Shown here: positions 1-36,167 of the stretch, piece by piece
Layout of the letters: the number at the start of each line of letters is the position of its first letter
How positions within the stretch are numbered: the stretch's first letter is position 1
From: Thermodesulfatator sp.
GTDB taxonomy: Bacteria > Desulfobacterota > Thermodesulfobacteria > Thermodesulfobacteriales > Thermodesulfobacteriaceae
Assembly (NCBI GenBank): GCA_027064165.1
Contig: JAMOQE010000053.1
Coordinates: forward strand, 1-36,167
Reading direction: 5' to 3'
Length of the DNA stretch: 36,167 bases
Notes under the pieces: generated by a model
Told to the model about the DNA's origin: nothing
What the model saw: only the letters and a program-made list of their open reading frames with translations
The model's database searches: none
Made by a program: the position numbers and the translations under genes

Positions 1-94
1 AAAATGGTAAAAAATAGTTCCAGCCTATAGGTTTGACGCAAAATTAGGAATTGAAATTTTATTAAAGTCAGTTATAATCTATGTTTTGACAACG
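1..94 (+). promoter_or_regulatory. Leader of CRISPR array 1 (left edge cut by window)
   Basis: This AT-rich stretch lies directly before the first repeat and matches 8950-9043 before array 2 with only three differences that I count (two near 44-45, one near 68). Such conservation between two arrays marks it as a true CRISPR leader, the site where new spacers enter and where the precursor crRNA starts. It contains AGGAATTGAAAT at 46-57, an exact copy of the last 12 bases of the repeat. The degenerate terminal repeat at the other end of the array supports this side being the leader side. The leader may extend left of base 1. Confidence 0.88.
51..78 (+). promoter_or_regulatory. Sigma-70-like promoter for CRISPR array 1
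   Basis: TTGAAA at 51-56 and TATAAT at 73-78 are separated by 16 bases, so transcription would start about 10 bases before the first repeat. Both hexamers and the spacing are identical in the leader of array 2. The -35 hexamer falls inside the repeat-like AGGAATTGAAAT segment. Confidence 0.7.
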
Positions 95-1527
95 GTTTGC
101 TAGCCTACCTTTGAGGAATTGAAATTTTTCCAGAAGTGAATATCGCTCATAGAATTTACAAGTTTGCTAGCCTACCTTTGAGGAATTGAAATTTCAAAAA
201 TGATTCAGCAAAGATATAACAGAGCAGTGTTTGCTAGCCTACCTTTGAGGAATTGAAATCCAACAGGCACACTATCAATTGCCTTCTTTAGTGTCGTTTG
301 CTAGCCTACCTTTGAGGAATTGAAATCCCTTCCAAATGCAATTTTTCTAATCACATGGCAATGTTTGCTAGCCTACCTTTGAGGAATTGAAATAATTCTG
401 TGAGGATACTACAGTAGCCAATGTAATGGTTTGCTAGCCTACCTTTGAGGAATTGAAATACATAAACATTGTCTTCAATTTCATTGTGAAGCCCTGTTTG
501 CTAGCCTACCTTTGAGGAATTGAAATAAGTCTTTGAAATTATTATTCTTTTTTTCTTATCAGGTTTGCTAGCCTACCTTTGAGGAATTGAAATGTTTCCA
601 AGCGTAACAGTTCCAAGCTGAGTTGTTAAGTTTGCTAGCCTACCTTTGAGGAATTGAAATTGCTTTTATCCTCCTTAATCCTCAATAAAGTAATCTGTTT
701 GCTAGCCTACCTTTGAGGAATTGAAATAAATTCTTAATTGATCAGGATTACTTATTGCATTTGGTTTGCTAGCCTACCTTTGAGGAATTGAAACATATCA
801 ATGAGGATGACATTTGGGTCTTTAATAAGACGTTGCTAGCCTACCTTTGAGGAATTGAAACCAGGAAGTGAAAAAAAGAAAATTTGTATCTCCTGATGTT
901 GCTAGCCTACCTTTGAGGAATTGAAATAGGAAATTCCCTCCTACAAATACCTTTATGCTCTCCGTTTGCTAGCCTACCTTTGAGGAATTGAAATCCACAA
1001 ACCTTTTCTACCTCTTTTACCTCCAAAAGGGTTTGCTAGCCTACCTTTGAGGAATTGAAATGTTTTACGATAAGAATATTCAGTATGAAGATTACCTGTT
1101 TGCTAGCCTACCTTTGAGGAATTGAAATTTATACTTTTTAATTTTTCCCTTTCCTCTTTTGTCTTGTTTGCTAGCCTACCTTTGAGGAATTGAAATAGGG
1201 GACAAGCCCTTCACAGAAGCTTCTTCTGTACTAGTTTGCTAGCCTACCTTTGAGGAATTGAAACAATGTAAAATCTTCAGCGATAACAATACCTTTTACT
1301 GTTGCTAGCCTACCTTTGAGGAATTGAAACGATAAAGGAAAAACCTACAGAATTGCGGAACCAGGTTGCTAGCCTACCTTTGAGGAATTGAAATTCCTTT
1401 TTCCTTCTTCAATCTTTGTTAATTTTTCCTGTTTGCTAGCCTACCTTTGAGGAATTGAAATACCTTTACTTTGTTGCAGCTAGCAGGGGGCGTTATGTTT
1501 GCCAGCCTACCTTTGAGGAATTGAAAG
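95..1527 (+). CRISPR. CRISPR array 1: 22 repeats, 21 spacers
   Basis: Repeats recur every 64-68 bases. The invariant core is 28 bases, starting TTGCTAGCCTACC and ending GAGGAATTGAAA. Most copies read GTTT at the 5' end and finish AAAT (31 bases); some read GTT and finish AAAC (30 bases), and several are hybrids. Spacers are 34-37 bases, mostly 36. Repeats start at 95, 162, 229, 296, 363, 429, 496, 563, 630, 697, 764, 832, 898, 964, 1031, 1098, 1166, 1234, 1301, 1365, 1431 and 1497. The last copy is degenerate (GCCAG for GCTAG, final G), as expected at the leader-distal end. Repeat type (ATTGAAA tail, about 30 bases) is the kind used by type I-A, I-B and III systems; no cas gene is in the window, so the subtype cannot be set. 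Confidence 0.98.
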
Positions 1528-1596
1528 GAGGAGAGGATAAGGCAGATTCAACCAGCCGAGAAGTCCTTGGTGAGAGCCGGATGTTGCGAAAAATTC

Positions 1597-1624
1597 TTTA
1601 CAAAAACATCATTTAAGTTAGATT
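1597..1624 (+). promoter_or_regulatory. Possible promoter for the ATPase-nuclease gene
   Basis: TTTACA at 1597-1602 and TAGATT at 1619-1624 with a 16-base spacer are the best sigma-70-like match between the end of array 1 and the gene at 1661. Transcription would begin just before the palindrome at 1637-1654, so that palindrome would be at the 5' end of the mRNA. This is only a pattern match. Confidence 0.4.
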
Positions 1625-1636
1625 AAAAAATAGATA

Positions 1637-1654
1637 CTCCTTTTTAAAAAGGAG
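1637..1654 (+). promoter_or_regulatory. 18-bp perfect palindrome that contains the ribosome-binding site
   Basis: CTCCTTTTTAAAAAGGAG is perfectly self-complementary. Its right arm, AAAGGAG at 1648-1654, is the Shine-Dalgarno sequence of the gene starting at 1661 (6 bases away). In RNA it can fold as a 7-bp stem with a TTAA loop that hides the ribosome-binding site behind its own anti-Shine-Dalgarno (CTCC). It could also be a DNA operator. Confidence 0.6.
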
Positions 1655-1660
1655 AACACT

Positions 1661-3226
1661 ATGGCAAAACAAAAAATTCCTGATACATCGTCTTTTAGAG
1701 AAATAAGAACTTCCGGAGAGCTTTATGTGGATAAGACTCCTTGGATTTATCGGATGATAACTGAGGGAAGATTTTACTTTTTGTCCCGTCCGAGAAGATT
1801 CGGGAAGTCCCTGACCATAAGCACTCTGAAAGAGCTTTTTTCTGGGAACAAAGACCTTTTTGAAGGCTTATACATTTTTAACAAGTGGGAATTTAAGAAA
1901 CACCCTGTTCTCCTTTTTGACTTTAACGGGATTCCTTACGAAACCCCTGACAAATTAGAAATGGGCTTAAGAGAAAAAGTGCTATTGTATGCTAAAAAGT
2001 ATGGAATAGAAGCAAGTGGAGAAAGCTTGCTTAGTTTATTCATTAGTTTACTTACAGGACTTTACGAAAAGTACAGAAGCTCAGTTGTGGTGCTGGTTGA
2101 CGAATACGACAAACCCATTGTTGAACACCTTGGGAAAGGTGAGGAAGGTTTAAACATTGCTCTTCAGAACAGAGAGGTACTGGAGAGCTTTTTTGGCGTG
2201 CTAAAAGAGTCTTCTGTAGTTGATGTGCTTAAGTTCGTTTTTGTAACAGGAGTTTCTGCCTTTGCCAAAGTTTCCATCTTTTCCAAGTGGAATAATCTTA
2301 ATAACCTTACTATTAGTCCTAAATACGCTGATTTTCTTGGCTACACAGAGGAAGAGCTTCTTCGTTACTTTAAGGAGCACTTAGAAGAATTTTGCCGTGA
2401 ACAGGGTTTCAAGAGTGTTGAGGAGTGTATAGAGAGAATACGCTACTGGTATAATGGCTATAGGTTTTCTCCGTGGAGGGATGTAAGGGTTTATAATCCC
2501 GTTTCTATAATGAAGCTTTTAAATGAGGGCTATTTTTCCAACTGGTGGTTTGAAACAGGAACTCCAAGTTTTTTAGTAAATCTGATTAAAGAAAAAAATT
2601 ACTACATTCCAGAACTTGAGGAGCTTGAGGTGACTGTGGACTTTATTTCAGCTTTCAGGATTGAGAGGATAAGGCTTGAAGCACTTCTTTTTCAAACGGG
2701 ATACTTAACTATAAAAGACTTTGATGGAAGGGAATTTATAAAGCTTGGATATCCTAACATAGAGGTGAAGCGTAGTTTCAGCAATGTGCTACTTGAAGAA
2801 GTTTACGAGGCAGAACCAGGGGTAAAAAAGCTTGCAGAGGAGCTTGGAAGAGCAATTTACAGGAAAGACTGGGAGGGTGTAAAAGACATCTTAAACGACA
2901 TACTGGCTCAGATTCCCTATCCTCTTTACGCAAAAGCAGACGAAAGGTTTTTCCACACGGTTTTCTACCTGTGTTTGAATTTACTTGGCTACGATGCAAG
3001 GAGTGAGGTTTTATCAAGCAGGGGAAGGTGTGATGTGGCGCTTACCATGCAAGGGAGAGCTTTTATAATTGAGTTTAAGGCCGGGGTGTCAGCAGAGGAA
3101 GCAATAAAGCAGATAGAGGAGAGGGGGTATGCAAAGGAGTATGAAGTCAGGGGTTTTGAGGTAGTAAAAGTGGGAGTAAGTTTTGATATAAAAGAAAGAG
3201 TGGTAAAAGAAGTTGCTGGGAAGTAA
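1661..3226 (+). CDS. AAA-ATPase-like protein with C-terminal PD-(D/E)XK nuclease domain
   Basis: This 521-residue protein has the layout of the common 'AAA-ATPase-like' (PF09820) plus PD-(D/E)XK nuclease (PF08011) family. The N-terminus has the family's opening (FREIRTSGELYVDKT, 12-26), a degenerate P-loop RPRRFGKSL at 43-51, and a Walker B-like LVDEYD at 145-150. A VFVTGVSAFAK segment follows. The C-terminal nuclease core shows D458 in RCDVAL and E471-F-K473 in IIEFKAG, the expected D...ExK set. The role of the family is not settled; nuclease activity and a link to mobile DNA or defence are inferred. It begins 133 bases after array 1 and has a strong but palindrome-embedded Shine-Dalgarno. 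It is not a Cas protein family that I recognise. Confidence 0.9.
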   Translation: MAKQKIPDTSSFREIRTSGELYVDKTPWIYRMITEGRFYFLSRPRRFGKSLTISTLKELFSGNKDLFEGLYIFNKWEFKKHPVLLFDFNGIPYETPDKLEMGLREKVLLYAKKYGIEASGESLLSLFISLLTGLYEKYRSSVVVLVDEYDKPIVEHLGKGEEGLNIALQNREVLESFFGVLKESSVVDVLKFVFVTGVSAFAKVSIFSKWNNLNNLTISPKYADFLGYTEEELLRYFKEHLEEFCREQGFKSVEECIERIRYWYNGYRFSPWRDVRVYNPVSIMKLLNEGYFSNWWFETGTPSFLVNLIKEKNYYIPELEELEVTVDFISAFRIERIRLEALLFQTGYLTIKDFDGREFIKLGYPNIEVKRSFSNVLLEEVYEAEPGVKKLAEELGRAIYRKDWEGVKDILNDILAQIPYPLYAKADERFFHTVFYLCLNLLGYDARSEVLSSRGRCDVALTMQGRAFIIEFKAGVSAEEAIKQIEERGYAKEYEVRGFEVVKVGVSFDIKERVVKEVAGK

Positions 3227-3231
3227 AAACT

Positions 3232-3417
3232 ATGTGTGAGGTTCTTCTTTTTGCTCTTTTAGGATATTTTTTATGGCCCTTCTGGTTCTTACTATATGCA
3301 ATTTTGTTTTTTCTTTTTTGTGGATTTGTAGCCCTGATAACTTTTTTCTTGGCAGGAAAGTTTAGTTTTAAATTTTTAAACTTTGTTTTGAGTAAAGAAA
3401 AAAGAAGACTCTTTTAA
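3232..3417 (+). CDS. Small two-helix membrane protein, unknown
   Basis: A 61-residue ORF begins five bases after the stop of the ATPase-nuclease gene, so the two are probably co-transcribed. It is almost entirely hydrophobic: two likely transmembrane helices cover about residues 4-24 and 26-44, and a basic tail (SKEKRRLF) follows that would face the cytoplasm. GGGAAG shortly upstream may serve as ribosome-binding site. I do not recognise a family. Short hydrophobic proteins beside defence genes are sometimes effectors, but nothing in this sequence shows that. Confidence 0.5.
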   Translation: MCEVLLFALLGYFLWPFWFLLYAILFFLFCGFVALITFFLAGKFSFKFLNFVLSKEKRRLF

Positions 3418-3459
3418 GAAAACCTTTCTTATCTTCCGTAAATAAAGCTTTTGTAAAAA

Positions 3460-3882
3460 ATGGACGAGCTTCGCAAAAGATTTATTGATGAAATAATGGA
3501 AGCTCTGTTTATAGGAAAGGATTGGAGCCGTAAAGATCGTTTAGCACACATGGTGAAATATTGCGATAGTTTTTTAGATGAGATAGAAGGAGTGCCTGAG
3601 GATGAAGAGGAGCAAGTAAGATGGTCTTATTATGCTTATTCTGTGGACTGGCTTGAAGCAGCAACTGCTTTTGCTTTTTTAAAAGAAGCCGGAGAACTTG
3701 ACTTAGAAGAAGAAATACTTTTTGAGGAATGGATGGAAAAATGGGAGAAGTATAGAAAAAGAGGAGTTTTCTTTAAAAGACTTCCTTTAAGACCGCTTGC
3801 GATTGAAAGGAGTTATTTTAGGGAAGACTACGGGTTTATTCCACCGAGATCTCACTGGTGGTGGTGGGAGCCAGGTGAGTAA
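3460..3882 (+). CDS. Unknown acidic protein with C-terminal WWWW run
   Basis: This 140-residue ORF has no family that I recognise. It is mostly helical, very acidic (EDEEEQ, DLEEEILFEEW), rich in Trp, and ends SHWWWWEPGE, an unusual block of four Trp. It contains no signal peptide or membrane helix. It lies 42 bases after the small membrane protein in the same direction and has no clear Shine-Dalgarno. Base composition is like that of the ATPase-nuclease gene rather than the far more AT-rich restriction genes downstream. I take it as real from its length and coherent amino-acid composition. Confidence 0.6.
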   Translation: MDELRKRFIDEIMEALFIGKDWSRKDRLAHMVKYCDSFLDEIEGVPEDEEEQVRWSYYAYSVDWLEAATAFAFLKEAGELDLEEEILFEEWMEKWEKYRKRGVFFKRLPLRPLAIERSYFREDYGFIPPRSHWWWWEPGE

Positions 3883-3945
3883 GAATTTATCTTAATACTC
3901 CCCAAGGTTGCTAACATAAAAGTTTTCTGTTAAATTTTTTTTACC

Positions 3946-4239
3946 ATGAACAGGTTATCTAAAAATAAATTTTTCCACGAAAACAAAAAAGAATGGGATT
4001 TATTTAGTTTTCTTCCATTTGTGGTGTTTACTGGATTATTTTTGCTTTTTCTTAGTGAGGCACCATTTTTGACTTCTCTTGCTGGAGCACTATTTTTCAC
4101 CCCACCTTCGGTTATTTTCTCTGCCTTTATTCTTGGAGTTATCCTTATCTTCTGGGATTGGACTAAAGAGATAATTAAAATTTTGAGAAAATTTAGAGGT
4201 AGCCCTTTAAGTAATTTGAGAAGAAAAATAAATTTATAA
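3946..4239 (+). CDS. Small membrane protein, unknown
   Basis: This 97-residue ORF has two strong hydrophobic segments (about residues 20-45 and 50-70) with basic ends (NRLSKNK and a KFRG...RRKINL tail), as in a two-helix membrane protein. It ends 12 bases before the restriction endonuclease gene and shares its AT-rich composition, so it may be part of the same transferred unit. No good ribosome-binding site precedes the ATG. A minus-strand ORF covers the same bases (3930-4286), but its product looks like an antisense shadow and it would cut across the endonuclease start. Confidence 0.5.
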   Translation: MNRLSKNKFFHENKKEWDLFSFLPFVVFTGLFLLFLSEAPFLTSLAGALFFTPPSVIFSAFILGVILIFWDWTKEIIKILRKFRGSPLSNLRRKINL

Positions 4240-4251
4240 AAGGAAAAGAGC

Positions 4252-5112
4252 ATGTATAATTTTGAATTTGGTTCTAAAACTGCCAAAGGAGGATTTGCTA
4301 ATGAAAAAGCAATATGTAAAAAATTTAATAATTGGAAAGAAGATAAGGAAGCAAGACTATGGCTTAAGATAATGGGATATAACCCAGATGAAATAGATTA
4401 TGTTAAAGCTGTTCAGCTCCCTACAAGAATAAAAAAAGTAGATATTAAAAAATTTGGATTTAGTGAAAAAGAATATAAAGAATTAATGCGATTTAAAAAA
4501 GCAGATGTTCAAGTTCAAATTAGACTTGTCATTCAAGTGAATAATGTTTTAAAAGTTGAAAATTTGTCTTTAAAAAAGGCAAACTCTGACGCAGATTATA
4601 ATCAAGTGGATAAAAGATGGGTTGATTCTTATAAAGAAATGTGGTATTTTGACGACGAAATAGCAGTAGCATTAAAACTATTTACTGGAGAACTAAAACC
4701 TTCTTCACATCCAGAAATGTTAAAAGTAACTATTTCAAATTTAAAGGATTCAAGAAGGGTATTTTTAACAGAACTTAAAGACGAAATAGTTAAAAAGATA
4801 ATTTCATTTTTTACTGAAAATAAAATTCTCGTAGTAAGTGATATTTTAAAAGGTAGAGGTGGATTTGCTGCAGATTGGATGTTAGTAACAAGATATAATA
4901 AACAAAATAATACTACAACCTGGATTTTAAAGGATATAAATACTGCAATGAATTTTTTTGGACAAGGAGATGTGAGAGTTTCTCCAAGAGGAAGTCTTTA
5001 CATTGGAAGAATAACAATGCAGAGAAAAGGAGGCACTCCAGACCCTACTAAACTGCAATTTAAAATAAAACCTTGTGAACTTTTTAAGTTAGAAAGTGGT
5101 GAAGAAATATGA
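4252..5112 (+). CDS. HinP1I-like type II restriction endonuclease (predicted GCGC)
   Basis: The 286-residue protein resembles HinP1I (G^CGC) from end to end, by my recollection of that enzyme. Shared blocks are FGSKTAKGGFANEK near the start, NWKED, MGYNPDEI, VKAV, DKRWVDSYKEMW (120-131), FTGEL, DILKGRGGFAADW (197-209), SPRGSLYIGRITMQRKGG (244-261) and LQFKIKP. The likely catalytic Asp is D85 in ADVQVQ and the Lys is K108 in LSLK; where I recall Q-x-K in HinP1I this protein has S106-L-K108. It is longer than HinP1I, with an insertion near residues 60-80. Its TGA overlaps the methyltransferase ATG (ATGA), so the pair is translationally coupled. AAAGGAAAAGAG provides the ribosome-binding site. 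Composition is much more AT-rich than the core genes, which suggests recent transfer. The specificity is inferred. Confidence 0.88.
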   Translation: MYNFEFGSKTAKGGFANEKAICKKFNNWKEDKEARLWLKIMGYNPDEIDYVKAVQLPTRIKKVDIKKFGFSEKEYKELMRFKKADVQVQIRLVIQVNNVLKVENLSLKKANSDADYNQVDKRWVDSYKEMWYFDDEIAVALKLFTGELKPSSHPEMLKVTISNLKDSRRVFLTELKDEIVKKIISFFTENKILVVSDILKGRGGFAADWMLVTRYNKQNNTTTWILKDINTAMNFFGQGDVRVSPRGSLYIGRITMQRKGGTPDPTKLQFKIKPCELFKLESGEEI

Positions 5113-6938
5113 GAGAAATAATAATTTTAGCAAAACTCAAATTTGATTTAAGAGACCCAGATGAAGCTTATTTCGCACAGCATGAGATAGAAGCAATCCT
5201 GGGCACACAGGTAAAACCTGTAAAAACAATCCCTGCGCTTTTTAAGGATTATCCATTTAATAAATTAACTGAAGAAATAATTCACATAATTTCAAGACAT
5301 CTTTATCTTGGTGAAGTACAAGGCTATTTAGCAAAGGTAAGTCTTTCTAACTTTGCTGATATTGTTAATAAATTAATTTTTCAACCTGCTTTTTTTAAAG
5401 AAATATATTTAATAACTGAGGAGAGAGGAAAAGAAACTGAACTAAAACATAGCATATATTCTGCTAAAAAAGATTTATATCAAATATTTAAGATTGAACT
5501 TGAGAACGGAAAAAAGATATTTGTGATAAGATTATTACCTTTACAGACTTTATTTGAATATGTAACAGATGTTAAAAAACTTCCTGCAGTAGCAATTACA
5601 CCAAAAAATAAAAAAAACTGGAATAGTTATTTTACAGAAAAAGAAAAAGGAATAGAGAAAGGATTGAATGAATTACTAAACCATATAAGAAGTAACCACC
5701 GTCGTGCCCCTCACTTTGGATTAGGAAAACAACATATTGGTGACTTCATAGACTGGGCTTCCACAGATTTAAGAAAGCCTTTTTTACATTATTTACATAA
5801 ATACAAAGGTAAAGGGGATCCTCGTATATCCCGAGCTTTGATTAATTTGTTAAAAGTAAATAAAGGAGATACTATATTAGACCCTTTTGCTGGTTCAGGA
5901 GCTTTTATTGCAGATGCCCCTACAATGGGGATTAATGCTATAGGTATTGAAATATTAAATATAGGTAAACTTATAGCAGAAGTAAAATGTGACTTAAACT
6001 ACAATCTTAAAAATTTAAGAAAAGAAGTAATAAATCTATTTAGTAGTATCCATTATTATGATGTTGATAATTTATTTAATTTTTCCATAAAGATTAAGCT
6101 AAAAGAGTTAAAAGAAAAACTAAAGATACTTACAGAAGCAAGCAGGACTTTTGAAAATGTTCTTCCACACCTGCAAAAAATAATTTATTTAAAAAATAAA
6201 ATAGAAGCCATTCAAGACGAAAAAATCAAAAATTTTTTTCTTGTTTTACTTAGTCAAAAAATTATTGAATTTTCTGAAAAAAAGAGAACTAATAACTTTA
6301 TAACTTCTTTTCAAAGTTATGTTGAAGATAGATACCTTACGCTCTATGCAACTTTAAAGCTGGCAGAAAAGCTAAATGTGAGTATAACTGATGGAAAAGT
6401 AAAAATAATAAAAGGCGATTCTACGCAGATGAACTTTATGGAAGACAATTCTGTAGATGGAATTCTTACTTCTCCTCCCTACTTTGATGCCTTGGATTAT
6501 ATTGGAAACAATAAAATTCCTATAATTATATTGGGTTTTGACGAAGATTTAAAACTTGGTTCAACGAAAGAATATTATTCCAGATTCAGGGAGTATAATT
6601 TAGAATTACCAGCCTCTTCTATTAATCTCATTACACTTTTGAAGAAATCAAGGCGAGGAATGAAAGCACAGATAGTAGAGGATTATCTAAAAATGATGAA
6701 ATTGTCTTTTAAAGAATGTTATAGAGTACTTAAACTGGAAAAATTTTATGCTATGGTAGTCAGTAAATATCATACCTGGACTATAAATGGAAAAGAAGAA
6801 AGAATAGAAACTTCAAAAGTGCTGGCAGACCTCGGAACATCCGAAGGATTTAAACTGGTTGAGATAATTCAGCATGGATTATCAAAAGCAGATAAAGGCA
6901 AAATAAATGTGGAAGATATACTGTTATTTCAAAAATAA
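5109..6938 (+). CDS. SPPY-type DNA amino-methyltransferase (partner of the endonuclease), TRM11-like layout
   Basis: This 609-residue protein carries the SAM-binding motif I DPFAGSGAF at 258-266 and catalytic motif IV TSPPYFDALDY at 454-464. SPPY is the form typical of N4-cytosine methyltransferases. It starts at the ATGA overlap with the endonuclease, which supports a role in protecting the same site. The order is unusual: about 230 residues precede motif I, including SRHLYLGEVQGY (62-73) and DWASTDLRKPF (215-225) before the Rossmann fold, a layout like TRM11/TrmG10 tRNA methyltransferases. About 190 mostly helical residues separate motifs I and IV, and a Lys-rich segment after SPPY could recognise DNA. 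N4-methylcytosine is the usual cytosine mark in thermophiles because m5C deaminates to T. Codon use is very AT-rich, like the endonuclease. Confidence 0.87.
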   Translation: MREIIILAKLKFDLRDPDEAYFAQHEIEAILGTQVKPVKTIPALFKDYPFNKLTEEIIHIISRHLYLGEVQGYLAKVSLSNFADIVNKLIFQPAFFKEIYLITEERGKETELKHSIYSAKKDLYQIFKIELENGKKIFVIRLLPLQTLFEYVTDVKKLPAVAITPKNKKNWNSYFTEKEKGIEKGLNELLNHIRSNHRRAPHFGLGKQHIGDFIDWASTDLRKPFLHYLHKYKGKGDPRISRALINLLKVNKGDTILDPFAGSGAFIADAPTMGINAIGIEILNIGKLIAEVKCDLNYNLKNLRKEVINLFSSIHYYDVDNLFNFSIKIKLKELKEKLKILTEASRTFENVLPHLQKIIYLKNKIEAIQDEKIKNFFLVLLSQKIIEFSEKKRTNNFITSFQSYVEDRYLTLYATLKLAEKLNVSITDGKVKIIKGDSTQMNFMEDNSVDGILTSPPYFDALDYIGNNKIPIIILGFDEDLKLGSTKEYYSRFREYNLELPASSINLITLLKKSRRGMKAQIVEDYLKMMKLSFKECYRVLKLEKFYAMVVSKYHTWTINGKEERIETSKVLADLGTSEGFKLVEIIQHGLSKADKGKINVEDILLFQK

Positions 6939-6948
6939 CAAACAGTTA

Positions 6949-7019
6949 GAAGGACAAGCCTAAGAAGTAATCTTAAGCAAGAACTTTATGAATAAAAAAA
7001 GATATTTGTGTTGTCCTTC
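6949..7019. repeat. 9-bp inverted repeat around a short hairpin
   Basis: GAAGGACAA at 6949-6957 is exactly complementary to TTGTCCTTC at 7011-7019, with 53 bases between. The interior contains TAAGA...TCTTA (about 6962-6976), a weaker 5-bp hairpin. It begins 11 bases after the methyltransferase stop. It could be a structured 3' untranslated region or the remains of a small element; there is no T-run as in a standard terminator. Confidence 0.4.
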
Positions 7020-7157
7020 AGTTTCGTTAGAAAAGTTAAGAAAGAGAGGTGGTGGCACTTGAGGAAGATTAAAGAAGGAGCCTATCCTGCAGAACTCCTT
7101 CCTGATTACCTTGGAGAAGTGTATGAAAAATGGCTAAAGACAAAATTTGGAAAATAA
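7008..7157 (+). CDS. Short ORF or gene remnant, unknown
   Basis: A GTG-initiated frame of 49 codons ends at the TAA at 7155-7157. Its C-terminal half (EGAYPAELLPDYLGEVYEKW) has the composition of a normal soluble protein, while the start overlaps the inverted repeat and lacks a ribosome-binding site. It may be the tail of a lost gene. I cannot assign a family. Confidence 0.2.
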   Translation: MLSFSFVRKVKKERWWHLRKIKEGAYPAELLPDYLGEVYEKWLKTKFGK

Positions 7158-7480
7158 TCATAGTTAAAAAAAATAAGAATAGTAACTTCTCCATTCCAAA
7201 CATGTGGCAAAACTACTCTTATCGTCATTAAAATTTTTCCTATGTGGGGCTTTAGTTCTAAAAAGCACTTCCAAAAAGAATTGACAAAATTTTATTTTTC
7301 TTTAGGATTCTTTATTAGAAATCGCTTCAAATTGTGGAATAATTTATGGTATAACAAGGAAAACTGTGAATTTTTGGAGGCTAACATGTTGTTTTTATCT
7401 TAATAATTGAATATATTTGAGAAAAACTTCGTGAAATTATAGAAGTTGATTAGGATGCTTCACATTTATAGGGTAAAAAA

Positions 7481-8047
7481 ATGGCAATTTCCTTTTTGCC
7501 TTCTCATAATGAAGAAATAAAAAAAGCAAAAGAAATCAAGGAGTTTCTTTTATCGCTAAAGGAGCTGCTTTTTGAGAAGTATCAAGAGCTAAAAAGAAAG
7601 CCCCTCACCCTTGACGGAATTAACGAAGATGAAAGGCTAAATGCAAGAAAAATCCTTCCAGACTTAAAGTACTTTGGTGAGAGCCTTAACGAGTATTTTA
7701 AAGAGCCTGAGGCAGGTAAGAAAGTAAAACTTGAGGTAAGTTTGAAAATTTTCCTTGAAACTGTTGAAAATGTATTAAGTAAAATTTATACTGAACAAGG
7801 AAAAGAAGCAGTGCTCAGTCTTTTGCGGGAACTTCTCGTTGCCTTTGATGAATTTATCTCAGCAGTTGAGAGGTATTTAAAAGGAGAAAGCGTTAACCTG
7901 CAAGTAGAAATAAAAGGGGCTGAGTTTGTAAGGTGGTTAAATTACGGAGAAATACCTTCTCCAAAAAGCAGGCAAGAAAAAAACGGGCTTTCAAAGTGGC
8001 TCTGTTTCCTTTTAGGAGTATGGCTTGGCACAAGCTTAAATGATTGA
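7481..8047 (+). CDS. Unknown helical protein with hydrophobic C-terminal tail
   Basis: The 188-residue product is almost wholly alpha-helical by composition, with coiled-coil-like stretches (KEIKEFLLSLKELLFEKYQEL, about 18-38, is one) and charged Lys/Glu patterns. The C-terminus carries a short hydrophobic segment (WLCFLLGVWLGTSL, about 173-186) long enough to touch or enter a membrane. No family is recognised. It ends 14 bases before the HIRAN-domain gene, so the two very likely form an operon. The ATG at 7481 has only a weak upstream GGG as ribosome-binding site. Base composition returns here to that of the host-like genes. Confidence 0.65.
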   Translation: MAISFLPSHNEEIKKAKEIKEFLLSLKELLFEKYQELKRKPLTLDGINEDERLNARKILPDLKYFGESLNEYFKEPEAGKKVKLEVSLKIFLETVENVLSKIYTEQGKEAVLSLLRELLVAFDEFISAVERYLKGESVNLQVEIKGAEFVRWLNYGEIPSPKSRQEKNGLSKWLCFLLGVWLGTSLND

Positions 8048-8061
8048 AAGGAGGAAAAAAT

Positions 8062-8835
8062 ATGCGTTTTGGTATAAAACTTGGAGAAAAGAGAATAGGA
8101 CTTGAGGAAAAGAGCCCCACTGGAGTGCTTCTTTTTTCAGAGTTTTCAGAAGAAGGGCAAAGGGAAGTGCTTTCCCTTGACGAAATAAAAAGAGAAATTG
8201 AAATCTGGGTAGATTCAAGAAGAAAGTATCCTCTTTCTGCAAGCAACTGGAGGCTTGTTTTAAAATTAGCTAAAATTCTTGGCTTTTCTTCCGCAGGAGT
8301 TCTTCTTTTTGCAGGAAGGGAGCTTTTTAGCATAGAAGAGGGAAAACATGAAATCTTGCTTGTGCGAGAGATTTTTAATGAGTTTTTTGATGAAGAAAGA
8401 TGGATAAATCTCCTTGTTGAAGCTACTGTGGGAGAGTTTAAGCGTCCATCTCTTAAAAGCCCTTTTAATTTGTTATTTGACAGAGAACCAGATGAGCTTG
8501 CAGAAGAGTTTTTTAAAACTGCTTCTTGCGTATTTACAAGGATTGTAGGATTTTCCTACAGGGAGGATAACTTTGTGAACGAGGAAGATGAGCTTATTTT
8601 AAAGCCTGGGGATAGAATATTTTTAGTAAGAGAGCCAGAAAATGAGCACGATCCAAGGGCAATAGCAGTTTTGTGGAAAAATGGAGAACTTTTGGGATAT
8701 CTTAGACGAACTATTGCAAAGCATTTATCTATTCGTCTTGACAAGGGAGAGATTATGACTGGAGAAATTACTGCAATTTTAAGCCCGAGAAGAGAGCCTG
8801 ATGAGAGAGTGTTTATAAAATTTTGGAAAAAGTGA
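8062..8835 (+). CDS. HIRAN-domain protein
   Basis: The 257-residue protein has a HIRAN domain (PF08797) at about residues 157-245: TRIVGFSYRE, LKPGDRIFLVREPENEHDP, AIAVLWKNGELLGYL. HIRAN domains bind DNA ends and damaged DNA; in eukaryotes they are fused to Rad5/HLTF helicases, while bacterial copies are often free-standing. Residues 1-155 form an unrecognised helical region. The ATG at 8062 is chosen because AAAGGAGG lies at 8047-8054, seven bases upstream; a TTG at 8044 would begin within that site. It follows the unknown helical gene by 14 bases and precedes the leader of array 2 by about 115 bases. A role in DNA repair or defence is inferred from the domain and location. Confidence 0.85.
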   Translation: MRFGIKLGEKRIGLEEKSPTGVLLFSEFSEEGQREVLSLDEIKREIEIWVDSRRKYPLSASNWRLVLKLAKILGFSSAGVLLFAGRELFSIEEGKHEILLVREIFNEFFDEERWINLLVEATVGEFKRPSLKSPFNLLFDREPDELAEEFFKTASCVFTRIVGFSYREDNFVNEEDELILKPGDRIFLVREPENEHDPRAIAVLWKNGELLGYLRRTIAKHLSIRLDKGEIMTGEITAILSPRREPDERVFIKFWKK

Positions 8836-8869
8836 AGACTTTTTAAAACGCTTTTTTTCTTTGATTTAG

Positions 8870-8890
8870 TGAGATTTTAGTTTAATCTCA
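8870..8890. repeat. 7-bp inverted repeat upstream of leader 2
   Basis: TGAGATT at 8870-8876 and AATCTCA at 8884-8890 are complementary with seven bases between. It sits 35 bases after the HIRAN gene. There is no T-run after it, so it is not a standard terminator; it could be a protein site in the extended leader or a weak transcript-end hairpin. Confidence 0.3.
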
Positions 8891-8949
8891 AGTGAAGGTA
8901 GAGGCAGAGTTTTGTTCTTTGACAAGTGAATACAGGCTAAAAATTTAGT

Positions 8950-9046
8950 AAAATGGTAAAAAATAGTTCCAGCCTATAGGTTTGACGCAAAAACAGGAAT
9001 TGAAATTTTATTAAACTCAGTTATAATCTATGTTTTGACAACGGGG
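8950..9046 (+). promoter_or_regulatory. Leader of CRISPR array 2
   Basis: The segment repeats 1-94 of the window nearly base for base and ends in ACGGG before the first GTTG-type repeat, where leader 1 ends in ACG before a GTTT-type repeat. It also holds AGGAATTGAAAT (8995-9006), the tail of the repeat. Similarity begins at base 1 of the window, so the true left limit of the shared segment cannot be seen in copy 1. Confidence 0.88.
9000..9027 (+). promoter_or_regulatory. Sigma-70-like promoter for CRISPR array 2
   Basis: TTGAAA at 9000-9005 and TATAAT at 9022-9027 are 16 bases apart, exactly as in leader 1. Transcription would start shortly before the first repeat at 9047. Confidence 0.7.
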
Positions 9047-9738
9047 GTTGCTAGCCTACCTTTGAGGAATTGAAACAAGCATAAAGCCTTCCAGCTTGCA
9101 CCGAAGAAATTTGGTTGCTAGCCTACCTTTGAGGAATTGAAACACAAAAAAAGGGAAATTATCATATTTGCCTTCGTGTGGGTTGCTAGCCTACCTTTGA
9201 GGAATTGAAACCCCTATACCCCTCGCAAAACAATCATAAATAACATGAGGTTGCTAGCCTACCTTTGAGGAATTGAAACTTATCAAACACTATAGTAACT
9301 CTCTTTCCTGCACCAGGTTGCTAGCCTACCTTTGAGGAATTGAAACTCTTCAGGGGCCAGGTCTAGATCGACAACAACTATGTTGCTAGCCTACCTTTGA
9401 GGAATTGAAACATTGTGTTTGTAAATGTGTTTAATCCTGAAGAGCAGGTTGCTAGCCTACCTTTGAGGAATTGAAACGATAATCTTTTCAGGCATAGGCA
9501 CCCTCCAACGGGTTGCTAGCCTACCTTTGAGGAATTGAAACGGCTCAAACTTTACACACCTGATGGGCAAAAAACTTGTTGCTAGCCTACCTTTGAGGAA
9601 TTGAAACGAGGTAATTGGATGGGAGGTGAAGACTCCGCTGGGGTTGCTAGCCTACCTTTGAGGAATTGAAACGGCTCAAACTTTACACACCTGATGGGCA
9701 AAAAACTTGTTGCTAGCCTACCTTTGAGGAATTGAAAT
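9047..9738 (+). CRISPR. CRISPR array 2: 11 repeats, 10 spacers
   Basis: Repeats start at 9047, 9114, 9182, 9250, 9317, 9382, 9448, 9512, 9578, 9643 and 9709. They share the 28-base core of array 1 but are uniformly of the 30-base form (GTT at the start, AAAC at the end); only the last ends AAAT. Spacers are 34-38 bases. Spacers 8 (9542-9577) and 10 (9673-9708) are identical. There is no degenerate repeat at the far end. Same strand and same leader as array 1, so both could be processed by one Cas6; no cas gene is nearby. Several spacers, for example 4, 5 and 6, can be read as open coding sequence. Confidence 0.98.
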
Positions 9739-9918
9739 TGTGTTGTTAATTCCTTCAGACCAGCATTCAACCACCAATAAAGCATCGTTAAAAGTTAACT
9801 TTCCCTTACTTTTTACCATTAAATCCCAAATATCCCAAAACTGCCATATTAGAGTAATTAAACAAGTTTGGTGTAATTTACTTTGAATATCAAAAGAGAA
9901 GTGTAAAATTATTTAAAT
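9739..9918. other. Non-coding stretch after array 2
   Basis: About 36 bases after the last repeat (9739-9774) look like one more spacer that lacks its following repeat. A 12-base palindrome, AAAGTTAACTTT at 9791-9802, follows and then a short T-rich run, which might end transcription of the array weakly. The rest is AT-rich leader of the lysO genes without a clear promoter. Confidence 0.4.
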
Positions 9919-10161
9919 ATGTGCATTCTCATTTTCTTAATTATTGGTTTTATTATAGGCTGGCTATTGCGAAAAAAACGCTATAAGTTAAATTTGACTT
10001 TATCAGTAAATTTACTTTTATTTTTGCTCATATTTCTTATGGGTGTGGAAGTTGGGAAAATAAAAGTAAATGCTTTCTGGATTTTAGGAACATCTATTTT
10101 GTTTGCAATCACCACCATAACAGGAAGTCTTTTTATTTCCTTTTTAATAAAAAAAGACTAA
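9919..10161 (+). CDS. LysO-type lysine exporter, N-terminal subunit
   Basis: This 80-residue protein has three hydrophobic helices and matches the N-terminal part of the LysO (DUF340) family, which exports lysine across the inner membrane. The second half holds IFLMGVEVGKIK, a motif that recurs as IFLIGIELGQSF in the next gene, in line with the internal repeat of LysO. In Escherichia coli LysO is one chain of about 300 residues; here the next gene starts two bases after this stop, with proper start and no overlap. Split arrangements occur in the family, so I treat this as a functional two-gene form rather than a frameshift. No clear ribosome-binding site is visible. Confidence 0.75.
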   Translation: MCILIFLIIGFIIGWLLRKKRYKLNLTLSVNLLLFLLIFLMGVEVGKIKVNAFWILGTSILFAITTITGSLFISFLIKKD

Positions 10162-10163
10162 AT

Positions 10164-10745
10164 ATGATTCTTTCGGTTTGCATTGTATTAATGTTGATTG
10201 CTGGAATTTTTGCAGGATATTTTTATGCACCTGATTTGGGCAAATTTTACGAAATTATTCTTTATTTAATAATCTTTTTAATAGGCATAGAGCTTGGACA
10301 GAGCTTTAAACTTACAGAAATAAGGAAACTTGGAATCCTTGCCATTAAACTGCCATTAGCTACCATGACTGGCTCTATGCTGGGTGGAGTAACTACTGCC
10401 CTGCTGCTTAAAATGAAACTTAAATGGGGGCTTGCTATTGGTGCAGGGTGTGGTTGGTATAGCCTTACCGGTCCTTTAATAGCAAAATATTCCCCTATCT
10501 ATGGTACACTTGGATTTCTGGCAAATATTGGCAGAGAATTAATAGCTATTCTTTTGTACCCTTTACTATTAAAAATTACAAAAAAAGAAATAATCATTTC
10601 CATAGGTGGTGCAACGACAATGGATACTACCTTACCCATTATAACAAAGTTAGGAGGCCCTGAACTCGCATTGATAGCCTTTATTCATGGATTTGTGTTG
10701 ACAATACTGATACCTATTGTGCTCTCCTTTATTGTTCAGCTTTAA
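10164..10745 (+). CDS. lysO: LysO-type lysine exporter, C-terminal subunit
   Basis: The 193-residue protein is a multi-helix membrane protein with the conserved LysO/DUF340 motifs FLIGIELGQ (about 37-45), GAGCGWYSLTGPLI (about 93-106), GFLANIGRE and GGATTMDTTLPII (about 150-162). The conserved acidic residues within membrane segments (E in GIELG, E in GRE, D in TMD) are kept. Start two bases after the small N-terminal gene suggests translational coupling and a two-part transporter. Likely physiological role is lysine efflux. The last 96 bases are covered on the other strand by the tail of the unknown gene at 10650-11291. Confidence 0.88.
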   Translation: MILSVCIVLMLIAGIFAGYFYAPDLGKFYEIILYLIIFLIGIELGQSFKLTEIRKLGILAIKLPLATMTGSMLGGVTTALLLKMKLKWGLAIGAGCGWYSLTGPLIAKYSPIYGTLGFLANIGRELIAILLYPLLLKITKKEIIISIGGATTMDTTLPIITKLGGPELALIAFIHGFVLTILIPIVLSFIVQL

Positions 10746-11291
10746 AAGCATATCTGAAAATTCTTCCATCAAAATCTTGTCAAGGGGTTTTACCTGTTTT
10801 CTTAAAAATTCAAGGGATTTCTTGGCAAATTGAGCTGCTTCTTCTATCCCGGCACTATCTAAAACTCTAAACAAATTTTTCACCCATAAATCTACAAATT
10901 TTTTCCTGAGTTTTTCAATTTCTCGGGCTATTTCAAAAATAGAAAGAATCTTGCCTTTGTGAGAAGGAAAAAGTTTGTCCAGCTTTAAGAACGAATTTAA
11001 AAGCCCTGAATCTTTCCGGGACAAAATAGAATTTAAAAGGGTTTGAAAGCCTTTTAAGGCTTTTAAATTGCCAGTAAACCTTATCTTTTCGTAAAAACTG
11101 GCTATGATTATTGACCTGTGAGAAAGCTTAGCTATGGATAACTTGAACTCTAAATCTAAGGAAACAGTAGCGTTGAAATCAGAAATTTTATAACCAGAAT
11201 TTTTTGAAGCCCTCTCAGCACTAAAAGAACTTAAAAATGCATTGAAATTACATTTAATTTCTCTGGAATATTGATAAAATTGGGTAAGCAC
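10650..11291 (-). CDS. Unknown helical protein whose tail runs antisense into lysO
   Basis: This 213-residue ORF starts at GTG (11291) preceded by AAGGGGGG, a strong ribosome-binding site. The product is helical and basic/acidic mixed (for example FEIAREIEKLRKKFVDLWVK), without a signal peptide or membrane helix; I do not recognise the family. The natural end is probably near LLKL (about residue 185). The following residues (NNKGEHNRYQYCQHKS and on) are antisense to the last helix of lysO and look unlike protein sequence. The original stop may have been lost, or the overlap is tolerated between convergent genes. Confidence 0.6.
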   Translation of the reverse strand: MLTQFYQYSREIKCNFNAFLSSFSAERASKNSGYKISDFNATVSLDLEFKLSIAKLSHRSIIIASFYEKIRFTGNLKALKGFQTLLNSILSRKDSGLLNSFLKLDKLFPSHKGKILSIFEIAREIEKLRKKFVDLWVKNLFRVLDSAGIEEAAQFAKKSLEFLRKQVKPLDKILMEEFSDMLLKLNNKGEHNRYQYCQHKSMNKGYQCEFRAS

Positions 11292-11346
11292 TTTTATCCC
11301 CCCTTTTCAAAATCCCTCTTATTTTTTCGGCATTTTTTTTTAAAAT

Positions 11347-11375
11347 TTGAAATCAAAAGAAGATTATGATAAAAT
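11347..11375 (+). promoter_or_regulatory. Likely lpxD promoter
   Basis: TTGAAA at 11347-11352 and TAAAAT at 11370-11375 are 17 bases apart and end 29 bases before the lpxD start. This is the best sigma-70-type match in the 113-base divergent gap between the unknown minus-strand gene and lpxD. Confidence 0.5.
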
Positions 11376-11404
11376 TCTTTCTAAGTTTGTAAAGGAGGAA
11401 AGGC

Positions 11405-12424
11405 TTGAAAAAGTATAAGACATCAGAAATAGCCAGAATAATAGGGGGTAAGCTTTTTGGAAAGGATATTGAGCTTGAAGGTATAAATGCAATCCCTCTT
11501 GCTAAGGAAAACGAGCTTATTTTTATAGATTCCCCCAAAAGGATTGAAGAAGCAAGAAAATCCAGGGCAAAAGCTGTGCTCACTCCAGAAGGCCTTGGGA
11601 AGCACCTTCCTGAAAAATCAGTTATAGAAGTAAAAAATGTAAGGGTTGCCTTTGCAAAGGTATCCCAGCTTTTCAAAAGAGAAATTGAACCTCTCTGGGG
11701 GATAAGCCCTCAGGCTATAATAGAGGATGGAGCCTTTGTTGAAGAGCCTGTCTCCATCTATCCCTGGGTATATGTGCAAAAAGGAGCTGTTATCAGAAAA
11801 GGGGCTGTAATCTATCCTGGGGTTTTTGTAGGGGCTTATGCTGAAATAGGAGAAAATACGATAATCTTCCCCAATGCTGTAATCTATCCCCACACCAGAA
11901 TAGGCAAAAATTGCATTATTCACGCAGGGGTTGTGCTCGGAGCAGATGGATTTGGTTTTGCCCAGGAAGCAGAGGGAGAGGGTTTTCGCAATCTTAAAAT
12001 TTATCACTTCGGAAGTGTGGAAATTGGAGACGATGTAGAAATAGGGGCAAATTCCACTATTGACAGAGCAGTCTTTGAAAAGACTATCATAGAAGAAAAC
12101 ACGAAGATTGATAACCTTGTTCAGATCGGTCATAACACCCGGGTAGGGAAAAGCTGTATTCTGGTTTCTCAAGTAGGCCTAAGTGGAAGTGTAGTGGTAG
12201 AAGATTTCTCCATACTTGCCGGTCAAGTGGGAGTTGCTCCGTACTCTAAAATTGGGAAAGGAGCAAAAGTGGCTGCAAAGTCTGGAATCACCGGGAAAGT
12301 GCCACCAGGAGAAGAAGTAGCAGGTATCCCTGCCATAAAGGCAAGCACCTGGAGAAGAGCCGTGGTAATCTTTGCCAAACTGCCTGAGCTTTATAAAAAG
12401 CTATCTAAGCTTCTCAATAAGTAA
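11405..12424 (+). CDS. lpxD: UDP-3-O-(3-hydroxyacyl)glucosamine N-acyltransferase
   Basis: LpxD adds the second 3-hydroxyacyl chain from acyl-ACP to UDP-3-O-acyl-glucosamine, the third step in lipid A synthesis, in the cytoplasm as a trimer. The 339 residues comprise the N-terminal uridine-binding domain (1-100), a long left-handed hexapeptide repeat helix (about 105-300; GAVIRKGAVIYPGVFVG, IGENTIIFPNAVIYP) and a C-terminal helix. The catalytic His is H243 in LVQIGHNTRVG. Start is TTG with AAAGGAGG ten bases upstream. It stands alone here, not in the fabZ-lpxA cluster of many bacteria. Its end overlaps the convergent SpoU gene by 24 bases. Confidence 0.96.
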   Translation: MKKYKTSEIARIIGGKLFGKDIELEGINAIPLAKENELIFIDSPKRIEEARKSRAKAVLTPEGLGKHLPEKSVIEVKNVRVAFAKVSQLFKREIEPLWGISPQAIIEDGAFVEEPVSIYPWVYVQKGAVIRKGAVIYPGVFVGAYAEIGENTIIFPNAVIYPHTRIGKNCIIHAGVVLGADGFGFAQEAEGEGFRNLKIYHFGSVEIGDDVEIGANSTIDRAVFEKTIIEENTKIDNLVQIGHNTRVGKSCILVSQVGLSGSVVVEDFSILAGQVGVAPYSKIGKGAKVAAKSGITGKVPPGEEVAGIPAIKASTWRRAVVIFAKLPELYKKLSKLLNK

Positions 12425-12925
12425 AAACAGGGCTATTCCAAAAGCCACAGATACATTAAGAGACTCCTTTTCTCCGTAAAGAGGAATTTCTACCACTCTG
12501 TCTGCCCAGTAAAAAAGCTCTTCATTCACTCCCTCAACCTCATTTCCCACAACCAAAGCCAAGGGAAAGTCCTCCCTGCAAAGGTTCTGAATAGGCTCAC
12601 TTTCTTGAGTGATTTCAAGCAGGGCTATTTGATAGCCCTTCAGCTTTAAATCTTTTACTGCCTTGATTATGCTTTCCTCGTAGCGCCAGTTTACCTGTTC
12701 TATGGTCTTTAAGGCTGTTTTTTCAAGCTTTGGATGGGGAGGATGCGCGGTAATTCCACAGAGAACAAGCTCAGAGATATAGGCACATGCGGCAGTCCTG
12801 AACATGGAGCCCACATTATAAGCACTCCTTATGTTATCAAGCACTGCCACAATGGGGAAAGGCTCTTTAGGACGATTGGCCCGCCACTTTTTTAAGATCT
12901 CCTCCCCAAAAAGCTTACGATCCAT
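12401..12925 (-). CDS. SpoU/TrmH-family RNA 2'-O-ribose methyltransferase
   Basis: The 174-residue protein is a SPOUT-fold methyltransferase with SAM-dependent action on tRNA or rRNA ribose. All three SpoU motifs are visible: LDNIRSAYNVGSMFRTA (about 29-45), LALVVGNEVEGV (about 122-133) and VEIPLYGEKESLNVSVAFGIAL (142 onward). It has only the catalytic domain, with no substrate-binding extension, so the target nucleotide cannot be told. It is the last gene of the long minus-strand run and overlaps the upstream argD by 11 bases; the convergent lpxD overlaps its 3' end. Confidence 0.9.
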   Translation of the reverse strand: MDRKLFGEEILKKWRANRPKEPFPIVAVLDNIRSAYNVGSMFRTAACAYISELVLCGITAHPPHPKLEKTALKTIEQVNWRYEESIIKAVKDLKLKGYQIALLEITQESEPIQNLCREDFPLALVVGNEVEGVNEELFYWADRVVEIPLYGEKESLNVSVAFGIALFLLIEKLR

Positions 12926-14111
12926 AAACCTGTTTTATTCCAGCCTCAAAGATCTCCACAAAATAGTCAATCTCCCGATAGTTAAGAATCAAAGGCGGAC
13001 TTAAACGGATAATATTGGGCTTAGGAGCCGTAACAAGGACTCTTTTCTCAAAAAGGAAATTATAAAGTGGCTTTACCTCTTTAAAAAATTCTATGCCTAT
13101 AAGAAGCCCTGCCCCTCTTACTTCTTTTATCAGCTCTGGATGTTTGTCTTTGAGCTTTAAAAGTTTTTCCATAAGCACCTTTCCCTTAAGCCTCACCTCC
13201 TCAAGAAAAGAGGGGTCACTCACCAGCTCAAGCACTTTGATAGCCACTTTGCAGGCAAGGGGATTTCCCCCAAAAGTTGAGGCATGGGTACCTGGTTTCA
13301 GGGCCTGCATTACTTTTTCTTTTGCAATAACTGCTGAAAGAGGAAGGCCATTTGCCAGAGCCTTTGCAAGACACATCACATCTGGCTCAATTCCAAAGTG
13401 TTCATAAGCAAAAAGTTTTCCGGTTCTCCCTATTCCTGTCTGAATCTCATCAAAAATAAGAAGTGCCTTATACTTATTGCAAAGCTCCTTTGCAAGGGAG
13501 AGAAATTCCTTTGATAGAGGGATTACCCCGCCTTCTCCCTGGATGGGTTCTAAGATAAGGGCACACACCTCTTCTGAAAAAGCCTCTTTCAAACCCTGGC
13601 AATCATTAGGTTTAACGAATTTTACTCCAGGGACAAGAGGCTCAAAGCCTTCCCAGTACTTGGGCTGGCCTGTAACAGAAAGGGCACCAAAAGTCCTGCC
13701 GTGAAAAGAATTTTCAAGGGCAATGTAATGACTTTTCCCCTTACCATAGTTCTCATAAGTCCATCTCCTTGCAAGCTTTAATGCTGCCTCAACAGCCTCT
13801 GCTCCACTATTTGCAAAAAATACCCTCTCTCCAAAAGAAAGCTCAACAAGCTTTTTGGCAAGGAGTGCCTGTGGCTCAGTATAATAAAGATTTGAGGTGT
13901 GCCAGAGTTTCTCAGCCTGCTCTTTAAGCTCTTTTACAAGTTCTGGATGAGAGTGCCCTAAGTTGCAAACAGCAATTCCTGCCACAAAGTCAAGATACTC
14001 CCTTCCCTCCTCGTCAAAAAGCCTTGTGCCTTCACCTTTTACAAAAGCCACTTCTGCCCTGGCATAATTTTTTGCCAGAAAAACCTCTCCTACATCCACT
14101 ATGTACCCCAC
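12915..14111 (-). CDS. argD: Acetylornithine aminotransferase (class III PLP enzyme)
   Basis: The 398-residue product belongs to subgroup III aminotransferases and best matches ArgD, which makes N-acetylornithine in arginine synthesis (and may serve succinyl-DAP in lysine synthesis). Seen are FANSGAEAVEAALKLAR (99-115), NSFHGRTFGALS (134-145), LILEPIQGEGGV (186-196), the LIFDEIQTGIGRTG segment (218-231) and the PLP lysine K250 in CLAKALANGLP. Length is standard. The start is two bases after the small zeta-partner gene and lacks a strong Shine-Dalgarno; GGGGG lies just before. As dapB lies in the same run, a double role in lysine and arginine pathways is possible. Confidence 0.93.
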   Translation of the reverse strand: MGYIVDVGEVFLAKNYARAEVAFVKGEGTRLFDEEGREYLDFVAGIAVCNLGHSHPELVKELKEQAEKLWHTSNLYYTEPQALLAKKLVELSFGERVFFANSGAEAVEAALKLARRWTYENYGKGKSHYIALENSFHGRTFGALSVTGQPKYWEGFEPLVPGVKFVKPNDCQGLKEAFSEEVCALILEPIQGEGGVIPLSKEFLSLAKELCNKYKALLIFDEIQTGIGRTGKLFAYEHFGIEPDVMCLAKALANGLPLSAVIAKEKVMQALKPGTHASTFGGNPLACKVAIKVLELVSDPSFLEEVRLKGKVLMEKLLKLKDKHPELIKEVRGAGLLIGIEFFKEVKPLYNFLFEKRVLVTAPKPNIIRLSPPLILNYREIDYFVEIFEAGIKQVYGS

Positions 14112-14113
14112 TT

Positions 14114-14341
14114 TTAAACCTCCCCCTTTTGCTTTTTCTCCTCTCCTTTTGAAATAGCCTCATACTCCTCTTCCGTCAAAATTTTTCCATCCGGCATAAT
14201 GAAATAAATTCTTCCCGCTATGCCAATGGGTGTAGCAATACCAAGCTTTTTGTTTTCTTCCAGTATCTCAGGGAAAATAGTAGAAGCTATTCTTTGTGAT
14301 TCTTCTATTAAAGTATCAATATCTAACCTTTGCTTTCTCAT
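14114..14341 (-). CDS. Small partner (probable antitoxin) of the zeta-like kinase
   Basis: This 75-residue acidic-to-basic protein overlaps the zeta-like kinase gene by ATGA and follows it. The central part, IATPIGIAGRIYFIMPDGKILT (about 34-55), resembles the small proteins that I recall beside COG4185-type kinases. It has no known DNA-binding motif. The role as antitoxin rests on coupling to the toxin gene and size, so it is inference. The order toxin then antitoxin is opposite to the epsilon-zeta/PezAT order. A two-base gap to argD places it within the same transcript. Confidence 0.7.
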   Translation of the reverse strand: MRKQRLDIDTLIEESQRIASTIFPEILEENKKLGIATPIGIAGRIYFIMPDGKILTEEEYEAISKGEEKKQKGEV

Positions 14342-14886
14342 GCCTCCTCCGCTATTTTTAAAAATTGTCTAAAAATAACTTCATCTTCTATTTTATATAA
14401 ATCTTTTGTTCCTTTGGCCACTCTCCTGAAATTTTCTATATTACTTTTTATCTCCCACTTATCACATAATTTTTTATATAAAAGCCAAAAATTTCTGATA
14501 CTTTTTATATATCTTCTTTTTACAGTTTCAAAATCTACAAAATGTCCTCCCTTTTTGACTCTTTCTTCTATTCTATACTTTAATATTTCTACAGGATAAA
14601 CAAAGATGTAAAAACAGACTATTTTACATTGTTTATCTTTTGCCTGCCTCAAAAAAGAGCGCAACCATTTTCCTGACATTGTCGTTTCAAAAGCAAAAGA
14701 TTCTCCCCTATCTAATTTTTTATGCAAAATATTTAAAAAATTTTTTCCTTTTACAAATTCATTGTCCGCTTTAATTATATCAGGATTGATAAAGTCCAGC
14801 TCAAATTTTGCACAAAACTTTTCTGCATAAGTGCTTTTTCCTGCTCCATTAGCACCGGCAAAAACAACTAAAATAGGACTATTCAT
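14338..14886 (-). CDS. Zeta-toxin-like P-loop kinase (COG4185 type)
   Basis: This 182-residue protein has Walker A GANGAGKSTYA (11-21), FINPDIIKADN (33-43), the conserved FAFETTMSG (64-72) and an Arg-rich lid (RIEERV, RRYIKSI), the pattern of zeta-like kinases. Classical zeta toxins phosphorylate UDP-N-acetylglucosamine and block peptidoglycan synthesis; the COG4185 branch has not been shown to do so in general. It overlaps the 3' end of murI by eight bases and the following small gene by four, so all three are coupled. Lys/Ile-rich AT-rich codons contrast with murI and argD, which suggests insertion of a mobile toxin-antitoxin pair into a housekeeping run. Confidence 0.85.
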   Translation of the reverse strand: MNSPILVVFAGANGAGKSTYAEKFCAKFELDFINPDIIKADNEFVKGKNFLNILHKKLDRGESFAFETTMSGKWLRSFLRQAKDKQCKIVCFYIFVYPVEILKYRIEERVKKGGHFVDFETVKRRYIKSIRNFWLLYKKLCDKWEIKSNIENFRRVAKGTKDLYKIEDEVIFRQFLKIAEEA

Positions 14887-15694
14887 ATTGTTTACAATGA
14901 GTTTTTTCTAAATCCACTTTCTTAAGTTTGAGTCTTCTTCCAAGAAACATGGTTGCCACTTTTTCAAAGTTTGGTGTAATGTCTGAGACATAAACTTCTG
15001 GTTCACCATTTGGCTCAAGTCCCTGTTTTAGCTCCGGTGAGCTTTCAAGAAGCTCCTTTACAGATCTTGCCACCTCTTCTGAAGGATCAACAAGTTTTAT
15101 CCTCTTTCCTGCCTTTTCCTGAATCACCTTTTTAATCAAAGGATAATGGGTGCAACCAAGAATAAGGGTGTCTATACCCCTCATTTTAAGAGGGATTAAG
15201 TATTTTTTAACAATGCGACGGGTCTCAGGCTTTTTTAACCAGCCCTCCTCAATCAGTGGCACAAGGAGTGGGCTGGGATTGGCATAAAGCTTTACCTCAG
15301 GATCTGCCTCCTGAAAAAGCCTCTGATATATCCCGCTCTCCACAGTGGTGCGGGTACCTATAAGGCCTATTTTTTTATTCTTTGTCAGGCTTAAAGCCTT
15401 TTTCATTGAAGGAGTAACCACTTCAAAAAAAGGCACCTCCGGGAAAGTCTTTCTCAACACTTCCATAGCTGTGCTTGACACAGTGTGACAGGCAACAACT
15501 ATTATTCTGGCTCCTTGCTCAATAAGAAAGCGAGTATCCTCTAAGGCATAGCGGGTGACTGTTTGAGGGCTTTTTGTGCCGTAGGGTGTGCGGGCAGTGT
15601 CTCCAAAGTAGATAATTCTGTATCCGGGGAGAACCTGCAAAAGCTCTTTGACAACTGTTAAACCACCAAGCCCTGAGTCAAAGACACCTATCAC
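14879..15694 (-). CDS. murI: Glutamate racemase
   Basis: MurI makes D-glutamate for peptidoglycan from L-glutamate without a cofactor, in the cytoplasm. The 271-residue protein has the opening IGVFDSGLGGLTV (2-14), GDTARTPYG (31-39), the first catalytic Cys C69 in VVACHTVSS, and the second, C181, in LILGCTHYPLI. Length is normal. It overlaps the upstream small membrane gene by four bases and the downstream zeta-like toxin by eight bases. Few doubts about function. Confidence 0.96.
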   Translation of the reverse strand: MIGVFDSGLGGLTVVKELLQVLPGYRIIYFGDTARTPYGTKSPQTVTRYALEDTRFLIEQGARIIVVACHTVSSTAMEVLRKTFPEVPFFEVVTPSMKKALSLTKNKKIGLIGTRTTVESGIYQRLFQEADPEVKLYANPSPLLVPLIEEGWLKKPETRRIVKKYLIPLKMRGIDTLILGCTHYPLIKKVIQEKAGKRIKLVDPSEEVARSVKELLESSPELKQGLEPNGEPEVYVSDITPNFEKVATMFLGRRLKLKKVDLEKTHCKQYE

Positions 15695-15975
15695 GGCCTC
15701 ATCCTGAAATAAAACTCAACACTTGCAGCAAAAGAGGTAAGCACAGCAAGCCAGAGAGCAGTACTTGCAAATTTTTGCCTGTCCATGGGCTTTTTGGTAA
15801 ATTTTGCACTTAAGCCATTCAAAATAATGGTAAAACCAAGGCCATAGAGCCCTGAGCCTATAAAAATTCGTCCAGAGTGAAGGATTGTTTCCTGAAGATT
15901 GTCAGGAAATATTCTGAGGCTAAAAAGCAGCCACAAAATTGCAGGCAAAACAAGTTTCCTAATGTCCAAATTCAT
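15691..15975 (-). CDS. Small membrane protein, unknown
   Basis: The 94-residue product has about three hydrophobic stretches (residues 7-22, 34-54 and 68-85) joined by short loops, one with KFTKKPMDRQK, and ends FYFRMRP. It is coupled by four-base overlaps on both sides, to the DUF364 gene upstream and murI downstream, which supports that it is real. I do not recognise the family and cannot assign a function; it could serve the envelope, given murI. Confidence 0.7.
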   Translation of the reverse strand: MNLDIRKLVLPAILWLLFSLRIFPDNLQETILHSGRIFIGSGLYGLGFTIILNGLSAKFTKKPMDRQKFASTALWLAVLTSFAASVEFYFRMRP

Positions 15976-16718
15976 TTTTCCACCCTCAGAGCAACTTTCC
16001 TCAAGGCCCCTTCTTTAAAAAATGCCGGAGCACCTTTACCTTCACAAACCAGTTTAAAAAGAAGTTCTGCATCCTCATATATAGCTCCGCAAAGCCAGGT
16101 GATAGGAGTAAAACGGAAAACCTGAGGACAAAGGGGAGTAGAAGGCCCTATAAGCACCACTTCCGGCACTTCTTTCACAAAGGTGAGCACCTCTTCCAGA
16201 GTTTGATTAACAAGTGTGGAAGAAGTAATAAAAGCAATTTTTGCTTTTCTGGCTGCTTCTGCAAAAGAAAACTTAATTTCTTCCCATTCTCCATCAAAAA
16301 TCCAGAGTTTCTTTACCCTGCCCTTAAGCCTTTTTACCAAAGGTGCAATCTCTCCAATCATTACAACTTCTGCTGAAGTATCAAGAGGAAGCTCAGAAAG
16401 CACATCTTCTTCCAGTTTTTGCTTTTTTAAGTCCCTTCTATTGTTCAAAATAGCATTTATAGTAGCAAGCCCCACAGCTTTTTCTATGGGGTTGCCTGAA
16501 ATGTAATTTTTTATCAAAATATCTGCAGGAGTCCTCCAGAAAGAAATATCAGAAAGAAGCTCACAACAGAGTTCTTTTTCTATAAAAGTATAGGCAAGGC
16601 CCGGACCCAACCTTTCCACTTCAACCAGCGTGTAATTTATTCCTACAACCACCCTTTTTGTCTTTTTAGCTCTGGCAAGAGGAAGTGCTGCCTCAACGAG
16701 CTCTTTATAAAGACTCAA
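15972..16718 (-). CDS. DUF4213/DUF364 protein (putative metal chelation family)
   Basis: The 248-residue protein shows the two-domain layout of DUF4213 (N-terminal, about 1-85; GINYTLVEV and PIEKAVGLATINAILN) followed by the Rossmann-like DUF364 domain (about 110-240; VVMIGEIAPLVKRLKG, FITSSTLVNQTLEEVL, VVLIGPSTPLCPQVF). The families are annotated as putative heavy-metal chelation proteins and are frequent in anaerobes and methanogens; the actual role is not known to me. Two Cys (C46-C47) and C196 could bind metal. It starts 12 bases after the Mrp ATPase stop, so a metal-cofactor theme for this pair is a fair guess. Confidence 0.85.
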   Translation of the reverse strand: MSLYKELVEAALPLARAKKTKRVVVGINYTLVEVERLGPGLAYTFIEKELCCELLSDISFWRTPADILIKNYISGNPIEKAVGLATINAILNNRRDLKKQKLEEDVLSELPLDTSAEVVMIGEIAPLVKRLKGRVKKLWIFDGEWEEIKFSFAEAARKAKIAFITSSTLVNQTLEEVLTFVKEVPEVVLIGPSTPLCPQVFRFTPITWLCGAIYEDAELLFKLVCEGKGAPAFFKEGALRKVALRVEK

Positions 16719-16730
16719 AAAAACCTCCTC

Positions 16731-17519
16731 TTATTTTATTCTAAATACCTTTTCTGAAATTTTCTCTCCTAATTCCTCTACGAGTTTCATCACTGTCTGA
16801 TCCGAAAGAAGCTCTTCCACGCTTTCTGCCTGAGCAAGGCTTTTTAACACAGGAATTTCTGCCATAAGAGAAAGCTTGTATTTATTTATAAATTTTTCAA
16901 AGTGTTCTCCTGCCTCTGAGAAAAGATCCGACATGTTTTTCACCACTCCCAGCACCGGCACCTGCTTTTCTTTCAAAATGGCAAGTGTCCTTGCTGCATC
17001 TGAGATGGCAAGCTTATGAGGAGTGGTTACCAGCACAAAGCCCTCCATTTCAAAAAGATCAAGCATGGTAAGGAAAATATCCCCTGTTCCTGGAGGAAGA
17101 TCCAGAATAAGAAAATCAAGAGGTCCCCATTCCACTTTTTCTGTGAATTCTTGAAGGAGCTTTCCTGCCATAAGGCCTCTCATAAAAATGGGGTCTCCCT
17201 CACCAAGAAGTAAACCCAGGCTCATCACTCTTACTCCCTCTACCACAATGGGCTTTAAATTTCCGCGCCCTTCAACCATTGGAGGCTTTTTCTCCCCAAT
17301 AAACAAAGGCACATTGGGACCATAAAAATCAAGATCAAAAAGCCCTGTGGCATATCCCAGCTCCTTCAGCCCTAAAGCAAGTAAAGTGGAAACCGTGGTT
17401 TTTCCAACTCCTCCCTTCCCACTTCCTACAGCAATAACAAACCTCACATCCCTTATTCCGAGATGCTTTTTACTCTTCTTTTCTTCCTTCTCCTTGGTGG
17501 GACAGGCATTATTTTGCAT
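16731..17519 (-). CDS. Mrp/NBP35-family P-loop ATPase (Fe-S cluster carrier type)
   Basis: The 262-residue protein carries the deviant Walker A GSGKGGVGKTT (32-42), the switch-like FDLDFYGPN (61-69), and LDLPPGTGD (about 137-145), all hallmarks of Mrp/NBP35/ApbC ATPases that carry or insert Fe-S clusters. The usual C-terminal CxxC of scaffold members is not seen; C6 is near the N-terminus. The N-terminal 20 residues are Lys/Glu-rich and flexible. It lies between dapB (16-base gap) and the DUF364 gene (12-base gap) in the minus-strand run. Confidence 0.88.
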   Translation of the reverse strand: MQNNACPTKEKEEKKSKKHLGIRDVRFVIAVGSGKGGVGKTTVSTLLALGLKELGYATGLFDLDFYGPNVPLFIGEKKPPMVEGRGNLKPIVVEGVRVMSLGLLLGEGDPIFMRGLMAGKLLQEFTEKVEWGPLDFLILDLPPGTGDIFLTMLDLFEMEGFVLVTTPHKLAISDAARTLAILKEKQVPVLGVVKNMSDLFSEAGEHFEKFINKYKLSLMAEIPVLKSLAQAESVEELLSDQTVMKLVEELGEKISEKVFRIK

Positions 17520-17535
17520 TTTCCCTCCTGTAAGA

Positions 17536-18348
17536 CTAAAGTTCTTTTAATCCAAGCACATCCTGCATGGTGTAAACTCCGGGTGTTTTTCCCACCACCC
17601 AGAGGGCTGCCCTAAGAGCACCTCTTGCAAAGGTTTCTCTGCTGCTTGCACGGTGGGTAAGCTCAAGCCTTTCTCCTATGCCTGCAAAAAGCACTGTGTG
17701 TTCTCCCACTATATCTCCTCCACGAATGGTCTGAATTCCTATCTGCTTGGCTGGCCTCTCTCCAATAATGCCTTTTCTACAGAAACAAAACTCCTCTTCA
17801 CTCAAACCAAGGGCTTTTGCAGCAGCCCTTGCCAGTTTAAAGGCTGTGCCACTTGGCGCATCCTTTTTCATTCTGTGATGTGCCTCAATAATTTCCACAT
17901 CATAACCCTCAGAAAGCACCCTTGCTGTTATCTCCACAAGCTTGCATAAAAGATTTATACCTGTGCTCATGTTATAATCCTGCACAAGTGGGAAATGCTC
18001 TTTGGCAAGAGAATGAATCTCTGAAAGCTCTTCTTCTGCAAAACCAGTTGTACCAATAACCATGGCCTTTCCATATTTAGCATTTTTCCTTGCATTTTCA
18101 AGAGAAGCCTTGTGAAAAGTAAAGTCTATCACCACATCAGCGCCTTCAATAACCTTTTCAAAATCATCTGCTACTTTAATACCTGTCTCCGGAATACCTA
18201 TCAAGGTTCCCACATCCTTCCCTACTGCAGGGCTTTCCGGGTGTTCAAAAGCACCCACAAGGTCTATTTCTGGATGTTCAAAAATAAGTTTGCAAATGGT
18301 TCTTCCCATTCTTCCTGCAGCACCTGCTACAACTGCCTTTACTGGCAT
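17536..18348 (-). CDS. dapB: 4-hydroxy-tetrahydrodipicolinate reductase
   Basis: DapB reduces the product of DapA with NAD(P)H to tetrahydrodipicolinate in lysine and diaminopimelate synthesis. In 270 residues are the NAD-binding GAAGRMGR (9-16), VIGTTGF (97-103), the catalytic EAHHRMKKDAPSGTA (155-169; H157/H158 and K162) and a C-terminal REVFARGAL-like end (here RETFARGALRAALWV). Length is standard. It overlaps sbcD by ten bases. Combined with murI and argD downstream, this stretch carries several amino-acid and peptidoglycan precursor genes. Confidence 0.96.
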   Translation of the reverse strand: MPVKAVVAGAAGRMGRTICKLIFEHPEIDLVGAFEHPESPAVGKDVGTLIGIPETGIKVADDFEKVIEGADVVIDFTFHKASLENARKNAKYGKAMVIGTTGFAEEELSEIHSLAKEHFPLVQDYNMSTGINLLCKLVEITARVLSEGYDVEIIEAHHRMKKDAPSGTAFKLARAAAKALGLSEEEFCFCRKGIIGERPAKQIGIQTIRGGDIVGEHTVLFAGIGERLELTHRASSRETFARGALRAALWVVGKTPGVYTMQDVLGLKEL

Positions 18349-19508
18349 AACTCAACCTCCTTTAATTTTTTAAGCTCTTCTACCACATCCAGATATACTT
18401 TCCAGACTTCAGGAGCAGGCTCCTTTCCCTCAACCAGCTTGTAAAACTCCCTGAAAAGCTCCTTTTCGTCAAGAAGTATTTCCTCCTTTATTAATCCTTC
18501 TTCCTGGATAATATCTTTTTCTTTTAATTCTTTTTCGTATTCAAGAATAACCAAATTGGGAAACCTCTCTTTCAGTCTTTCATAGGCATTAAACACTGGC
18601 ATGTCTTCTTCAAGGATTACCCTCACAAAAGCCTCTGTAGCAGGGCTTTTTAGAACTTCCTCAAATTTGCCTTTGAGCGTAATAAGTTCAAAAGTAGAAT
18701 GCAAATGCACCTTTTCTTCCCTTATTATTTTACCTCCTCTGCACTCAATAAACCACACTCCTTTGGGATTTTTTGCTTCACTAAAGCTATAGGGAAGAAT
18801 TGAACCGGAGTAATACACCTTATTTATTTTCTGCATCCTGTGAAGATGCCCGAGGAAAGCCATATCAAAAGGCAAAAGACTTGAAAGGGGAAGGACCTCC
18901 TCACTTCCTATTCCTTTCATAGTGGTTTCTTCACCTGAAAAAAAGGCCTTTTCCACAGCAAAATGTCCCAGAAAAAATGATGGGTGCTTAATTTCTCCAA
19001 GTTGAGATACCGCAAAAGAAAAAAGCTTGCTGTAGGTTATTTCTTCCCCAAGAGTTTTTATCCGGGAAGGAAACATCTCTTCCAGATGATTTTTTAATTC
19101 GTAAAAGGAAAGATAGGGAAAAATGTAAAAATAATACAGTTCCTTTTCCCCAAACACAAGTGGCTTATAAAATTGGCTTAAGTCATCCACCAGCATGATG
19201 TTAAGATGACAAAGAAAGTCTTTAAAAAGAGTAAGTCTTTTAGAATCGTGATTTCCGGGAATGATTATAGCGGGTATTTTCAGGTCTAAAAATTTTTTTA
19301 ATATGCTTACGAAAAGATTCTGGGTTTCTAAATCTGGATTTGGGCGGTCAAAAATATCTCCTGTAATAAGAAGGACATCAGGCTTTGCTTCCCTGAGAAA
19401 GGGAAAAAATTCTTTTTCAAAATAAAGGCACTGCTCTTGAGTAAGGCGCCTGCCAAAAAGGATTTTACCCAGATGCCAGTCTGAAGTGTGGACAATTCTC
19501 AAACTCAA
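18339..19508 (-). CDS. sbcD: SbcD-like Mre11-family nuclease subunit
   Basis: The 389-residue protein has the metallophosphoesterase motifs of SbcD/Mre11: HTSDWHLGK with D10 and H12, ITGDIFDRP with D51, IIPGNHDS with N86-H87-D88, FLGHFAVE and FLGHLHRM. With SbcC it would form the nuclease that trims DNA ends and cleaves hairpins at the nucleoid. The C-terminal part (about 280-389) is a capping and SbcC-contact region. No sbcC gene is in the window, which is unusual because the two are most often adjacent. It overlaps rlmE by four bases and dapB by ten. Confidence 0.9.
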   Translation of the reverse strand: MSLRIVHTSDWHLGKILFGRRLTQEQCLYFEKEFFPFLREAKPDVLLITGDIFDRPNPDLETQNLFVSILKKFLDLKIPAIIIPGNHDSKRLTLFKDFLCHLNIMLVDDLSQFYKPLVFGEKELYYFYIFPYLSFYELKNHLEEMFPSRIKTLGEEITYSKLFSFAVSQLGEIKHPSFFLGHFAVEKAFFSGEETTMKGIGSEEVLPLSSLLPFDMAFLGHLHRMQKINKVYYSGSILPYSFSEAKNPKGVWFIECRGGKIIREEKVHLHSTFELITLKGKFEEVLKSPATEAFVRVILEEDMPVFNAYERLKERFPNLVILEYEKELKEKDIIQEEGLIKEEILLDEKELFREFYKLVEGKEPAPEVWKVYLDVVEELKKLKEVELCQ

Positions 19509-20098
19509 CCCTTAAATCCAAGAGCAATTATAAAAATTTCCCTACTTTCTTTGCGGCTACTTTTTGGTTTAAAAAATTTAACACTTTTAAAGGATTTTTC
19601 AATTTCTTTTTTAAGAAGTGGTGTTTTTTCACCTTCAAAGACTTTTATAACCAGCGAACCTCCTTTTTTAAGGAGCTGAATAGCAAGCTCAAAGGCCTTT
19701 TTTGCAAGTTCCACAGATCTTACATGATCCCCAAATTTGTCTCCAGTTGTTTTGGGAGCCATATCACTTAAGACAACATCAAAATTTTTTATTTCAAGGG
19801 CCTCAAAGTCTTTATTTCCAAGAGTAAATGCATCTTTTTGAAGAAAAACAAAGTTTGGCAGGGAAATTTTCACTTCCTGAAGATCAACTCCCACCACTTT
19901 TCCCTTGGCTCCAACCAGCTTTGCTGCAAACTTTGACCATGAACCCGGAGCACATCCAAGATCAAGCACAAGAAAGCCCGGCCTGAGGATTCTGTACTTT
20001 TTCTGTATTTCTTCAAGCTTAAAAACCGATCTTGCAGGAAACCCCTTTTCCTTTGCCTTTTTTGCCCACTTATCAAACCAGGGATTCTTTTTAGCCAT
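19505..20098 (-). CDS. rlmE: 23S rRNA 2'-O-methyltransferase RlmE (FtsJ)
   Basis: RlmE/FtsJ methylates U2552 of 23S rRNA at the ribose. With the ATG at 20098 the protein is 197 residues: PARSVFKLEEIQKKY with the first catalytic Lys, SAM motif LVLDLGCAPGSWSKF, VVLSDMAPKTTGD with the catalytic Asp, and SLVIKVFEGE with the second Lys and Glu. A TTG at 20158 would add 20 residues, but these are in a different frame of the preceding zinc-ribbon gene and look unlike the family, so I prefer 20098. There is little Shine-Dalgarno; the start sits inside the last codons of the upstream gene (ATGGCTAA), which suggests coupling. Confidence 0.93.
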   Translation of the reverse strand: MAKKNPWFDKWAKKAKEKGFPARSVFKLEEIQKKYRILRPGFLVLDLGCAPGSWSKFAAKLVGAKGKVVGVDLQEVKISLPNFVFLQKDAFTLGNKDFEALEIKNFDVVLSDMAPKTTGDKFGDHVRSVELAKKAFELAIQLLKKGGSLVIKVFEGEKTPLLKKEIEKSFKSVKFFKPKSSRKESREIFIIALGFKG

Positions 20099-20309
20099 TT
20101 TTGTCTGAGTTTTTGAATTCTTTCTGCTCTTCCAGAGAGCAGGCAAGAAACTCCTCAATCATGGCTTCTTTCATAGCCTCTATTTCTTCCTCGTACTCAC
20201 TTGCAGGCCTTTCCATTCCACAGGTAAGGCACCTTACCTTAGCGTTTGCTCAGGTGCCAACAAGCTCTGCCTCTCCTCCACAATATTTACACTTGAGCTT
20301 TGGTTCCAT
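20091..20309 (-). CDS. Zinc-ribbon protein with in-frame UGA at codon 20 (candidate selenoprotein or nonsense mutant)
   Basis: A frame of 72 codons runs from ATG 20309 (AGGAAAA upstream) to TAA 20093-20091 and holds one internal TGA (20252-20250). Both sides make a coherent protein: CKYC (7-10) before it and CLTC (27-30) after it, together one zinc ribbon, then an acidic helix (SEYEEEIEAMKEAMIEEF). The stop overlaps the rlmE start (ATGGCTAA), as expected for an intact coupled gene. Directly after the UGA a perfect 7-bp hairpin with a G-first loop occurs at SECIS-like distance. Options are selenocysteine, a Trp/Arg/Ser codon mutated to stop, or a base error. No selenocysteine gene is in the window. 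Function of the ribbon is unknown; small ribbons of this kind often bind nucleic acid. Confidence 0.6.
20222..20252 (-). promoter_or_regulatory. Hairpin downstream of the in-frame UGA (SECIS-like)
   Basis: On the minus strand AGGUAAG (20239-20233) pairs perfectly with CUUACCU (20228-20222) around the four-base loop GUGC. The loop opens with G and lies 18 bases after the UGA, inside the 16-37 base range usually given for bacterial SECIS elements. Two competing folds exist: ACCUGAGC with GCUAAGGU (one mismatch, UGA in the stem) and GGCACC with GGUGCC. Confidence 0.45.
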
Positions 20310-20315
20310 TTTTTC

Positions 20316-20667
20316 CTAATTTGTGCTTTTTATTTCTTTTTTTATAGTCTCCATTACACTTCTTAAATCTGTTTCTTCTGATTCCATAATTTTATCTTTT
20401 ATATGCTTATGGTTAGGAAAAGTTTTTATATAGCTATGATGAGGAGAATTATCCCATCTTATCAATAAATTTCCTTCTGCATCTTGCCAATGATAAAAAT
20501 ATTTTCTTTTACCTTCCAAAAACAAGTAGTCTTTAATATACAATACGGAATTATCAATAAACTTTATTTTTTGCTACTAATGCTCTTGCACTTCCAAATT
20601 TTTTGTAATCTTTAATTTCAAAATCTTTGATTATTTCTTTAAAATCTTCAACTATTTTGTAAAACAC
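20316..20667 (-). pseudogene. tumE: TumE-family toxin, frameshifted
   Basis: The C-terminal part (75 codons, from about 20543 down) carries TumE (DUF6516) marks: YHWQDAEGNLLIRWDNSPHH and FPNHKHIKDKIMESEE. Upstream a second frame runs from GTG 20667 (KIVEDFKEIIKDF, FGSARALVAK) to TGA 20556-20554. The two join in one reading if one base is removed from the six-T run at 20567-20572 (A-run on the coding strand), giving ALVAKIKFIDNSVLYIKDYL. So this is a toxin gene with a one-base homopolymer insertion, either a true inactivation, a slippery-site product, or an assembly error. The GTG lies within the end of the tumA gene, as expected for a coupled toxin. Confidence 0.75.
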
Positions 20668-20959
20668 TTTTCAGTTCTTCCAACTTTTTAGTCCAGTAAT
20701 TAAATCCTTCTATTGCAAATTCCCATGCCATTAAATCGTCATAGATTTCAAAATTTTCTTCCGAATTTTCGTATTCTTTTTTCACTTCTTCAAAAGTTTT
20801 GTTATATTTTTTTTGAAAAAATTCTATCTCCTCTTTAAATTGGCTTATTTTGAACAAAATTTCGGTAAACAGATAGTCTTTTATAATCTCTTCAACATTC
20901 TTTATATTCAATTCTTTAAGGATGGGTTGAATCTTCTCTTCAATTGATAAAACCTGCAT
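20648..20959 (-). CDS. tumA: TumA-family antitoxin
   Basis: The 103-residue, strongly acidic helical protein (VEEIIKDYLFTEILFKISQFKE is cut short here; KKYENSEEN-type Glu runs; DDLMAWEFAIEGFNYW near 73-88) matches the partner protein that precedes TumE toxins. The DxxMAWxFAxEG...YW pattern is what I recall from this group. It lies immediately before the tumE frame and overlaps it by about 20 bases. With the toxin broken by a frameshift the antitoxin alone may be kept or may be decaying. The ATG at 20959 has weak AGAGG-like sequence upstream (AAATTTTAGAGG). Confidence 0.75.
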   Translation of the reverse strand: MQVLSIEEKIQPILKELNIKNVEEIIKDYLFTEILFKISQFKEEIEFFQKKYNKTFEEVKKEYENSEENFEIYDDLMAWEFAIEGFNYWTKKLEELKSVLQNS

Positions 20960-21059
20960 TTTTAACCTCTAAAATTTTTTAAAAATGTAGTGGCGTGGTT
21001 TATTCCCGCCTAATATACAATTGCAGGTTTATGGCCAGTTATATCATTTACAATCGTTT

Positions 21060-21138
21060 ACAATTATAATGTCAAAAAATTTAATCTTCAACTTGTGAAA
21101 GCTTTTGTTCTTGACTTTTAGAAGAAATTTTTTATGGT
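21060..21138 (+). promoter_or_regulatory. recA upstream region with weak promoter
   Basis: Between divergent tumA and recA lie 216 bases. The best promoter is TTGACT at 21111-21116 with TATGGT at 21133-21138 (16-base spacer). TTTACAATCG and TTTACAATTA form a short direct repeat around 21047-21066. I see no LexA box of the Escherichia coli or Gram-positive consensus. Confidence 0.35.
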
Positions 21139-21175
21139 AAGATTATTGAATAGAAATTGCCAAAAGGAGCATTAA

Positions 21176-22231
21176 ATGAGTGCTATTGACCGGAAAAAAG
21201 CCATTGAGGCAGCAATCTTTCAGATAGAAAAGCAGTTCGGCAAAGGCTCCATAATGAAACTCGGGGAAAGTGGCAAGAAAATAGAGGTTGAAGTAATTCC
21301 CACGGGCTCCATAGGGCTTGACATTGCTATAGGAGTAGGAGGCATCCCAAGAGGTAGAATTACTGAAATCTTTGGGGCTGAAGCCTCTGGGAAAACCACC
21401 CTTGCCCTGCACATGGTAGCTGAAGCCCAAAAAAAAGGGGGGGTAGCTGCTTTTATTGATGCAGAGCATGCCCTTGATGTAAATTACGCAAGGAAGCTCG
21501 GAGTAAATGTGGAAGAGCTCCTTGTGTCTCAGCCAGACACAGGAGAGCAGGCCCTTGAGATTGCAGAAGTGCTTGCAAGAAGCGGAGCTGTGGACATTAT
21601 TGTGGTGGACTCTGTAGCTGCCCTTGTTCCAAGGGCAGAGCTTGAAGGGGAAATGGGAGATCAACAGGTGGGCTTGCAGGCAAGACTTATGTCAAAAGCA
21701 ATGAGAAAGCTTACTGCAGCCATCTCACGAAGCAATACCGCGGTTGTCTTTATCAATCAGACAAGGATGAAAATTGGTATGGGAGGGTATGGAAATCCCG
21801 AAACCACTCCTGGAGGAATGGCCCTTAAATTTTTCGCCACTCTAAGAATGGAAATCCGCAAAATAGGCACTATAAAAGAAGGCACAAATACTCTGGGGCA
21901 CAGGGCAAAAGTAAAAATTGTAAAAAACAAACTTGCTCCTCCCTTTAAAGAAGTGGAATTTGATATCTACTTTGGAGAGGGTATTTCAAAAGAGGCAGAG
22001 CTTATAGACCTTGGGCTTGCCATGGGTATAATTGAAAGAAGTGGTTCCTGGTATTCTTACAGTGGAAAAAGGCTCGGCCAGGGACGAGAAAATGTAAGAA
22101 AATTTCTAAAAGAAAATAAAGAACTTGCCAGAGAGATTGAGCTTAAAATAAGAGAACATGCAGGGCTTCCACTTCCCAAAGACACTTCAAAACCTGAAAA
22201 GAGTATCCCTGAAAAGGAGAAGGCTAAGTGA
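21176..22231 (+). CDS. recA: Recombinase RecA
   Basis: RecA forms filaments on single-stranded DNA, drives strand exchange and stimulates LexA cleavage. The 351-residue protein has the N-terminal [21 protein letters not shown], Walker [10 protein letters not shown] (67-75), Walker [11 protein letters not shown], loop L1 [19 protein letters not shown], and [10 protein letters not shown] before loop L2 ([12 protein letters not shown]). The C-terminal tail is short and mixed Lys/Glu. No intein. AAAGGAGC lies seven bases before the ATG. The TGA overlaps the GTG of the heptose kinase gene (GTGA). Confidence 0.98.
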
Positions 22232-23214
22232 AACTTCCCCCTGTTCAGGAACTTAAAAACAGACTGAAAGGATTAAAGCTTCTTGTTATAGGGGACTGCA
22301 TCCTTGACAGATATTTCATTGGCGAAGTCTCCCGTATTTCTCCAGAGGCACCTGTGCCTGTGTTTGAGCTTAAGGACACCTATTATTCCCTGGGTGGAGC
22401 AGCCAATGTGGCTGCAAACTTAAAAGGCCTTGGTGCAGAAGTTGAGCTTATGGGAGTGCTGGGAAAGGATCCCTCTGGAGATGTATTAACAAAACTTGCA
22501 GAGGAAAAGGGCATAGGCACAAAAGGGCTTTTAAAGGACAATGAAAGGCCTACCATCCTGAAAACAAGGATTGTGGCTCAGGCCCAGCAGCTTCTCAGAA
22601 TTGATGTGGAAAAAAGGCTGCCTTTATCAAAGGAAATGAAAAGCCAATTTCAGGAAGTCTTTGAAGCCCTGCTTCAAGATATAAAAGCTGTAATTATCTC
22701 TGACTATGCCAAGGGCATGTTTCTCTCTGAAAGTTTTTGCTCATGGCTTATTCAGGAAGCAAGAAGAAAGGGCAAGTTTGTATTTGTAGATCCCAAAAGT
22801 ACCAGCTGGAAAAAATACGAAGGAGCAACCACCATCACCCCAAATCTCAAAGAGTTTAAAGCAACTCTTGAAAGAGAAGGAATTTCCAATAAAGATTTTC
22901 AAAATGCTGCCAGAAGACTTATAGAGAAGTATAGCCTTGAATTTCTTACGGTAACCCTGGGAAAAGAAGGAATTTACGCCTATCATCCAGAAATAGGGGA
23001 AATAAAATTTCCTGCAAGGGCAAAAGAAGTGTTTGATGTCTCAGGAGCAGGGGACACTGTGATTGCGGCTCTTTCCGCCTTTTACAGCTCTGGACTCTCC
23101 TTGAAGGAGAGCCTTTATCTTGCCAATTTAGCTGCTGGTATCGTGGTAGGCAAAATGGGCACAAAGCCCGTTTACTTTGAAGAAATTGAAAGAGCTTTTG
23201 AAGGAGGAAAATAA
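22228..23214 (+). CDS. rfaE1: D-glycero-beta-D-manno-heptose-7-phosphate kinase
   Basis: This PfkB-family kinase puts phosphate on C1 of heptose-7-phosphate in ADP-heptose synthesis for the LPS core. The 328 residues hold [21 protein letters not shown] (from about 22, family entry motif), the glycine-rich [15 protein letters not shown] (53-67), DYAKGMF, and the catalytic/anion-hole [12 protein letters not shown] near residue 275. Only the kinase half is present; the nucleotidyltransferase half of HldE is separate or elsewhere. Start is GTG at the recA stop (GTGA). It pairs functionally with the heptosyltransferase at 27297-28268 and lpxD. Confidence 0.93.
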
Positions 23215-23456
23215 TGAAAAATAAAATAATTCATGTAAAAGCTATTTGGGATAAAGAAGCCAAGGTATGGGTTGCTATTAGTGAAGATGTGCCTGGATTG
23301 GTTACAGAGGCAGAAACCTTAGAACAACTTATAAAAAAATTGCAGGTAATGATTCCTGAATTGCTGGAGGCAAATGGATTGATTAACAGCAACGAAACAG
23401 AAATTCCCTTTCATTTGTTAAGTGAACGTACTGAAATAGCAAAGCTCGGAGTGTAG
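23214..23456 (+). CDS. DUF1902 / HicB-like antitoxin
   Basis: The 80-residue protein starts at the TAATG overlap with the kinase gene and has an AGGAGG site before it. KAIWDKEAKVWVAISEDVPGLVTEAETLEQLI (about 9-40) is the DUF1902/HicB partial RNase H-like fold, which pairs with HicA toxins. It lacks an added DNA-binding domain, so autoregulation, if any, would be by another route. The HicA-like gene follows after three bases. The antitoxin-first order differs from classical hicAB but is common for this branch. Confidence 0.85.
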   Translation: MKNKIIHVKAIWDKEAKVWVAISEDVPGLVTEAETLEQLIKKLQVMIPELLEANGLINSNETEIPFHLLSERTEIAKLGV

Positions 23457-23459
23457 TAG

Positions 23460-23654
23460 GTGGCAGATTTTGCTCCCAAACTCAAAAAAGTTCTTCGGGA
23501 GGCTGGTTGTTATTTTGTAAGACAGGGAAAAGGTGCTCACGAAATATGGTACAGTCCAATAACGAAACGTTTTTTTGTTGTGGATTCAAAGATAAGATCA
23601 CGGCATACAGCTAATGCGATTTTAAAACAAGCAGGATTGCCTAAACAATTTTGA
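23460..23654 (+). CDS. hicA: HicA-like toxin (double-stranded RNA-binding-fold ribonuclease)
   Basis: HicA toxins are small mRNA-cleaving enzymes. The 64-residue protein has the HicA layout: KLKKVLREAGCYFVRQGKGAHEIW with the catalytic His H27, then a strand pair and RHTANAILKQAGLP near the C-terminus. The start is GTG (23460), just after the antitoxin TAG; no independent ribosome-binding site is visible, so it relies on coupling. The pair is wedged between the heptose kinase and enolase genes on the same strand. Confidence 0.87.
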   Translation: MADFAPKLKKVLREAGCYFVRQGKGAHEIWYSPITKRFFVVDSKIRSRHTANAILKQAGLPKQF

Positions 23655-23680
23655 TTAAAATAAGTTTTAGGAGGAGGTAG

Positions 23681-26264
<2,584 letters not shown>

Positions 26265-26269
26265 AGAAT

Positions 26270-27307
26270 ATGAATTTAAAAGAAGCCATTCCCAGGATAA
26301 AAAGCAAAAATAATCTTGATGAAAACGAGGCTTACGAGGTTTTTAAACAGATTGCAGAAGGAAATTTTGAGGATGAAGAGCTTGCCGAGTTTCTGGCGGC
26401 TTTAAGGGATAAAGGAGAGGTCTGGCAGGAGATAGCAGGAGCTGTTAAGGCATACAGGGAGATTATGACTCCGTTCCCTTTTGAGCTTCCAGAGGGAGCA
26501 CTTCTTGTTGACACCTGTGGTACCGGAGGAGATGGGAAAAATACTTTTAACTTCTCCACTGCTGTTGCCATTGCCCTTTCAGCTGAGGAGGGCATATATG
26601 TAGCAAAACATGGTAACCGTGCAGTCTCAAGTAGATGTGGAAGTGCTGATCTGCTTGAGGCCTGCGGAATTCCTCTTCAACTTCCTCCAGAAGCTGCTGC
26701 AGAGGCTCTTTCTGAGGTGGGCTTTGTATTCCTCTTTGCTCCTATTTATCATCCAGCCTTTAAAAAAGTTGCTCCTGTGAGGAAAAAAATGGGACGCACT
26801 ATTTTCAACACCCTGGGGCCACTTCTTAACCCTGCTAAACCCAATAGACAGCTGCTTGGAGTGTATCATTTTCTCCTTACAGAAAAAATTGCCTATGTGC
26901 TTGATAGCATTAAAGTGGAAAGGGCCCTTGTTGTATTTGGAGAAGACGGCTTTGACGAAATCACTATAACTGGCTCAACCAAGATTTCTGAGCTGAGAGA
27001 CGAAAAAATCACCACTTACTATGTGGATCCTGAAAACTTTGGGTTTGAAAGGTGTGAGGATCATTCAGAGCTTTCAGTAAAAGATGTAGCTGAGAGCAAA
27101 GAAGTGCTGGAAAAGCTGCTTCAGGGAAAGCTTGAAGGCCCTATAATGGACATGTTTATTCTCAATCTGGGAGGAGCACTTTACCTCTGCGAAAAGGCAA
27201 TAGACTTTAAAGCTGGCGTGGAAAAGGCAAAGGAGCTTATAACCTCTGGCAAAGCCTGGGAAAACTGGCAAAAAATTCAGAATTATTACCAGAGATTTAA
27301 AAATTAG
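26270..27307 (+). CDS. trpD: Anthranilate phosphoribosyltransferase
   Basis: TrpD transfers anthranilate to PRPP in tryptophan synthesis. The 345-residue protein carries the PRPP-binding DTCGTGGDGKNTFNFST (81-97), KHGNRAVSSRCGSADLLEACG (118 onward) and GRTIFNTLGPLLNPAKP with the anthranilate-site Arg. The start is five bases after the TldE stop, with GGGAGG in the end of that gene. It is alone, without other trp genes. The 3' end overlaps the convergent heptosyltransferase by 11 bases. Confidence 0.95.
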   Translation: MNLKEAIPRIKSKNNLDENEAYEVFKQIAEGNFEDEELAEFLAALRDKGEVWQEIAGAVKAYREIMTPFPFELPEGALLVDTCGTGGDGKNTFNFSTAVAIALSAEEGIYVAKHGNRAVSSRCGSADLLEACGIPLQLPPEAAAEALSEVGFVFLFAPIYHPAFKKVAPVRKKMGRTIFNTLGPLLNPAKPNRQLLGVYHFLLTEKIAYVLDSIKVERALVVFGEDGFDEITITGSTKISELRDEKITTYYVDPENFGFERCEDHSELSVKDVAESKEVLEKLLQGKLEGPIMDMFILNLGGALYLCEKAIDFKAGVEKAKELITSGKAWENWQKIQNYYQRFKN

Positions 27308-28268
27308 AAAATAACTTTAAAAGACTATGCAAAACCTCTTTGGGAGAGATGTATTTAAGGCAATTATAGTGTCCATATTTGCAGGTTCTTTTAAAACAGG
27401 GGCTGCAGGGAAGCTTTTTTTTCAGCACCACTGCCTTGGGATTAAGGGGGCCTGTAAGTTCTGGATCTGTTGAGCCAAAAATAGCCACCTGAGGCACCTT
27501 TAGAGCTGCTGCAAGATGCATAAGCCCTGAATCATTAGATACCACCGCCTCTGCCAAAGAAAAAATCCCTGCCACTGTGGGAAGATCAGTTTTTCCACAA
27601 AAATTATAAACCCCAGAAACTCCCTCTTTTATATACTCCCCAACTTCTCTTTCTCTCTCCGAGCCGCATATTACCACCCTGTAGCCGTGTTTTACCAGCT
27701 TTCTGGCAAGCTCTCTATAATAGTCCTTGGGCCACATCTTGGCAGGCCCATAGGCAGCACCCGGAGCAAGCACAATAAAAGGCCTGTCAATGCCTTTCAA
27801 AAGGAGCTCAGCCTGCTCTATAACCTCACAGGAAAGGGGTAAAACCAAATCTCTAAACTCACAGGGAAGACCAAGCTCTTTTAAAAGATTTAAATAATAA
27901 TCTTTTTGGTGAAGCCTTTTTTTGGGTGGTTTAACTGCTTTTGTTAATAAAAATCTTCGCAAATCTTTAGCATATCCCCATCTCTCTTTAAGTCCTGCCC
28001 TGAAAAAAAGCCAGGCAGAGGAAAAAGAATTAGGAAGAAGAAGCCCTATATGCCTTTTAAAGGGCTTTAAAACTGCCAGATTGTCTTTAGTTCTGCCTTT
28101 TTTATAATAAAGAATCCCTACATTGGGAAAGTCTTTAAACAGCTCCACTATTTGAGGAGGGCCAAAAAGGTAAAGTTTCTCCTCTGAAATAAGGCTCTGA
28201 CAGAGATTATAATAAACAGGGGTTGCCATTAAGGCATCACCAAGCCAGTTAGGAATTCTTATAACCAT
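27297..28268 (-). CDS. waaF: ADP-heptose:LPS heptosyltransferase (GT9, WaaF type)
   Basis: The 323-residue GT-B glycosyltransferase has the opening RIPNWLGDALMATPV (4-18) with the catalytic Asp of GT9, ALV/FIVLAPGAAYGPAKMWP in the middle, and the ADP-heptose site VSNDSGLMHLAAALKVPQVAIFGSTDP near 245-270, all typical of WaaF (heptosyltransferase II). Near the C-terminus LPCSPCFKRTCKYGHYNC carries four Cys, as in several WaaF homologues of thermophiles. It adds heptose to the LPS inner core. It overlaps truD by 20 bases and trpD by 11. Confidence 0.9.
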   Translation of the reverse strand: MVIRIPNWLGDALMATPVYYNLCQSLISEEKLYLFGPPQIVELFKDFPNVGILYYKKGRTKDNLAVLKPFKRHIGLLLPNSFSSAWLFFRAGLKERWGYAKDLRRFLLTKAVKPPKKRLHQKDYYLNLLKELGLPCEFRDLVLPLSCEVIEQAELLLKGIDRPFIVLAPGAAYGPAKMWPKDYYRELARKLVKHGYRVVICGSEREREVGEYIKEGVSGVYNFCGKTDLPTVAGIFSLAEAVVSNDSGLMHLAAALKVPQVAIFGSTDPELTGPLNPKAVVLKKKLPCSPCFKRTCKYGHYNCLKYISPKEVLHSLLKLFSNF

Positions 28269-29418
28269 AACAGAGCCGCTTTATCACAAGGGTTGCATAG
28301 GAACCTTTTTCCAGGAAAAATTTGAGCTTAATTGAATTTTCGTTAAGCTTTTCCCATTCCAGATCCTTGGGAAACACAACTGCAGGCCTTGGATAGGTCT
28401 TAAACACAAGACCCTTTACAAAGGTGCGAAGGGCACCAAGCCCTGAAAAACCCTCCTCCCTGCATACTTCTTCGTAAATCTTTCCGAGAGCAATGCCTTT
28501 TTCCTCACTAAGCTGGAGCTTGGGAGAGGGCATGGGAAGCTTAAGCTCCTTTAAAACCTCCCAGGCCTCCTCCCGAACTTCTCTGTAAAAAAGAAGCTTC
28601 CCCAGAAGATAGGGAGCCTCAAAAACTTCAATTCCCAGTTTAGTAAGCACTTTTTGCAACACCTTATTCCAGATATAGCTCTGATAAGCATTCCCCAGAA
28701 AAAAAAGATACTCCTTATCCACCATTCCCAATGCCCTTTTAAAAGTTCTTTTTGAGGGCTTATGCTTGCTTAAAAACTCAATAAGCCTTTTCTCCCATTT
28801 AATCTCTGCAAGCTCAAGACACTTTTCAAAATCCCCCCAGTTTTTCTTTAAACAATTCCTGAACTTCCTGGTCCTTTCTATGTCTGCTGGGCTTCCCTCC
28901 GCAAGCATTAAGTAAAGTGCCTTCTCGTAATTCCCCTTTATTATCTCTTTTACAGCAAACTCCTTAGAAACCTTAACAGAGCCAAACCTCTGATCGTCAA
29001 AGTAATTGGCAAGTCCATAGCGTCTTACAAGTTCAACCTCCCTCTCAAATTTTTCCTCCTCAACACTTAAGCCACGCATCACAATCTCAAAACGATTACC
29101 CAGAAGGAGATCCTTTGACATGGGCTTTCTCGTCTGCCCCAAGTAAACCAGCTCGTAACCAGAAAACTTGAGATCCTTTCTGGGACCATTTTTAATGGTG
29201 ATAAACTGATGTGCTATTGCTCTTTTGTCCTTCAGCCCTCCGAAACCTATAGAATCCATGGAAATACGAAGACGCCTGGCTATTCTTCCAAGCACATCCC
29301 AGGTGGAAAGATTTTCTTTTTTTAAAAGATAAAGCCCATACTCTCCCTGCCCCTCAGGATAAATATCAGCAACTTCTGAAACTATAAAGTCCTCAGGCTT
29401 TTCTTTTATCTGAAACAT
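28249..29418 (-). CDS. truD: tRNA pseudouridine synthase TruD
   Basis: TruD makes pseudouridine 13 in tRNA-Glu and others. The 389-residue protein has FQIKEKPEDFIVSE (2-15), and the catalytic Asp D64 in GFGGLKDKRAIAHQ, then NRFEIVMRG, ANYFDDQRFG with the conserved aromatic-Asp pair, and SYIWNKVL. The TRUD insertion domain (about 150-300) is present. Length is standard. It is separated by six bases from the MerR-like gene. Confidence 0.93.
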   Translation of the reverse strand: MFQIKEKPEDFIVSEVADIYPEGQGEYGLYLLKKENLSTWDVLGRIARRLRISMDSIGFGGLKDKRAIAHQFITIKNGPRKDLKFSGYELVYLGQTRKPMSKDLLLGNRFEIVMRGLSVEEEKFEREVELVRRYGLANYFDDQRFGSVKVSKEFAVKEIIKGNYEKALYLMLAEGSPADIERTRKFRNCLKKNWGDFEKCLELAEIKWEKRLIEFLSKHKPSKRTFKRALGMVDKEYLFFLGNAYQSYIWNKVLQKVLTKLGIEVFEAPYLLGKLLFYREVREEAWEVLKELKLPMPSPKLQLSEEKGIALGKIYEEVCREEGFSGLGALRTFVKGLVFKTYPRPAVVFPKDLEWEKLNENSIKLKFFLEKGSYATLVIKRLCYGYKNS

Positions 29419-29424
29419 TGCCTC

Positions 29425-29751
29425 TCAAAGCCTCTGATAAATCTCTTTCAATTCCTCAAGCACCTCTTTCAGCAGTTTCCTCAACCTCTGCTCTCCCTCA
29501 GACCCCTCTTTTTCTTTAAGCACCTTGGCAATCCCTGAAAGGCTATATCCCTGATCTATAAGCTCTTTTACTTTAAAAAGCAGCTCCACCTGATCTCTGT
29601 GATAAAACCTGCGATGAGAAATTCTTTTGGATTTGATCTGGGGAATCTTCTTTTCCCAGTAATAAAGAATGTGAAGTTTTACGCCAAGAAGCCTTGCTAC
29701 TTCAGTAGCATTAACATAAAGAGAATCCGGCTCATTAGCCTTCTTCGTCAT
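29425..29751 (-). CDS. MerR-family transcription regulator
   Basis: The 108-residue protein has an N-terminal MerR winged helix-turn-helix (TEVARLLGVKLHILYYWEKK about 16-35, then RISHRRFYHRDQVELLFKVKELI) and a C-terminal helix (about 75-108) for dimer contact. There are no effector-binding Cys. A gene of this type follows pheT-ihfA in many delta-proteobacteria and relatives; its target is not known to me. It overlaps the IHF-like gene by 17 bases. Confidence 0.88.
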   Translation of the reverse strand: MTKKANEPDSLYVNATEVARLLGVKLHILYYWEKKIPQIKSKRISHRRFYHRDQVELLFKVKELIDQGYSLSGIAKVLKEKEGSEGEQRLRKLLKEVLEELKEIYQRL

Positions 29752-30031
29752 TATAAAGTGTAGCCTTAAACTGAGGAGCTAAGTGCAAACACACTGTTTT
29801 AAAGGATGGAATCCTTACCTCTTCCCCTGTCTTCAGGTTTCTACCAACTTTTTCCTTGGTAGTATGGGGGATAAACACACCAAACCTTACTATTTTTACC
29901 TTTTCCCCAAGCTCAAGTGCTCTTTTAATTTCTTCCAGAAGTTCATCTATAATCCTCAAAATCATTCTCTGAGAAAAGCCCATTTGCTCGTGAATCTTCT
30001 TTGCCAGATCCTTTTTAGTAATGGTCTTCAT
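29735..30031 (-). CDS. ihfA: HU/IHF-family DNA-bending protein (IHF alpha-like)
   Basis: IHF bends DNA sharply as a dimer. The 98-residue protein has the usual KKDLAKKIHEQMGFSQ start, VRFGVFIPHTTKEKVGRN (48-65) and GEEVRIPSF after the tip. The position right after pheT points to ihfA. At the tip of the DNA-binding arm HU and IHF have RNPxTG, where Pro intercalates into DNA; here it reads RNLKTG with L66. It also has a longer C-terminal tail. It overlaps pheT by four bases. Whether it still kinks DNA in the same way is uncertain. Confidence 0.85.
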   Translation of the reverse strand: MKTITKKDLAKKIHEQMGFSQRMILRIIDELLEEIKRALELGEKVKIVRFGVFIPHTTKEKVGRNLKTGEEVRIPSFKTVCLHLAPQFKATLYNDEEG

Positions 30032-32424
30032 CTTGGTCTTGCTCCAAAGTGCTCAAATATTTTCCTTGCAAGCTCTTCCTGAACCTGATTTACCTCTTCA
30101 TCTTTAAGCGTCCTATCCTTTGCCCTGTACCAAAATCTAAGGCTGATACTCTTTTCACCCTCTGGAATAGGAGGCCCTTCGTAAATCTTTATACATTTTA
30201 CCTCCTCAAGCCAGGGCACCTCAAGAGACTTTATGTATTTAAAAATTTCTCCAATTTTAAGCTCTTTCTTTACAATACAGGTAACATCCCTGAAAGTGGA
30301 AGGATATTTGGGAGGTTTTTTCACCTCCACCTTTTCCCAGGCATCTTTTAAAGGCTCAAGCAAAGCCTCAAGATCTACCTCTGCCACAAATACCACTTCT
30401 TTAAGATCAAAGGCTTTAAGCACAAGATTCTTTACTCCTCCGGCAAAGCCCACCTTTTTCTCTCCCAGATAAAGATCAAAGGACAGCCCTCTTTTAAGAA
30501 AAGGCTCCTCTGAATAAGGACGAAGCTCTACCTCAAGTTTGAGTGCAGAAAATAGCTCCTCAAGCACTCCTTTTAGATCAAAGATGTCAAATCTGGCATC
30601 CTCTGCATACCACTCGTCTTTATCCCTGTACCCCATCATCAAAATGCCTAAGTGATAAGGCTCATAAGCAAGCACATCATCCGTGGGGAAAAATACCTTG
30701 CCCAGTTCAAAGGCCTTTAAGCCTGAGACTTCTCTGAAATAGTTAATTCTTGCAGTTTCAATAAGCCCTGGCACAAGGCTTGTTCTCATAACAGATTGAT
30801 TCACAGAAAGGGGATTCGCCAGCTCAAGTACCTTAAGCCGCCTATCTCCATCTTTTAGCATAAGGGCTTCTATCCAGGAAGGATCTATAAAACTGTAATT
30901 CACCACTTCGTAAAATCCAAGCCCGGAAAGAATCTCCCTCACCTTTTGAAGCACTTTTATCTCAAAAAGCGGTGCCTCTGCATAAAGCTCAGCTACAGGA
31001 AAAGTGGTGGGAATTTTTTCGTACCCATAAATCCTTGCGATCTCTTCTATCAAGTCTTCTGGAATTTTGAGATCCTGCCTGTAAGAAAAAGGAATAAATT
31101 CAACCCCCTCTTTCTCCTCTTTTACTTTCCCTACTCTTGAAAGATACTCTTTAACCTCTTCCTTATTAAGCTCAAAACCAAGATACTGGTTTACCCTTTC
31201 AAAAGACACATAAATTTTGGGAGCTTTGTATGGACGGGGATAAACATCTATCACCCTTGATACTTCCTTTGCCCCTGCTTCCTTTTTAAGAAGCTCACAC
31301 GCCCTTAAAAGCCCCTTTAAAACCCCTTCAGGATCCACACACCTTTCAAACCTATAAGAACTGTCCGTGGAAACTTTAAGCCTTTGAGAGGTGCGTCTTA
31401 TCCTCTTGGGATTAAACCATGCTGCTTCAAGAAAAACTTCTTTTGTGCCTTCTCTAACCCCTGTTTCCTCCCCTCCCATTATACCGGCAAGGGCAACAGG
31501 CCTCTTTGCATCTGCAATCACAAGATCCTCAGAAGAAAGCTCCCTCACAACGCCATCAAGCATAAGAAGTTTTTCCCCTTCCCTTGCCTTCCTCACAATG
31601 ATTTTTCTTCCCTCAAGTGTCTCCCAGTCAAAGGCATGAAGGGGCTGACCAAGCTCAAGCATTACATAGTTTGTTATATCCACCACATTATTTATGGGCC
31701 TCTGCCCACAAAGCCAGAGCCTCTTTTGTATATAAAAAGGGCTTTCCCTAACCTCTATGCCTTTAAGGAGCCTACCCGTGTATCTAAAGCACCCGTCCTC
31801 GTCCTCTATTTTTACCACCTCATTTAGCTCAAAGCCCTCCCCTTCTTCAAAACTGGGTTCTCTTAGCTCCCACTTAGTAAGGGCATAAAGCTCCCTTGCA
31901 GCACCAAGTATGGATAATGCATCTCCCCTGTTCGGAGTTATCGCAAGCTCAAGCACAGGCTCTACTACTTTAAGCACCTCATAAATTGACACACCAGGAG
32001 GTGTATCAGGAGGAAAAGAAAGAAGTTTATCTTTTTCTAAACCAAGCCCTGCCTCATAAGGAGAAAGAAACATCCCATAAGACTTAAACCCTTTTACCAC
32101 CTTTTCTTCCACCTTCTCACCCGAAAAAACCATACTTCCGGGTTTAACAGCACCAAGCACAAGCCCAGGAGCCACCTGATCTTTAGCAGTGGTAAGAAGA
32201 GTAAACTCCTGTCTGCCATCAGTCACCCTGCAGAGGGCAAGCTCTTTTAGCTTCTCCGGAAAGCTCACTTCAAGGACTTTTACCGTGATAAGCTCTCCCA
32301 GCTCCTCATAAGGATCAAAGACCTCCTCCACCTCAATGCCACCCATGGTAAGAATCTCTGCTACTTCCTCGGCAGAGGCTTTAACGTCTATAAATTCTTT
32401 CAGCCAGCTCAAAGGCACTCGCAT
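30028..32424 (-). CDS. pheT: Phenylalanine-tRNA ligase beta subunit
   Basis: PheT, with PheS, charges tRNA-Phe; the beta chain has the editing site. The 798-residue protein has an N-terminal tRNA-binding OB domain (about 40-150), the B3/B4 editing region (FRYTGRLLKG, NNVVDITNYVMLELGQPLHAFD), the B5 domain (about 400-470), the catalytic-like core (LARIYGYEKIPTT form here IARIYGYEKIPTTFP) and the C-terminal ferredoxin-like anticodon-binding domain (KYPSTFRDVTCIVKKEL). It follows pheS by 15 bases. Length is standard. Confidence 0.97.
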   Translation of the reverse strand: MRVPLSWLKEFIDVKASAEEVAEILTMGGIEVEEVFDPYEELGELITVKVLEVSFPEKLKELALCRVTDGRQEFTLLTTAKDQVAPGLVLGAVKPGSMVFSGEKVEEKVVKGFKSYGMFLSPYEAGLGLEKDKLLSFPPDTPPGVSIYEVLKVVEPVLELAITPNRGDALSILGAARELYALTKWELREPSFEEGEGFELNEVVKIEDEDGCFRYTGRLLKGIEVRESPFYIQKRLWLCGQRPINNVVDITNYVMLELGQPLHAFDWETLEGRKIIVRKAREGEKLLMLDGVVRELSSEDLVIADAKRPVALAGIMGGEETGVREGTKEVFLEAAWFNPKRIRRTSQRLKVSTDSSYRFERCVDPEGVLKGLLRACELLKKEAGAKEVSRVIDVYPRPYKAPKIYVSFERVNQYLGFELNKEEVKEYLSRVGKVKEEKEGVEFIPFSYRQDLKIPEDLIEEIARIYGYEKIPTTFPVAELYAEAPLFEIKVLQKVREILSGLGFYEVVNYSFIDPSWIEALMLKDGDRRLKVLELANPLSVNQSVMRTSLVPGLIETARINYFREVSGLKAFELGKVFFPTDDVLAYEPYHLGILMMGYRDKDEWYAEDARFDIFDLKGVLEELFSALKLEVELRPYSEEPFLKRGLSFDLYLGEKKVGFAGGVKNLVLKAFDLKEVVFVAEVDLEALLEPLKDAWEKVEVKKPPKYPSTFRDVTCIVKKELKIGEIFKYIKSLEVPWLEEVKCIKIYEGPPIPEGEKSISLRFWYRAKDRTLKDEEVNQVQEELARKIFEHFGARPR

Positions 32425-32439
32425 AAGACTTCCCTCTTT

Positions 32440-33453
32440 TTACTTAAAACTCTGCAGAAAGTTCCTGTGATTTTCAAAAAACAGGCGGATATCATCTATG
32501 CCGTACTTAATCATGGCAATTCTTTCTATTCCCATACCAAAGGCAAAACCCTGCCATTCTGAGGGATCGTATCCCGCAGCCTTGAAGACTTCTGGATGCA
32601 CCATTCCGGCTCCAAGGATTTCAAGCCAGCCTGTATGGCTGCAAACCCTGCAACCTTTACCCCCACAGATCACACAGCCTATGTCCATCTCCACACTGGG
32701 CTCGGTAAAAGGAAAATAACTTGGCCTGAACCTTACCCTTGTTCCCTCTCCAAAAGTCTCCTGAGCAAAGTAAGTTAAAATCCCTTTAAGATCAGCAAAA
32801 CTTACCCTTTTGTCCACCATAAGCCCTTCTATCTGGTGAAACATGGGGGAGTGCCTGACATCAGCGTCATAGCGATATACCTTACCAGGAGCAACTATCC
32901 TCAAAGGCGGCTTCTTTTTGAGCATGGTACGGATTTGAATGGGAGAAGTGTGAGTCCTCAAAATGGCTCCATTTTTGAGATAAAAAGTGGCCTGCATGTC
33001 CCTTGCAGGATGCCAGTCAGGTATGTTAAGGGCAGTAAAGTTATAATATTCAGTTTCCACCTCAGGCCCTGTGGCAATGGAAAAACCAAGACGCCCAAAA
33101 ATCTCACAAAGCTCATTAATAACAACATTTAAGGGATGAATTGCACCAATAGCCCTTTTTCTCCCGGGCAAAGTGAGATCAATACCAAGATCCCTATCCT
33201 CTTCTTTAAATAGGAGCTCTTTTTCCTTATTCTGAATTCCTCGTAAAAGCTCTTCTTTTAAACGGTTAAGAAATGATCCAACCTGCCTCTTTTCTTCAAG
33301 AGGCAGGCTCTTTAAAGATTTTAGCTTTTGAGTGATTACCCCTTTTTTTCCGAGAAATTTTACTTTGAAACCTTCAAGCTCAGAAAGACTCTCTATTTTA
33401 CTAAGTTCTTCTAAAGCCCCTTTTCGTAAATTTTCCAGCTCTGAGGATGTCAT
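32440..33453 (-). CDS. pheS: Phenylalanine-tRNA ligase alpha subunit
   Basis: PheS holds the aminoacylation site. In 337 residues there is an N-terminal coiled coil (about 1-90), motif 2 region RYDADVRHSPMFHQIEGLMVD, the cysteine cluster CVICGGKGCRVCSHTGWLEILG, and motif 3 GFAFGMGIERIAMIKYGIDDIR (shown in part). It follows rplT by three bases and precedes pheT by 15, the usual order. All class II motifs look intact. Confidence 0.97.
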   Translation of the reverse strand: MTSSELENLRKGALEELSKIESLSELEGFKVKFLGKKGVITQKLKSLKSLPLEEKRQVGSFLNRLKEELLRGIQNKEKELLFKEEDRDLGIDLTLPGRKRAIGAIHPLNVVINELCEIFGRLGFSIATGPEVETEYYNFTALNIPDWHPARDMQATFYLKNGAILRTHTSPIQIRTMLKKKPPLRIVAPGKVYRYDADVRHSPMFHQIEGLMVDKRVSFADLKGILTYFAQETFGEGTRVRFRPSYFPFTEPSVEMDIGCVICGGKGCRVCSHTGWLEILGAGMVHPEVFKAAGYDPSEWQGFAFGMGIERIAMIKYGIDDIRLFFENHRNFLQSFK

Positions 33454-33456
33454 TTT

Positions 33457-33813
33457 TTACTGCCACTTTGATTTGGCTATTTCAACAAGCCTGGCAAACA
33501 CCTCAGGCTCAGTAATGGCAAGATTGGCAAGCACCTTTCTGTCAAGCTCAATGCCTGCCTTTTTAAGCCCTCCCATAAACTTGCTATAATTGAGACCGTT
33601 CAATCTTGCTGCAGCATTTATTCTTATCTGCCAGAGGCGTCTGAAGTCCCTCTTTTTCTGGCGTCTATCCCTGTAGGCATAAACAAGGGCTCTTTCAAGA
33701 GTCTCCTTTGCACGCCTGAAAACATTTTTCCTCTGCCCCCAATATCCCCTGGTAAGCTTAAGAAGCCTCTTATGCCTTCTCCTTGTCTTAAAACCTCCTT
33801 TTGCCCTTGGCAT
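33457..33813 (-). CDS. rplT: Ribosomal protein L20
   Basis: L20 is an early 50S assembly protein that binds 23S rRNA. The 118-residue, basic protein has [41 protein letters not shown] and the C-terminal [21 protein letters not shown]. Length is standard. It lies 32 bases after rpmI and three before pheS. In Escherichia coli L20 represses its own operon by binding the leader mRNA; such a site has not been identified by me here. Confidence 0.97.
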
Positions 33814-33845
33814 AAACTCTACCTCCTCTCAAAATTTTCACAGGG

Positions 33846-34052
33846 TTAAAAGTGATAGGGCATACTCTCCCTTACATGAGAATAAAATCCCTTAAACACC
33901 TCTTTATACTTGCCAAGCTCCCTCTTTCTTTTCCTTGTCTTTTTCACAAGAAGGTGCCTTTTCCCGCTCTTTTTGTGAAGGATCTTTCCACTTCCAGTAA
34001 TTTTAAACCTCTTTGCCACGGATCTGTTTGTCTTTACCTTGAGTTTAGCCAT
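33846..34052 (-). CDS. rpmI: Ribosomal protein L35
   Basis: The 68-residue basic protein starts with AKLKVKTNRSVAKRFKITGSGKI and contains the Lys/Arg/His-rich HKKSGKRHLLVKKTRKRKR; both mark L35. AAAGGGG lies ten bases before the ATG. It opens the rpmI-rplT-pheS-pheT-ihfA-merR run. The infC gene, which usually stands before rpmI, is not here; panB precedes it instead. Confidence 0.96.
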   Translation of the reverse strand: MAKLKVKTNRSVAKRFKITGSGKILHKKSGKRHLLVKKTRKRKRELGKYKEVFKGFYSHVRESMPYHF

Positions 34053-34077
34053 AATAATACACCCCTTTCACTTAGAT

Positions 34078-34096
34078 TAAAGTTTTACAAACTTTA
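34078..34096 (-). promoter_or_regulatory. 8-bp perfect inverted repeat in the rpmI leader
   Basis: TAAAGTTT and AAACTTTA flank a three-base centre at 34078-34096, 26 bases before the rpmI ATG and within the 79-base gap after panB. In RNA it is an 8-bp hairpin with a tight loop; in DNA it is a possible operator. No T-run follows, so a terminator is unlikely. Confidence 0.4.
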
Positions 34097-34131
34097 CACC
34101 AAAATTTTATAAAAACAAGGGGGAATTCAAA

Positions 34132-34932
34132 TTAAAAAATATGTTCTTCTGCAGGAAATTTTTTCTCCTTAGCCTCCTTTACATAGCTAGAAACCGCACT
34201 TTTAAGTTCTTCAAAACCATTAAAGTATCTTTTCACAAATTTTGGTCTGAAGTCCGGGAAAAGTCCCACCACATCGTGGAAGACAAGAATCTGGCCATCT
34301 GTATATCTTCCAGCCCCAATGCCAATGGTGGGAATTTTAAGCTTCTGGGTTATTTCTTTTGCAAGGACTTCTGGCACACACTCAAGGACAATGGCAAAGG
34401 CCCCTGCCTCTTCAAGAGAAAGGGCATCTTCTATAAGCTTCTTTGCAGTTTCTTCATCCCTTCCCTGTACTTTTAAACCTCCAAGCTCAGTTGCCCTCTG
34501 AGGAGTAAGGCCAATGTGGCCCATCACAGGAATTCCTGCCTTAACCACTGCCTCAACCAGGTGAGACACCTCCTGCCCCCCCTCAAGCTTTACTGCGTGA
34601 CATCTTCCCTCCTTCAAAAACCTTCCTGCATTGTAAATTGCCTGCTCCCTAGAGACCTGGTAAGACAGAAATGGCAGATCCCCAATTCGCAGAGTATTAG
34701 GAGCACCCCTGCTTACAGCCCTTGCAAAAATAAGCATCTCCTCCATCTCCACCTGATAGGTATCCTCCTGCCCAAGCATAACCATGCCACCAGAATCTCC
34801 TATTAAAATAAAATCAACTCCTGCCTCTTCCACAACTCTGGCAGAAGTGTAATCATAAGCCGTTATACCTACGATTACTTCCTTTCCCTTTTTCTGGACA
34901 AGTGCTTTAGGGCTTTTTTTAAAAAGGGACAT
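34132..34932 (-). CDS. panB: 3-methyl-2-oxobutanoate hydroxymethyltransferase
   Basis: PanB makes ketopantoate from ketoisovalerate and methylene-tetrahydrofolate, the first step to pantothenate and CoA. The 266-residue protein has ITAYDYTSARVVEEAGVD (23-40), the metal Asp D46 in LIGDSGGMVMLG (usual form GDSLGMV), AVKLEGG with the catalytic-site Glu, VMGHIGLTPQ and TIGIGAGRYTDGQILVFHDVVG. Length is standard. It stands alone without panC or panD. Confidence 0.96.
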   Translation of the reverse strand: MSLFKKSPKALVQKKGKEVIVGITAYDYTSARVVEEAGVDFILIGDSGGMVMLGQEDTYQVEMEEMLIFARAVSRGAPNTLRIGDLPFLSYQVSREQAIYNAGRFLKEGRCHAVKLEGGQEVSHLVEAVVKAGIPVMGHIGLTPQRATELGGLKVQGRDEETAKKLIEDALSLEEAGAFAIVLECVPEVLAKEITQKLKIPTIGIGAGRYTDGQILVFHDVVGLFPDFRPKFVKRYFNGFEELKSAVSSYVKEAKEKKFPAEEHIF

Positions 34933-34974
34933 ACGCTACCCTCCCGTTATAAAGTTGAATACTTTATAAAAGTG

Positions 34975-35244
34975 TTAATATACCTCTTCGTGAGAACCTA
35001 TGTCTATAAGCTGTATTTCTTTATCGGATATAAACCTAAAAATTACTCTGCAATCATAAGCAACTTTAAATGCATATAATCCAGAAAGTTTCCCTGTTAA
35101 TTTATGGGTTTTTAATTTCGGATGAAAAGGATCTTCGGAAAAAAGTTCTATAGCTTCCCAAAATTTCTTTTTCAAAAATTCATTATTGCTTATGCGCTTT
35201 TTGTAAGCCTTTTTAAATCCTTTATCCCATACAAAATTGATCAT
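34975..35244 (-). CDS. RelE/YafQ-type mRNA interferase toxin
   Basis: The 89-residue protein has the RelE/ParE fold pattern: WDKGFKKAYKKRISNNE at the start, HPKLKTHKLTGKLSGLYAFKVAYDCRVIFRF (about 46-77, given in part) and a C-terminal LIDIGSHEEVY, as in YafQ-type toxins that cut mRNA on the ribosome. Its ATG overlaps the upstream antitoxin stop (four bases). The pair sits between ruvB and panB. AT-rich codons differ from both neighbours. Confidence 0.88.
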   Translation of the reverse strand: MINFVWDKGFKKAYKKRISNNEFLKKKFWEAIELFSEDPFHPKLKTHKLTGKLSGLYAFKVAYDCRVIFRFISDKEIQLIDIGSHEEVY

Positions 35245-35450
35245 TTTTCTAGATCCTCAAAAAGTTCTTTCAAAGTTCCTTTTTTCACATCTCCTTTAAG
35301 ATAGTTTTCATAGGCTTCTTTCGCTCTTTCGCTAATTTTTTCTCTTCTAATTTCCACAAGTTGCTTTTTTAACAAATCAAACACAAATTCTTTATCCTCT
35401 ATTTCTAATTTCTCAAAGCTCTCAATTACTGTATTTACTAAATCTGCCAT
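35241..35450 (-). CDS. Antitoxin of the RelE/YafQ-type pair
   Basis: With ATG 35450 the protein is 69 residues, acidic and helical (ESFEKLEIEDKEFVFDLLKKQL), ending GTLKELFEDLEK, a toxin-wrapping type of tail. I prefer this start because GGGAGGGG lies eight bases before it; a start at 35486 would add 12 unlikely residues. No clear DNA-binding domain is seen, so the family is not certain; the antitoxin role follows from the overlap with the toxin gene. Confidence 0.8.
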   Translation of the reverse strand: MADLVNTVIESFEKLEIEDKEFVFDLLKKQLVEIRREKISERAKEAYENYLKGDVKKGTLKELFEDLEK

Positions 35451-35491
35451 TTTTCTACCCCTCCCACCACTAAGCTTTTTATTCAAAAATT

Positions 35492-36167
35492 TTATTTAAG
35501 TCGCTCTTTTAAATAAGCGTATCCCTTCTGGGTAAGCACTCTGCCTTTTCTTGTCCTAGCAATAAGGCCAAGCCTTATAAGGGCTGGTTCATAAAGGGTC
35601 TCAAGCTCTTCGGGAGAGATGTTTGCAGAGAGAGCAAGAGAAGTGAGCCCAACCGGTCCTCCTTTAAACTCCTGATAAAGCGTAAGGAGACATCTTCTGT
35701 CTTCTGGTGTAAGGCCCCACTCATCAATCTCAAGGATCTTAAAAAAACGCTTAAGTTCCTCAAGCCCGATTTTAAGTGGTTTCTCCTGAGCTGAGGACAA
35801 AAAGGCAAATTCTTTTAGTTTTTTTAAAAGATTTATAGCCTGCCTTGGCACACCCTTTGAAGCCCTGGCAATAAGCCTTCTTGCCTCCTCCTCAATTTCT
35901 ATACCCCATTTTTCAGCCAGCCTCCTAACAACTTCCATAAGCTCTTCTTCAGAATAATAATCCAGCTTGAAAAACAGGGTAAACCTATCCAAAAAAGGAC
36001 CAAGACATAAATTAGGTTTGTTTGTGGCTGCAATAAGGGTGAATCTGGGTATGGAAAGGCGAACAACTTTACTTGCATTTCCCTTGCCTATAACCAGGTC
36101 TAAGGCAAAGTCTTCCATGGCAGTGTAAAGAATCTCCTGACAGACTTTTGGCATTCTGTGGACCTCG
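35492..36167 (-). CDS. ruvB: Holliday junction helicase RuvB, 5' end cut by window
   Basis: RuvB is the hexameric motor for branch migration. The frame is open to base 36167: before the first Met (36154) it reads EVHR, giving the Walker B neighbourhood (D)EVHRMPKVCQE. Then AMEDFALDLVIGKG, sensor-1 region LIAATNKPNL, DRF with the arginine finger, KGVPRQAINLLKK, and the C-terminal winged helix (GPVGLTSLALSANIS; TRKGRVLTQKGYAYL). The Walker A part lies outside. The sensor-1 stretch is unusual: most RuvB read GATTR.G.L..PLRDRFG, here AATNKPNLCLGPFLDRFT. No ruvA or ruvC follows. Confidence 0.92.
   Translation of the reverse strand, partial: EVHRMPKVCQEILYTAMEDFALDLVIGKGNASKVVRLSIPRFTLIAATNKPNLCLGPFLDRFTLFFKLDYYSEEELMEVVRRLAEKWGIEIEEEARRLIARASKGVPRQAINLLKKLKEFAFLSSAQEKPLKIGLEELKRFFKILEIDEWGLTPEDRRCLLTLYQEFKGGPVGLTSLALSANISPEELETLYEPALIRLGLIARTRKGRVLTQKGYAYLKERLK

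Follow-up and report, generated by a model that had tools for sequence, protein, structure and literature searches.

Two adjacent genes, termed A and B here, lie just upstream of a CRISPR array in a 36,167-nt stretch of DNA from Thermodesulfatator sp. (the window, which is contig C53; the whole genome spans 1.49 Mb and 81 contigs). The question raised by this locus was whether the two genes form a defense pair of their own, or whether gene B, which encodes a HIRAN protein, belongs with CRISPR-Cas. A previous reading of the sequence alone had favored the pair, as a sensor of DNA ends with a membrane-linked partner. The features of the locus are as follows.

96..1527, + strand: CRISPR array 1, 22 repeats of the array 2 class, 2 of them exact; leader at 1-95
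4252-5112, + strand: HinP1I-type restriction enzyme (Pfam R-HINP1I, 6.2e-59; PADLOC REase_II)
5109-6938, + strand: DNA methyltransferase (Pfam N6_N4_Mtase, 3.9e-12; PADLOC MTase_II)
7481..8047, + strand: gene A, ORF of 188 aa, predicted to be all-helical with a weakly hydrophobic C-terminal tail
8048..8054, + strand: AAGGAGG ribosome-binding site of gene B, read from the sequence
8062..8835, + strand: gene B, ORF of 257 aa, two-part HIRAN protein of a CRISPR-linked family
8062..8520, + strand: N-terminal part of gene B, residues 1-153, from the structure model
8527..8826, + strand: HIRAN domain of gene B, residues 156-255 (Pfam), with the invariant N194..D197 pair
8950..9046, + strand: array 2 leader, in which 8950-9044 agrees with window 1-95 at 92 of 95 positions
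9047..9738, + strand: CRISPR array 2, 11 repeats, 10 of which are exactly GTTGCTAGCCTACCTTTGAGGAATTGAAAC

The stop codon of gene A ends at 8047 and the ATG of gene B is at 8062, and the gap between these two plus-strand genes is therefore 14 bases. AAGGAGG lies inside it. This confirmed the spacing and the strong ribosome-binding site given by the sequence-only reading. The ATG at 8062 was taken as the start of gene B; the mechanical ORF list has an upstream TTG at 8044.

The 95-base stretches before the two arrays agree at 92 of 95 positions, so genes A and B sit just upstream of a true leader, as had been claimed, with 114 bases between the end of gene B and the leader of array 2. The restriction enzyme and the methyltransferase (4252..6938) share the island between both arrays with genes A and B, and an AAA-ATPase-like/PDDEXK protein is also encoded upstream of the two genes (Pfam).

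The arrays, with their near-identical leaders, bracket a defense island of 7.4 kb. Variant repeats make up 20 of the 22 in array 1, and exact repeats 10 of the 11 in array 2. A repeat-spacer-repeat unit is present twice in array 2 (9510-9606 and 9641-9737), identical over 97 bases. Elsewhere in the window, a LysO lysine exporter (9919-10745) is split into adjacent ORFs of 80 and 193 aa; both match Lys_export, the first slightly below the cut-off. A tRNA-Ser (gct) called by ARAGORN at 30302-30393 falls within a same-strand open frame of 798 aa (30028-32424), and one of these two may be wrong.

None of the 126 ORFs of at least 50 aa in the window matched any of 28 cas and WYL reference proteins. 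The arrays with their leaders are the only CRISPR link to gene B in the window. Within the genome, the repeat (allowing up to 3 mismatches) was confined to contig C53. Similar repeats, 2-3 mismatches off, were present in two of 29 other family genomes. In one of them (L129), the array lies next to an operon of type I-B, in which Cas1b and Cas7/Cst2 score above their cut-offs and Cas5b slightly below its own. In the other (L128), cas3 and cas6 are present together with a Cas5b slightly short of its cut-off; the matches are weaker than in L129, and the L128 leader aligns to the window leader at 68.9%. Type I-B cas genes accompany the repeat class of the window arrays in L129 and, more weakly, in L128.

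The sole Cas1 match of the genome is on contig C70 (L099, G000:C70, 4973-5632). This short ORF encodes a shortened Cas4-Cas1 fusion, in which a Cas4-like start is followed by residues 181-324 of the Cas1b model, and the first 180 model positions are absent. The uptake of new spacers may therefore be dead in this genome. Its cas3 gene runs off the contig edge. This and the shortened fusion suggested that the local CRISPR system may have decayed, and we make no claim about the activity of gene B in this strain.

The HIRAN protein encoded by gene B

Pfam placed HIRAN (PF08797) at residues 156-255 of gene B (E 5e-14; 52.3 bits against a gathering cut-off of 24.7). This was expected from the sequence-only reading, in which HIRAN was attached to about 155 other residues. 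The N-terminal part gave no convincing Pfam match in seven members of the family at E values up to 1. Among solved sequences, it gave only two matches, both to designed proteins. Fold searches produced nothing useful for it; the best VIA row had Z 6.5 over residues 62-149.

A model of gene B from six sequences (pLDDT 85.8, pTM 0.86) consisted of five strands, then helices to residue 153, and then the HIRAN fold.

The closest solved fold to the HIRAN part was lp_0118 (3k2y; Z 13.0, 1.9 A over 94 residues). HLTF HIRAN chains gave Z 8.0-10.8 (8.0-10.7 for the DNA-bound HLTF HIRAN), and Rad5 gave Z 9.0-9.2. The HIRAN domain of HLTF binds DNA 3' ends. N194 and D197 form a pair that is invariant across 22 aligned HIRAN proteins, and this pair lines up with the N..D pair of HLTF (E 0.13 with the single sequence and 2.8e-7 with the family profile). 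These are two conserved pocket residues, and gene B is predicted to bind DNA 3' ends. HIRAN domains of the B type form one clade (support 0.974).

A two-part protein ending in HIRAN could also be an antitoxin, with an N-terminal domain that binds a partner and HIRAN behind it, controlling a toxin. HipN putative antitoxins consist of a HipS-like domain and a C-terminal HIRAN, according to the available part of PMC8262856, and the PADLOC PDC-M03B models matched gene B with a best value of 3.6e-9. These matches, however, spanned the HIRAN part only, for which reason the PDC-M03B identity was dropped. The same model also matched HIRAN proteins in 23 of 395 genomes. HipA-type Pfam domains were absent from the N-terminal part of seven B members, and HipA families from the seven island genes scanned. 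We consider it very unlikely that gene B is a HipN-type antitoxin or a PDC-M03B relative. As to a HipS-like N-terminal domain, Pfam gave no such family in the seven members, and HipA/HipS did not occur among the 50 rows listed in the fold searches.

Genes adjoining B relatives and other HIRAN proteins

The gene B family was opened by a Pfam HIRAN search of 395 phylum genomes plus an alignment scan of species genomes. HIRAN was matched in 26 of the 395. Three of the 25 other HIRAN carriers (G285, G260 and G215, the same loci as L051, L052 and L053) resembled gene B over most of its length by phmmer, and their alignment, run as a pattern scan over the species-genome collection, added L054, L055 (G498), L057 and L058 (G419). 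When 340 and 46 genomes, additional or overlapping, were searched with profiles, several of these carriers were returned again, plus a degenerate copy in G456.

The family comprises eight genomes, including the window genome, with the G456 copy counted separately. L056 (a duplicate of the G215/L053 contig) and L059 and G734 (HIRAN part only) were left out of the counts, as were G307 and G085, which gave marginal A matches. The copy in L058 is frame-merged, and that in L055 is cut by the contig end. The family is rare, and every locus came from one phylum.

Single-sequence queries matched the window alone (gene A or B against relatives and plasmids, and gene B against genome_contigs and viral_contigs), and both genes were absent from 59 other genomes of the relatives search. 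In the phage and viral collections, the B queries matched HIRAN domains only, and the gene A queries that were run matched nothing. The single plasmid HIRAN match (Pelagibacterium) had no annotated cas gene within 10 kb on either side in an incomplete gene table.

Gene B relatives adjoin core cas genes. B precedes cas3g of a type I-G operon in L051/G285 (gap of 369 nt), cas3 of I-E operons in L052/G260 (7 nt) and L053/G215 (283 nt), and cas1-cas2-cas3 in L054 (21 nt). In L058 (9140-10483), the B-type HIRAN frame is continuous with a cas3-like fragment, whose match of 33.6 bits falls below the model cut-off. This merged frame could be a natural fusion, a frameshift or an assembly error.

Five copies, intact or frame-merged, have sequence on the side where a cas neighbor would show, and in all five B was directly before cas3 or cas1. 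The subtypes at these five loci were I-E twice, I-G once, and two untyped. L055 stops at the contig edge after B, and L057 starts near the contig edge before B. The G456 copy (HIRAN part only, with one internal stop) showed no match to cas genes within the 6 kb examined, and counting it makes the figure 5 of 6. Placement in or directly beside cas operons, as expected of a type I CRISPR-Cas accessory, is therefore seen in the relatives but not in the window.

A WYL gene is the neighbor of B in L053, L054 and L055, and also in L052 (split) and L058 (partial); in L051 a WYL gene lies at the far end of the operon. Those of L055 and L051 matched PADLOC CRISPR WYL models, that of L055 being the only B-adjacent WYL gene scanned. 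The adjacency of B relatives to core cas genes suggested that the B family is an overlooked helper of CRISPR immunity.

Alternatively, B might be a general DNA-repair protein that travels with defense islands by chance. In eukaryotes, HLTF and Rad5 are HIRAN proteins that act at stalled forks, gene B of the window lies between a restriction-modification system and a CRISPR array, and for some HIRAN genes of the phylum the flanks read contained neither a cas nor a WYL match. On the other hand, four operons, representing at least two subtypes, have B on the same strand as the cas genes at gaps of 7 to 369 nt, which makes a chance association unlikely. We regard the repair protein as quite improbable.

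The flanks of the 22 other HIRAN carriers were read, 18 at up to about 10 kb per side where the contig allowed and four at 1.5 kb. A cas3 gene was found in the gene cluster of 10 of the 26 HIRAN carriers, three of B type and seven with a short HIRAN protein (L134, L138 and L140, type I-C; L136 and L144, I-G; L142, with I-E genes; L139, untyped). HIRAN directly adjoins cas3 in L134, L136, L139, L140 and L142, with overlapping reading frames in the cases of L134 and L140. HIRAN and cas3 are separated by a WYL gene in L138, and in L144 HIRAN is first in the operon and cas3 third. For nine short HIRAN genes, the adjacent gene encodes a WYL protein. No cas3 was found around 15 of the 25 other HIRAN carriers, with four read at 1.5 kb per side, several on short contigs, and a reference set that lacks other CRISPR types.

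Across at least three subtypes (I-C, I-E and I-G), cas operons are repeatedly headed by a gene predicted to encode a DNA-end-binding protein. The link to defense is tighter than the sequence-only reading had guessed, in that B homologues and other HIRAN proteins of the phylum are encoded directly beside type I cas genes.

Eleven short HIRAN proteins (L130, L131, L133-L136, L138-L140, L142 and L144) carry RRxF, which we take to be a Tat-type motif. All 11 have WYL and/or cas genes adjacent. A hydrophobic stretch follows the motif in most of them and is absent in L144. These assignments come from a motif scan, not a signal predictor, and RRxF was placed inside the mechanical ORF in L136, L138, L139, L142 and L144. 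The motif-free short HIRAN proteins (L132, L137, L141 and L143) showed neither WYL nor cas genes, two of them being at contig ends. RRxF was found neither in gene B nor in the six long relatives examined, a set outside which L058 falls.

Judging from the sequences, the RRxF forms are possibly a membrane-linked class of CRISPR accessories. If these N-termini are true signals for export or anchoring, they would point to a CRISPR step at the membrane, which would be unexpected. The membrane idea of the sequence-only reading may thus survive in a different form, in 11 short HIRAN proteins with a putative Tat-type N-terminal motif of their own.

A bolder proposal is that HIRAN proteins are CRISPR adaptors at the envelope, held there by Tat export, by a tail anchor or, in the case of B, through gene A. 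They would pass phage 3' ends to Cas3 or Cas1-Cas2, and WYL would switch cas on. Such modules would catch the free 3' end of phage DNA during entry. We regard this as a long shot.

Gene A and its union with gene B

Of five models of gene A, the best had a mean pLDDT of 69 (46-56 in the others) and showed six helices in the stretch from residue 9 to residue 155, which fits the helical partner of the sequence-only reading. The tail was not resolved in the model. Pfam gave weak matches only, all under cut-offs (best 0.0099), and searches of folds and solved sequences gave nothing useful (best Foldseek E 0.046).

In L057, a 221-aa A-like gene overlaps the end of B by 8 bases, in the reverse order to the window. 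BLASTP between gene A and this protein was not significant (E 0.11). The L057 protein as query gave six matches in the 395 genomes, and five of these relatives were read (L109-L113). A central RPFPxGLE-like motif is common to most A relatives. Four of the six members of the family (L057, L111, L112 and L113, not L109 and L110) end in F-x-x-G-x-W, and gene A has a similar ending.

Alignment of gene A with the six-member profile (L057 and L109-L113) by hhalign scored 36.9 (P 4.2e-5, residues 113-184), against 23.5 for the best of 119 real-ORF decoys and 17.8 for the best of 30 shuffles. An hmmsearch of the same profile on gene A gave 1.3 bits, which was not significant and was below several shuffles. 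From these comparisons, gene A is probably a remote member of a small family that is partly in defense islands; our confidence in the membership is moderate because hhalign alone recovered it.

The A relative in L112 follows a WYL regulator, and that in L113 (8971-9510) is in an island of type I restriction, Mrr and ZacB-like genes. Those in L111 and L057 are near RlaP nucleotidyltransferase genes. No defense gene was recognized around those in L109 and L110.

The sequence-only reading had the tail of gene A touch the membrane. This is only plausible: the F-x-x-G-x-W ending recurs in four of the relatives, but the tail is short and weakly hydrophobic, with a peak hydropathy of just 1.39 in a 15-residue window.

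An A-like gene adjoins B in two of eight genomes (the window and L057). In a profile search of 2,086 ORFs from 29 HIRAN/CRISPR loci, some of them overlapping, the L057 copy was the only A-like gene; the six-member profile could miss very remote copies, because it missed gene A of the window. The L055 contig stops right after B, which limits the count there. None of the five other A relatives read was among the 26 HIRAN carriers. Conservation of the pair across genomes was not observed: most close homologues of B had no recognizable partner beside them, the outcome that the sequence-only reading had named as refuting its idea. Because an A-like gene was found at so few B loci, A and B are best regarded as genes that join occasionally and do not form a fixed system.

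These results bear on the idea of a self-contained abortive pair, in which B would sense DNA ends, A would attack or permeabilize the membrane, and CRISPR would be a mere neighbor. The same-strand genes with their 14-base gap, the overlapping genes in L057, the defense contexts of the A relatives in L112 (WYL) and L113 (type I restriction, Mrr and ZacB), and the tail motif common to most of these relatives are all consistent with it. However, the rest of the B homologues read yielded no A-like gene, B homologues adjoin cas genes instead, none of the five other A relatives read carries HIRAN, and the tail of gene A is weak as a membrane segment. We judge such a pair unlikely. The defense layout of the sequence-only reading holds in that the HIRAN protein is tied to defense loci; a fixed unit of end sensor and membrane partner found no support in that form.

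Proposed role of gene B and comparison with known systems

We favor, with a probability of about 0.55, gene B as a type I CRISPR-Cas accessory that binds DNA 3' ends, and gene A as a separate helical protein of defense islands. Gene B would belong to a rare family of two-part HIRAN proteins with an accessory role in type I CRISPR-Cas, whose genes usually lie immediately before cas3 or cas1 and next to a WYL regulator.

Cas3 generates DNA 3' ends during target degradation, and Cas1-Cas2 captures fragments with ends. The HIRAN domain of B would hold single-stranded DNA by its 3' end, whether that end arises from Cas3 cutting or belongs to the invading DNA, and docking to Cas3 or Cas1-Cas2 may fall to the N-terminal part. 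B could in this way channel or guard the ends, leading to target destruction or spacer capture. A role in guarding, handing over or limiting ends would suit an end-binding protein whose gene immediately precedes cas3 or cas1. If gene A acts with B, it might tether B to the membrane or serve as its effector. Type I systems have to locate, cut and sample the ends of foreign DNA; how they hold and deliver these ends is not fully understood, and a gene for a putative end-binding protein is a testable candidate.

HIRAN beside cas genes was not described in the literature searched, among the matches listed, and a prior mention is possible. No paper in the library searched contained the words 'HIRAN' and 'cas3' together, and the available parts of PMC8262856, PMC4012209, PMC11090510, PMC11706625 and PMC12599258 had no HIRAN beside cas genes. 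The linkage of WYL to CRISPR is published (PMC4012209, available part). WYL genes lie next to B in L052-L055 and L058, and a HIRAN partner is absent from that part of the PMC4012209 account.

HIRAN has been described as a partner of HipA-type kinases in the available part of PMC8262856. HipN, as presented there, and PADLOC PDC-M03B resemble B in being two-part with a C-terminal HIRAN. B differs from them in having no kinase partner among the genes scanned, a Pfam-silent N-terminal part, and linkage to cas genes.

The stand-alone HIRAN protein lp_0118 of Lactobacillus plantarum (3k2y), the closest solved fold, is a single domain of about 100 residues, whereas B is two-part. With HLTF and Rad5 (PF08797), B shares the HIRAN fold by model and, in the case of HLTF, the aligned N..D pair. 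In contrast to these proteins, B has no helicase or RING; it carries instead a 153-residue N-terminal part, and its relatives are encoded beside cas genes.

Follow-up and report, generated by a model that had tools for sequence, protein, structure and literature searches.

A small gene of Thermodesulfatator sp. almost certainly encodes a genuine selenoprotein, in which the in-frame UGA at codon 20 would be read as selenocysteine (Sec). This high confidence, which we draw from comparison of the sequence with its homologues, covers the selenoprotein assignment and not the chemistry of the protein. The gene lies in the window, by which we mean the whole stretch of DNA analyzed (36,167 nt of contig JAMOQE010000053.1), and its features are listed in Table 1. 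The frame translates as MEPKLKCKYCGGEAELVGT-U-ANAKVRCLTCGMERPASEYEEEIEAMKEAMIEEFLACSLEEQKEFKNSDKNG. As described in the initial annotation of this DNA, it is intact on both sides of the UGA, with one CxxC before it and another after it, and its stop shares 8 bases with the start of rlmE. C7, C10, U20, C27 and C30, in the order CxxC, Sec/Cys, CxxC, are invariant across the 52 sequences of alignment A1, which consists of window-type proteins, referred to below as clade B. The codons of the second CxxC overlap the loop and the 3′ stem arm of a SECIS-like hairpin.

Table 1. Features of the selenoprotein gene and its immediate surroundings in the window.
Feature	Position	Strand	Remarks
Selenoprotein gene	20309-20091 (20091..20309)	minus	72 codons + TAA
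AGGA ribosome-binding motif, 5′ of ATG	~20318-20315	minus	
Start ATG	20309-20307	minus	
First CxxC (C7, C10), first putative zinc knuckle	20280..20291	minus	Invariant in alignment A1
In-frame UGA, codon 20, predicted to be read as Sec	20252-20250	minus	Sec/Cys column in all 93 aligned homologues
SECIS-like hairpin	20222..20239	minus	7-bp stem, +11..+17 with +22..+28; GUGC loop +18..+21 (20232-20229)
Second CxxC (C27, C30), second putative zinc knuckle	20220..20231	minus	Invariant in alignment A1
Cys57, C-terminal helix	20139..20141	minus	Candidate resolving partner of Sec20; further Cys common in clade B
Stop TAA	20093-20091	minus	
rlmE (23S rRNA 2′-O-methyltransferase, FtsJ-type)	19505..20098	minus	ATG at 20098; neighbour not conserved

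Reading of the in-frame UGA

The initial annotation had proposed checking the genome for the Sec machinery and the homologues for their residue at codon 20, and both checks favored Sec. The host genome (1.49 Mb, 99.7% complete) encodes the full machinery, with tRNA-Sec (selC, 86.3 bits), SelA (613.6 bits), SelB (397.3 bits) and SelD (344.5 bits) all above their cut-offs. We found selA in nearly all relatives, in carriers and non-carriers of the gene alike, and its co-occurrence with the gene therefore discriminates little. A protein search detected the gene in 29 of 60 relatives, and in every one of them a TGA is in frame at the same alignment column. When homologues from the relatives and the wider phylum were aligned (93 sequences), this column was occupied by Sec in 66, by Cys in 27 and by Trp, Arg, Ser or any other residue in none, with a small bias to be taken into account since the profile used to search for homologues has Cys at this position. 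Two clade-B members (L086 and L087) are among those that use Cys. As a separate observation, the selD gene of the host genome (G000:C57:18236-19165, L052) has an in-frame TGA of its own, and SelD itself is probably a selenoprotein in this organism.

We then considered selection on either side of the UGA. Pooled over 12 relatives, pN/pS was 0.29 before the UGA and 0.17 in the 11 hairpin codons, and in the 21 codons that follow the hairpin it was 0.27. Purifying selection, as estimated from these differences, is similar on both sides of the UGA, and the ratio of 0.27 past the hairpin indicates that translation continues beyond the UGA.

Were the UGA a true stop, the locus would encode two products, a peptide of 19 residues and, downstream of it, a protein of 41 residues with its own start at the ATG at 20216, and a mechanically called ORF (20091-20216) does begin there, at codon 32. 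We rejected this possibility as very unlikely, given that most relatives have Ile or some other residue in place of the Met in question, that the residues between this Met and the UGA, including the second CxxC, are conserved, and that each form with Cys is encoded in one uninterrupted frame. Decoding of the UGA without selenium, through suppression by Trp, Cys or another residue, would be compatible with the existence of Cys homologues; we likewise rejected it, as highly improbable, because TGA is an ordinary stop in the host, where it terminates recA and rlmE, the Sec machinery is complete, the SECIS-like hairpin is conserved and Trp never appears in the column. Finally, the initial annotation had raised the concern that a TGG, CGA or TCA codon had turned into TGA through low sequence quality or through local decay, as in the fragmented tumE about 260 bases away, a scenario to which we assign a negligible probability, as it is excluded by the recurrence of this UGA, always in one alignment column, across dozens of independent genomes and by the purifying selection that persists past it, besides the absence of Trp, Arg and Ser from that column in all homologues.

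The fragmented tumE is a separate gene and has no bearing on the selenoprotein gene. This toxin gene is split (20316-20667, minus strand) between two frames, one of which holds its C-terminal part (Pfam TumE, profile positions 21-81) and the other a piece resembling the N terminus. A 103-residue ORF upstream of it (20648-20959) had no match in NCBIfam or Pfam.

The hairpin and its two registers

The UGA is followed by a hairpin, AGGUAAG-GUGC-CUUACCU, with seven Watson-Crick pairs; ten bases separate the UGA from the stem and the loop G is at +18. The initial annotation had reported a perfect 7-bp hairpin with a GUGC loop 18 bases past the UGA and G in first place, in agreement with the SECIS consensus, and this geometry is indeed present. 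The published bSECIS model calls for an upper stem of 4-16 bp, a loop of 3-9 nt, a G among the first two loop nucleotides and a spacing from the UGA of 16-37 nt (PMC13188914), and we saw no departure from it in stem, loop, G or spacing. An Rfam search gave no match at the selenoprotein locus. The placement of the hairpin after the UGA is more than would be expected by chance. The two strands of the window contain 1,167 TGAs, of which that of codon 20 alone is followed by seven Watson-Crick pairs with a tetraloop placed exactly at +18, and a looser geometry (seven pairs and a loop of 3-6 nt anywhere from +16 to +26) is found after three.

Conservation of the hairpin, which had also been suggested as a check, was evident in the relatives. 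Across 25 of them the seven pairs form in 100% of cells, a value reached by 0 of 500 shuffles, and sliding the partner by 1-3 bases reduced pairing to 23-54%. One pair has changed on both sides, being G-C in 15 relatives and A-U in 10; its bases are the third positions of a Val and a Leu codon, and both changes are silent. This compensatory swap supports the stem but is no proof on its own, since only one pair is doubly changed and an exchange between G-C and A-U may simply track the G+C content of the genomes. The pS of the hairpin codons was 0.53, compared with 0.70 before and 0.83 after them (12 relatives), and this lowered rate of synonymous differences points to a constraint acting on the RNA. 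The hairpin, starting 11 bases after the UGA, would recruit SelB with Sec-tRNA-Sec, so that codon 20 would be decoded as Sec.

In the clade-B genes of the phylum that lie outside the window's order, the +11 stem is paired in only 57.7% of cells, hardly above shuffles, whereas an alternative stem (+16..+22 with +28..+34) is paired in 88.4% of cells and has three doubly changed pairs. This alternative stem fails in the window's order, with 49.1% pairing. The loop G is correspondingly at +18 in the window's order and at about +23/+24 in the others. Since each stem fails in the other group, the hairpin is, as judged from these alignments, shifted about 5 bases nearer to the UGA in the window's order, while the position of the UGA is unchanged. 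In the window's order the loop is spelled by AGG UGY, the codons of the third Cys and of the Arg that precedes it, and in the other lineages by the codons just after the third Cys. Two registers following the same UGA constitute a clean comparison, which may be useful for testing the tolerance of SelB to spacing. Other arrangements were also seen. In two clade-B genes of the window's order with an in-frame TGA (L028/L137 and L029/L138), the downstream hairpin fits neither register well, and clade-A genes (see below; L038/L144, L145 and L097) show a third geometry, with a stem of about 6 bp and a CGNUGY loop that starts at +16 after the UGA.

Two clades of dual-CxxC selenoproteins

Among NCBIfam models, the window protein was matched best by NF041197.2 (CxxC_Se_CxxC), with a score of 38.9 bits when Cys was substituted for Sec, 1.1 short of the cut-off of 40. 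The initial annotation had regarded Sec between two CxxC pairs as a new arrangement. However, NF041197 is named for precisely this arrangement and is listed, with the motif RxU, as the known selenoprotein 'hypothetical protein OS_HP3' in a 2026 review (PMC13188914). Its name in NCBIfam is 'dual CXXC motif small (seleno)protein'. The first description of OS_HP3 was reportedly given in a 2007 paper. All 52 aligned clade-B proteins of alignment A1 matched NF041197, and the best clade-B members by E-value probably pass its cut-off. The window protein resembles NF041197/OS_HP3 in size, in the order and spacing of CxxC, Sec and CxxC, in the exchange of Sec for Cys and in phylum. It differs in that RxU is absent, with G-T-U in the window and mostly G-R-U in clade B, and in missing the CDRI/IIYD tail of clade A.

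A tree of 96 sequences separated the canonical NF041197/OS_HP3 proteins (clade A, 36 sequences) from those of the window type (clade B, 58 sequences) by a single branch with 100/99 support; the tree rests on few columns, yet this split is firm. The window gene is thus placed by the tree in a separate clade beside the canonical one, as an offshoot of this little-studied bacterial family. Alignment of the clade-B profile with the canonical profile (54 columns, 98.4% probability) confirms, at the level of sequence, that the two clades are homologous. High- and low-scoring copies occur together in approximately 30 of 395 genomes of the phylum (hand count), which indicates that clades A and B are paralogues. 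One genome (L097, G260:C5) has a gene of each clade on a single strand, separated by about 4 kb, and both genes contain an in-frame TGA.

The known dual-CxxC selenoproteins are therefore two deeply separated paralogues, one of which scores around or under the database cut-off, and because of these scores clade-B genes probably often go unnoticed or are truncated at the UGA. Clade B may already be among unnamed deep-Sep candidates, as 'hypothetical protein DW' or 'DG' (PMC12013277). The family itself is already named in public databases, and what is new here is modest: a second clade, the borderline score of that clade in the database and the occurrence of its hairpin in two registers.

Predicted fold, putative function and neighborhood

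An AlphaFold2 model of moderate confidence (mean pLDDT 74, pTM 0.46) has strands at residues 13-17 and 24-27, with Sec20 in the turn between them, and a helix at 40-66. The predicted fold is a zinc-ribbon-like beta hairpin with a C-terminal helix. Sequence and fold searches of the PDB returned weak matches, largely to zinc ribbons (Foldseek E 0.098 or worse, VIA Z at most 4.3), and indicated no function, and the match to Lar (PF14354) scored 20.1 bits against a cut-off of 28.6. RNA polymerase Rpb9-type ribbons, eS27, ZifS (8yoz) and Lar carry two CxxC knuckles on a beta hairpin, as is predicted for the window protein. To our knowledge, Sec is not known in any of these zinc-ribbon proteins. The window protein is also unlike thioredoxin-type selenoproteins, since it has no UxxC or CxxU pair.

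Of the 55 Sec-containing members of clade B, 47 have a further Cys past the second CxxC, at varying positions but mostly at a distance of 20-31 residues; a further Cys is also present in 10 of 11 Sec-containing members of clade A. We favor, with some reservation, a function in which the two CxxC knuckles would bind a metal, Sec would sit in the beta-hairpin turn between them and the C-terminal helix region would supply the further Cys in most members, such that Sec20 and the helix Cys form a selenol/thiol pair in a small protein that handles redox reactions or soft metals and chalcogens in anaerobes. The main alternative, which we judge rather unlikely, is that Sec is a metal ligand or a structural residue of the zinc ribbon and not a redox center. 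Its location between two presumed metal-binding knuckles would be consistent with such a role, as would the 8 of 55 Sec-containing clade-B members that have no further Cys; however, the secondary structure of the model puts Sec in the turn, at the opposite end from the CxxC knuckles, and a redox role would agree both with the replacement of Sec by Cys in some homologues and with the additional Cys that most members have.

We sought a shared partner in the gene neighborhoods across lineages and found none that was general. The neighbors vary by lineage, being rlmE in the window, dnaX/recR-type genes in several members of the genus, other housekeeping genes in the sister families and dsrMKJOP in one group of genomes (L089, L094, L098, L106, L108 and similar). 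In this last group, the clade-B gene and dsrP, the last gene of dsrMKJOP, converge, and a divergent gene for a TPR protein flanks the clade-B gene on its opposite side; the identities of DsrO, DsrP and DsrJ were confirmed by NCBIfam. The convergence with dsrP suggests a possible place in sulfur-reducing metabolism. Tentatively, and with doubt prevailing, one may go further and view clade B as a separate, so far unrecognized selenoprotein family with a job of its own, perhaps in dissimilatory sulfur metabolism, whose SECIS was rebuilt in a new register in one order. If true, this would be a natural example of a SECIS that relocated within one set of conserved codons while the UGA stayed fixed. 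Clade-B selenoproteins also occur in a longer form, as two loci of family f40 (L114:2641-3153 and L115:2980-3474) encode a clade-B selenoprotein fused to an extra C-terminal domain of roughly 100 residues.
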